DNA of 33,359 bases, from contig VGLJ01000054.1 of the NCBI GenBank assembly GCA_016866775.1, positions 1 to 33,359 on the forward strand. The letters run 5' to 3'. This DNA is from Candidatus Rokuibacteriota bacterium (GTDB lineage Bacteria > Methylomirabilota > Methylomirabilia > Rokubacteriales > CSP1-6). This document shows, in pieces, positions 1 to 33,359 of the stretch. The notes beneath the pieces were generated by a model. It did no database searches and was not told the DNA's origin. It was given only the letters and a program-made list of their open reading frames with translations. The position numbers and the translations under genes were made by a program. Every line of letters begins with the position of its first letter. The first letter of the stretch is position 1.

Positions 1-1
1 G

Positions 2-1690
2 GACGGTCGCGTGCTGGACGCCGGGACCGACCACGCCGTGAGCCTCGAGCTGTCGTCCGTGAAGCGGCTCCACGCGAGCATGACCCGCGAGGCGTTCGCG
101 CGCCGGCCGGAGCTCCACGTCGTCCTTCATCAGGGGCGCCCGCTCGTTCAGTCCGAAGGAGAGTCCCGGTACGCCTTCGTCTACGAGGCGGCGGAGACCG
201 CGGCGGCCGGCATCGCGCAGCAGCCGGCCGGGGTCACCGCGGCCCCGCGGCCCACCGGTGCGCTGCTCGAAGAGTTCCTCGCCGCCGGCGTCACCCGGCT
301 CGTGGTCGATCCGAAGCTCCCATTGCAGCGGACGTACGATCGCACGGACCTCGAGCAGATGGTCGCGGCGACGCGGGTGACCGTCGCCGACGACGCGACC
401 GGAGCGGTGATCCGCGCCGGGCTGCACGCGACCCGGCCGATGGTTCCGCCGCGGGGCCGGCCCGACGTGGACGGACGCGCCGCGTTTCAGGCGGTGCGCG
501 CGAGCGTGCGGTCGGGTGAGCGACGGGGATGGCAGTACCTCGAGACGGTCGCGTTCGAGTTCGACGTCCACGTCCCCGTGCATCCGCAACGGTACGACGG
601 GCTCTCGTGGCCGCAGATCTGGGACAAGGAGAACCCATCCGCTCCGATGTTCACGAGCGCGGAGCTCGCGGCGTTCATGGTGTCGACGAACGCGCCGGAC
701 GCGCGCCGCGTCGAGCACATGGCCGGCATCGAAGCGCTGCGGTGGCTCTGGTCCGCCCGGCCGCGGCGCCCGGGCCGCTTCGTCATCGACCTCAAGGTCG
801 ACGGCAAGGACGTCGGGATCGCCGAGGCCGCCGACGCGCTGCTCGTGTTCTTCCCGTGGGTGATCGACCTGCCGGATCTCGCCGTCGTCCCTCGCGTGGG
901 GCTCGCCAAAGTGGGCGCGCTGCCCGGCGCGCGTGGATTGAAGCCCGAAGCCGCGCGTGCGCTCGTCCAGGGCGCGCGCACGCTCATGACGCTCGCGGCT
1001 CAAGGCGGCGCGCCGCCGACGCCCGTCGCGCACGCGGGCGGACGCTATCTGCCGGCGTTCTCCGATGCCGATCAGTTCTTCGCGTTCACGGCGCGCGAGA
1101 AGAGCAGTGCGAAGCCCGCGCGACCCGCTTCGGGCAATCCGTTCGCGGAGTGGTTGACGATGGCGGTCGACGTCGACGGCGTGGTGCTCGATCCCGCCGG
1201 TCCGGCACCGCTCGCGCTCACGCATGCGGATCTGCTCGTCCTCGGCCTCAGGACCGCGGGATCACAGCCGCGCGGCGCGGAGGGCGTGAAGGCGCTGGCG
1301 AGCGTGCGAGCGCTCGGCAAGCTCCCCGCCCGGCTCGCCGGACGCATCGCCGCCGAGTGGCCGGACTTGACGGTCTTGCGCGGCGACGGCGACGCCAATC
1401 CCGGGCTTCTGTGCCCGCGCGACCGGACGGGCGGCGCGATCTTCACGAGCCCCGAGGCGGCCCAGCGCTTCATCGACGCGGGCGGCTGTGCTGCGCCCGC
1501 GAAGCCGTATCGCTGGTTCCCGCGCTGGGCGGATTCGCCGTTCGAGACGATGCTGCTGACCTTCCACGAGGCGTGGCTCGATCCGGAGCCGTCGGGCGGT
1601 GGTCTCCATCTCGACGAGGAGGCCTTGATCTCCGCCGTCGAGGTCCTCGACGAGCGCCTCCAGCCCCGCGTGCCCTGGTTCGCGGCCTAG
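2..1690 (+). CDS. Hypothetical protein, possibly SseB-like repeats, 5' end cut by the window edge
   Basis: The frame is open from the first bases. The first possible start, GTG at 11, has no ribosome binding site and the residues before it read as continuous protein, so the gene probably begins outside the window. About 560 residues are visible, with no signal peptide or membrane segment. Several stretches loosely resemble the SseB fold: a phrase such as FTSPEAAQRF or FTSAELAAF, or a strand ending in RLVVDP or GVVLDPAGP. This suggests a repeated domain, but the likeness is weak and I assign no function. It lies upstream of the sigma factor gene on the same strand, 91 bases away, and a candidate promoter in the gap argues that the sigma factor is a separate unit. 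Confidence is high that it is a gene and low on family. Confidence 0.7.
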   Translation, partial: DGRVLDAGTDHAVSLELSSVKRLHASMTREAFARRPELHVVLHQGRPLVQSEGESRYAFVYEAAETAAAGIAQQPAGVTAAPRPTGALLEEFLAAGVTRLVVDPKLPLQRTYDRTDLEQMVAATRVTVADDATGAVIRAGLHATRPMVPPRGRPDVDGRAAFQAVRASVRSGERRGWQYLETVAFEFDVHVPVHPQRYDGLSWPQIWDKENPSAPMFTSAELAAFMVSTNAPDARRVEHMAGIEALRWLWSARPRRPGRFVIDLKVDGKDVGIAEAADALLVFFPWVIDLPDLAVVPRVGLAKVGALPGARGLKPEAARALVQGARTLMTLAAQGGAPPTPVAHAGGRYLPAFSDADQFFAFTAREKSSAKPARPASGNPFAEWLTMAVDVDGVVLDPAGPAPLALTHADLLVLGLRTAGSQPRGAEGVKALASVRALGKLPARLAGRIAAEWPDLTVLRGDGDANPGLLCPRDRTGGAIFTSPEAAQRFIDAGGCAAPAKPYRWFPRWADSPFETMLLTFHEAWLDPEPSGGGLHLDEEALISAVEVLDERLQPRVPWFAA

Positions 1691-1695
1691 TCCCC

Positions 1696-1725
1696 TTTCA
1701 CAGCCCCTCCCGACCGGTGTCAGAT
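1696..1725 (+). promoter_or_regulatory. Candidate ECF-type promoter of the sigma/anti-sigma unit (site A)
   Basis: TTTCACA at 1696-1702 and GGTGTCAGA at 1716-1724 are separated by 13 bases. The same TCACA and GGTGTCAGA blocks with the same 13-base gap occur again at 3290-3316, before the next gene group. The layout recalls ECF promoters such as TGTCACA-N16-CGTC, known for the ECF41 group. It lies about 60 bases before the sigma start. Autoregulation is an inference. Confidence 0.4.
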
Positions 1726-1735
1726 AGGGCGAAGG

Positions 1736-1753
1736 GGGAGCGCGGACGCTCCC
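1736..1753 (+). other. Hairpin in the leader of the sigma factor gene
   Basis: GGGAGCG (1736-1742) and CGCTCCC (1747-1753) form a perfect 7-bp stem with a 4-base loop. It lies between the candidate promoter and the ATG of the sigma gene. No T run follows, so it is not a classical terminator; it could act in the leader or be incidental in GC-rich DNA. Confidence 0.35.
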
Positions 1754-1781
1754 GTGGGAAGGGACACCCCGCTGCAGGCGC

Positions 1782-2309
1782 ATGGGCCGGGAGCCATTCG
1801 AGGCCGTGATGGCGGCGCATCATGCGGAGATCTATCGCTATCTGCGCCGGCTGACGTTCCGGTCGGCCGAGGCCGAGGACCTCTCGCAGGAGACGTTCCT
1901 GCGCGCCTTCCGCGCGTACCGGGCGCTGCCGCCCGACGCGAACGTGCGGGCGTGGCTGTTCGCGATCGCGACCAACCTCTTTCGCAACAGCCTGCGCGCG
2001 GCGAAGCGCCGGCGCGCGGCCTACGACGGCGCGAAGGGGAGGGGACGCGAGGATGACGGCGACGGGCCCGACGGCGTGGCGCGGTTCAACGAGGCGCGGG
2101 TCGCGGTCGAAGCGGTCATCGACGCGCTCCCCACGAAGCAGCGCGCGGCGTTCGTGATGCGCAAGGTGCACGAGCTGCCCTACGACGAGATCGCGAAGAG
2201 CCTCCACTGTTCCGTCGACGCCGCGCGCGCGCACGTGTTCCAGGCCTTCCGCAAGATCCGCCACTCGCTCGAGGATGCCCAGCTTCCGGCCGCGGAGGGA
2301 TCCGCATGA
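1782..2309 (+). CDS. ECF-type RNA polymerase sigma factor
   Basis: A 175-residue sigma-70 family protein of extracytoplasmic-function size. Region 2 spans about residues 8-75, including the -10 binding stretch AEDLSQETFLRAFRAY and RAWLFAIATN. A charged linker follows, then region 4 at about 112-165 (ALPTKQRAAFVMRK and the helix-turn-helix YDEIAKSLHCSVDAARAHVF). It would direct RNA polymerase to a small set of promoters. Its stop overlaps the next start (ATGA at 2306-2309), so it is translationally coupled to a protein whose N-terminus is an anti-sigma zinc finger. That is the usual sigma/anti-sigma pairing, but here the partner also carries alkylation-repair domains. The ATG at 1782 lacks a strong ribosome binding site; an AAGGGA lies too far upstream. 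The ECF group cannot be fixed by eye. Confidence 0.95.
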   Translation: MGREPFEAVMAAHHAEIYRYLRRLTFRSAEAEDLSQETFLRAFRAYRALPPDANVRAWLFAIATNLFRNSLRAAKRRRAAYDGAKGRGREDDGDGPDGVARFNEARVAVEAVIDALPTKQRAAFVMRKVHELPYDEIAKSLHCSVDAARAHVFQAFRKIRHSLEDAQLPAAEGSA

Positions 2310-3274
2310 GCCCGACCATGTCGTCCTGTCGCGCGATCCAGCCCGACCTCGTCGCCACGGCGACGGGCGACGCCGTGCCGGGCGCGGAGGCCCGCGTGCG
2401 CGCGCACGTCGCCGCCTGCGCGCCGTGCCGGCAGGAGCTCGAGCGGTATCGCTCGATCGACCGGATCGTCGGCGACATCCGGCGTGCGCCCGTCGGGGGC
2501 GATCACGCCGACATCGTGCGCGGCGACCTCGAGTGGCGGCTCGCGGAGCTCCGGCGCCGCGCCGTGACCGCGCGCGTGTGGAGCTCGCCGCTCGGCCCGA
2601 TCCTCATCGCGCGCTCCGAGCAGGGCGTCGTGCTCGTGGAGTATCTGGACTCGGCGCGCGGCCTCGAGGCCTCGCGCGCGCTGCGCCGTGCCGGCGTCGA
2701 AGTGCTGGAGGACGGCAACGAGACCGAAGCGTTCTACCAGCAGATCCTCGAATACCTCGCGGGCGAGCGGACGCGGCTGGCGTGGCCGCTCGACTACCGT
2801 CTCGCGGCCAGCGACTTCCACCGCGAAGTGCTGCAGGCGACGGCGACGCTCCCATACGGCGCGGTCGTCTCGTACGCGCGGCTCGCGCGAGAGATCGGCC
2901 GCCCGACGGCGACGCGCGCCGTCGCGCAGGCGCTGCGTCACAATCCGCTGCCGATCGTGGTGCCGTGTCATCGCGTGATCGGCGGCACGGGCGCGCTGAC
3001 CGGCTACGCCGGCGACAAGCTCGCGCTGAAGGAGCGGCTGCTCTCGCTCGAGGGCGTGCCGGTGGTGCGCGCGCGCCGCGATCGGCGCATCTCGCGGGAC
3101 GCGATGTACGTCGTCGCGGACCACGATCGCGAGTACTGCGTGCCCACGTGCGGCTCGCTCTCGACGCTGCCGCTGTGGCGCCTCACGCTGTTCGCGACAC
3201 GCGATCGCGCGGAGTCGGCGGGCCTGGCGCCCTGCACGAGCTGCCGCCCGGATCTGCACCCGCTCTCCGCGTAG
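2306..3274 (+). CDS. Triple fusion: anti-sigma zinc finger, O6-alkylguanine-DNA methyltransferase, Ada-type methyl-acceptor zinc domain
   Basis: A 322-residue soluble protein with three modules. Residues 1-50 form a zf-HC2/ZAS anti-sigma domain: Cys8, then the H-x3-C-x2-C signature at His34, Cys38 and Cys41. Residues about 88-252 form an alkylguanine-DNA alkyltransferase (Ogt/MGMT): an N-terminal RNase H-like part, the DNA-binding helix ATLPYGAVVSYARLA, and the active site PCHRV with acceptor Cys221. Residues about 265-316 match the zinc domain of Ada, which repairs methylphosphotriesters: Cys278-x3-Cys282 and Cys310-x2-Cys313, followed by RPD, with nearly the Ada spacing. The start overlaps the sigma factor stop. 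Known: ZAS domains bind ECF sigma factors, and Ada becomes a transcription activator when its zinc cysteine is methylated. Inferred: alkylation of Cys221 or Cys278 releases the sigma factor. The Ada AraC-type helix-turn-helix is absent. Confidence 0.93.
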   Translation: MSPTMSSCRAIQPDLVATATGDAVPGAEARVRAHVAACAPCRQELERYRSIDRIVGDIRRAPVGGDHADIVRGDLEWRLAELRRRAVTARVWSSPLGPILIARSEQGVVLVEYLDSARGLEASRALRRAGVEVLEDGNETEAFYQQILEYLAGERTRLAWPLDYRLAASDFHREVLQATATLPYGAVVSYARLAREIGRPTATRAVAQALRHNPLPIVVPCHRVIGGTGALTGYAGDKLALKERLLSLEGVPVVRARRDRRISRDAMYVVADHDREYCVPTCGSLSTLPLWRLTLFATRDRAESAGLAPCTSCRPDLHPLSA

Positions 3275-3287
3275 CCTCCGCTCTCCG

Positions 3288-3316
3288 CGTCACACCCGCC
3301 TTCCGGCGGTGTCAGA
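3288..3316 (+). promoter_or_regulatory. Candidate ECF-type promoter of the small-gene group (site B)
   Basis: CGTCACA at 3288-3294 and GGTGTCAGA at 3308-3316 repeat the two blocks of site A with the same 13-base gap. The site lies 66 bases before the ATG of the small membrane protein, close to the distance seen for site A. The segment can also fold weakly (ACACC/GGTGT), so a hairpin after the upstream gene or half of a REP-like repeat are alternatives. Confidence 0.38.
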
Positions 3317-3381
3317 CCGCATGAGAGCCGAACGGATCTTCCCGGTCCCGGACGGCATCTCAAGATCGACAGGAGGAAGGC

Positions 3382-3561
3382 ATGACGGTCTACGAAATAC
3401 GCCTCATCGCGGTGGTCGGACTGCTGGTCATCGGGGCGCTCGCGCTCGTCGCGGCGCTCGCCGTCGCGCATCTCCAGGGCATCGCGCGGCATCGCAAGGA
3501 CGGGGCCGTCCGCGGCGCGACCGCCCTGCCCGCGCCGGCCGATCGCCGGCGCGCGGCGTAG
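3382..3561 (+). CDS. Small single-pass membrane protein, unknown function
   Basis: A 59-residue protein that I do not recognise. It starts at an ATG preceded by a strong ribosome binding site, AGGAGG, at 3371-3376. Residues about 7-30 form one hydrophobic helix (LIAVVGLLVIGALALVAALA), followed by a short basic tail rich in Arg, Ala and Pro. With no signal for export, it is probably an inner-membrane anchor or peptide with its tail in the cytoplasm. It is the first gene after candidate ECF promoter site B and lies 10 bases before the next small gene, which has its own ribosome binding site. Position suggests it belongs to the regulon of the adjacent sigma factor, but nothing in the sequence gives a biochemical role. 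Confidence 0.7.
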   Translation: MTVYEIRLIAVVGLLVIGALALVAALAVAHLQGIARHRKDGAVRGATALPAPADRRRAA

Positions 3562-3571
3562 GGAGGCGGCC

Positions 3572-3898
3572 ATGCTGAGCGCTCTGGCCGCTCTCGCCGT
3601 CCTGCTGGCTCCAGTCGCCGGACTCGTCGCCCTGATGATGGCGCTCGAAGCGCGCCAGCGCGCGCGTGACGCCGCCGCCGCGCGCCAGATCCAGCTGACC
3701 GACGCCATCCACGCCGAGCTCGGCGCCGTCGTGGCGCCCGTGGTGGAGAAGCGCGCGTTTCAGCCCTGGCGCGTCGTGTTCGCGGTGTCCGAGCCGCGAA
3801 GGCGCGACGTCGGCCGGCTGCTCGAGATCACCGACCGCGTGCTCGGCAACCAGCTCCACGACGTGCAGATCGTGTTCAGGCGTCCGCTCGCGGCGTAA
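3572..3898 (+). CDS. Small membrane-anchored protein, unknown function
   Basis: A 108-residue protein starting at an ATG behind GGAGG at 3562-3566. Residues about 2-26 form a membrane helix (LSALAALAVLLAPVAGLVAL). A charged helical stretch follows (about 27-55, EARQRARDAAAARQIQLTDAI), then a compact C-terminal part with alternating strands (WRVVFAVSEPRRRDVGRLLEITDRVLG and DVQIVFRR). The form suggests a helix anchor with a small cytoplasmic or periplasmic domain. I recognise no family. It follows the previous small gene by 10 bases and probably shares its transcript downstream of candidate ECF promoter site B. Confidence 0.75.
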   Translation: MLSALAALAVLLAPVAGLVALMMALEARQRARDAAAARQIQLTDAIHAELGAVVAPVVEKRAFQPWRVVFAVSEPRRRDVGRLLEITDRVLGNQLHDVQIVFRRPLAA

Positions 3899-3913
3899 GG
3901 CGCAGAGGGGTTT

Positions 3914-3935
3914 GGGGTCCTTGGGTGCGGACCCC
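3914..3935 (+). other. Hairpin in a G-rich intergenic stretch
   Basis: GGGGTCC (3914-3920) and GGACCCC (3929-3935) form a perfect 7-bp stem with an 8-base loop, 15 bases after the preceding stop. The surrounding strand carries several G runs (3907-3910, 3914-3917, 3923-3925). No T run follows, so factor-independent termination is doubtful. It could separate the two small genes, slow degradation, or form another G-rich structure. Confidence 0.4.
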
Positions 3936-3955
3936 ATGTGCAAAGGAGGGTGACG

Positions 3956-4180
3956 ATGGACTTCAACGTGTATTACATGCAGGTGCAGGCGGATCAGCTG
4001 CTGCGGGAAGCGCGCGCGGCGGCGGCGCGACGAGCGCTGCTCGGCCCGCCGCCGCCGGTCGTCGGCCCCGCGGTGCGGCGCGCGATCGACTGGATGCGGT
4101 CGTTCTACGCGCGGTGGTCTTCCGCGGCGTCCACCGGCTCGAAGCCGATCACGGCCCGCGCGTGGTCGAGGTCGCGGTAG
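3956..4180 (+). CDS. Small hypothetical protein overlapping a convergent gene
   Basis: A 74-residue protein starting at an ATG with a good ribosome binding site (AAAGGAGGG at 3942-3950), which supports translation. An earlier in-frame ATG at 3938 is disfavoured because the binding site lies after it. The N-terminal half is helical with Tyr and Gln (MDFNVYYMQVQADQLLREARAA), then a PPPPVV linker and a short helix with Trp. The last 25 residues lie over the 3' end of the opposite-strand SDR gene (overlap 4105-4180) and look like antisense-constrained sequence. No family is recognised. It may be the last member of the small-gene group after the sigma factor, though a hairpin and G-rich stretch separate them. 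Confidence 0.5.
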   Translation: MDFNVYYMQVQADQLLREARAAAARRALLGPPPPVVGPAVRRAIDWMRSFYARWSSAASTGSKPITARAWSRSR

Positions 4181-4854
4181 CCCCAGCGGTTGCGCGACGT
4201 GACGAAGAAGACGTCGAAGCGCACGGTCGGCGGCGCCGCGAGGCATCGTTCGATCATGCGCGCGACGTCGCGCTGGCTGCAGTACACGGCGAATTCGCGC
4301 GGCTCCCTCGGCCGGTCCTCCGCGCGCACGCGTCCGACGCGGACGCAGATGACCGACATCCCGTGCGCGGTCGCGTACCGACGCCCGAGCGCTTCGCCCC
4401 AGACCTTGCTCGCCCCGTAGAGTCCCGCCGGCCGCAGCGCCGTCTCGTGCGTGATCATCGGCCAGTCCCGCATGCCGTCGTAGCGTCCTTCGACGAGTGA
4501 CCGGTACGGCTCTTCCTGCTCCCAGGCGCTGACGGTCGCGCCGCTGCTCGCGAAGATCACCCGCTTGACGCCCGCGCGGCGCGCCGCTTCGAAGACGTTG
4601 TACGTCCCCACGACGTTCACGCGGAGCACGACGTCCGCGGGCGGGTTGCCGACCGCGGCCGCGAGGTGCGCGACGGCGTCCACGCCGGCGAACGCGGGCT
4701 GGATCGCGTCGAGATCGGCGATGTCGGCCTGGTGGCCCGGCACGCCGTCGACGCGCCGCCGGCTCAGCGAGCGGAGCGCGTAGCGCGCGGGATCGAGATG
4801 CCGGCGCAGCGCGCCGCCGATCAATCCGCTGAGACCGGTCACCAGGACCACCAC
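4105..4854 (-). CDS. NAD-dependent epimerase/dehydratase (extended SDR family)
   Basis: About 249 residues of an extended short-chain dehydrogenase/reductase with a Rossmann fold. The nucleotide-binding motif GLSGLIGG follows the first strand directly, then DIADL, the HLAAAVGNP segment, the strand VIFASSG and the YGASK stretch holding the catalytic Tyr and Lys. Such enzymes oxidise, reduce or epimerise nucleotide sugars and related substrates; the substrate here is unknown. I chose the GTG at 4854 because the Rossmann strand begins there and a TTGACA box lies 32 bases upstream. The ATG at 4944 would add 30 Arg/Ala-rich residues foreign to the family. At about 250 residues it is short for the extended family. 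It overlaps the convergent small gene by 76 bases. Confidence 0.85.
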   Translation of the reverse strand: MVVLVTGLSGLIGGALRRHLDPARYALRSLSRRRVDGVPGHQADIADLDAIQPAFAGVDAVAHLAAAVGNPPADVVLRVNVVGTYNVFEAARRAGVKRVIFASSGATVSAWEQEEPYRSLVEGRYDGMRDWPMITHETALRPAGLYGASKVWGEALGRRYATAHGMSVICVRVGRVRAEDRPREPREFAVYCSQRDVARMIERCLAAPPTVRFDVFFVTSRNRWGYRDLDHARAVIGFEPVDAAEDHRA

Positions 4855-4862
4855 GGTGGCCC

Positions 4863-4892
4863 ACGCCAGGGCGGCGCGCGCGACGCTGTCAA
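4863..4892 (-). promoter_or_regulatory. Candidate sigma-70 promoter of the SDR gene
   Basis: Read on the minus strand, a perfect TTGACA (4892-4887), an 18-base spacer and TGGCGT (4868-4863) lie 8 bases before the GTG at 4854. The -10 box is poor. The geometry matches two other candidate leaderless promoters in this window, at 14864-14893 and 22437-22466. Confidence 0.4.
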
Positions 4893-4894
4893 CA

Positions 4895-4906
4895 CGCTGC
4901 GCAGCG
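4895..4906. promoter_or_regulatory. 12-bp palindrome between divergent genes
   Basis: CGCTGCGCAGCG is a perfect palindrome two bases upstream of the TTGACA of the SDR promoter and about 100 bases before the divergent lipoprotein gene. It could be an operator, but short GC-only palindromes are common in DNA of this composition. Confidence 0.25.
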
Positions 4907-5005
4907 ACCGCACCTCGTTGCAGGGCTCCTGCACGCGCGCGCATGGTTTCATGAAGTCACTCAAGCCCCGGGCCTGGCCGGCCGATTGCTCTATGAGACA
5001 TCCAC

Positions 5006-5437
5006 ATGCTCCCGCGCACACTCCGCACCTTCGCCGCGGTCGGCCTCGCCGCTATCGGCCTGAGCGGATGCGCGTCCGGCACGCTGGTCGCGAAGTTCGG
5101 TCCGCTCCCCGGCGGCGCCACGCTCGTGACGCTCGTCGTGAGCGAGCACGTCGACGTCGTGCGCCAGGAGTGCGCCGAGGTCGGCGTCTTCGGCCGCGTT
5201 CTCGGCTGCCAGTCGTCGCAGCAGGTCCGCCATCCGAGCGGCGTGCTGCCGCTGCGCGCGGTCAAGATCGTCCGCTACACCGAACGGCTGCCGTCCGCGG
5301 CGACGTTCGAGATCGACGCGCACGAGCTGTGTCACGTCGTGGCGTCGCTCCAGCTCATCGACGATCCCTGTCACGTCGGGAACGACGGTGTGCTGCAGGC
5401 GCACGGCGCCGGCGCCGCGATGCCTCGCCTCCGCTGA
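5006..5437 (+). CDS. Putative lipoprotein with an HExxH motif
   Basis: A 143-residue exported protein. The N-terminus is a lipoprotein signal: basic residues, a hydrophobic core and the lipobox LSGC with Cys22, so it should be lipid-anchored in the envelope. The mature part has a conserved-looking centre (VVSEHVDVVRQECAEVGVFG) and, at residues 106-110, HELCH, which fits the HExxH zinc-peptidase pattern. A further His lies in PCHVGN (residue 123), and four mature cysteines (Cys56, 68, 109, 122) could form disulfides. HExxH in a short protein can be a chance match, so peptidase activity is only a possibility. It lies 39 bases before DUF993, and the SDR gene diverges from it. Confidence 0.75.
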   Translation: MLPRTLRTFAAVGLAAIGLSGCASGTLVAKFGPLPGGATLVTLVVSEHVDVVRQECAEVGVFGRVLGCQSSQQVRHPSGVLPLRAVKIVRYTERLPSAATFEIDAHELCHVVASLQLIDDPCHVGNDGVLQAHGAGAAMPRLR

Positions 5438-5476
5438 CCGGCCGCTCCCCGGCACGACCTGGATTACGATAAGGCC

Positions 5477-6640
5477 ATGACAACCATTCGCCTGCCCCGG
5501 CCCGACGGCTCGATCGTCGACTATCGTCTCGGACCCGCCGCCGATTTTGCGTCCGCGCCGGGACCGATCACGAGCCGCATCGGCTTCGCGGCCGTGCACG
5601 TCGTCGCCGATCCGCGCGCGGACGTCAATCCCACGCTCGACGTCGCGGTCGACTGGGACACGACGCTCGCGTATCGACGCTACGTCTGGTCGCTCGGGCT
5701 CGCGGTCGCGGAGGCGATGGACACGTCGCAGCGCGGGATGGGATTCCCGTGGAGCGCGGCGAAGGAGCTGATCAGGCGCAGCGTGGCCGAAGCGCGGACG
5801 ATGCCGGGTGCGCGGGTCTTCAGCGGCGCGGGCACCGACGACCTCCTGCCGTCACCGGGCGTGACGCTCGCGCAGGTCGAGGCGGAGTATGAGGCGCACG
5901 GCAGCTACATCGAATCCGTGGGCGGCCGTATCATCCTCATGGCGAGCCGCGCGCTCGCGGCGTGCGCGAAGGGCCCCGAAGACTACGCGAAGGTCTACGG
6001 GCGGATCCTCACGCAGGCGAAGGAGCCGGTGATCATCCACTGGCTCGGCGACATGTTCGATCCCGCGCTCGCCGGGTACTGGGGCTCGCCCGATCTCGAC
6101 CGCGCCACGGAGACGCTGCTCGCGATCGTCCACGAGCACGCGGCGAAGATCGACGGCGTGAAGATCTCGCTGCTCGCCCAGCACCGCGAGATCGCGATGC
6201 GACGCCGCTTCCCGAAGGGCGTCCGCATGTACACCGGCGACGACTTCGACTACCCGACGACCGTCGGTGGCGACGCGCACGGGTACTCGGACGCGCTGCT
6301 CGGCATCTTCGACGTCATCGCGCCCGCGGCGGCGGCCGGCCTGCGCGCGCTCGATCGCGGGGACCGCGCGGAGTTCGACCGGATCCTCCAGCCGACGCTG
6401 CCGCTCTCGCGCCACCTCTTCGGCGACCCGACGCGGTTCTACAAGACGGGCGTGGTGTTCATGGCGTATCTGAACGGGCACCAGGACCACTTCCGGATGG
6501 TGGGCGGGCTCGAGAGCGCGCGCTCCGCCGTCCATCTCGCGCGCCTGTTCGAGCTCGCGGACGAGGCGCATCTGTTCCGCGATCCGGACCGGGCCGCGGC
6601 CCGCATGCGCCACGTGATGGCGCTGGCCGGGGTGGCTTAG
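5477..6640 (+). CDS. DUF993 family protein (dihydrodipicolinate synthase-like TIM barrel)
   Basis: A 387-residue protein of full length for DUF993, which belongs to the aldolase/dihydrodipicolinate synthase superfamily. Recognisable family phrases are AAVHVVADP, AVDWDTTLAYRRYVWSLGLAVAEAMDTSQRGMGF and FSGAGTDDL. The barrel continues with VIIHWLGDMFDP, ALAGYWGS and KIDGVKISLLAQHRE; Lys169 in DGVKIS is a candidate Schiff-base lysine, by analogy only. No member has a function I can name; a lyase acting on an oxo-acid or sugar acid is plausible. The ATG is preceded by AAGG only six bases away and by TACGAT at 5465-5470, so the transcript may be leaderless. Its last four bases overlap the convergent methyltransferase gene. 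Confidence 0.9.
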   Translation: MTTIRLPRPDGSIVDYRLGPAADFASAPGPITSRIGFAAVHVVADPRADVNPTLDVAVDWDTTLAYRRYVWSLGLAVAEAMDTSQRGMGFPWSAAKELIRRSVAEARTMPGARVFSGAGTDDLLPSPGVTLAQVEAEYEAHGSYIESVGGRIILMASRALAACAKGPEDYAKVYGRILTQAKEPVIIHWLGDMFDPALAGYWGSPDLDRATETLLAIVHEHAAKIDGVKISLLAQHREIAMRRRFPKGVRMYTGDDFDYPTTVGGDAHGYSDALLGIFDVIAPAAAAGLRALDRGDRAEFDRILQPTLPLSRHLFGDPTRFYKTGVVFMAYLNGHQDHFRMVGGLESARSAVHLARLFELADEAHLFRDPDRAAARMRHVMALAGVA

Positions 6641-7188
6641 CGCCCCACGATCCACAGGTAGACGGGGTGCACGACCCCGTCGACCGTGAGGTCGATCTGA
6701 CGCACGGGCCGCCAGTCCGCCATGTCGTGCCGCTGCGAGACGATGCGGCTCCCGGGCTTGAGCTCACGCTGCAGCCGCGGGCGGAGCCGCAGGTTGAACT
6801 CCGGCGACAGGTGGAGCGCGACCACGGTCGCGTCCGCGAAGCTCGCGGTGAAGATGTCCTGCACTTCGAAGCGCACCCGGACGGCGACGCCGGCGCGCTT
6901 GGCGTTCTCCCGGCTGACGCTCACCATGTGCGGATCGATGTCGTAGCCGACACCTCGCGCGCCGTAGGTGCGCGCGGCGGCGATGGGAATGCGGCCGTCC
7001 CCCGAGCCGAGGTCGTACACGACGTCGGTCGGCGTCACCTCCGCGAGTCGCAGCATCGCATCGACGACGGCGGGCGGCGTGCCGCGGAACGGGACGTCCA
7101 GGCCGAGCATCGGCCCGCACGCCGAGAGGAGGAGCGCCGCCGCGGCGAGTGCCGCCGTCCAGAGCATTCGCGGAGGGCGTGGGTTCAT
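6637..7188 (-). CDS. Lipoprotein-like class I SAM-dependent methyltransferase
   Basis: A 183-residue protein with an unusual combination. Residues 1-24 look like a lipoprotein signal: basic start, LWTAALAAAALL core, lipobox LSAC with Cys24. The rest is a Rossmann methyltransferase: motif I DLGSGDGRI (59-67), an acidic residue after the second strand (YDIDP, about 82-86), DIF at about 111-113, and LHLSPEFNLRLRP in place of the usual motif IV. Sequence style is close to small methyltransferases that act on protein lysines. SAM is cytoplasmic, so a truly exported enzyme would be puzzling; the hydrophobic N-terminus may be an uncleaved membrane anchor. The ATG at 7188 was chosen because the signal begins there; the upstream in-frame extension is Arg/His-rich shadow sequence. 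It follows the tautomerase gene by 47 bases. Confidence 0.85.
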   Translation of the reverse strand: MNPRPPRMLWTAALAAAALLLSACGPMLGLDVPFRGTPPAVVDAMLRLAEVTPTDVVYDLGSGDGRIPIAAARTYGARGVGYDIDPHMVSVSRENAKRAGVAVRVRFEVQDIFTASFADATVVALHLSPEFNLRLRPRLQRELKPGSRIVSQRHDMADWRPVRQIDLTVDGVVHPVYLWIVGR

Positions 7189-7235
7189 TCCGCGCCCGGA
7201 GCGTTGGGGGGCTTTGGGGGGCGCTCGGAGCCTAC

Positions 7236-7418
7236 CTAATCGGACGCGAGCTTGCCGCTCACGCCCCAGTTGGACTTCTCGACGTCCTGGAAGACGATGT
7301 GGACCTGATCGGCCGTCGTCTTGCCGATCTCGACCATGGCCTTCGTGATCGCGGCGGTGATGTCGCGCTTCTGCTGATCCGTACGTCCGGCGTACCACTG
7401 AACGGTGATGTTCGGCAT
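7236..7418 (-). CDS. 4-oxalocrotonate tautomerase family protein
   Basis: A 60-residue protein of exactly tautomerase size. It begins MPNITVQWYAGRT, so removal of Met exposes Pro as the N-terminal catalytic base. The family pattern continues with KRDITAAITKAMVEIG and VHIVFQDVEKSNWGVSG. Members convert enol and keto forms of 2-oxo acids, classically in aromatic ring degradation, and form hexamers or similar oligomers. A TATAAT box lies about 30 bases upstream on the minus strand and GAGGTG serves as ribosome binding site. The methyltransferase gene follows 47 bases downstream on the same strand. The physiological substrate cannot be inferred from the neighbours. Confidence 0.92.
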   Translation of the reverse strand: MPNITVQWYAGRTDQQKRDITAAITKAMVEIGKTTADQVHIVFQDVEKSNWGVSGKLASD

Positions 7419-7447
7419 CGAACACCTCGATGAGATGGAGTGGCCGG

Positions 7448-7453
7448 ATTATA
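7448..7453 (-). promoter_or_regulatory. Consensus TATAAT -10 box before the tautomerase gene
   Basis: Minus-strand TATAAT lies 29 bases before the start, in otherwise GC-rich DNA. No good -35 box is seen at 16-18 bases. An identical nine-base context, GCTATAATC on the minus strand, precedes the ABC binding protein gene at 21426-21431. Confidence 0.45.
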
Positions 7454-7556
7454 GCGCCCGCGGACGCGCGCGTGCGCGGTCCGCGGCGCCGCGAGGCGCG
7501 GCGCGCGCCTGACAGCGTGCATCACTTGCGTATGGCGACTGCACGAGGCGCCGCAG

Positions 7557-8759
7557 TCAGGCGAGGATACGCGCGTCGCGCAGGCGGCGGACCTCGCCGG
7601 CGTCGAGCCCGAGCTCGGCGAGCACCGTGTCGGTGTGCTCCCCCAGCGCGGGGGCGCCACTCCGCAGCGTTCCCGGGGTCCGCGCGAAGCGCAGCGCGGG
7701 GCCGAGGGTGGTGAAGCGCCCCGCGCGCGGATGGTCTTCCTCGCGGAGCATGCCGCCCGCGCGCACCTGAGGATCGTGAGGCAGGTCGGCGAACGTGTTG
7801 ACCGGCGCGCACAGCACGTCGGCCGCTTCCATGCGCGCCATCCACTCGACGACGGTGCGCTCGCGGAAGATCGGGCCGGCGATCGCGCGCAGATCCTCGC
7901 GGTGCTTCATCCGCGCGAGCCGATCGGTGAAGCGCGGGTCGTCGGCGAGCGCGGGACGCTCGATCGCCGTGCAGAACGGCGCCCACAGCTTCTCCGCCCA
8001 CACCGCGACGTAGATCCACCCGTCCTTCGCTTCGAACGCCTGGAACGGCGCCATGAACGGGTGTGCGTTGCCGTGCCGGCCGAGCGATTCACCGGTGGCC
8101 AGCGCCATGATGAGCCGCGCGGCGTTGGCGAGCAGCGCGAGATCGAGGAGCGCGACGTCCACCCGCTGGCCCTCGCCCGTCCGCTCGCGATGCAGGAGCG
8201 CGGTCACGACGGCCTGGCTGCACGCGAGCGCGCCCATCGTGTCGACGACCGGCGCGCCGCAGAGCAGCGGCCCGCCGTCCGGCTCGCCGGTGACCGACAT
8301 GATGCCGCCGAGCGCCTGCACGAGCATGTCGAGCCCGGGCTTCGCGCGCATCGGGCCCGTGGGACCGAAGGCGGAGAGCGAGCAGTAGACGATGCGCGGG
8401 TTCACCGCGGCGCACGCGTCGTAGCCGATGCCGAGCCGCTCGGCGACACCGCCGCGATAGGCTTCGAGCACGACGTCCGCGCGCTCGACGAGCCGCAGGA
8501 ACACCGCGCGTCCGTCCGCCTTCGTGAGGTCGACGGCGACGCTTCGCTTGTTGCGGTTCGTGGCGAGATAGACCGAGCTGTCGCCGCCGCGCACCGTGGC
8601 GGCGTCGTACATCGTCCGCGACGCGTCTCCCGCGCCGGGCTCCTCGACCTTGACGACGTCGGCGCCCATGTCGGCGAGATAGAGCCCGCACACCGGGCCG
8701 GCGATGAAGTGCGCCAGCTCCAGCACCCGGTAGCCGCCGAGCGCGCCGCGTGCGCTCAC
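7557..8759 (-). CDS. Family III CoA-transferase (CaiB/BaiF type)
   Basis: About 400 residues, full length for the family, which moves CoA between carboxylic acids. The N-terminus GYRVLELAHFIAGP with LADMGADVVKVE and GDSSVYLATNRNKRSV is typical. Asp144 in KPGLDMLVQALGG is the expected nucleophile that forms the aspartyl-CoA thioester intermediate. The C-terminal part contains the usual APVNTFADLPHDPQVRAGGM segment. The start is the GTG at 8759, which overlaps the stop of the TPR gene (GTGA), so the two are translationally coupled. It is the last gene of a five-gene minus-strand run that begins with the hydantoinase-like gene. It probably activates the acid released by that pathway; the substrate is unknown. 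Confidence 0.95.
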   Translation of the reverse strand: MSARGALGGYRVLELAHFIAGPVCGLYLADMGADVVKVEEPGAGDASRTMYDAATVRGGDSSVYLATNRNKRSVAVDLTKADGRAVFLRLVERADVVLEAYRGGVAERLGIGYDACAAVNPRIVYCSLSAFGPTGPMRAKPGLDMLVQALGGIMSVTGEPDGGPLLCGAPVVDTMGALACSQAVVTALLHRERTGEGQRVDVALLDLALLANAARLIMALATGESLGRHGNAHPFMAPFQAFEAKDGWIYVAVWAEKLWAPFCTAIERPALADDPRFTDRLARMKHREDLRAIAGPIFRERTVVEWMARMEAADVLCAPVNTFADLPHDPQVRAGGMLREEDHPRAGRFTTLGPALRFARTPGTLRSGAPALGEHTDTVLAELGLDAGEVRRLRDARILA

Positions 8760-10078
8760 GATTCGCCGGTCGTGCGCGACAACCACGATTCGGCGCGCGG
8801 CGACGGGCGGCGTGCGAGGCGTCGCTCGAGCAGGCGTCGCGCCTTGTCCGCCTCGCCCGCACGGATCCACGCGGCGACGAGCGTCTCCTCCCACACGTCC
8901 TGCTGCGCGTGGCTGCCGCCGCAGCGGACGATGTCGTCCACGAACGGCTCGATCGTGCGCGCGGCGCGCGCGTAGTCGCCGCGCACGAACGCGCCGAACC
9001 CCTCGCCGAGCGCGGGCACCGCCTTGCCCGGCGGCAGCGTGCGCTTCGCCGCGCGCTCGCGCAGCACCGCGAGGCGCCGCTCGTAGACGTCCCACATCCC
9101 CGCGGAGGCCCAGGCCATGAGGCAGTGCAGCTCGTGGAAGTGCGGTGCCGTGGCCGGGAACCGCTCCTCGGCGAACGCGGCGATCTCCTTCCACTCGTCC
9201 GCACGCACGGGCTCGCCGTCGAGGTGGAGGCGCCACAGGAGCGACACGCCGTCGGTGAGCACGTTGGTCGCGGGCGCGAGCGGCGCGACGCGCGCGCGGA
9301 TGCCGGCCTCGAAGGCCGCACGGGCACGCCCGACGTCGCCGCGAAGGAGCTCGAAGAGCGCCGTGTGCCAGGTGAGGTGACAGTGCAGCGATCCCGCGCG
9401 GTCGTAGCCGGGAAGCCAGCCGCTCACGAAGCCGACGCCGCCCGCGGGATCGCCCTGCTCGTAGAAGACGTGCGCGAGCCCGTGCACGGCGTTGGCGTTG
9501 CGGGGATTGAGCGCGAACGCCTGCTCCATGAGGCGGCGCCCCTCGGCCACGCGCCCGGATTCCGTGTGCGCCCAGCCCCACGCGAACCGGAACCACCAGT
9601 CGTCGCCGTACGCGCCGGCGAGGGGGCGGAAGAACTCGTACATCTCCTCGTCGTGCTCGCGGCGGCCCGCGAAGCTGATGAGGCCGAACGCGCCGAAGTT
9701 GAGCTGGAGGACGAGCGCGTCGCGCGGGAAATCCTCGCAGTGCGCACGCACCGCCTCGAGCGCGCCGGCGGCGTTGCCGTCGATCGCGCGGGCGATCGTC
9801 TCGACGTGCCCGCGCTCGCGCTCGGTCACGCCACGCACCAGCGCGCGCGCCCGGCTCGCGACGGCGCGCGCCTCCACCGGCTGCATCCGGAGCTGATGCG
9901 TGCGCGCGAGCGCGATGTGTCCGAGCGCGAAGCTCGGATCGGCGTCGATCGCCATCGTGAAGCAGCGGTCGGCGCCGGGTTGTGCCGAGAGCAGACGGTC
10001 GACGCCCTCGACGTATGCGTCCACCGCGCGCATGCTCGCCGTCGTCAGCGGCAGGCCGTAGCGATCCTCGGCGGTCAT
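8756..10078 (-). CDS. TPR protein of the TTC38 family
   Basis: About 440 residues of a helical repeat protein like human TTC38 and its bacterial relatives. Characteristic phrases are DRYGLPLTTAS near the start, ADPSFALGHIALARTHQL, DWWFRFAWGWAHTESGR, NPRNANAVHGLAHVFYEQGD, GWLPGYDRAGSLHCHLTWHTALFELLRGD and GGSHAQQDVWEETLVAA. No enzymatic activity is established for the family; a scaffold role is likely. There is no signal peptide. The ATG at 10078 overlaps the stop of the oxidoreductase gene (ATGA), and its own stop overlaps the CoA-transferase start, so the three form a tight operon. Repeated association with a CoA-transferase could mean that it binds pathway enzymes, which is an inference. 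Confidence 0.9.
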   Translation of the reverse strand: MTAEDRYGLPLTTASMRAVDAYVEGVDRLLSAQPGADRCFTMAIDADPSFALGHIALARTHQLRMQPVEARAVASRARALVRGVTERERGHVETIARAIDGNAAGALEAVRAHCEDFPRDALVLQLNFGAFGLISFAGRREHDEEMYEFFRPLAGAYGDDWWFRFAWGWAHTESGRVAEGRRLMEQAFALNPRNANAVHGLAHVFYEQGDPAGGVGFVSGWLPGYDRAGSLHCHLTWHTALFELLRGDVGRARAAFEAGIRARVAPLAPATNVLTDGVSLLWRLHLDGEPVRADEWKEIAAFAEERFPATAPHFHELHCLMAWASAGMWDVYERRLAVLRERAAKRTLPPGKAVPALGEGFGAFVRGDYARAARTIEPFVDDIVRCGGSHAQQDVWEETLVAAWIRAGEADKARRLLERRLARRPSPRAESWLSRTTGES

Positions 10079-11094
10079 CGCCGCGTCCGGTCCTCGCCGA
10101 CGCGGACGAGCATCTTGCCGAAGTTCTTGCCCTGCAGGAGCCCGATGAACGCGTCGGGCGCGCGCTCGAGGCCGTCGACGATGTCCTCGCGGAACCTGAT
10201 CCGACCCTCGCGGACCCACGCGCCGACGTCGGCGAGGAACGCGGGCATGCGGTCCAGGTGATCCGACACGATGAACCCCTGCACGAGCACCCGGTTCGTC
10301 AGGAGCACGCGCCAGCTCGGTCCGCTCACGGCACCGGTCGCGTTGTATTGCGAGATGAGCCCGCACAGCGGTATGCGCGCGAAGGGATTGACGAGCTGGA
10401 GCACGGCCTCGGTGATGTCGCCGCCCACGTTCTCGAAGTAGACGTCGATCCCGTTGGGGCACGCGGCGCGCAGCGCGGCGCCGAGGTCGTCGGTCTTGTA
10501 GTTCACGCAGGCGTCGAAGCCGAGCTCGCTCACGACGTAGTCGCACTTGTCCTTCGCGCCCGCGATGCCGACGGCGCGGCACCCTTTGATCTTCGCGAGC
10601 TGTCCCACCACGGCGCCGACGGCGCCGGACGCGGCGGAGACCACGACCGTGTCGCCGGCCTTCGGCCGGCCGATGTCGAGCAGGCCGACGTACGCGGTCA
10701 TGCCCGGCATGCCCAGCACGCCGAGCGCGGTGGAGATCGGCGCCTGCGCCGGGTCGAGCTTCCGCACGCCGGCGCCCTTCGACACCGCGTGCGTCTGCCA
10801 GCCGTCGTATCCCTGCACGATGTCGCCGGCCTTGAAGACGGGATGCTTCGACTCGACGACCTCGCCGACGGTGCCGCCGACCATCAGGTCCCCGGGATCG
10901 ACGCCCTTCGCGTACGACTTCACGCCGCTGATGCGCCCGCGCATGTAGGGATCGAGCGAGAGGTAGATCGTGCGCGTGAGGATCTCGCCGTCGCCGACGG
11001 TGGGCACCGGCGCTTCGACGAGCGCGAAGTCGCCGGGTTTCGGCGCGCCGACGGGCCGGCTCTTGAGGATCACGCGACGGGCGGTGACTGTCAT
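10075..11094 (-). CDS. NADP-dependent oxidoreductase, zinc-free MDR family (CurA/prostaglandin reductase-like)
   Basis: A 339-residue medium-chain reductase of the leukotriene B4 dehydrogenase/CurA group. Family marks are LSLDPYMRGRI near the N-terminus, the nucleotide-binding stretch VVVSAASGAVGAVVGQLAKIKG, the strand GIDVYFENVGGD, and ISQYNATG. The zinc ligands of true alcohol dehydrogenases are absent. Members reduce the carbon-carbon double bond of alpha,beta-unsaturated ketones using NADPH. A ribosome binding site, GGAGGT, lies 8 bases before the ATG. The gene begins 22 bases after the MFS stop and its end overlaps the TPR gene, so it belongs to the hydantoinase-MFS-oxidoreductase-TPR-CoA-transferase run. 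Confidence 0.94.
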   Translation of the reverse strand: MTVTARRVILKSRPVGAPKPGDFALVEAPVPTVGDGEILTRTIYLSLDPYMRGRISGVKSYAKGVDPGDLMVGGTVGEVVESKHPVFKAGDIVQGYDGWQTHAVSKGAGVRKLDPAQAPISTALGVLGMPGMTAYVGLLDIGRPKAGDTVVVSAASGAVGAVVGQLAKIKGCRAVGIAGAKDKCDYVVSELGFDACVNYKTDDLGAALRAACPNGIDVYFENVGGDITEAVLQLVNPFARIPLCGLISQYNATGAVSGPSWRVLLTNRVLVQGFIVSDHLDRMPAFLADVGAWVREGRIRFREDIVDGLERAPDAFIGLLQGKNFGKMLVRVGEDRTRR

Positions 11095-11116
11095 GGGACG
11101 ACCTCCGTCTATCGGT

Positions 11117-12415
11117 TCAGAGGGGGTTCGGGGGCGAGTCTCTCACACCCCCGATTCCAAATGACAGCGAACGGCGATGGCGCGGGTCTCTCACGACGAA
11201 CAATGCGGCCGCGCACGCCACGCTGAACGCGGCGCTGAGCCCGAAGACGAACGCGTAGCCGACCGCGTCGATCATGAGCCCGCCCACGAGCGGCAGCGCG
11301 AAGCCGAACGGTGCCAGGAACGTGCGCTCGATCCCGACGTAGGTTGGGTTCTGCTGCGGCGTCGGCGCGAACTCGAGCAGCACGTTCACCGCCGAGACCT
11401 GGATGGCGGCGTTGAGGAGCCCATTCAGCGCGAAGACGGCCGAGAAGACGGTCAACGAGCTCGCGGTGAGCGCGACGACGTTCATCGAGAGCCCCGCGCA
11501 GGCGGCGACGATCATCACGAGCCGATGGCCCGCGCGATCCGCCACCGATCCGAGCGCGAGCTGGCCGAGCATCTGCCCGGCGAGCAGGAGCGCGGTGAAG
11601 ACGCCCACGTCGGACTGCGGTGCCCGCAACACGCGCAGCGCGTAGACCGTGAAGAATCCGCTGCCCGTGACCGCCGCGAACATCAGCGCGCGCGCGCCGA
11701 GATACCACGTGAAGTTCACGTCACGCCGCAGGAGCGCGGGCACGCTGCCGAGGTGCGCCCAGAAATCCGCCTGTGCCGGCGCGGTCGTCGACGGCGGCTC
11801 GCGCACGACGACGAGCGCGATCCACGAGAGCCCGATGAAGACGGTCGCGGCGAGAAAGCAGACGCCGTAGGCCGTCGACGACGGCAGCGTGTCGAGCACC
11901 CAGGCCGTCAACGCGCTGCCGGCGATGCCGCCCAGCGTGCCGGCGAGGCTCGCGAGGCCGAAGAACCGTCCGCGCAGACGCGCGGGCAGCGTGCGCGCGA
12001 CGAGATCGGTCCACGCCGGCATGAGGAAGCCGCCGACGGCCGTCATCACGAGCAGCATCGCGAGCATGACCCAGATGGACAGCGCGGGCGCGCGGTCGGC
12101 GAGGAAGAACGCGACCAGCGTGAGGACGAGGAACGGCACCCGCTCCCAGCCCGTCCACCTGAGCACGAACGGCAGCTTCACCGGCAGGCGCTCGGTGTGG
12201 GCCGCGGCGAACAGCGGAGGGAGGAACCAGCCGACGGTCATGACGGCGGGAATCGCGCCGATGAGGACCGTCGAGGCGCCAAGCGATTCCGCGAACGCGG
12301 GCAGCACCGTGGCGGACGACATGAACGCGAGCCCGACCATGAACAGGCCGTAGTCGGCGCCGAGCGCGAGCAGGTTCCAGCGGAGGTGCGTTTCGGCGAA
12401 GCTGTCGTCGGTCAG
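11117..12415 (-). CDS. Major facilitator superfamily transporter with an apparent CTG start
   Basis: About 432 residues with 11-12 hydrophobic helices. The central part shows WTGWERVPFLVLTL, and the cytoplasmic loop PARLRGRFFGLASLAGTLGG carries the RxxGRRxG-like motif A. It is an inner-membrane carrier with unknown substrate, probably the uptake or efflux partner of the hydantoinase pathway. The first helix begins at about residue 13 (WNLLALGADYGLFMVGL), yet no ATG, GTG or TTG is suitably placed. The CTG at 12415 overlaps the hydantoinase stop (CTGA) and has GGGGAG eight bases upstream, so I take it as the start. The C-terminal tail is translated from a G-rich stretch (11122-11134 on the other strand) and may be recent sequence. 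Confidence 0.88.
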   Translation of the reverse strand: MTDDSFAETHLRWNLLALGADYGLFMVGLAFMSSATVLPAFAESLGASTVLIGAIPAVMTVGWFLPPLFAAAHTERLPVKLPFVLRWTGWERVPFLVLTLVAFFLADRAPALSIWVMLAMLLVMTAVGGFLMPAWTDLVARTLPARLRGRFFGLASLAGTLGGIAGSALTAWVLDTLPSSTAYGVCFLAATVFIGLSWIALVVVREPPSTTAPAQADFWAHLGSVPALLRRDVNFTWYLGARALMFAAVTGSGFFTVYALRVLRAPQSDVGVFTALLLAGQMLGQLALGSVADRAGHRLVMIVAACAGLSMNVVALTASSLTVFSAVFALNGLLNAAIQVSAVNVLLEFAPTPQQNPTYVGIERTFLAPFGFALPLVGGLMIDAVGYAFVFGLSAAFSVACAAALFVVRDPRHRRSLSFGIGGVRDSPPNPL

Positions 12416-13944
12416 CGCGCGATCTCCCCGACGACGCGCACGCGCGTCCGCAGCGAGTTGCCGGGCAGGTAGGCGAGCGGCAGGTCTTCGACCTCGACGA
12501 CGTTCAGGGTCGTGCGGTCGGCGCCGGCTTCCACCGCCTTGTCCTCGGCGAGCCACCGGGCGCGGGCGATCGCTTCGTCCCGGCTGAGGTCCTGGAAGAT
12601 CTGGTCGACCTCGCCGCTCACCTGCGCGATGGCCGCGCCGACCGCGTTCGCCACCGCCTGGTGCGGCACGTTGATGACCTCGGACACGCCCGCCAGCCGT
12701 GGCGGCACGAGGAACGAGCCGCCGCCGACCGCGATCAGCGGCGCATCGCTCGCGTCGGTCTTCATGCGGTCGACGCCCTCTTCGATCATCCCCCGGATCC
12801 GCGCGAGCGCGTTCTCGACGAGCGAGGCCGGCAGGTCCGCGACGCGCGCGCGATCGCCGAGGTCGATGAGGCCGGCGGCGACGGCGACGTCGGTGACCGT
12901 GAGCACGTCGCCGCCGAAGACGAGCGCCTGCTCGGTCAGCCGATAGCCGACGCTCGCCGGCCCGACCGACAGCGGGGCGCGCGCCACGAGCGTGCCGCCG
13001 CCGAGCCCGAGCGAGAGCAGGTCCGGCATGCGGAACAGCGTGCGGACGCCGCCGATCTCGACCACGTTGTTCGCCTCGCGCGGGAAGCCGTGCCGCAGGC
13101 TGCCGATGTCGGTCGTCGTGCCGCCCACGTCGATGACGAGCGCCTCGTCGCGCTTCGAGAGGAACGCGGCGCCGCGCATGGAGTTCGTCGGGCCCGACGC
13201 GAAGCTGTACACGGGATACGCTTCCGCGACCTCCGCCAGCATCACCGTGCCGTCGTTCTGCGTGAGATAGAGCGGGGCGGCGATGCCGCTCGCGCGCAGC
13301 GCCTCGGTGAACGCGCGCGTGGTCTTCCGGGCGAGCGCGATGAGGCAGGCGTTCAACAGGGCTGCGTTCTCGCGCTCGAGCAGACCGATGCGCCCGAGCC
13401 GGTGCGACAGCGTCACGGCGACGCCCGGGCATTCCTCGCGCAGGATCGCCGCGGCGTCCTCCTCGCACGAGGCGTTGAGCGGCGAGAAGACCGACGCGAC
13501 CGCGACCGACGTGACGCCTGCCGCACGGATCCGGCGGGCCGCCTCGCGCATGCCCTTGGTATCGAACGGCACGAGCGGCCGGCCATCGAACTCGTGGCCG
13601 CCCTCGAGCATGATGACTTCGCCGCGCACCAGCGCGGCGAGATCGTCCGGCCAGTCGACGAACGGCGGGAGCGACGCGCCAGACGGCAGCCCGATGCGAA
13701 TGGCGGCGACGTGATCGAGGTCGCGCCGCTGCACGACCGCGTTGGTGAAGTGCGTGGTGCCGATCATCGCGGCCGAGGCGTCGCGCGCGTGCGGCGCCTG
13801 CCTCACCAGATCGGCGAGGGCGCGCGTGATGCCGGCCGTCACGTCCGCGGTGGTCGGCGTCTTCACCGCGCCGACGACCGCGTCACCCTCGAGCAGGACC
13901 GCATCGGTGTTCGTGCCGCCGACGTCGATGCCGATGCGCCGCAT
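12412..13944 (-). CDS. Hydantoinase/oxoprolinase family protein (short HyuA type)
   Basis: A 510-residue member of the HyuA group with an ASKHA-like fold. The first phosphate loop is at residues 7-14 (DVGGTNTD), the second is VIDVGGTTTDIGSL, and IGTTHFTNAV, LGGGTLVA and ALIAVGGGSFLVPP-like stretches complete the site. Relatives open cyclic amides such as hydantoin or 5-oxoproline with ATP. At about 510 residues it belongs to the short group whose genes often neighbour DUF917 genes; a DUF917 gene indeed lies 1.3 kb upstream on the same strand, beyond a scarred patch. It heads a five-gene run. TATCGT lies 6 bases before the ATG, suggesting a leaderless transcript. The substrate is not known. 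Confidence 0.93.
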   Translation of the reverse strand: MRRIGIDVGGTNTDAVLLEGDAVVGAVKTPTTADVTAGITRALADLVRQAPHARDASAAMIGTTHFTNAVVQRRDLDHVAAIRIGLPSGASLPPFVDWPDDLAALVRGEVIMLEGGHEFDGRPLVPFDTKGMREAARRIRAAGVTSVAVASVFSPLNASCEEDAAAILREECPGVAVTLSHRLGRIGLLERENAALLNACLIALARKTTRAFTEALRASGIAAPLYLTQNDGTVMLAEVAEAYPVYSFASGPTNSMRGAAFLSKRDEALVIDVGGTTTDIGSLRHGFPREANNVVEIGGVRTLFRMPDLLSLGLGGGTLVARAPLSVGPASVGYRLTEQALVFGGDVLTVTDVAVAAGLIDLGDRARVADLPASLVENALARIRGMIEEGVDRMKTDASDAPLIAVGGGSFLVPPRLAGVSEVINVPHQAVANAVGAAIAQVSGEVDQIFQDLSRDEAIARARWLAEDKAVEAGADRTTLNVVEVEDLPLAYLPGNSLRTRVRVVGEIAR

Positions 13945-13950
13945 GGCGGT

Positions 13951-13956
13951 ACGATA
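13951..13956 (-). promoter_or_regulatory. Candidate -10 box (TATCGT) of the hydantoinase operon
   Basis: TATCGT on the minus strand ends 6 bases before the ATG at 13944, the same position as TANNNT boxes before five other first genes in this window. No convincing -35 box is seen. Confidence 0.3.
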
Positions 13957-13964
13957 ACGCGACT

Positions 13965-14775
13965 TCAGCGAGCGGGCGGCACTCCCGGCGGCTTCGACGC
14001 TGGGCGGCGCGGTGGAGGGATCCCGGAGCAGCGCGCGCCGGAGTCGATCTGCGCCTCGAGAGCGCCCGCCCGCGGCCCACCGAGATTCGCCTGCTCCGGC
14101 CCGATCGCGATGGCCTGGCGCCGCTCGTCCAGAGCTTGAGGGCGCTTGCCCTGCGCCTCCAACGCATCGGCCCAGTGCGCCAGCACGCTCGCTATCAGGC
14201 TGTCGATGCTCGCCGACGGCCTGGCCGAGTGATAGACGACACCGTGCCCGGCGTGCGCAACCGCAAGGTGTAGGTCGGCGCGTTGCCTTTGTCGTCGCCG
14301 GCCGACTCGGTGATGACCTCGCCCGAGATCTTGGTGTCCGCGTACCCGAGGAAGTGGCGGATCTGCGAGATCGCGCTGCTGAGGTTGATCCCGCCGACCG
14401 GGAGCTGGATGTCCGGCAGCTGCGACTCGAGGGTGGTGCCGTTGACGGCTTCCTGCTCCTTCTTCGCCCGGGCGTCGATCGTGATTTCTTTCAGATGGTC
14501 GAGGACGCGCCGCGCGACCGCATCGCCGGTCAGGCCGCGGTCGGAAGCCGCCGCCGGCACCGTGATCTCGCTGATCACCACGCTCTGCGTGGTCACGACC
14601 TTCACGAAGACCGCACGCCGACGATGATCGCGGCGAGGATGACGACGTTGAATGCGACGCGCTTGACGGTCTCGAGGAGGGCGGCCCAGTCCGGCCAGCG
14701 CCGTGCGCGCGCCGTCGCGCCGGTGACCGGCGGGCCGCTGTTCGCCTTCTGGTCGGGATCGGTCGGGTCACTCAT
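13965..14775 (-). pseudogene. Remnant of a membrane-anchored TPR protein with two frameshifts and an apparent internal deletion
   Basis: Three frames read in order give one plausible protein. Frame 1 starts at the ATG at 14775 (MSDPTDPD) and runs into a membrane helix, VAFNVVILAAIIVGVR. One missing base near 14608 shifts to frame 2: VKVVTTQSVVISEITVPAAASDRGLTGDAV to YADTKISGEVITE and TYTLRLR, ending near 14225. A second shift leads to frame 3: PSASIDSLIASV followed directly by a TPR unit, HWADALEAQGKRPQALDERRQAIAIGPE. The N-terminal part resembles inner-membrane proteins with a periplasmic domain followed by TPRs. Only one TPR remains, so a segment near 14190 seems lost. Sequencing error could explain the single-base shifts but not the missing repeats. 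Confidence 0.65.
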
Positions 14776-14863
14776 GTCGCGCCGCCCCACTCCAACGCTG
14801 GCGGCGGCAGCTTAGCATCCAGCCGCGTCCCGTCGTGCGCTGACGGGCGCCACCCGTCGGTTG

Positions 14864-14893
14864 TTGGACACCCGGGAGCGGCCCTCGTAGAGT
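14864..14893 (+). promoter_or_regulatory. Candidate sigma-70 promoter, probably leaderless
   Basis: TTGGAC (14864-14869), an 18-base spacer and TAGAGT (14888-14893) lie 7 bases before the GTG at 14901. Transcription would start at or next to the start codon. Confidence 0.4.
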
Positions 14894-14900
14894 CGCGGCC

Positions 14901-15323
14901 GTGAGCGAAATCCGGTACGTCTGCATGTCGGACGTCCACTTCGGCGCGGCGAACAGTCTGCTGACGCACGTCGACGCGGATTCGATCACGGTAAAGCCGA
15001 CGCACCCGAGCGAGCTGTGCGCGAACTCGATCAAGCACGGATACGACGGCGAAGGCGGTCGCCCCATCAACCTGAGCGTCACCGCCTTCGAGGATCGGAT
15101 CGTCGTGGAGGTCGAGGATTTCGGCCGACCGTTCGACGGCGCACGCTACGTGCCTCCTGACCTCGACGCGCGACCCGAGCAGGGCATGGGGCTGTTCCTG
15201 GCGCGCGCACTGGTCGACTCGCTCGCGCCGGACGTGGCCCGGGCGCGCGGGACGCGCGGGATCCTCGTCAAGTACCGCGCCGGCTATCGACCGCCGAACA
15301 CCGACCGAAACTCGAGGTCGTAG
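14901..15323 (+). CDS. Chimeric protein: metallophosphoesterase N-terminus joined to an RsbW-like kinase domain
   Basis: A 140-residue reading frame with two unrelated halves. Residues 1-35 (RYVCMSDVHFGAANSLLTHV and PTHPS) match the first strand and metal motif D-x-H of a calcineurin-like phosphoesterase, with Asp11 and His13. From residue 38 it reads as the ATPase core of an anti-sigma kinase of the RsbW/SpoIIAB type: N-box ELCANSIKHGY (Glu38, Asn42), G1 box EDFGRPFD (Asp73, Gly75) and G2 box GMGLFLARALVD (95-106). The N-terminal helices of the kinase are missing, replaced by the phosphoesterase piece, with a junction near 15000-15010. It looks like the product of a deletion that fused two genes, and is probably not functional as either enzyme. 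A candidate promoter precedes the GTG start. Its 3' end overlaps the DUF917 gene by 40 bases. Confidence 0.65.
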   Translation: MSEIRYVCMSDVHFGAANSLLTHVDADSITVKPTHPSELCANSIKHGYDGEGGRPINLSVTAFEDRIVVEVEDFGRPFDGARYVPPDLDARPEQGMGLFLARALVDSLAPDVARARGTRGILVKYRAGYRPPNTDRNSRS

Positions 15324-16363
15324 CCGAACGCGCGCGGACCGACGTGCTCGAGGCCCTTCGGCGTGAGCAGGACCGGCGGCGCGGGCAGGGCGATGACCGT
15401 CACGCGCTGGCCGTAGCGCAGCGTCTCCGTGCCGATCGCTTCGCCCGACACGGTGTCGACGACGCAGATGAGGTCGGGCGTCATCACGCGCGGCTCGCCG
15501 TCGAGCCAGCCGACCGCCCACTCGTTCTGGAACCCGAGCGAGAAGCGGTGCCCGCGGAACGCGTCGAGACCCTCGATGGTCGCGGTGCCGCGGAGGAAGC
15601 CTTCCGTCGTCCGGCGCGCGATGTCGTGGACCTTGCCGGTGAAGAGCTTCACGCCGTGCTCGGCCTCGAGGACGGCGTCGATCGGGTCCCGGTGCGCGCG
15701 GCGCGCGGCCTGGACCGCGCGGCCGATGCCGATGGCCTTCGTGGTCGAGCCGAGGATCGCGCACTCCTTCACTTCTTTGCCCGTGCGCGGCGCCTTGCAC
15801 GTCGAGGCGATCGAGCCGACCTCGACGCACGCCTTGCGGCTGATGCGCTCCATCCACTTCCAGCTCGCGGCCCGCGCGACGACGACCGCGTTGTCCCTGA
15901 CGTCGGCGAGCGTGAGCGGGTACATGCGGAGGTCGTGGATGGCGAAGCTCGTCATCTGCGCTTCGGGGAACGCGCGGCCCATGCAGTCGGCGTCGACGAC
16001 CGGGAGGTCGAGCATCGCGGCGGCCATGAACGGCTGGATCGAGTTGCCGCCGCCGATCTCGAGCGACATCACCGCGCGGAACTTCCGCCCGAGGTACTCC
16101 TCCATCATCGTGACCGCGAGCGCCATCGTCTTCGGGTCGGTGAGCCGCTCCTGGCCGACGAGCGGCGCGCCCATGTTCGAGACGACCGCGACCAGGTCGT
16201 CGTCGTCGAGCTCGGAGGCGTCCATCAGGTGACACACGGTGCCCGTGCGATAGAGCTGCCGCATGTTGAGCAGCGCGAGGTAGGGACTGCCGCCTCCGCC
16301 GGTGCCGAGGATCCACGCGCCGATCGCGAGGCTCTCGATCTCGTCCGCGCTGACCGGTCTCAC
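15284..16363 (-). CDS. DUF917 family protein (S-methyl thiohydantoin desulfurase-like)
   Basis: About 359 residues, full length for DUF917. Family phrases are ADEIESLAIGAWILGTGGGGSPYL at the start, VVSNMGAPLVGQERL, SLEIGGGNSIQPFMAAAMLDLPVVDADCMGRAFPE, and PDLICVVDTVSGEAIGTETLRYGQRVTVIALPAP. The family has been linked to an S-methyl thiohydantoin desulfurase of ergothioneine breakdown and commonly sits next to hydantoinase/oxoprolinase genes. The same substrate cannot be assumed here. The GTG at 16363 overlaps the stop of the peptidase E-like gene (GTGA). It is the last gene of the ABC transporter operon and supports a role of that operon in taking up and opening a small cyclic nitrogen compound. 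Confidence 0.92.
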   Translation of the reverse strand: MRPVSADEIESLAIGAWILGTGGGGSPYLALLNMRQLYRTGTVCHLMDASELDDDDLVAVVSNMGAPLVGQERLTDPKTMALAVTMMEEYLGRKFRAVMSLEIGGGNSIQPFMAAAMLDLPVVDADCMGRAFPEAQMTSFAIHDLRMYPLTLADVRDNAVVVARAASWKWMERISRKACVEVGSIASTCKAPRTGKEVKECAILGSTTKAIGIGRAVQAARRAHRDPIDAVLEAEHGVKLFTGKVHDIARRTTEGFLRGTATIEGLDAFRGHRFSLGFQNEWAVGWLDGEPRVMTPDLICVVDTVSGEAIGTETLRYGQRVTVIALPAPPVLLTPKGLEHVGPRAFGYDLEFRSVFGGR

Positions 16364-17046
16364 AGCGGGAGGCGCTCCCCCGCGGTGAACCACCGCGGCG
16401 CCTGGCCGACGCGGAAGAGCTTCACGCGCTGTTGGCCCAGGACCGTGGCAATGCCGTCGTCGACCCGGACCATCGTCTGTTCCTCGATGCCCACGACCGC
16501 GTTCTTGTTGCGCACGTGGTACTCCCGGATGCGGTCCTCGCGCGTCTCGCTGCCGGGCGCCATCGCGGGGTCGGTGTCCTTGAAGTGAGGATTGATGTTG
16601 AACGGCACGAGGTGGAGTGCCGCGAAGTGCGTCAGCGCGACGATGTTCCAGTCGTTCGTGGTGAGGATCGTCGGGCCCGCGAGGTTGGCCCCGGCGCTGG
16701 CGCCGGCGTACGGCATGCCTGTGCGGGCGCGCTCCTTGATCGCGTCCTGCAATCCCGACGAGCGCACGCGGTCGAGCAGCGCGTACGTGTTGCCGCCGCC
16801 GACGAACAGGGCGTCGACGCGCTCCAGCGTCTTCAGCGGCTGACGTTCCCAGTGGACGTGCTCGAGCTCGACGCCGAGCGGCTCGAGCCCCGTCTTCGCG
16901 TGCGTGAAGTAGAACTCGGGATCGGCGAGCGTCGCCGCCGAGACGAATCCGAGCTTCCGCACGGCGGGTCCGTAAAACTCGCCGAGGGCACCTCGACAAT
17001 GCTCGAGATAGGGCCGTCCGGAGTTGGAGATGAGAAGGACGCGCAT
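16360..17046 (-). CDS. Peptidase E-like protein (family S51)
   Basis: A 228-residue protein resembling dipeptidase E, a class I glutamine amidotransferase-like fold with a Ser nucleophile. The nucleophile elbow is GASAGAN with Ser117; Asp132 (NDW) and His154 (NPHF) sit at offsets equal to the catalytic Asp135, His157 and Ser120 of E. coli PepE. FVGGGNTYALLDRV and the C-terminal REYHVRNKNAVVGIEEQT also fit. PepE cleaves aspartyl dipeptides; relatives include cyanophycinase and other N-acyl amino acid hydrolases. In this operon it may hydrolyse a ring-opened amide or dipeptide product. Its ATG shares one base with the upstream permease stop (TGATG), and its stop overlaps the DUF917 start. Confidence 0.93.
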   Translation of the reverse strand: MRVLLISNSGRPYLEHCRGALGEFYGPAVRKLGFVSAATLADPEFYFTHAKTGLEPLGVELEHVHWERQPLKTLERVDALFVGGGNTYALLDRVRSSGLQDAIKERARTGMPYAGASAGANLAGPTILTTNDWNIVALTHFAALHLVPFNINPHFKDTDPAMAPGSETREDRIREYHVRNKNAVVGIEEQTMVRVDDGIATVLGQQRVKLFRVGQAPRWFTAGERLPL

Positions 17047-17819
17047 CAAAACCCCGTGAACTCTTCCAGGCCCATGAACCGCGCGATGCCGACGACCAGG
17101 ACGAGCGCCACGCCGATCGCGAACGCCGAGACCGCGGCCGCGGTGGGATCGAACGAGTACTTCAGATAGGCGAAGAGCTCGATGGGCAGCGGCGTCAGCC
17201 GCGCGCTCGTCAGGAAGAGCGAGAGCGTGAAGTTGTCGAAGGAGATCGCGAACGCGAAGATCGCGCCCGCGACCACCCCGGGCTTGATCACCCCGAGCGT
17301 CACCTCGAAGAACGCGCGGACGGGGTGGGCGCCGAGGTTCTGCGCCGCCTCTTCGAGCGCGATGTCGAAGTGGGTGAGCGTGGCCGTGACCGTGCGGATC
17401 ACGTACGGCGTCGTCACCACGACGTGGCCGATCAGCAGCGCGCTGTAGGTCGCCTGCATCTTGAACAGCGTGTAGAACTGCAGCAGCGCGACGCCCGTGA
17501 GGATCTGCGGCAGGAGGAGCGGCGAGGTCACGAAGGCGTTGAGCAGATCGCGGCCGCGGAAGCGCCCGCGCACCAGCGCGACGGCGGCGGCCGTGCCGAT
17601 GAGCGTGGAGGCGACGGCGGTCCAGAACGCGAGCTCGGTCGAGAGCCACAGCGCCTGCATGAACTCCCGGCGCTGGAAGAAGTTCGCGAACCACTTCAGC
17701 GAGAAGCCCTGGGGCGGGAACGTGAAGTAGTTGCCCGCGTTGAACGCCGCGAGCACGACGATCACCATCGGCACGAGCAGGAACGCGTAGACGAGCGCCA
17801 CCACGGTGCCGAGGATCAC
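17046..17819 (-). CDS. ABC transporter permease, spermidine/putrescine type (PotC-like)
   Basis: A 257-residue inner-membrane permease with about six helices. The coupling loop facing the ATPase is EEAAQNLGAHPVRAFFEVTLGVIKPG, the EAA motif of this family. LLLPQILTGVALLQFY and AFAISFDNFTLSLFLT are typical of PotC-like subunits. It pairs with the next upstream permease to form the channel. The GTG at 17819 overlaps that gene's stop (GTGA). Its own stop shares a base with the peptidase start. The substrate is unknown; the partner binding protein is of the polyamine-like class, which also carries other small organic cations and amino acid derivatives. Confidence 0.95.
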   Translation of the reverse strand: MILGTVVALVYAFLLVPMVIVVLAAFNAGNYFTFPPQGFSLKWFANFFQRREFMQALWLSTELAFWTAVASTLIGTAAAVALVRGRFRGRDLLNAFVTSPLLLPQILTGVALLQFYTLFKMQATYSALLIGHVVVTTPYVIRTVTATLTHFDIALEEAAQNLGAHPVRAFFEVTLGVIKPGVVAGAIFAFAISFDNFTLSLFLTSARLTPLPIELFAYLKYSFDPTAAAVSAFAIGVALVLVVGIARFMGLEEFTGF

Positions 17820-18661
17820 ACGATCCCCCGCAGCGCGCGCTCGGTGACCTTGATGTACACGGCGATCAGCGCCACCGAGATCACCAGCAGCACGAACGCG
17901 TTGGCCGCCCCGAAGGGCCAGTCGAACACCGAGAGCACCTGCTCGTAGACGATCATCGGCAGCACCTGCACCTTGAACCCGCCCAGGAGGATCGGGACGA
18001 CGAACGAGCTGATCGCGAGCGAGAAGGTGAGGAGCGAGCCCGCGAGGATGCCGGGCAGGGACAGCGGGAGCGTGACCTCGACGAAGGTCCGCACTCGCGA
18101 GGCCCCCAGCGTCTGCGAGGCTTCGAGCAGCGCCGGATCGATGCGCTTCAGCACGCCCGTGAGCGACAGGATCATGAACGGCAGGAAGACGTGGACGAGG
18201 GCGATGGCCACGCCGAACGTGTTGTACATGAGCGGCAGCGGCTTCGCGATCCACCCGCGCTCCACGAGCGTGGCGTTGATCAGCCCGCGATCCGCCAGCA
18301 GGATCATCCAGCCGTAGCACCGGATGACGATGCCGACGAGCAGCGGCGAGAGGATGCACACGATCAAGAGCGGCTTCCAGCGCGAGCGCGTGCGCGCGAG
18401 GTGGTAGGCGAGGGGATAGCCGAGCAGCAGCGCGATCGCGGTCACGATCACGCCGAGGACGAGCGTGTCCCACAGCACGCCCAGGTAGAAGCCGTCCGAG
18501 AGGAAGCGCGCGTAGTGATGGAAGGTCACGGTCCATTCCATCTGGCCGAACGACTGGCGCGAGACGCTGATCGCCAGCATCAGCGCCAGCGGCGCCGTGA
18601 AGAACAGGGCGAGCAGGAGGATGTAGGGCCCGAGGAGGACGAGCCCGGCGCCGAGCCTCAC
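17816..18661 (-). CDS. ABC transporter permease, spermidine/putrescine type (PotB-like)
   Basis: A 281-residue inner-membrane permease with six predicted helices, beginning with LVLLGPYILLLALFFTAPLALMLAISV. The EAA coupling loop is LLEASQTLGASRVRTFVEVTLPLSLPG. RCYGWMILLADRGLIN and LLTFSLAISSFVVPILLGG are typical of PotB-like subunits. It forms the channel with the following permease and is driven by the ATPase encoded upstream. The GTG at 18661 overlaps the AroM stop (GTGA). A separate AroM gene set between ATPase and permease is unusual for a transporter operon and ties that enzyme to the imported substrate. Confidence 0.95.
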   Translation of the reverse strand: MRLGAGLVLLGPYILLLALFFTAPLALMLAISVSRQSFGQMEWTVTFHHYARFLSDGFYLGVLWDTLVLGVIVTAIALLLGYPLAYHLARTRSRWKPLLIVCILSPLLVGIVIRCYGWMILLADRGLINATLVERGWIAKPLPLMYNTFGVAIALVHVFLPFMILSLTGVLKRIDPALLEASQTLGASRVRTFVEVTLPLSLPGILAGSLLTFSLAISSFVVPILLGGFKVQVLPMIVYEQVLSVFDWPFGAANAFVLLVISVALIAVYIKVTERALRGIV

Positions 18662-19331
18662 CGTCCGAGCAGCTCCGCGGCGACACGCGCCACGAGCAGA
18701 TTCGCGACCAGGGTCGGCGCGCCCGTCAGGTGCGCGACCTCGTCGCGCGTCTTGCGCCGGAAGCCGATGCAGTCCATCACCACGAGCCCGGCGCCACCGG
18801 CGCGCAGCGCGTCGGAGGACGCGCGCACCGCAGCCGGATCATCCTCCTGGTACGGCGACAGCGCGGCGACGACCGGATCGAAGCCCGCCTTCCGCCAGCG
18901 GTCGCCGGTCTGGGGAATGTGACGCTCCGACGGCGTCAGGACGCCGAGCCGACCCGGGAACGTCATCGCGCGCAGGAGGCCGAGCAGGAGCTGCTGCGGC
19001 TCGAGCAGCGGCTTCCGCGCCGCGAGCTTCGGAAACGCGCCGGTGCAGAGCAGCACGTTGAGGGCGACGCCGCGGTCTTCGAGCGCGGCGATGCGCGCCT
19101 CGACGAGCGGGATGACGTGCGTCTTGCCGACGAACACGGACGAGGCATCGGCGAGTCGCGTGACGAGGATCTCGTCGTCCCCTTCCGGCGCGAGCGTCGC
19201 GATCTGCGCGCGCGTGAGCCCATCGAGCGCACCCGCTTCGAGGATGTCGACGTCGCCTCCGAGGATCGCCGCCATGTCGGGAACGACGTCGGTCCGCGGC
19301 GCCTGTCCAACGGTGATCAGTCCAACGCGTG

Positions 19332-19335
<4 letters not shown>
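18658..19335 (-). CDS. AroM family protein (Asp/Glu/hydantoin racemase-like superfamily)
   Basis: A 225-residue AroM family member, beginning MTRVGLITVGQAPRTDVVPDM, the family signature. Two cysteines placed as in Asp/Glu racemases are visible: LLCTGAF (Cys about 98) and VMDCIGF (Cys about 193). LGVLTPSERHIPQTGDRW and APTLVANLLVARVAAELL fill the rest. AroM itself, once linked by name to aromatic amino acid regulation, has no proven enzyme function; the superfamily includes hydantoin and aspartate racemases. Placed between the ATPase and permease genes with stop/start overlaps on both sides, it may racemise or isomerise the transported ring compound before hydrolysis by the downstream enzymes. 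That role is an inference. Confidence 0.9.
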
Positions 19336-20377
<1,042 letters not shown>

Positions 20378-20381
<4 letters not shown>

Positions 20382-21403
20382 CGCATCTCCTTGTTCCAGC
20401 GCTCGGTCCACTGCGGCCGCTGCTTCGCGACCTGGCCCCAGTCGAAGAGGAGGAGCTTCTCCACGTCCGCGGGCCCGCTGATGATCTTCTTCGCGACATC
20501 CGGCGGCAGCTTCACCGTGCGGTTGGTCGGGCTGAAGAACAGCTCGTTCGCGAACGCGAGCTGCACCTCGGGCGAGAGGTAGGCGTCGATCAGCTTCCAC
20601 GCGAGCTCCTTGTTCTTCGAGCCGCGTGTGACCTGGATGACCTGGTCGAGGATCGGCGTGCCCTCGCGCGGCGCCACCCAGTCGATGGGCAGGCCGCGCT
20701 TCTGCAGATCGTACGCGGCGCCGTCGTGCAGCACCGCGATGACGACTTCCTTCTGCTCGAGGTTCTTCTCCATCGTGCCCGTGAAGTCCACGAGCTTCGA
20801 CTGCGCCCGCTTGATCGCCGCGACGCCCGCGTCGATGTCGAAGTAATCCTTGCCGTAGAGCTTGTCGGCCATGAAGAGGAAGTTGATGCCGAGCGTGTTG
20901 CCGATGACGTACGTCCCGCGCTTGCCCGCGTACTCCGCGTCCCAGAAGTCCTTCCAGCTCGCCGGCTTCTTGGCGACGGCGTCGGTCCGGTACGCGAGGC
21001 CGATGCGCGACCAGAACAGCACCACGCTGGTGTCGCCGATGAGCGCCTTCGGGTAGACGTTCTTGATGTTCGGCGCCAGCGTGTCGTTGCGCGTGTCGAA
21101 GAACCCGCGCTCGCGCGGGATGGGGAACGGCGGCTCGTTGCCCATGACGACGTCGAACGGCGGGTTGTCGGGGCCGGCGGCCATGAGCTTCGCCACCCAC
21201 TCGGTGGTGATGCCGGTGACGATCTCGACCTTCACGCCGTGCTGCTTCTCGAACGGCGCGACGAGCGCCTTCTTCATCACCTCCGACCAGCGGCCGCCGT
21301 AGCCGGTGACGACGAGCGTCTTCGACTGCGCGTCGGTCGGCGGCGCCGGGGTCAGCGTGAAGGCGAAGGCGACGAGCAGCAGCGCGGCGAGCAGACGAAT
21401 CAT
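20378..21403 (-). CDS. Periplasmic ABC binding protein, spermidine/putrescine (PotD) type
   Basis: A 341-residue exported binding protein. Residues 1-25 form a cleavable signal peptide with a likely cut after TDA. The mature part follows the PotD plan: LVVTGYGGRWSEVMKKALVAPFEKQHGVKVE, WSRIGLAYRTDAV, WKDFWDAEYAGKRG, and LPIDWVAPREGTPILDQVIQVTRGSKNKELAWKLIDAYLSPEVQ. It would bind the substrate in the periplasm and deliver it to the two permeases. Ligand residues for polyamines cannot be confirmed by eye. A very strong ribosome binding site, AGGAGGTGG, and a TATAAT box lie upstream, so the operon may have its own promoter inside the RidA-binding protein gap. Confidence 0.95.
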
Positions 21404-21425
21404 GGGCCACCTCCTGGGCGGCCCG

Positions 21426-21431
21426 ATTATA
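21426..21431 (-). promoter_or_regulatory. Consensus TATAAT -10 box before the ABC transporter operon
   Basis: Minus-strand TATAAT lies 22 bases before the ATG at 21403, between the RidA stop and the binding protein. The predicted leader of about 15 bases contains AGGAGGTGG. No good -35 box is visible. It matches the box before the tautomerase gene (7448-7453) in nine bases. Confidence 0.45.
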
Positions 21432-21440
21432 GCTGCGCTC

Positions 21441-21827
21441 TCACTCGACGACGGCGACCGCCTCGATTTCGATGAGCGCGTCCGGGATCGCGAGGTTCGC
21501 GATCTGCACGAGCGTGCTCGCGGGCGGGTTCGGTCCGAAGAACTCCGAGCGCACTTCGCCGTAGGGCTCGCGGTAACGCACGTCGGTCACGAACACGGTC
21601 ACCTTGACGACGTCGTCCAGCTTTCCACCCCCGGCCTCGACGATCATCTTGATCTGCTCGAAGACCCTGCGCGTCTGCGCCTTGATGTCGCCCTTGCCGA
21701 CGAGGTTGCCGTCCTTGTCGTACGGGAGCTGGCCGGCGACGTAGATGTGGGTGCCCACGCGCCAGCCGAGCGTGTAGCGCGGGCGCTGGTCCTTCATGCC
21801 GGGCGGGGCGATCGGAATGCGTGCCAT
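21441..21827 (-). CDS. Rid family protein (RidA/YjgF-like) lacking the canonical arginine
   Basis: A 128-residue member of the YjgF/YER057c/UK114 fold, which forms trimers. Family phrases are GTHIYVAGQLPYDKDGNLVGKGDIKAQTRRVFEQI, VVKVTVFVTD and ANLAIPDALIEIEAVAV. RidA proper hydrolyses reactive enamines and imines and uses an Arg in an A-R-S/T-x-V stretch to hold the substrate carboxylate. Here the stretch is ASTLV (103-107), with Ser in place of Arg, so this is one of the other Rid subfamilies and probably not a typical imine deaminase. Such proteins often occur in catabolic operons for nitrogen heterocycles. It starts 3 bases after the Uma2 stop and precedes the ABC transporter genes. Confidence 0.92.
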   Translation of the reverse strand: MARIPIAPPGMKDQRPRYTLGWRVGTHIYVAGQLPYDKDGNLVGKGDIKAQTRRVFEQIKMIVEAGGGKLDDVVKVTVFVTDVRYREPYGEVRSEFFGPNPPASTLVQIANLAIPDALIEIEAVAVVE

Positions 21828-21830
21828 GGC

Positions 21831-22430
21831 CTACGTTCCCCCCTTGTCAGCGGAGCGGGGTAAGAGATCGGAAACCGCCACACTCGCCGACGGAAGGGCG
21901 AGGGGAACGACCACGTCGCCGGGTCCGAACGTCTGCATCGACCCATACCGCCATCCGTACCGTGCCGCGGGATCGGGAACGGGCTCGCGATACACCTCGA
22001 CGAGACGATCGACGAGATTCACGATCCAGTAATCCGAGAGTCCCGCCCGCGCGTACGCGCTGCCTTTCCGGCTCCGGTCGAAGCGCAGGCTCGAGTGCGC
22101 GACCTCGACGACCAGGACGGGTCGCGCGGGGTGGTCGTCCAGGTAGTCGTCGTGCGTTCCTGCGACGACCGCGATGTCGGGTTCGGGCTCCGACTCGTCG
22201 TCCAGGGCGATCGAGAGCTGGACGCGTACGACCCAGCCCGGAGGCAACGCCGCCCGGATGCCGTCAGTGACCTTGCCGACACCGGTCGCGTGATACGGCC
22301 CTTTCGGCTCCGCGACGAGCAGCTGTCCGCCCAGGAGCTCGAGCGGCTCGTCCTCGAAGACGCCCTGTTCCACGAGGAGATCGTATTCGGCACGCGTCCA
22401 GCGGCGCGGCGTGAAAGGTGTCTGTTTCAT
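21831..22430 (-). CDS. Uma2 family putative restriction endonuclease-like protein (DUF820)
   Basis: A 199-residue protein with the PD-(D/E)XK fold of the Uma2 group. Visible core residues are Glu31 (LELLGG), Asp85 (EPEPDIAVV), Glu109 (VLVVEVAHSS) and Lys122 (RKGSAYARAG), followed by DYWIVNLVDRLVEVYREP. Members are abundant in some phyla in many copies; their biological role is unsettled, although the fold predicts a nuclease. The ATG at 22430 was preferred over an upstream TTG because a TTGACG-N18-TACGGT promoter ends 6 bases before it. RidA follows 3 bases after its stop, so the two are probably cotranscribed. Confidence 0.9.
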   Translation of the reverse strand: MKQTPFTPRRWTRAEYDLLVEQGVFEDEPLELLGGQLLVAEPKGPYHATGVGKVTDGIRAALPPGWVVRVQLSIALDDESEPEPDIAVVAGTHDDYLDDHPARPVLVVEVAHSSLRFDRSRKGSAYARAGLSDYWIVNLVDRLVEVYREPVPDPAARYGWRYGSMQTFGPGDVVVPLALPSASVAVSDLLPRSADKGGT

Positions 22431-22436
22431 GTGACG

Positions 22437-22466
22437 ACCGTACGCCCACGATTCATGGAGCGTCAA
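22437..22466 (-). promoter_or_regulatory. Candidate sigma-70 promoter of the Uma2-RidA unit, leaderless
   Basis: On the minus strand TTGACG (22466-22461), an 18-base spacer and TACGGT (22442-22437) end 6 bases before the ATG at 22430. No ribosome binding site is present. It is the clearest candidate leaderless promoter in the window. Confidence 0.5.
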
Positions 22467-22485
22467 CGTGTCGAAACCGATACGG

Positions 22486-23031
22486 TCAGAGGACCCAGAC
22501 GAACGGGCGGGTGGTCAGCGTCGCCGGGTCCCAGAACCCGTGCTCGCCGAGCCAGCTCTTCGCCTCGTCGGCATCGGTCGTCTTCATGACCGTGAGCGTC
22601 TCGGCGTTGTCGACGATGCCGCCGAACGCGAGCTTGCCGGCGCCGCGCATCTCGACGAGGGCGATCTGCGCCATGTCGAGGTCGGCCACGGGGCCCTCGA
22701 CGATCGTCACCACGCGCGAGCCGTCGAGCACGACGGGCACGAGCTCCCACGGCTCGACGAAGTGGCTGAAGCTGCGGGGCGTGTACTTCGTCCAGACACC
22801 GCCGGTCCAGTACGGATCCTCCTCCATCGCCGGCTTCACCTGCCACGGCTGCTGTAACCGATAGAAGAGGTCGGCGCGCGTGCCGTCCGGCGACGGCCCG
22901 CCGCCGATCAGGATCGACGTCGCGCGCAGACCCTGCAGCCGCGCGATGTGCTCGCGCCGGTGCGCCTCGCGCTTCGTGACGTAGTCGTCGACGGTGTCGA
23001 CGGCGAGGTGGAAGACGATCACGGCCGCCAT
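22486..23031 (-). CDS. YCII-like (YciI) family protein
   Basis: A 181-residue protein with two parts. The C-terminal half (ALVEMRGAGKLAFGGIVDNAETLTVMKTTDADEAKSWLGEHGFW) and the N-terminal half (VIVFHLAVDTVDDYVTKREAHRREHIARLQGLRATSILIGGGPSPDGTRADLFYRL) both follow the YciI ferredoxin-like pattern, in which a short barrel face carries a His and an Asp. Some YciI domains act as dehydrochlorinases or bind small ligands; most have no known function. The ATG at 23031 was chosen because the first strand starts there. The helicase gene diverges only 14 bases away, so the promoters of both must overlap coding sequence. A palindrome at 23062-23082 lies upstream of it. Confidence 0.8.
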   Translation of the reverse strand: MAAVIVFHLAVDTVDDYVTKREAHRREHIARLQGLRATSILIGGGPSPDGTRADLFYRLQQPWQVKPAMEEDPYWTGGVWTKYTPRSFSHFVEPWELVPVVLDGSRVVTIVEGPVADLDMAQIALVEMRGAGKLAFGGIVDNAETLTVMKTTDADEAKSWLGEHGFWDPATLTTRPFVWVL

Positions 23032-23045
23032 GGTACCGTGGATGA

Positions 23046-25688
23046 ATGGACGCGGAAACAGTTGACGGCCTTGGGCCGTCAAGGTCCATCGACCGGTTCC
23101 GCTCCCGGTTCTCTTTCCCGCTCGACGACTTCCAGCTCGAAGCGTGCCGCGCGATCGAGACCGGGCAGTCGGTGATCGTCTCGGCGCCGACGGGCGCGGG
23201 CAAGACGCTGGTCGCCGAGTTCGCGATCCAGCAGGCGCTCGAGCAAGGCAAGCGCCTCGCGTACACCACGCCGCTCAAGGCGCTCTCGAACCAGAAGTTC
23301 GCGGACTTCACGCGGACGTACGGCGCCGACGTCGTCGGCATCCTCACCGGCGACGTGAAGGTCAATCCCGGCGCGCGCGTGCTCGTCATGACGACCGAGA
23401 TCCTGCGCAACATGTTCTACACGGGCGGCCTCGCCGACCTGGGCTACGTGGTACTCGACGAGTGCCACTACATGGGCGACGAAGGGCGCGGGACGGTGTG
23501 GGAGGAGATCATCGTCAACGCGCCGCGGGACGTGCAGCTCGTCGCGCTCTCGGCCACGGTGGCGAACGTCAAGGAGATCGCCGACTGGATCTCGATCGTC
23601 CACCGGCCGATCCTGCCGATCTTCCACCCGGAGCGGCCCGTGCCGCTGTCGTACGCGATCGCCGACATCGCCGGCGAGGTCCACGCGCTCGACGCCGTGC
23701 GCAGCGGACGCACGCGCGTCGTCGGTGACGAGTCACGCGCGCAGGACGACCGCGGACGGTGGTACACCCGGCGCGTCGTCGATCCGGTCGTGCTCATCGA
23801 GGCGCTCGAGGCGCGCCGCTGGCTGCCGACAATCTACTTCATCTTCAGCCGGGCGGGGTGCGAGCGCGCGATGGGCGACGTGCTCGCCGAGGGGCGCGCG
23901 TTCGTCACCCGCGAGCAGCAGCGGGAGATCGATCTCGCGATCAGCGAGGCCCTCGCGGAGACGCCGTCGATCGGCGAGTCGAACCTGAACCAGACGATCT
24001 TCCGGGCGCTCGCGCTCGGCGCCGGCGTCCACCACGCCGGCGTGCTTCCCGCGATGAAGCGGCTCATCGAAGTGCTGTTCGAGCGCGGGCTGTGCCGCGT
24101 GGTCTTCGCGACCGAGACGATGGCGCTGGGCATCCACATGCCGGCGCGCAGCGTCGTGCTGCAGGGGCTGACGAAGCGCACCGAGCGCGGCTTCCGCAGC
24201 CTCTTCAACAACGAGCTGACGCAGATGGCCGGGCGCGCGGGGCGCCGCGGCATCGATCCCGAAGGCCAGTGCGTGATCGCGCTCGACGCGCGCGACGGGC
24301 TCGAGGACGTGCTGCGTGTCATCGACAGCCCGCCCGAGCCGGTGGAGAGCCAGTTCAAGCTGGGCTACGGCTCGGTGACGCTGCTCGTCGCGACGGGTGC
24401 CGGGCCGGAGGTGCTCCGCCGGCGCGTCGAGTCGTCGTTCGGCCAGTACCAGAACATGAAGCGCATCCGCGAGCTCGAAGGGGACGTCGCCGCGCTCGAG
24501 GCGCAGGCGACGGCCGTCAGCGAATACGCGGCGCCGTGCGGCGACTTCCCGCGCATCGGGCGCTATCGCCGCGCGCGCGAGGAAGTGGAGGAGCGACGGC
24601 GCGCCGCCGGGCGTGGCGGCCGCCGCGGCGAGCGCAGCGTGATCGAGGCGGAGCCCGGGCGCCTCGCGCTCGTGCGACGCAAGGGCGGGCCGAGCCTCGC
24701 GATGGTCCTCAGCATCCACGGCATCCGCGGCCACCGCGCGGTGGTCGAGGCCTTGCTCCCGCACGGGGCCGTCGTGCGCGTGAAGGCCGGCGTCATCAAG
24801 CGCATCTTCTGGGCGACGCCGCCGCTGCACGTCCCGCGTGACACACAGGCGCGTCTCCGGCGCGACGGTCGCGATCACCGGAGGCTGCACCATCTCTCGG
24901 ACGAGCTCGAGCGCATCGACGTGCACGAGCTCATCGACCGCGAGCGCGCGCAGGGCCCGGAGGCGATCCTGGCGGGCATCGAGTGTCACCGCTGCCCGTG
25001 GGGCGCGACGACGGCGTGCGAGCGCGCGTGGCGCGAGCGCGACCGGACGACCGAGCACCTCGAGCGGCGGCGCGCGGCGCTCGACGCCATCCGCGGCGCG
25101 TACTGGCGGGAGTTCCTCAACGTGGTCGACGTGCTCGAGCAGTTCGGCGCCGTGCACGACCGCGCGCTCACCGCGAAGGGCCGGCTCGTCGCGGGGCTCC
25201 GCCACGACAACGAGCTGCTGGTCGCGGAGGCGGTGAGCCGCGGCGTGCTGAACGACCTGACGCTCGCCGAGGCCGCGGCGATGTGCTCCGGGCTCTCGGA
25301 GGAGTCGCGCTCCGGCGAGCCGAACATCGCGCGCACGTTCCTTCGCCGCAAGCCGAAGCTGCGCCGGCGTTTCGAGCAGCTCGTGGAGGTGGCGGAAGCC
25401 GTCTTCCAGGCGCAGCGCGCGCGCCATCTCGGGATGCCCGTGGGCGTCCATCCTGGCTTCATGCCGTCGGTGTTCCGCTGGGCGTCGGGCGACGACGACT
25501 GGACGGGCATCGTCGAGCAGGATTTCGGCGGCCACGAAGGCGACCTGATCCGCGCGATGCGCCGGCTCATCGACGTCCTGCGGCAGCTTGCCGAGAGCTC
25601 TGAAGTCCCGCCGGAAACCGCGCGACTGCTCGGCCAGGCGGCCCGCGTGATCGACCGCGGCGTCGTCTTCGAGTCCGCGCTGATTTAG
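23046..25688 (+). CDS. DEAD/DExH-box helicase of the Ski2-like type with a DSHCT C-terminus
   Basis: An 880-residue superfamily 2 helicase. Motif Q region FPLDDFQ leads to Walker A APTGAGKT (47-54), motif Ia TTPLKALSNQK, motif II DECH (138-141), motif III SAT (169-171), and motif VI QMAGRAGRRG (393-402). The long C-terminal part (about 600-880) resembles the DSHCT region of Ski2/Mtr4, ending FGGHEGDLIRAMRRLIDVLRQL. It also has Cys-rich ECHRCPW near 645. Such proteins unwind RNA with ATP and help RNA decay or processing; bacterial members are poorly studied. TACCGT lies 6 bases before the ATG, so the message may be leaderless. The lipoprotein gene follows 26 bases after the stop. Confidence 0.95.
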   Translation: MDAETVDGLGPSRSIDRFRSRFSFPLDDFQLEACRAIETGQSVIVSAPTGAGKTLVAEFAIQQALEQGKRLAYTTPLKALSNQKFADFTRTYGADVVGILTGDVKVNPGARVLVMTTEILRNMFYTGGLADLGYVVLDECHYMGDEGRGTVWEEIIVNAPRDVQLVALSATVANVKEIADWISIVHRPILPIFHPERPVPLSYAIADIAGEVHALDAVRSGRTRVVGDESRAQDDRGRWYTRRVVDPVVLIEALEARRWLPTIYFIFSRAGCERAMGDVLAEGRAFVTREQQREIDLAISEALAETPSIGESNLNQTIFRALALGAGVHHAGVLPAMKRLIEVLFERGLCRVVFATETMALGIHMPARSVVLQGLTKRTERGFRSLFNNELTQMAGRAGRRGIDPEGQCVIALDARDGLEDVLRVIDSPPEPVESQFKLGYGSVTLLVATGAGPEVLRRRVESSFGQYQNMKRIRELEGDVAALEAQATAVSEYAAPCGDFPRIGRYRRAREEVEERRRAAGRGGRRGERSVIEAEPGRLALVRRKGGPSLAMVLSIHGIRGHRAVVEALLPHGAVVRVKAGVIKRIFWATPPLHVPRDTQARLRRDGRDHRRLHHLSDELERIDVHELIDRERAQGPEAILAGIECHRCPWGATTACERAWRERDRTTEHLERRRAALDAIRGAYWREFLNVVDVLEQFGAVHDRALTAKGRLVAGLRHDNELLVAEAVSRGVLNDLTLAEAAAMCSGLSEESRSGEPNIARTFLRRKPKLRRRFEQLVEVAEAVFQAQRARHLGMPVGVHPGFMPSVFRWASGDDDWTGIVEQDFGGHEGDLIRAMRRLIDVLRQLAESSEVPPETARLLGQAARVIDRGVVFESALI
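23062..23082. repeat. Perfect 9-bp inverted repeat at the 5' end of the helicase gene
   Basis: TTGACGGCC (23062-23070), spacer TTG, and GGCCGTCAA (23074-23082) form a perfect inverted repeat. It covers helicase codons 6-13 and lies 31-51 bases upstream of the divergent YCII gene. It could be an operator for either gene or an mRNA hairpin near the helicase start. Confidence 0.45.
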
Positions 25689-25714
25689 CACCTGCTCCTG
25701 CTAGACTGGCGCGC

Positions 25715-26197
25715 GTGAAGCTCTTCGCCGCCGCGCTCGTCGTCGTCCTCGCCGCGGGGTGCGCGAAGTGGGGCCCGCCGCTCGAGCAGCGCACCACGCA
25801 CGGCCCCACGGCGCGACAGTTCTGGATCCTCCGGCAGGCGATGACCAACAGCCGCGAGCCCACCATCGAAGAGCGCCGTCACTGGGAAGATCAGCTCGAG
25901 ATCCGGATCGACCAGTACGTGCGCCAGCATCCCGAGGCTGCGAACGCGCTCCACGTCACCTCGTTCCGCTTCGACAAGCGGGTCGTCACCGGAATGGCGA
26001 AGGAGCAGGTGCTCATCCTGCTCGGGGCGCCCGAAGGCGTCACCAGCGATCAGGGCGCCATGGAGAAGGCCGCGCGGCGCTACTGGAAGGACATGCAGGG
26101 CAACGTCACGGAGGCCTGGTCGTATCCGCTCGGCTGGACGTTCTTCTTCACCGGACAAACCCTCGTCGACATCACGCAGTACCTGGAAAGGGATTGA
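25715..26197 (+). CDS. Putative lipoprotein with a BamE/SmpA-like region
   Basis: A 160-residue exported protein starting at GTG 25715. The signal ends in the lipobox LAAGC with Cys16, so it should be lipid-anchored. The C-terminal stretch, from about residue 92 (GMAKEQVLILLGAPEGVTSDQG, then AWSYPLGWTFFFTGQTLVDITQYLE), resembles the BamE/SmpA fold, in which a GM-x-x-x-x-V-x-x-x-LG-x-P phrase is typical. BamE helps outer membrane protein assembly; this protein is longer and only loosely similar. TAGACT lies 7 bases before the start, pointing to a leaderless message. It precedes the gamma-glutamyltransferase gene by 7 bases. Confidence 0.8.
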   Translation: MKLFAAALVVVLAAGCAKWGPPLEQRTTHGPTARQFWILRQAMTNSREPTIEERRHWEDQLEIRIDQYVRQHPEAANALHVTSFRFDKRVVTGMAKEQVLILLGAPEGVTSDQGAMEKAARRYWKDMQGNVTEAWSYPLGWTFFFTGQTLVDITQYLERD

Positions 26198-26204
26198 CAC
26201 CGCC

Positions 26205-27944
26205 ATGATTCGCTCCCGCCTCAGCGTCACCAAGACCACGCCGCTCGCCACGCGCGGGCTCGTCGCCGCCGAGCATCCGGCCGGCGCCGACATCGGTGCC
26301 GCGATCCTCGAGCGCGGCGGCAACGCCGTCGACGCGGCCGTCGCCACCGCGTTCGCCATGCCGGTGGTCGAGCCGTTCATGAGCACGATCGCGGGTGCCG
26401 GCACGATGCTCATCCACGTGGCCAAGCGGGGCGAGACGGTGTGCCTCGACTTCAACCCCAACGCGCCGATGGCCGCGCACGCGTCCATCTACAAGCTCAT
26501 CGGCGGCATCGCGACGTACGCGCTCTTCGCGTGGCCGCGCGTCGAGGACGACGCCAACGTGTACGGCTATCGCTCGGTCGCCGTGCCGGGCTCCGTCGCG
26601 GGGCTCGCGCTGGCGCTCGAGCGCTACGGCACGATGAGCCTGAAGGACGTGGTCGCGCCCGCGGTGAAGCTGGCGCGCGAGGGGTTCATCGCCGACTGGT
26701 ACCAGGCGCTCAGCACCGCGAAGTACCTCGAGGAGCTGTCGGCCTTTCCCGAGACCGCGCGCATCCACCTGCGCAACGGGCGCTCGGTCTACCGGCCGCC
26801 GTCGATGGAGCCGGGCGATCGCGTCACGAACCCCGACCTCGCGGCGAGCATGGAGCTGATCGGCCGCGAGGGGCCCGACGCGTTCTACCGCGGCGCGATC
26901 GCGCAGGCCATCCACAACGACATGGCCGCGAACGGCGGGTGGCTCACGAAGGACGACCTCGCTGCCTACCAGGTGCGCGTCGTCGAGCCGCTGCGCGGGC
27001 GCTATCGCGATCTCGACCTCGCGTTCTCGCCGGGCGCGACGGGCGGGACCACCGCGCTCGAGATCCTGAACATCCTCGAGCAGTTCGCGCCGTCCGCGTG
27101 CGGATACACCACCGCGGCCGGGCTGCACGTCCGCGCGGAGGCCGTGCGGCGCGCGTTCGCCGACCGCTTCGCGCACATCGGCGACCCGGCGGTCGTGGGC
27201 GACGCGTTTCGATCCTTGACCACGAAGGAGCACGCGCGGTCCGTCGCCCGCGACGTGAAGCGTGGAGGGGCAGAGGGGGCGGCGCCGCGGGGTGTGCGGC
27301 CGACATCCGCAGGCTCTGCGAGGACAGGAGGCCGCACACCCCGCGGCGCCGCCCCCTCTGCCCCGTCAGACTCCACGACGCGCGCCTCGGACTGCACCAC
27401 GCACATCTCCGTCGTCGATAAGAACAGGAACATGGTCTCGCTCACGCACACCGCCGTGTCGCTGTGGGGCGCCCGCGTCGTCGTCCCCGGAACCGGGATC
27501 CTCCTCAACAACGGAATGATTTGGTTTGATCCCGAGCCCGGGAAGCCGAACTCGATCGCGCCCGGGAAGCGCGGCATGGTCAATATGGTGCCCGTCCTCG
27601 GGTTCAAGAAGGGGAAGCCGTACCTCGCGCTCGGGGCGCCGGGTGGGCGGAAGATCATCGCGGCGATCCCTCAAGTCATCGCGAACCTCGTCGATGCCAA
27701 GGGCTCCCTGCAGGCGGCGATCGACGCGCCGCGGCTCCACCACGAGGGCAACGGGCTGGAGATCGACGATCGCGTGGGCGAGAAGGTGATGCAGGCGCTC
27801 GCGCAGCGCGGCCACACGGTCGCGCGCAAGACGGAGACGTACGCGTCGCTGAACTTCGCGCGGCCCGTCGGCGTGCGGATCACGGCGAAAGGTCTCGAAG
27901 CGGGCCTGGACTCGTTCGGCGCGGCCGCGGCCGCCGGGCACTAG
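26205..27944 (+). CDS. Gamma-glutamyltransferase family protein carrying a palindromic insert
   Basis: A 579-residue Ntn hydrolase precursor. The large subunit begins VAAEHPAGADIGAAILERGGNAVDAAVATAFAMPVVEP and contains GYRSVAVPGSVAGL. The self-cleavage site is DCTTHISVVD, with catalytic Thr398 becoming the small-subunit N-terminus. GILLNNGMIWFDP and GAPGGRKI, expected in the small subunit, follow. It would move or hydrolyse gamma-glutamyl groups, or act on cephalosporin-like or oxamic substrates as some relatives do. No signal peptide is visible, so it is probably cytoplasmic. Residues about 355-387, just before the cleavage site, are translated from a 35-bp inverted repeat and are low in complexity (Gly, Ala, Pro, Arg). 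This linker lies where large-subunit ends tolerate variation. The gene is 7 bases after the lipoprotein. Confidence 0.95.
   Translation: MIRSRLSVTKTTPLATRGLVAAEHPAGADIGAAILERGGNAVDAAVATAFAMPVVEPFMSTIAGAGTMLIHVAKRGETVCLDFNPNAPMAAHASIYKLIGGIATYALFAWPRVEDDANVYGYRSVAVPGSVAGLALALERYGTMSLKDVVAPAVKLAREGFIADWYQALSTAKYLEELSAFPETARIHLRNGRSVYRPPSMEPGDRVTNPDLAASMELIGREGPDAFYRGAIAQAIHNDMAANGGWLTKDDLAAYQVRVVEPLRGRYRDLDLAFSPGATGGTTALEILNILEQFAPSACGYTTAAGLHVRAEAVRRAFADRFAHIGDPAVVGDAFRSLTTKEHARSVARDVKRGGAEGAAPRGVRPTSAGSARTGGRTPRGAAPSAPSDSTTRASDCTTHISVVDKNRNMVSLTHTAVSLWGARVVVPGTGILLNNGMIWFDPEPGKPNSIAPGKRGMVNMVPVLGFKKGKPYLALGAPGGRKIIAAIPQVIANLVDAKGSLQAAIDAPRLHHEGNGLEIDDRVGEKVMQALAQRGHTVARKTETYASLNFARPVGVRITAKGLEAGLDSFGAAAAAGH
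27267..27364. repeat. 35-bp perfect inverted repeat inserted in the gamma-glutamyltransferase gene
   Basis: Arms at 27267-27301 and 27330-27364 are perfect reverse complements, 35 bases each, separated by a 28-base loop. Within the loop CGCAG (27308-27312) and CTGCG (27316-27320) pair again. Outside, CGTGGAG (27261-27267) and CTCCACG (27371-27377) also match after a small bulge, giving a 117-base unit, a multiple of three. The element leaves the reading frame open. It recalls palindromic elements such as the RPEs of Rickettsia, which insert in frame into genes. No other copy was noticed in this window. Confidence 0.9.
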
Positions 27945-27967
27945 TCCCGGAGACCAGGGAGGACACG

Positions 27968-28216
27968 ATGCCCCTCGAAGAGAAAGTCATCGCGAGCTGG
28001 AAGTACAAGAAGGGCGCGCTCGATCAGAAGACCGCGTGCCTCTGTTATCTCGTCGCCAACTTGACGGCCGGCAACACCCACTGAGCGCCGCGCGACCTGG
28101 CAGGTGCCAGGGCGGCGGGCGCGACCGAGGACGAGGTGCGGGAAGCGATCAGCTTCGCCATCCGCGCGAACGCGGCGAAGACGCACGCGGACATCCTGAA
28201 AGTCTGGAAAGAGTAA
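27968..28216 (+). CDS. Probable selenoprotein, AhpD/carboxymuconolactone decarboxylase-like, in-frame TGA at codon 39
   Basis: Reading through one in-frame TGA (28082-28084) gives an 82-residue protein. The frame continues as ordinary family sequence after it: before it KKGALDQKTACLCYLVANLTAG, after it AGARAAGATEDEVREAISFAIR. In the AhpD/CMD fold the catalytic motif is C-x2-C-x3-H followed by a stretch ending AGAT; by that alignment the TGA falls on the second Cys, while the first Cys is Asn36 and the His is Asp43. A hairpin with loop AGGT starts 11 bases after the TGA (see SECIS entry). A strong ribosome binding site, AGGGAGGA, precedes the ATG, and the next gene starts immediately after the TAA. 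Alternatively this is a TGC or TGT to TGA nonsense mutation. Bacterial AhpD-like selenoproteins are known. Confidence 0.65.
28082..28117 (+). promoter_or_regulatory. SECIS-like hairpin directly after the in-frame TGA
   Basis: After TGA come 11 bases, then CCTGGC (28096-28101), loop AGGT (28102-28105) and GCCAGG (28106-28111), a perfect 6-bp stem. Below it CGCCGC (28086-28091) pairs with GCGGCG (28112-28117), with a 4-base bulge on the 5' side. The apical loop starts 17 bases after the TGA, as in the E. coli fdhF SECIS, whose loop begins with AGGU. It would bind SelB and recode UGA as selenocysteine. Confidence 0.6.
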
Positions 28217-28528
28217 ATGGCGGAGGTCTCTCTGACGGCGGCCTTCTCCACGATCCCGGGTGACGACGCCGAGGCGATCAAGCGCCTGCTCACCGAGATC
28301 GTGGAGCAGCTCGCGCGCGAGGACGGCGGCTTCTCGCGGGCCAAGCTCGTCTTCACCGAGTCGAACGAGCGGTGCGGGCTCACGGCCGAGCTCGACGGGA
28401 TCAAGCGCGAAGGCGTGCCGCTCGCGATCGAGCTCGATCAGCTCGAGGACGCGCAAACGGCCGCGGGCGCGCGGGCACAGCTCAAGGAGGCGATCCGCCT
28501 CTACTTCCGGAAGGTCCAGGGCAAGTGA
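28217..28528 (+). CDS. Small hypothetical protein following the probable selenoprotein
   Basis: A 103-residue soluble protein that I cannot assign. Its ATG follows the TAA of the probable selenoprotein with no gap, and GGAAAGAG just upstream is a usable ribosome binding site. It is predicted mixed alpha/beta: AEVSLTAAFSTIPGDDAEAIKRLLTEIVEQLAREDGGFSRAKLVF, then TESNERCGLTAELDGIKREGVPLAIELDQLEDAQTA and a C-terminal helix ending in LYFRKVQGK. One cysteine (Cys53) is present. The stop overlaps the methyltransferase start (GTGA). The position suggests joint expression with the selenoprotein, but no functional link can be shown. Confidence 0.8.
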   Translation: MAEVSLTAAFSTIPGDDAEAIKRLLTEIVEQLAREDGGFSRAKLVFTESNERCGLTAELDGIKREGVPLAIELDQLEDAQTAAGARAQLKEAIRLYFRKVQGK

Positions 28529-29220
28529 CCGACGTGCCGCTGCTCCTCTTCACCTGGCGCGGCTCCGTCTTCCGCGTCGCCGACGGCGTGCAGCCGCCGA
28601 AGGCCGGATCGCTCTTCTTCTGCCGCCACCTGACCGTGCGCCCGGGCGAGCGGGTGCTCGAGATCGGCGCCGGGCTCGGCCTCGCCGCCGTGCTCGCGGC
28701 GCGCGCGGGCGCGATCGTGACCGCGACCGACGTGATCCCCGCGGCGGTCGAGTCGATCCGCGCGAACGCGCTCTTGAACGGCGTCGCCGTCGACGCGCGG
28801 CTCGGCGATGCGTGGGCGCCGGTCGCGGGCGAGCGCTTCCACGTGGTGTGCACGAATCCGCCGCAGATGCCGACGCCGCCGGGGCGCGACCGCGACGACG
28901 CGGAGGCCGCCGCCGACAACGGCGGCCCTGACGGGTGGGCGCTGCTCGACCGGGTCATCGAGGGCGCACCCGAGCATCTCGAGCGCGGCGGACGGCTGAT
29001 CTTCAGCATCTTCGAGTTCCTCGGGCTCAAGAACGCGCACGAGAAGCTGGAGGCGGTCGGGCTCGCGCCGCGCGTCGTCGCGCGCGAGACGCAGAGCTTT
29101 CCGCGCATCGGGTACGAGCGGCTCGATCATCTGCGCGCGATCGATCGCGAAGCCTCGCTGCCGGCGCACGGGCTGCCGCGGACGGTCGAGCGCTACATCA
29201 TCGAGGGCGCGCGCGCGTGA
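28525..29220 (+). CDS. Class I methyltransferase with an NPP motif (HemK/MTS-like)
   Basis: A 231-residue SAM-dependent methyltransferase. Motif I is VLEIGAGLGLAAVLAA (about 44-59), an acidic residue follows in TATDV (about 66-70), and motif IV is CTNPPQMP (Asn111-Pro112-Pro113-Gln114). NPP(Y/Q) is the hallmark of enzymes that methylate planar amide or amino nitrogens, such as PrmC/HemK on release factors or RsmC on rRNA. The C-terminal part (LDRVIEGAPEHLERGGRLIFSIFEFLG) completes the fold. The exact target is not clear. The GTG at 28525 overlaps the previous stop, and its own stop overlaps the deacetylase start. Confidence 0.9.
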   Translation: MTDVPLLLFTWRGSVFRVADGVQPPKAGSLFFCRHLTVRPGERVLEIGAGLGLAAVLAARAGAIVTATDVIPAAVESIRANALLNGVAVDARLGDAWAPVAGERFHVVCTNPPQMPTPPGRDRDDAEAAADNGGPDGWALLDRVIEGAPEHLERGGRLIFSIFEFLGLKNAHEKLEAVGLAPRVVARETQSFPRIGYERLDHLRAIDREASLPAHGLPRTVERYIIEGARA

Positions 29221-29963
29221 CGCGGCGCCTGATCGTCAACGCCGACGACTTCGGGCTCACGCCGGGCGTGAGCGAAGGCATCCTCGCCGCGCATCGCCAC
29301 GGCATCGTCACGAGCACCACGATGCTCGTGAACCGCGAGATCCCGCGCGAGCACATCGCGCGCGCGCACGACGCCGGGCTGGGCCTCGGGCTCCACGTGA
29401 ACCTCACGCTGGGCCGCCCGCTGACGCGCGGGGCGTCGCTCGTGGACGACGGCGGCAGCTTCGTGCGGGACGCGCGGCGCGCGGCGGCGCGGGCGGAGGC
29501 CGGCGACGTCGAGCGCGAGGTCGAGGCGCAGATCGAGCGGTTCGAGAAGCTGGCACGCGCGTCGCCCACGCATCTCGACTCGCATCACCACGTGGGGCTG
29601 CACGCGCCCGTGCGCGAGGTCGTCGTCGACGCCGCGCGCCGGCTCGGCGTCCCGGTGCGCAGTCAGGACGAGGCGACGCGCGCGCGGACGCGCAGCGCCG
29701 GGCTGCGCACGCCGGATCACTTCTTCGGCGAGTCGGGGCCCGACGCCTACTGGTCGCTGACGCGGACGCTCGCGCACCTGCGCGCGCTGCCGCCGGGCGT
29801 CTCGGAGTTCATGACGCATCCCGGGTGGTGCGACGCGGAGCTGAGTTACAGCCGCTACGGCCGTCAGCGCGAGGTCGAGCTCGTCGGCCTCGGCTCGCCG
29901 GCCGCGCGCGCGGCGGCGACCGCGCTCGGCATCACGCTCTGCGACTTCCGCGCGGTGCGATGA
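29217..29963 (+). CDS. ChbG/YdjC family carbohydrate deacetylase-like protein
   Basis: A 248-residue protein of the YdjC/ChbG group. The metal site is visible as RLIVNADDFGLTPGV (Asp10, Asp11), GLHVNLT (His60) and HLDSHHHVG (Asp121, His123-125). FMTHPG near the C-terminus adds a further His. Relatives remove N-acetyl groups from chitooligosaccharides or diacetylchitobiose using one divalent metal. This copy is placed before a ROK sugar kinase and a zinc alcohol dehydrogenase, so amino-sugar use is a fair guess. The GTG at 29217 overlaps the stop of the methyltransferase gene (GTGA). No signal peptide is visible, so it should act in the cytoplasm. Confidence 0.93.
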   Translation: MTRRLIVNADDFGLTPGVSEGILAAHRHGIVTSTTMLVNREIPREHIARAHDAGLGLGLHVNLTLGRPLTRGASLVDDGGSFVRDARRAAARAEAGDVEREVEAQIERFEKLARASPTHLDSHHHVGLHAPVREVVVDAARRLGVPVRSQDEATRARTRSAGLRTPDHFFGESGPDAYWSLTRTLAHLRALPPGVSEFMTHPGWCDAELSYSRYGRQREVELVGLGSPAARAAATALGITLCDFRAVR

Positions 29964-29976
29964 ACGTGCGGGCGGC

Positions 29977-30948
29977 ATGACGACCGTCCTGGCCGTCGAC
30001 GTCGGCGGGACGACGACCGCGGCCGGCCTCGTCACCGATGCGGGCGACGTCGTCACGGAGCGCCAGCTCGGCACGCACGCCAAGGGGCCCGGCACCGTGC
30101 GCGAAACGATCGAGTCGCTCATCGAGAGCCTCCAGCGCGACGCGGGGGCGCGGCCCGTCGGCATCGGGATCGGGATCCCCGCCGTCGTCGACGCCGAGGG
30201 CGGGATCGTCGGTGAGGAAGCGCACAACGTGCCGGAGCTGGCCGGCGTGCCGCTGGCCCGCCTGGTCTCGGAGCGCTTCGGCATCCCGGCCTTCATCGAC
30301 AACGACGTCAACGCGCTCGCGCTGGCGGAGTGGCGCTTCGGCGCGGCGAAGGGTGCGCGGTCGCTCGTCGTGCTGGCGCCGGGGACGGGCTTCGGCTCCG
30401 GCATCGTCGTCGACGGGCGGCTGATCCGCGGCGCGCACGGCTTCGGCGCCGAGCTCGGCCACGTGCCGGTGAAGTTCGACGGGCCGGCGTGCTGGTGCGG
30501 GGGCCGCGGCTGCCTCGCGCTCTACGCGAGCGGGCGCGGGATCGCGGAGGCGGCGCGCGCACGCGTGACCGGTGCGGGCGGCGGCGCGTTGCTCGCCGCC
30601 GCGAGCGGTGAGCCGATGCGCATCGACGCCCCCCTGGTGTTCCAGATGGCGGCGGACGGCGAGCCGATGGCGAGCGCGGTGATCGACGACGCGTGCCGCG
30701 CGCTCGGCGCGATTCTCGGCATCGTCGTCAACGGGCTCAATCCCGAGGTCATCGTGGTGACGGGCGGCGTCGCCGTATCGCTCGTCGCGCTCGAGAAGCG
30801 CGTGCTCGCCTGCGCGGCGCAGTACGCGTTCAAGCGCGCGCTGACCACGACGAAGATCGGCATCGTGCCCGGCGACAAACGCCTCAGCATGCGCGGCGCC
30901 GCGGCGCTCGCGCTGTACGAACTCGAGACGCGAAGGAGCAGCCGATGA
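29977..30948 (+). CDS. ROK family sugar kinase
   Basis: A 323-residue ROK family protein. The ATP site is AVDVGGTTTAAGLV (7-20) and LAPGTGFGSGIVVDG (133-147). The catalytic Asp110 lies in FIDNDVNALALAEW. The zinc site is GAELGHVPV with His162 and CWCGGRGC with Cys172, Cys174 and Cys179. The usual Glu after the last Cys (GCLE) is Ala here, a mild deviation that might change sugar recognition. There is no N-terminal helix-turn-helix, so it is a kinase and not a repressor. Glucose, N-acetylmannosamine and N-acetylglucosamine are typical substrates. It starts 13 bases after the ChbG-like stop, and its own stop overlaps the alcohol dehydrogenase start. Confidence 0.94.
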   Translation: MTTVLAVDVGGTTTAAGLVTDAGDVVTERQLGTHAKGPGTVRETIESLIESLQRDAGARPVGIGIGIPAVVDAEGGIVGEEAHNVPELAGVPLARLVSERFGIPAFIDNDVNALALAEWRFGAAKGARSLVVLAPGTGFGSGIVVDGRLIRGAHGFGAELGHVPVKFDGPACWCGGRGCLALYASGRGIAEAARARVTGAGGGALLAAASGEPMRIDAPLVFQMAADGEPMASAVIDDACRALGAILGIVVNGLNPEVIVVTGGVAVSLVALEKRVLACAAQYAFKRALTTTKIGIVPGDKRLSMRGAAALALYELETRRSSR

Positions 30949-32000
30949 AAGCGATCACCTTCCACGGCGTGAGCGACGTGCGCGCCGAGACCGTGGCCGA
31001 TCCCAAAGTCGTGGACCCGACCGACGTGGTCGTCCGCATCACGACCAGCGCGGTGTGCGGCTCGGACCTGCACCAGTACCATGGGCGCGGCGGCGGAGCG
31101 CTCGTGCAGAAGGGCGCCATCATGGGCCACGAGTTCATGGGCGTGGTCGAAGACACCGGTGCCGCCGTGCGCGCCCTCCGCGCCGGTGACCGCGTGGTGC
31201 TCCCGTTCAACGTCTCGTGCGGCCACTGCGACTGGTGCCGGCGCAAGCTGCCGTCCCAGTGCAGCACCACCGGGCGCGCGGTCTTCGGCGGACGCTTCGG
31301 CCACATCTGGGGCGGGGGACAGGCCGAGCGCGTGCGCGTGCCGTTCGCCGATCACCTGTGCGAGAAAGTGGACGCCACGCTCACCGACGCCGACGCGCTC
31401 TTCCTCGGCGACATCCTCTCCACCGCGTACTGCTGCGCCGAGAACGGCGGCATCCGTCCCGGCGACACGGTGGCGGTGTTCGGCGCGGGGCCGGTCGGCC
31501 TGCTCGCGATGCAGTCGGCGCAGCTCTTCGGACCCGCGCGCGTCTTTGCGGTCGATCGCGTCGACTATCGGCTGAAGCTCGCGGAAGAGTTCGGCGCGGA
31601 GCCGGTCACTCTCGACGCGGGCGACCCTGCCGAACAGATCCGCGCGCGCACGGGTGGCGCCGGCGCCGACGTGGTGCTGGAGTGCGTCGGCCACGAGACG
31701 CCGTTCACGCAGGCGATCCAATCCGTCCGACCTGCCGGAACGGTCTCGTCGGTGGGCGTGTACGTCGAGCCGTCGATGGGCTTCCCGGCGCGGGAGGCGT
31801 TCTTCAAGGACCTCACGCTGAAGATGGGCATCTGCAACGCGCGCAACTACATCGCGCCGCTCATGCCGCTGGTGAAGCTCGGCAAGCTCCGGCCCGCGCG
31901 CATCGTCACGCACACGATGCCGCTGGCGGACGCCCCGCGCGGCTACGCGATCTTCGACAAGAAGGAAGACCGCGCGATCAAGGTGATGCTGAAGCCGTAA
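30945..32000 (+). CDS. Zinc-dependent alcohol dehydrogenase (MDR family)
   Basis: A 351-residue medium-chain dehydrogenase. The catalytic zinc ligands are Cys38 (CGSDLH) and His62-Glu63 (GHEFMG). The structural zinc site has the expected four cysteines: 92, 95, 98 and 106 (CGHCDWCRRKLPSQC). The coenzyme loop is VAVFGAGPVGLLAMQSAQLFG, and ADVVLECVGHETPF follows. It resembles threonine or glutathione-independent formaldehyde dehydrogenase-like enzymes that use NAD; the substrate is unknown. The ribosome binding site AAGGAG at 30933-30938 and the ATGA overlap fix the ATG at 30945. It is the last gene of the plus-strand run, and its stop is 3 bases from the convergent frameshifted binding protein. 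Confidence 0.94.
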   Translation: MKAITFHGVSDVRAETVADPKVVDPTDVVVRITTSAVCGSDLHQYHGRGGGALVQKGAIMGHEFMGVVEDTGAAVRALRAGDRVVLPFNVSCGHCDWCRRKLPSQCSTTGRAVFGGRFGHIWGGGQAERVRVPFADHLCEKVDATLTDADALFLGDILSTAYCCAENGGIRPGDTVAVFGAGPVGLLAMQSAQLFGPARVFAVDRVDYRLKLAEEFGAEPVTLDAGDPAEQIRARTGGAGADVVLECVGHETPFTQAIQSVRPAGTVSSVGVYVEPSMGFPAREAFFKDLTLKMGICNARNYIAPLMPLVKLGKLRPARIVTHTMPLADAPRGYAIFDKKEDRAIKVMLKP

Positions 32001-32003
32001 CGA

Positions 32004-33359
32004 CTACGGCTTCTTGAGCCGCATCTCCTCGTACGGCGCGGCGAAGTAGAGCAGCGGGTTCAGGCCGACTGCCGGCTCCTCCACGCGCGGGCCCACGCCG
32101 TGCAGCGTCGCCGGGTCGTAGATCGGCGCGTGCATCACCCTCTCGTGCATCAGCTTCTGGATCTGGTGCAGCAGGGTCTCGCGCTTCTTGCGGTCCCGCT
32201 CCTCCGCCTGCTGCTTGAAGATCTCGTCGATGTCGGGATGCCCGCCGTAGGCGTACGTTCCGGACGTCACGACGAAGGCTTCGAGGCGCGCGGCCGCGTT
32301 GCCGAGGCCGGCCGAGGCCGCCATGATCACGCCCGTCAGCTTCTTCGATCGCCACGCCTCGAAGAAGGTCGCGCGCTCCATGCTCCGCACGCGCGTCCGG
32401 ATGCCCACTTGCGCGAGCGAGTTGGCCACGGTCTCGCCGAAGCTCGTGAACGGCGGGACCGGCGTGAGGTCGCCCGCGTCGAAGCCGTTCGGGTAGCCGG
32501 CGTCGGCCAGGAGGCGCTTCGCGTGCGTGGGGTCGTACGGATAGGGCTCGATGCGCAGCGCGAACTCCATGGCGCCGGGGATGATGTTGCCGGTCAACCG
32601 CGAGCGGCCCATGCGCTCGGCCTCGTTGATGCCTTGCTTGTCGATGGCGAGGTTCGTCGCCAGCCGGACACGGCGGTCGGCCCACGGCGACTTCGGGTCC
32701 CACTGGTCGAAGAAGTCGAGGAAGAACGTGCCGATCCCGCCCGAGAACGCGAGCCGCAGGCTGGGATCCTTCTTCACTTCCAGCGCCTGCGGTGGATCGA
32801 GCAGGTAGGCGACGTCGACCTCGCCGCGCTTGAGCTCGCCGCGCGCGTCGTGGCCTCGGGGACGCTCTTGAAGACGAGGCGCTTCACGCTCGGCCCCTTG
32901 CGCCAGTAACCCTCGTACGCCTCCATGACGAGCTCGATGCCCGGCGTGTTGCTCACGAACTTGTAGGGCCCGAGCCCGATCGGGTGCTTGCGAAAGCCGT
33001 CGACACCGACCTGCTCGATGTACTTCTTCGGCGCGATCCATGCCGCGCCCGTCGCCAGCGTGCCGTAGAACGCCATGAAGTCGGGCCACGGCTCGTAGAG
33101 CTGGAAGCGGATCCGGTGCGGATCGACGACGGTGACGTCGCGGACCTTCTCGTGCAGGAGCTTCGCGCCCTTCGCGCGCTGGAAGCTGAACTTGACGTCC
33201 TCCGCGGTGAACGGGTCGCCGTTGTGGAAGCGGACGCCCTGGCGGAGCTTGAACTCGTAGACGAGCTGATCCGGCGAGAGCGTCCACGACTCGGCGAGGC
33301 TCGGCATGCTGAGGTTCCCGGGCATCGGTTTGACGACGGCGTCGTGGATGGCGTAGAGC
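32004..33359 (-). pseudogene. ABC binding protein of the peptide/nickel (SBP_bac_5) type, frameshifted and cut by the window edge
   Basis: The N-terminal part reads in one frame from the right edge: LYAIHDAVVKPMPGN, then SLAESWTLSPDQLVYEFKLRQGVRFHNGDPFTAEDVKFSFQRAKG, up to KSVPEATTR. Near 32840, one base appears to be missing and the reading continues in a second frame: ELKRGEVDVAYLLDPPQALEVKKDP, ATNLAIDKQGINEAERMGRSRL, and down to EEMRLKKP at 32004. Joined, it matches the oligopeptide-binding protein family, which delivers peptides, nickel or opines to ABC permeases. The 5' end lies outside the window. The two parts are otherwise intact and well matched, so a recent mutation or a sequence error is more likely than long decay. 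Confidence 0.8.

Follow-up and report, generated by a model that had tools for sequence, protein, structure and literature searches.

A sigma factor gene coupled to a predicted anti-sigma, alkyltransferase and Ada-type zinc domain fusion in Rokubacteria

Described systems and the Rokubacterial gene pair

The known adaptive response to DNA alkylation is that of Ada, a repair protein that is turned into a transcription activator. In Escherichia coli Ada, a zinc methyl-acceptor domain and an O6-alkylguanine alkyltransferase are combined in one autoregulated protein, which activates transcription with an AraC-type helix-turn-helix. ChrR-RpoE and RsrA-SigR each consist of an anti-sigma factor with an N-terminal ZAS domain and an ECF sigma factor encoded by an overlapping gene in an autoregulated operon; the sensor is a cupin domain in ChrR and the ZAS zinc itself in RsrA. 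ECF122 of the Casas-Pastor classification (Cellulomonas sp. Root930) is described, in the part of a review that concerns this group, as an ECF gene beside a 6-O-methylguanine DNA methyltransferase gene, whose product is proposed to take part in regulation of the sigma factor, and as a possible unexplored mechanism; the same part reports the group without an anti-sigma factor (PMC8999054). In the literature on alkylation and ECF sigma factors, our search found only this remark on ECF122.

Rokubacteria are bacteria of soil and groundwater, and the window analyzed here is the whole of a 33,359-nt stretch of Rokubacterial DNA. It contains an ECF sigma factor gene followed by a gene for a fusion protein, with domains placed as follows.

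1782..2309, + strand: ECF sigma factor gene, 175 residues, regions 2 and 4 (Pfam and NCBIfam; adjacent to the fusion gene in 28 of 28 loci)
2306..3274, + strand: gene for the anti-sigma/alkyltransferase/Ada-zinc fusion protein, 322 residues (domain matches, conservation and predicted structure)
2306..2569, + strand: predicted ZAS anti-sigma domain, residues 1-88, four helices (invariant ligands; zf-HC2 in 18 of 25 members; PDB fold matches to RsiW and RslA)
2579..3058, + strand: O6-alkylguanine-DNA alkyltransferase, residues 92-251, acceptor Cys221 in PCHR (Pfam; fold match to 1sfe)
3074..3253, + strand: Ada-type zinc domain, residues 257-316, C278-x3-C282-x27-C310-x2-C313 (Pfam above cut-off; matches to N-Ada chains)

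The 3' end of the sigma gene and the 5' end of the fusion gene share the sequence ATGA, an overlap of 4 nt. Above their thresholds, Pfam and NCBIfam identify the sigma factor (Sigma70_r2, 1.8e-15; Sigma70_r4_2, 2e-15) and, in the fusion protein, the Ada zinc domain and both alkyltransferase domains (DNA_binding_1, 5.1e-29, residues 170-251; Methyltransf_1N, 6.3e-7, residues 92-164). The fusion protein has eight cysteines (8, 38, 41, 221, 278, 282, 310 and 313), three belonging to the ZAS motif, one to PCHR and four to the Ada domain, with none to spare. An earlier note, made from the window alone, had described this gene pair, and its coordinates, the 4-base overlap and every residue that it named proved correct on re-check.

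Like ChrR and RsrA, the fusion protein has an N-terminal ZAS domain, an overlapping ECF partner gene and an operon predicted to be autoregulated, but its proposed sensor is a DNA alkyl acceptor and not a cupin or the ZAS zinc. Like Ada, it unites a zinc methyl-acceptor domain with an alkyltransferase in one protein of predicted autoregulation, but it has no helix-turn-helix, follows another domain order and includes an anti-sigma domain. Compared to ECF122 as reported in that part of the review, it shares the adjacent alkyltransferase and differs in having a ZAS domain.

The search of genomes for this three-domain architecture beside ECF genes, proposed in the earlier note, located the fusion protein in 47 of 95 genomes of the phylum (Rokubacteria), distributed over families f1 (44 of 57), f4 and f9, with full-length homologues of 53-65% identity in the same family and beyond; named records among the matches are Candidatus Rokubacteria. 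Wherever upstream DNA was available, which is for 27 homologues and the window (28 of 28), the sigma gene lies directly 5' of the fusion gene; the two genes overlap by 4 nt in 25 of 27 complete pairs, a count that includes the window. Residues C8, H34, C38, C41, C310 and C313 are invariant in 28 of 28 homologues, and C221, C278 and C282 in 29 of 29. Judged from these sequences, the conservation of the fusion and of its pairing with the sigma gene is far beyond chance. Since the fusion is present in 47 genomes, a frameshift or assembly fusion as its origin was rejected. A horizontal plasmid element was likewise rejected, with no plasmid record covering 80% of the fusion protein. A scan of the GTDB genome collection with the single protein gave no matches and a profile scan of that collection gave matches, from which the spread outside the phylum is to be read as "at least".

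Domains of the fusion protein

The zinc-ligand motif of the N-terminal domain is complete, reading C8-x25-H34-x3-C38-x2-C41 in 28 of 28 homologues and falling within the ZAS pattern (C/H)-x25-29-H-x3-C-x2-C. The finger had been recognized before from H34, C38 and C41, which are correct residues but an incomplete ligand set, as Cys8 was overlooked. The coupling of a ZAS gene to an ECF sigma gene was found at 28 of 28 loci, mostly through the ATGA overlap. The Pfam family zf-HC2 matches the fusion protein at 0.0012 (residues 8-42), below the Pfam cut-off, and matches 18 of 25 members across the family, at best with 7.6e-7. The AlphaFold2 model of the whole protein (mean pLDDT 84.6) shows, with good confidence, N-terminal helices at residues 5-19, 25-37, 39-60 and 65-85, followed by the alkyltransferase and the C-terminal zinc domain; the fold of ZAS anti-sigma factors is a bundle of three helices to which a fourth is added. 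For Foldseek, the N-terminal domain was modeled alone, since matches to the alkyltransferase prevailed when the full-length model was searched. Against the whole PDB set, this domain gave two matches only, RsiW with SigW (5wuq) and RslA with SigL (3hug), both of them zinc anti-sigma factors, at weak E-values of 4.5 and 8.4, and its weak sequence-profile matches include RsiW, DdvA and ChrR. Altogether, motif, predicted fold and context make this a good candidate for a ZAS anti-sigma domain, and its predicted action on the ECF sigma factor is, on this sequence evidence, likely. Homologues that lack the finger and keep the neighboring sigma gene, which the earlier note had named as counterevidence, do exist among distant homologues; none is found among orthologues, where 28 of 28 keep the finger.

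The best fold match of the whole model is the C-terminal domain of E. coli Ada (1sfe, Foldseek E-value 3.1e-12). Residues R204, N213, C221, H222, R223 and E249 of the alkyltransferase site, which we take to be the counterparts of human R128, N137, C145, H146, R147 and E172, are all invariant in homologues, and the PCHR acceptor, Arg finger, Asn hinge and Glu of MGMT/Ogt proteins are all present. By sequence, the fusion protein holds a complete O6-alkylguanine alkyltransferase with an intact site and predicted activity, and the PCHRV alkyltransferase with Cys221 read earlier from the sequence is borne out by Pfam and by invariance in 29 of 29 homologues. A catalytically dead, alkyltransferase-like protein was rejected because the acceptor cysteine is invariant.

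At the C terminus, Ada_Zn_binding matches residues 257-316 above the Pfam cut-off (2.1e-5), the sequence profile matches the N-Ada chains 1adn, 1u8b, 1zgw and 1wpk, and the pattern C-x3-C-x26/27-C-x2-C of the Ada zinc domain is present in C278, C282, C310 and C313, with Cys278 as the predicted methyl acceptor. Pfam and conservation thereby agree with the Ada-like Cys4 domain proposed in the earlier note. The helix-turn-helix is missing, as that note had also said: Pfam and NCBIfam find no helix-turn-helix family in the fusion protein, including the AraC type that in Ada lies between the zinc domain and the alkyltransferase, the domain order differs, and the Ada model scores 101 bits, short of its cut-off of 345. 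The suggestion that the sigma factor stands in for this helix-turn-helix is a fair functional analogy and goes no further than analogy.

Promoter motif and predicted regulon

Upstream of the sigma gene and downstream of the fusion gene, the window contains the following features.

1696..1724, + strand: predicted promoter of the sigma gene (autoregulation), TTTCAC-N13-CGGTGTCAGA (same motif with 13-nt spacing 5' of the sigma gene in relatives)
3288..3316, + strand: weaker second copy of the promoter motif, CGTCAC-N13-CGGTGTCAGA, before the downstream operon (13-nt spacing; canonical form there in relatives)
3382..3561, + strand: gene for a small membrane protein, first of the predicted target operon (open reading frame after an AGGAGG-like ribosome-binding site)
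3572..3898, + strand: gene for a small membrane protein, 108 residues, no Pfam family (relatives behind the motif at 24 further sites)
3956..4180, + strand: small conserved gene, product MDFNVY... (relatives in the same operon elsewhere; 3' end overlaps a gene on the opposite strand)

The regions upstream of sigma genes have in common TTTCAC-N13-YGGKGTY, then NNA, with a spacing of exactly 13 in 34 of 34 matches, and the motif usually recurs before the operon next to the sigma/fusion pair. Across the 57 genomes of the family it occurs at 149 sites, compared to none for the reversed control. A stricter form was found in 19 of 19 genomes with the system and in 0 of 11 without it in a sample of 30, one of the 19 (G037) having the system as a contig-end fragment only. 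Within the family, the motif is present in 44 of 44 genomes with the fusion protein and in 6 of 13 without; in several of these six, the contig ends within the locus, and G023 is a real exception. When the upstream regions were compared by eye, no invariant operator was seen beyond the two promoter blocks. In most relatives (e.g., L012 and L047), the sigma start codon follows the end of the motif by about 12 nt or less, which suggests, as a reading of sequence, that the sigma transcript is leaderless there; unlike most relatives, the window has a gap of 57 nt between the promoter motif and the sigma start codon.

Behind 129 distinct motif sites lie the sigma gene (31), the neighboring small-membrane-protein genes (about 30), genes of the DinB superfamily (25), DUF2652 (24), universal stress protein (5) and SRPBCC (2), and about 14 singletons. 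Apart from those at the sigma locus there are 66 sites, of which 25 precede DinB-superfamily genes and 24 DUF2652 genes, the enrichment being P of about 4e-40 for DinB with a counted background (23 DinB_2 genes in the genome) and about 7e-54 for DUF2652 with an assumed background rate of 5 per genome. In three genomes (G002, G028 and G067), the motif is followed by a DinB gene and then by a free-standing alkyltransferase gene. No AlkA or AlkB gene was found among the targets behind the motif. We know of no function of DUF2652 and of no earlier link to alkylation, and its predicted link to alkylation stress is new. DUF2652 proteins, which start ...VLADISGFTAFV, are encoded behind the motif at L068, L056, L061, L063 and about 20 other loci.

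The DinB proteins behind the motif keep three aligned histidines, in contrast to ClbS/DfsB, which are without the metal motif (PMC10693628), and DinB-superfamily genes of Mycobacterium smegmatis are induced by genotoxic agents, with mitomycin C among those tested (PMC10693628). The predicted targets, i.e., the sigma gene, DinB detoxification genes and free-standing alkyltransferases, are consistent with a response to alkylation or electrophiles, and both the architecture and the predicted regulon are solid as sequence results. In the window, the motif copy precedes three small conserved genes (3382-4180). Two of them probably encode membrane proteins, for which Pfam has no family. Two relatives carry a universal stress protein gene at this place instead.

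Proposed switch, alternatives and relatives without a ZAS domain

The best explanation of these data is a sigma switch triggered by damage, a model that we regard as fairly probable; within it, restraint of the sigma factor by the fusion protein is likely, and we infer alkylation as the trigger. In undamaged cells, the ZAS domain would keep the ECF sigma factor inactive, as domain, fold and context suggest. Judging from the conserved active sites, Cys221 would accept alkyl groups from O6-alkylguanine and Cys278 would probably accept methyl groups from backbone phosphotriesters, both transfers being irreversible. The alkylated fusion protein would then change shape or be degraded and leave the sigma factor free; the alkylated form of the human alkyltransferase is destabilized and degraded, which would provide a simple release step for the fusion protein. 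The freed sigma factor is predicted to transcribe from TTTCAC-N13-YGGKGTY promoters, which would include those of its own operon, the neighboring small-membrane-protein operon, DUF2652 genes and DinB-superfamily genes, some with a free-standing alkyltransferase next to them. Induction of its own operon would refill the spent anti-sigma pool, reset the switch and end the response. Whether the protein further works as an irreversible and stoichiometric damage counter, in which each lesion repaired would use one anti-sigma factor and free one sigma factor, we consider evenly balanced; the signal would be the self-inactivating chemistry of repair itself, with operon autoregulation as the reset, and, if this is true, a single principle would underlie the ECF-alkyltransferase pairs of at least three phyla, each pair being a variant of it.

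It is improbable that the ZAS domain is instead the sensor, losing zinc upon oxidation or electrophile attack and releasing the sigma factor as RsrA does, with the alkyltransferase and Ada domains as effector cargo produced in the course of that response. The fusion protein does have the full RsrA/ChrR-like ligand set C-x25-H-x3-C-x2-C, oxidation-sensing ZAS proteins are well known (PMC8999054), and among DinB-type proteins are thiol transferases that act on electrophiles (PMC10693628). However, fusion to two alkyl acceptors is not required under this reading, yet fusion and acceptors are invariant, and no thioredoxin, catalase or peroxidase gene was seen among the targets behind the motif.

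Other readings concern the pairs that have no ZAS domain. The same genome contains one such pair, here called type II (contig G000:C7, locus L004:6285-7492). As with the ZAS fusion, its ECF gene overlaps or adjoins the gene for an alkyltransferase that ends in an Ada zinc domain, but the ZAS domain is missing and the ECF sigma factor is a different one (27% identity). The ECF gene is adjacent in 16 of 16 aligned relatives of the same order or class, source genome included; further matches to the type II protein, in G009 (one) and in the Methylomirabilis-type family f5 (two), have no adjacent ECF gene. The type II promoter motif is TTCCACCC-N15-17-CGTATA, and a search with it shows mainly autoregulation. 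The type II pair also occurs in relatives without the ZAS version (G006, G019 and G036). ECF and alkyltransferase-Ada-zinc pairs without ZAS were further found in Rubrobacter radiotolerans (WP_051590067.1/WP_084264190.1) and Nonomuraea gerenzanensis, and in Chloroflexota and Actinomycetota contigs, ECF genes are paired with alkyltransferases that have neither a ZAS nor an Ada domain. Probable ECF122 relatives (Arthrobacter, Thermoleophilia) lack a ZAS domain and begin with a short N-terminal extension of non-zinc type, and ECF122-like proteins, unlike the fusion protein, are without the Ada zinc domain. Since ZAS-free pairs are found in other phyla and in the same genome, the ZAS fusion is best seen as the Rokubacterial variant of a broader pairing. 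The earlier claim that no system of this layout was described therefore needs dividing: the ECF-alkyltransferase pairing is widespread and already listed for ECF122 in a review (PMC8999054), and the fusion with a ZAS domain is new.

The ZAS-free ECF/alkyltransferase-Ada-zinc pairs in the same genome, Rubrobacter and Nonomuraea, and the precedent of methylated Ada with sigma-70, speak for an alkylated protein that is a positive partner, its methylated Ada-type domain being a DNA-binding activator that recruits the sigma factor; we consider this decidedly unlikely, as type I (ZAS-bearing) proteins keep a complete ZAS domain in 28 of 28 cases, the AraC-type helix-turn-helix is absent, and the comparison by eye gave no invariant operator beyond the promoter blocks. 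Because ZAS-free pairs are common, in several phyla, the main role of the alkyltransferase gene may be that of a target; that it is a mere target beside a sigma factor whose activity is set otherwise, by transcription or by another partner, with the ZAS domain a nonfunctional remnant, is very doubtful, since a dead ZAS domain would not keep C8, H34, C38 and C41 in 28 of 28 homologues at 53-65% identity, although ECF122 is filed without an anti-sigma factor in the relevant part of the review (PMC8999054). It is scarcely credible that a different regulator binds the motif as its operator or that a different sigma factor uses it as a promoter; G023 (a motif site, no system detected) speaks for this, but the two blocks keep an exact spacing and stand directly 5' of the sigma gene in relatives, and the motif co-occurs tightly with the system.

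Under the damage-triggered model, the fusion protein appears to be a sigma factor inhibitor destroyed by repair, a solution other than that of Ada and with no separate cascade, and in Rokubacteria alkylation damage itself probably turns on protective genes. The model places DinB-superfamily and DUF2652 genes in a predicted alkylation or electrophile stress regulon, and so self-contained a switch could serve as an alkylation biosensor. It would also explain the ECF/alkyltransferase neighborhood in several phyla, listed as unexplained in what the review says of ECF122 (PMC8999054).

On a plasmid of Streptomyces sp. NBC_01022 (L297, 994-3010), an ECF gene overlaps a partial alkyltransferase-Ada-zinc gene that is followed by a complete alkyltransferase gene, an arrangement that is a split version of the same module. 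On a plasmid of Arthrobacter sp. StoSoilB13 (L298, 1273-2983), genes for an alkyltransferase, an ECF sigma factor and a second alkyltransferase lie in a row with their ends overlapping.

Follow-up and report, generated by a model that had tools for sequence, protein, structure and literature searches.

Hairpin inserts in protein linkers of a Rokuibacteriota lineage suggest a poorly known type of small DNA parasite

Why does the coding sequence of a γ-glutamyltransferase (GGT) contain a long palindrome in frame, immediately before the site where the proenzyme is expected to cleave itself? The window, i.e., the whole stretch of 33,359 nucleotides that was analyzed, corresponds to contig C54 in the draft genome (5.13 Mb, 159 contigs) of a Candidatus Rokuibacteriota bacterium. 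A preliminary description of the sequence had reported a 35-bp perfect inverted repeat of 98 bases within the GGT gene, extended by partly paired outer arms to 117 bases, and had likened it to the RPE elements of Rickettsia. Its geometry was borne out in each respect: exact 35-bp arms enclose a 28-nt center (98 nt in total), an inverted-repeat search recovered wider arms of 66 nt that are 85% complementary (27236-27301/27330-27395), and the 117-nt segment 27261-27377, a multiple of three in length, begins in phase 0. The perfect hairpin covers residues 355-387 and ends 11 residues before Thr398, the residue at which precursors of the GGT family are expected to process themselves. The near-identical peptide claimed for the two strands is also present, with GAEGAAPRGVRP...GRTPRGAAPSAP encoded on both. 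In a search of the window's first 27.2 kb with loops of ≤60, no other perfect arm exceeded 11 bp. The predicted RNA fold of the GGT hairpin has an energy of -142.5 kcal/mol (z -13.9), and none of 200 shuffled sequences folded as low. The features of the locus are collected in Table 1.

Table 1. Positions in the window of the GGT gene and of the parts of the hairpin that it contains.
Feature	Position	Strand	Evidence or remark
Host gene, γ-glutamyltransferase (GGT), 579 aa	26205..27944	+	PF01019, E 5e-130; orthologues in relatives 60-69% identical
Outer left flank, complementary with mismatches to outer right flank	27236..27266	+	66-nt arms, 85%; fold
Left arm, G-rich, 35 bp perfect	27267..27301	+	Inner ~15 nt like other copies, outer part site-specific
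Core1, conserved: GACATCCGCAGGCTCTGCGAGGACAGGA	27302..27329	+	Repeated matches across own genome
Apical mini-hairpin CGCAG-GCT-CTGCG within core1	27308..27320	+	Subfamily 2 has a ~30-nt variable stem-loop instead
Right arm, C-rich, 35 bp perfect	27330..27364	+	
Outer right flank, reaching the autocleavage site	27365..27395	+	
Thr398 codon, TTHIS motif, expected autoprocessing site	27396..27398	+	

The neighboring gene on the same strand (27968-28216) is carboxymuconolactone decarboxylase-like and matches PF02627 (E 6.5e-9) when an in-frame TGA at 28082-28084 is read through. This gene likely encodes a selenoprotein, judging from its alignment, because the TGA occupies the same codon in 22 of 22 aligned genomes of the family and the sequence is conserved on both sides of it. 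The stem-loop 3' of the TGA is not significant relative to shuffled sequences (z -1.7).

The GGT palindrome belongs to a family of small hairpin inserts that is specific to this lineage. BLAST with the element found matches at 17 places in its own genome. The 28-nt core1 occurs there in eight exact copies and 15 at ≤2 mismatches, against none for a reversed-pattern control, and a degenerate core1 pattern gave 20 matches, five of them belonging to a second subfamily, whose core has the variable stem-loop in place of its tip. A copy on contig C55 was missed by the degenerate pattern; with it, the family comprises ~20 copies, which have in common the core GACATCCGCAG...GCGAGGACAGGA. The matches at the end of contig C61 and the start of C34 appear to flank an assembly break within a single element, since their flanks both match one contig of the relative G013. 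A link of this C61/C34 site to polA was rejected as spurious, the hairpin itself being the sole matching part. Contig ends of C34, C41, C61, and C80 fall within element copies; the draft assembly therefore broke at hairpins, and the real copy number may be higher than the count. Insert length is ~98-155 nt in this genome and ~60-80 nt in relatives. The proposed RPE-like family of genomic palindromes lying in frame in a tolerant linker is thus supported, with the qualification that what the copies share is the core and the inner arm, and not the outer arm.

Core1 was absent from the other 56 of the 57 genomes of the family that were searched. A scan of 84,980 genomes gave three core1 matches, which we regard as chance because none of them forms a hairpin. 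Searches of viral contigs returned two core1 matches, neither in a hairpin, and none for core2 (see below); the phages and plasmids searched gave no match. We found no paper on such repeats in this lineage. Hairpins of the same layout with a different core, core2 (CGCTCGGAACGACACTCGC), occur in relatives that represent about six further genera of the family. They are multicopy in genera g4, g5, g11, and g14, with few copies in g22 and one true hairpin in g8 (G050), and have arms of ~18-29 bp. No core2 was found in other families of the phylum.

Comparison of GGT orthologues showed that most either lack a hairpin or have a different hairpin in the same linker. In three of them (G003, G013, and G040), that linker contains a hairpin of the same type with core2, and a fourth (G066) retains a half-deleted copy. 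The linkers of GGT homologues differ in length and cannot be aligned across the insert, so its true ends are not defined. Further copies in the genome and dissimilar sequences among homologues are the reverse of the pattern that the preliminary description had associated with an ancient linker.

The sharing of sites extends beyond GGT. By flank alignment, six of ~19 core1 sites are core2 sites in relatives: the genes for GGT, dihydrolipoyl acyltransferase (E2), and a CobB-like amidotransferase, and the loci L010, L017, and L009/L011. The relative orientation of core1 and core2 at these six sites is the same at two, opposite at three, and ambiguous at one, whereas co-located core2 pairs keep their orientation in 44 of 49 cases, all five exceptions involving the E2 gene of G010. 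That E2 gene (C222:12689-12824; L096/L109) contains two core2 hairpins in opposite orientation ~120 nt apart. Because relative orientation is mixed between the cores and mostly kept between core2 pairs, core1 seems to have been placed or swapped anew rather than being core2 mutated in place. It is accordingly possible, if doubtful, that, in each lineage, a mobile hairpin bearing a new core returns to the same genomic sites or to hairpins already there and builds its arms in place by copying the host flank through fold-back, so that nothing but the core is inherited. The presence of the core at site R in one species and its lack from a similar hairpin in another speak for re-targeting; in the opposite view, the shared sites would reflect an old element that underwent loop inversion and homogenization.

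The flanks of 17 sites were surveyed for presence and absence in four species of one genus. At sites N and I, both after a stop codon, and at site M, in polA, the whole hairpin is present in some species and absent from others. The polA alleles differ by 69 nt, i.e., 23 codons and a multiple of three. The outer left arm of the hairpin in G041 polA, CGGTGGGTGCC, is the reverse complement, with one mismatch, of the right flank GGCACCCGCCG in the empty G003 allele, and similar cases occur at site N. This resemblance points to an outer arm that is an inverted copy of host flank. Against new insertion, an old insert could have been deleted precisely to give an empty allele, the "native" flank then being a leftover part of the arm. 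At sites R and V, the stem lacks the core or encloses other long loops. At the gene end of site V, G042 has a core2 hairpin, and G041 (L240) and G040 (L241) have hairpins with similar outer arms and unrelated, longer loops. The polA copy of G040 is half-deleted; together with the half-deleted GGT copy of G066, it indicates that loss happens.

Copies have in common the core and ~15 bp of inner arm; farther out, their arms (35-50 bp) differ yet stay complementary. Of 25 stem pairs in an alignment of 13 copies, 23 have changed on both sides, and the fraction of stem cells that are paired is 97.7%, versus 75.7% for shuffled sequences and 40-51% when the register is slid; covariation of the mini-stem within core1 was unsupported in the same alignment. 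Among the arm pairs in 29 comparisons of core2 orthologues, 60 underwent change on both sides and kept Watson-Crick pairing, and 60 changed on one side. Under independence, the observed change of ~17% per side would give ~15 two-sided changes, ~5 of them paired, with the proviso that comparisons from the same site are not independent. The 5' arm contains more G than C in 69 of 70 elements with either core (mean 57% G and 28-29% C, orthologues counted). This bias is not obviously predicted by simple template switching.

Inserts sit in protein linkers, in several reading frames, or directly 3' of stop codons. In-frame copies in the genome under study are found in GGT, E2, the CobB-like protein, and MutS, and those of relatives are in PolA, MutS2, LigD, two E2 paralogues, RsmE, RsmB, ABC-F, a PriA-type protein, an acyl-CoA synthetase, a radical SAM/B12 protein, an MFS transporter, and a POR/DUF6537 protein. 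Many other copies lie ≤ ~10 nt from a predicted stop codon, with open reading frames picked by codon-position GC. The encoded peptides vary (e.g., SARNDTR, TTLARSL, RSERHSL, GECRSEQR, and RASVVPSE) because both sense and antisense frames are used. Replication and repair genes are among the hosts: PolA, MutS2, LigD, MutS, and the PriA-type gene (L144, L199, L107, L195, L201, L016, and L152).

The reading that we favor, with a probability of about 0.6, is that of an RPE-like, probably nonautonomous palindromic insert, with fold-back template switching maintaining or rewriting its arms. It would be a selfish or neutral insert, tolerated where it does least harm, in frame in flexible linkers and just after stop codons. 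A hairpin copy would first enter a new site by some enzyme or by a replication-repair route; fold-back template switching by a polymerase would then use one arm, or the host flank next to it, as the template for the other, and the arms would thereby be extended and kept complementary. Template switching is known to make and repair hairpin stems and to alter coding DNA, and it predicts block-wise compensatory change without selection (PMC8794818, PMC8604942). On this proposal, the arms would be site-specific and covarying even though the element had no RNA function. Mobility, the direction of gain and loss, template switching, and the lack of a function are what we infer from these patterns. 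No transposase or other mobilizing gene was found, no conserved terminus was seen, and no target-site duplication was evident at the sites with empty alleles, where either allele may be the older.

It is unlikely that the hairpin is instead a functional structured RNA or a protein-binding DNA site, where a lineage-specific factor recognizes the core and selection keeps the stem, as in a regulatory hairpin, a stabilizer of mRNA 3' ends, or a terminator. Strong covariation, a conserved core, positions common across genera, and the many copies a few bases from stop codons are what such a function would give, and the positions common to genera could mark old, vertically kept, functional elements. 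However, many copies lie inside unrelated housekeeping coding sequences in several frames, where a terminator would destroy the gene, and no T-run was seen by eye 3' of the hairpins inspected. Moreover, sister species have lost or half-deleted copies, and no Rfam family was matched, the only hits being sub-threshold microRNA-type fold-backs. Strong covariation, we caution, need not imply a functional RNA.

Mobilization as a REP element by a RAYT, an IS200/IS605-like Y1 transposase, is very improbable. REPs are likewise short palindromes at gene ends, and some of them lie within replication and repair genes (PMC3733652). No Y1_Tnp match was obtained in the element-bearing genomes searched, a result that a diverged RAYT below the profile cut-off would escape, and tags at the ends of the stems are no more frequent than chance would give (GTAG, one versus 1.4 expected; CGTC, nine versus 10.9). 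The stems are also 18-50 bp here versus 5-13 bp in REPs, and the conserved part is the loop and not the stem. We give equally little credence to a MITE of a classical DD(E/D) insertion sequence. The bacterial MITEs RUP, NEMIS, and ERIC resemble the present elements in being small, noncoding, and palindromic and in sometimes forming in-frame fusions, but here the terminal inverted repeats vary among copies, so that a transposase would lack a shared end to bind, and no target-site duplication was evident at the sites with empty alleles. An assembly artefact or a chance GC-rich fold-back, to which the several copies at contig ends might point, is excluded because the same type of element recurs in frame at orthologous positions in about ten separately assembled genomes, and shuffled sequences never fold as well.

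Two other known phenomena invite comparison. The hairpins generated by template switching, i.e., by quasipalindrome mutation, likewise have perfect arms and acquire multi-base compensatory changes without selection (PMC8794818, PMC8604942), but they arise from host sequence alone, whereas the conserved core here marks a repeat family. RPEs are multicopy palindromic inserts of ~100-150 nt, found in intergenic regions and in frame in genes for conserved proteins, with no known transposase (PMC2229807, PMC10969869), and the presence of a palindromic repeat in frame within protein genes is common to both. In contrast to RPE families, whose members share their terminal inverted repeats and a conserved encoded peptide, the elements described here have in common the core and the inner ~15 bp, with outer arms unique to each site, and they use several frames on both strands with no preferred peptide; Rickettsia also belongs to another phylum. 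Rickettsia provides the best-known cases of palindromes inserted in frame into conserved proteins, for which no mechanism is known. The present hairpins form a second set, apparently unrelated and from high-GC bacteria: sister species have alleles that clearly show either presence or absence, and the core at shared sites varies from lineage to lineage. They suggest a poorly known type of small DNA parasite in protein linkers. As such, they offer natural material for asking how palindromes can spread when no transposase is apparent, and whether 40-bp stems within coding DNA can be kept perfect by template switching alone.

Follow-up and report, generated by a model that had tools for sequence, protein, structure and literature searches.

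According to a review table of prokaryotic selenoproteins, the stand-alone families with the AhpD/CMD fold all carry selenocysteine (Sec) in a CxxU motif (PMC13188914). The GSU3128 family (NF041047, 'distant AhpD homolog') has this motif and comprises stand-alone proteins of ~80 aa with Sec at the second site. An AhpD-like Sec domain, again with CxxU, is also found in NF041537 (arsenite methyltransferase/AhpD) and in MduS (NF045649), where it is fused to a methyltransferase (PMC13188914). M. tuberculosis AhpD (1gu9) has a two-helix active-site hairpin with a CxxC motif and a relay formed by Glu118 and His137. In TTHA0727 of Thermus thermophilus (2cwq), the first Cys is replaced (SxxC), and the protein is taken to be without peroxidase activity (PMC3141380).

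The candidate gene described here belongs to a 5.1-Mb genome of the candidate phylum Rokubacteria and lies on contig C54, which constitutes the window, i.e., the whole stretch of 33,359 nucleotides that was analysed (Table 1). Its product is of a known kind, an AhpD/CMD selenoprotein; what is new is the predicted NxxU variant. In particular, Asn occupies the site of the first Cys and Asp that of the relay His, both invariantly, in contrast to the CxxU of the tabulated AhpD/CMD selenoproteins. The protein resembles the GSU3128 family in its size, its stand-alone nature, the position of Sec and a nearly full-length alignment; however, it has Asn for the first Cys, and three orthologues score 37.8-49.5 bits against a family cut-off of 110. 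NF041537 and MduS give 40.9 and 37.7 bits, respectively, but differ in being CxxU-containing methyltransferase fusions. None of the NCBIfam selenoprotein models scores above its cut-off for any protein scanned, including members of the CxxU paralogue family described below. With TTHA0727 the protein shares the CMD fold and an active site reduced to one residue, at the second position, with the first Cys replaced, whereas it has Sec where TTHA0727 has Cys, and the two are only ~25% identical. It also shares the two-helix hairpin of M. tuberculosis AhpD, with Sec39 where Cys133 sits; AhpD is larger, and neither its CxxC motif nor its relay is kept. No earlier description of an NxxU protein was found in the literature compared, Haft and Tolstoy (2025) and the groundwater MAG survey of Deng et al. 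lying outside this comparison.

Table 1. Features of the candidate selenoprotein locus (positions in the window)
Feature	Position	Strand	Remarks
Gamma-glutamyltransferase (GGT) gene	26205..27944	+	upstream neighbour in ~half of related loci
Ribosome-binding-like sequence and spacer	27957..27967	+	GGGAGGACACG then ATG; inferred from sequence
Candidate selenoprotein gene, AhpD/CMD fold	27968..28216	+	82 codons, predicted Sec at codon 39, then TAA
Cys26 codon	28043..28045	+	Cys invariant among orthologues
Asn36 codon, site of first CxxC cysteine	28073..28075	+	AAC, invariant
TGA as predicted selenocysteine, site of second CxxC cysteine	28082..28084	+	TGA in 33/33; Sec machinery in genome
Asp43 codon, site of AhpD relay histidine	28094..28096	+	invariant
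SECIS-like hairpin, CCTGGC / AGGT / GCCAGG	28096..28111	+	stem same in 33/33, synonymous positions too; fold
103-aa gene, conserved neighbour	28217..28528	+	beside selenoprotein gene in nearly all loci

The same phylum also contains a paralogous CxxU family of AhpD-like selenoproteins, here called family B (L063-L078, L080, L081), which shows 34-42% identity to the NxxU protein, has TGA at the same place followed by a downstream hairpin (GCTTCGCGGCnGCGAAGC), and likewise lacks the relay His. Unlike the NxxU protein, family B has retained the first Cys (GCTSU); its C-terminus is longer, its hairpin sequence is another one, and it occurs in other families of the class as well. Its members carry GCTSU, GCYTU and variants of these motifs together with a strongly conserved hairpin, CGCTTCGCGGCnGCGAAGC. 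A further AhpD-like frame, L079:500-772 (G038:C330), contains two in-frame TGA codons and would encode a UxxU form (AGULPUSKNRF), with a hairpin-like sequence, GCTTCGCAGTTGCGAAGC, downstream. Moreover, the genome of the window has two more AhpD/CMD-like frames with TGA at CxxU, namely L011 (G000:C18:2318-2488; NCFDU) and L012 (G000:C11:15518-15643; GCRYU).

Conservation of the interrupted frame and its surroundings

As read in the sequence, the gene is an 82-codon ATG frame that ends with TAA at 28214-28216 and has the TGA of codon 39 as its sole interruption. With every stop honoured, the open reading frame is 38 aa long, the length at which an earlier note on this DNA had expected gene callers to cut it. 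The read-through product would be MPLEEKVIASWKYKKGALDQKTACLCYLVANLTAGNTHUAPRDLAGARAAGATEDEVREAISFAIRANAAKTHADILKVWKE. A ribosome-binding-like GGGAGGAC precedes the start, and the ATG of the next gene (28217) directly follows the TAA, in keeping with the tight spacing to which the earlier note had drawn attention. Its claim that family sequence continues beyond a TGA at the second-Cys site also holds; the Pfam match to PF02627 (CMD; residues 13-75, E 6.5e-9, 36.1 bits, gathering cut-off 23) extends across the TGA. The AlphaFold2 model (pLDDT 92.7) has helices at residues 20-33, 40-49, and 54-81. It resembles RclX (7y4r; Z 10.6, 65 residues, 1.5 A), 3bey (Z 10.0), TTHA0727 (Z 7.9), and M. tuberculosis AhpD (Z 6.2), and Foldseek too matches it to CMD/AhpD structures; because helical bundles reach middling Z scores by chance, as the aligner warns, the CMD/AhpD assignment is carried by the sequence evidence. 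The product is probably a small three-helix CMD-fold subunit, oligomeric like its relatives.

The family to which the genome belongs (candidate phylum Rokubacteria, Methylomirabilota) is represented by 57 genomes, 40 of which have an orthologue. In a profile search of 95 genomes of the phylum, the 40 carriers represent 22 of 24 genera of one family, with none beyond that family. The contig scan for relatives, which reaches close relatives, returned Rokubacteria only among the matches listed, and no match appeared in the single genome searched beyond the phylum (around G095). A search of 99 relatives yielded orthologues that are 81-90% identical, each with a single in-frame TGA. One genome (G034) has, besides a complete orthologue, the N-terminal fragment of a second copy cut by the contig end (G034:C346:7043-7150). 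Codon 39 is TGA in all 33 distinct orthologous sequences and in none of them TGG, TGC, or TGT; the motif conserved around it is GNTH-U-A-x-R-D-L-A-G-A-R.

These data bear on the possibility that the frame is a decaying pseudogene of an AhpD-like gene or has suffered a nonsense mutation. Such decay would account for the loss of the active-site Cys and His and for a stop-free frame of just 38 aa; however, 40 genomes from 22 genera have TGA and no other codon at this site, and protein-type constraint persists past it, with N36 and D43 invariant. Averaged over sequence pairs, the differences at the first, second, and third codon positions are 0.056, 0.101, and 0.347 before the TGA and 0.073, 0.058, and 0.346 after the hairpin. 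The excess of third-position differences is thus equal on both sides, which indicates that selection acts on the protein encoded downstream. A pseudogene is refuted by this conservation and is improbable in the extreme.

In most loci, the gene order is helicase, 160-aa gene, (GGT), selenoprotein gene, 103-aa gene, methyltransferase, YdjC, and ROK kinase. The 103-aa gene starts 14 nt ahead of the selenoprotein stop in many orthologous loci, which suggests that the two genes are translationally coupled; such coupling would require passage through the UGA. The immediate vicinity of the 103-aa gene and its 14-nt overlap with the end of the read-through frame in many relatives might also fit a regulated stop, in which translation would yield the 38-residue peptide, while the sequence from the hairpin onward would act only as leader of the 103-aa gene. 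However, the 43 codons past the TGA show conservation at the amino acid level, and what they encode completes the CMD fold; moreover, genomes without the selenoprotein retain the 103-aa gene without such a leader; a regulated stop is accordingly given very little weight.

The 103-aa protein belongs to no Pfam or NCBIfam family, has an invariant ERC motif, and yields a model that is weakly HPF/RaiA-like (TM ~0.5 or less). Within the phylum, the genomes searched contain it in this order only. An exclusive functional link between the two neighbours, considered on the basis of co-occurrence, was rejected because the 103-aa gene is also present where the selenoprotein is not. Genomes that lack the selenoprotein were examined for a Cys homologue or remnant: in four loci of genus g8 with GGT upstream (L091, L093, L094, L102), the GGT stop closely precedes the 103-aa gene, and no remnant is seen between the two. 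The GGT gene of the window itself harbours, in frame, a palindromic element at 27236-27395 (66-nt arms, 85% complementary, 28-nt spacer), of which ~15 more full or partial copies occur across the genome.

The SECIS-like hairpin and the selenocysteine machinery

The hairpin is found in the sequence with the dimensions given in the earlier note: a 6-bp stem (CCTGGC, 28096-28101; GCCAGG, 28106-28111) that begins 11 nt after the TGA and an AGGT loop (28102-28105) that begins 17 nt after it. These distances and the G-rich loop match the bacterial SECIS pattern. The stem is the same in 33 of 33 sequences, although their pairwise nucleotide identity drops to 77%. In particular, the codons that never vary at invariant large-box residues, those of Leu44 (CTG), Ala47 (GCC), and Arg48 (AGG), all lie in the stem; many-fold codons are invariant at three of three such sites in the stem versus none of 28 elsewhere (Fisher p = 2e-4, uncorrected for relatedness). 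Arg48 is encoded by AGG in every one of the 33 sequences, and AGG makes up ~5% of the Arg codons outside the hairpin in the gene. The loop codons are mostly GCA and GGT, both rare elsewhere in the gene, and the loop ends vary jointly (AGGT in 23 sequences, GGGC in seven, AGGC in one, and GGGG in one; n=32). The comparison of homologues that the earlier note had proposed thus gave TGA always, Cys never, and a stem invariant even at synonymous sites.

RNAalifold found no covariation support and no compensatory pair change in the 33 sequences, none being countable because the stem never varies, and an Rfam scan of the whole window gave nothing at gathering thresholds. The folding energy is -27.4 kcal/mol, with z = -3.4 when 41 nt are considered; since z rises to +0.5 in a wider, GC-rich window of 81 nt, the energy was rejected as a proof. 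By itself, it is weak evidence, and it is conservation that lifts the hairpin above chance. The hairpin appears to be under selection as RNA and is predicted to be of the bacterial SECIS type.

The machinery for Sec insertion, for which the earlier note had suggested a search, is present in the same genome, with all components above their cut-offs: tRNA-Sec (70 bits, cut-off 47), selB (380.8 bits), and selA (592.3 bits) are located within 5 kb on C43, and selD (335.5 bits), which has an in-frame TGA of its own, is on C31. Among the 40 carriers, tRNA-Sec is above the cut-off in 35 and selB in two more; neither is in the remaining three (G021, G031, G032), which might be explained by a missing contig because selA, selB, and tRNA-Sec share one contig in the genome of the window. 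Neither of the signs of a simple nonsense mutation that the earlier note had named, i.e., a genome without Sec machinery or Cys homologues with decayed copies and no hairpin, was encountered.

Genes neighbouring the candidate also end in TGA (28526-28528, 29218-29220), so UGA is not generally reassigned. Alternatively, near-cognate read-through could place a different amino acid, Trp or Cys, at this codon; however, Sec machinery is present, a hairpin with a G-rich loop stands at the bacterial SECIS distance, and the TGA occupies the catalytic-Cys position, at which no orthologue has TGG, TGC, or TGT. Near-cognate decoding is thus highly improbable, and the gene almost certainly encodes a selenoprotein, as predicted from its sequence and that of its relatives.

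Active site and possible chemistry of the NxxU protein

In an alignment with AhpD, Sec39 corresponds to Cys133, Asn36 to Cys130, His38 to His132, Asp43 to His137, and position 24 to Glu118. N36, T37, H38, R42, and D43 are invariant among orthologues, whereas position 24 is C, F, S, Y, or A. The protein therefore lacks what characterizes the AhpD peroxidases: the first Cys is Asn in all orthologues, and the relay Glu (24) and His (43) are gone. The substitutions by Asn and Asp, which the earlier note had seen in a single sequence, are conserved across the family. The 'lone selenocysteine' that it had proposed is correct for the motif (NxxU) but not for the protein, since Cys26, on the helix before Sec39, is invariant as well (18 of 18 aligned orthologues and each of the 32 sequences that are complete in the codon table). 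Cys26 is missing from the CxxU paralogue family. In the predicted structure, Sec39 is placed at a helix start; Cys26 is two residues from the relay-Glu position, and helix geometry may direct its side chain away from Sec39.

In the proposed mechanism, the UGA at codon 39 would be decoded by SelB and tRNA-Sec, aided by the hairpin downstream. Sec39 would then act as a 1-Sec peroxidase or oxidoreductase, a function conceivable without the relay because Sec is acidic enough to ionise unaided. Once oxidised, the selenium would be returned to its reduced state by an external thiol or protein or, alternatively, by Cys26 in the same or an adjacent subunit. Provided that the protein is a selenoprotein, a 1-Sec oxidoreductase reduced in either of these ways is slightly favoured. 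The peroxidase reading is weakened by TTHA0727, which has Ser for the first Cys and is taken to lack this activity (PMC3141380), and the neighbouring GGT, methyltransferase, YdjC, and ROK kinase genes give no pointer to peroxide defence.

It is also possible, if rather less likely, that the selenoprotein is neither a peroxidase nor a thiol oxidoreductase and that Sec39 serves as a general acid/base, a nucleophile, or a metal or metalloid ligand in a CMD-like small-molecule reaction. Such a role would be consistent with an active site that has lost its partner Cys and its relay, with the precedent of TTHA0727, with the absence of an antioxidant gene among the adjacent genes, and with the best family matches, which include the AhpD domains of selenoproteins of the arsenite-methyltransferase type (NF041537, NF045649). 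On the other hand, known selenoproteins with redox-type folds are mostly thought to be redox enzymes (PMC13188914), and the locus hints at no substrate.

Taken as a whole, the explanation centred on a selenoprotein with 1-Sec chemistry is held with high confidence, mainly as regards its selenoprotein part. It is somewhat more guardedly proposed, as the probable reading, that the protein represents an unlisted AhpD/CMD selenoprotein subfamily that has lost the partner Cys and the entire proton relay and uses Sec together with invariant Asn, His, and Asp, perhaps with Cys26 as a relocated resolving Cys. If this is true, the subfamily would show an active-site design new to the CMD/AhpD fold. The protein offers a natural experiment on whether Sec by itself can stand in for CxxC and a proton relay, and direct comparison is possible with the CxxU relatives of the same phylum and with the UxxU form. 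Automated annotation likely misses or truncates such genes, and none of the NCBIfam models attained its cut-off in this case; thus, databases probably either lack this widespread selenoprotein, which belongs to a lineage common in soil and groundwater, or contain it truncated to 38 residues.
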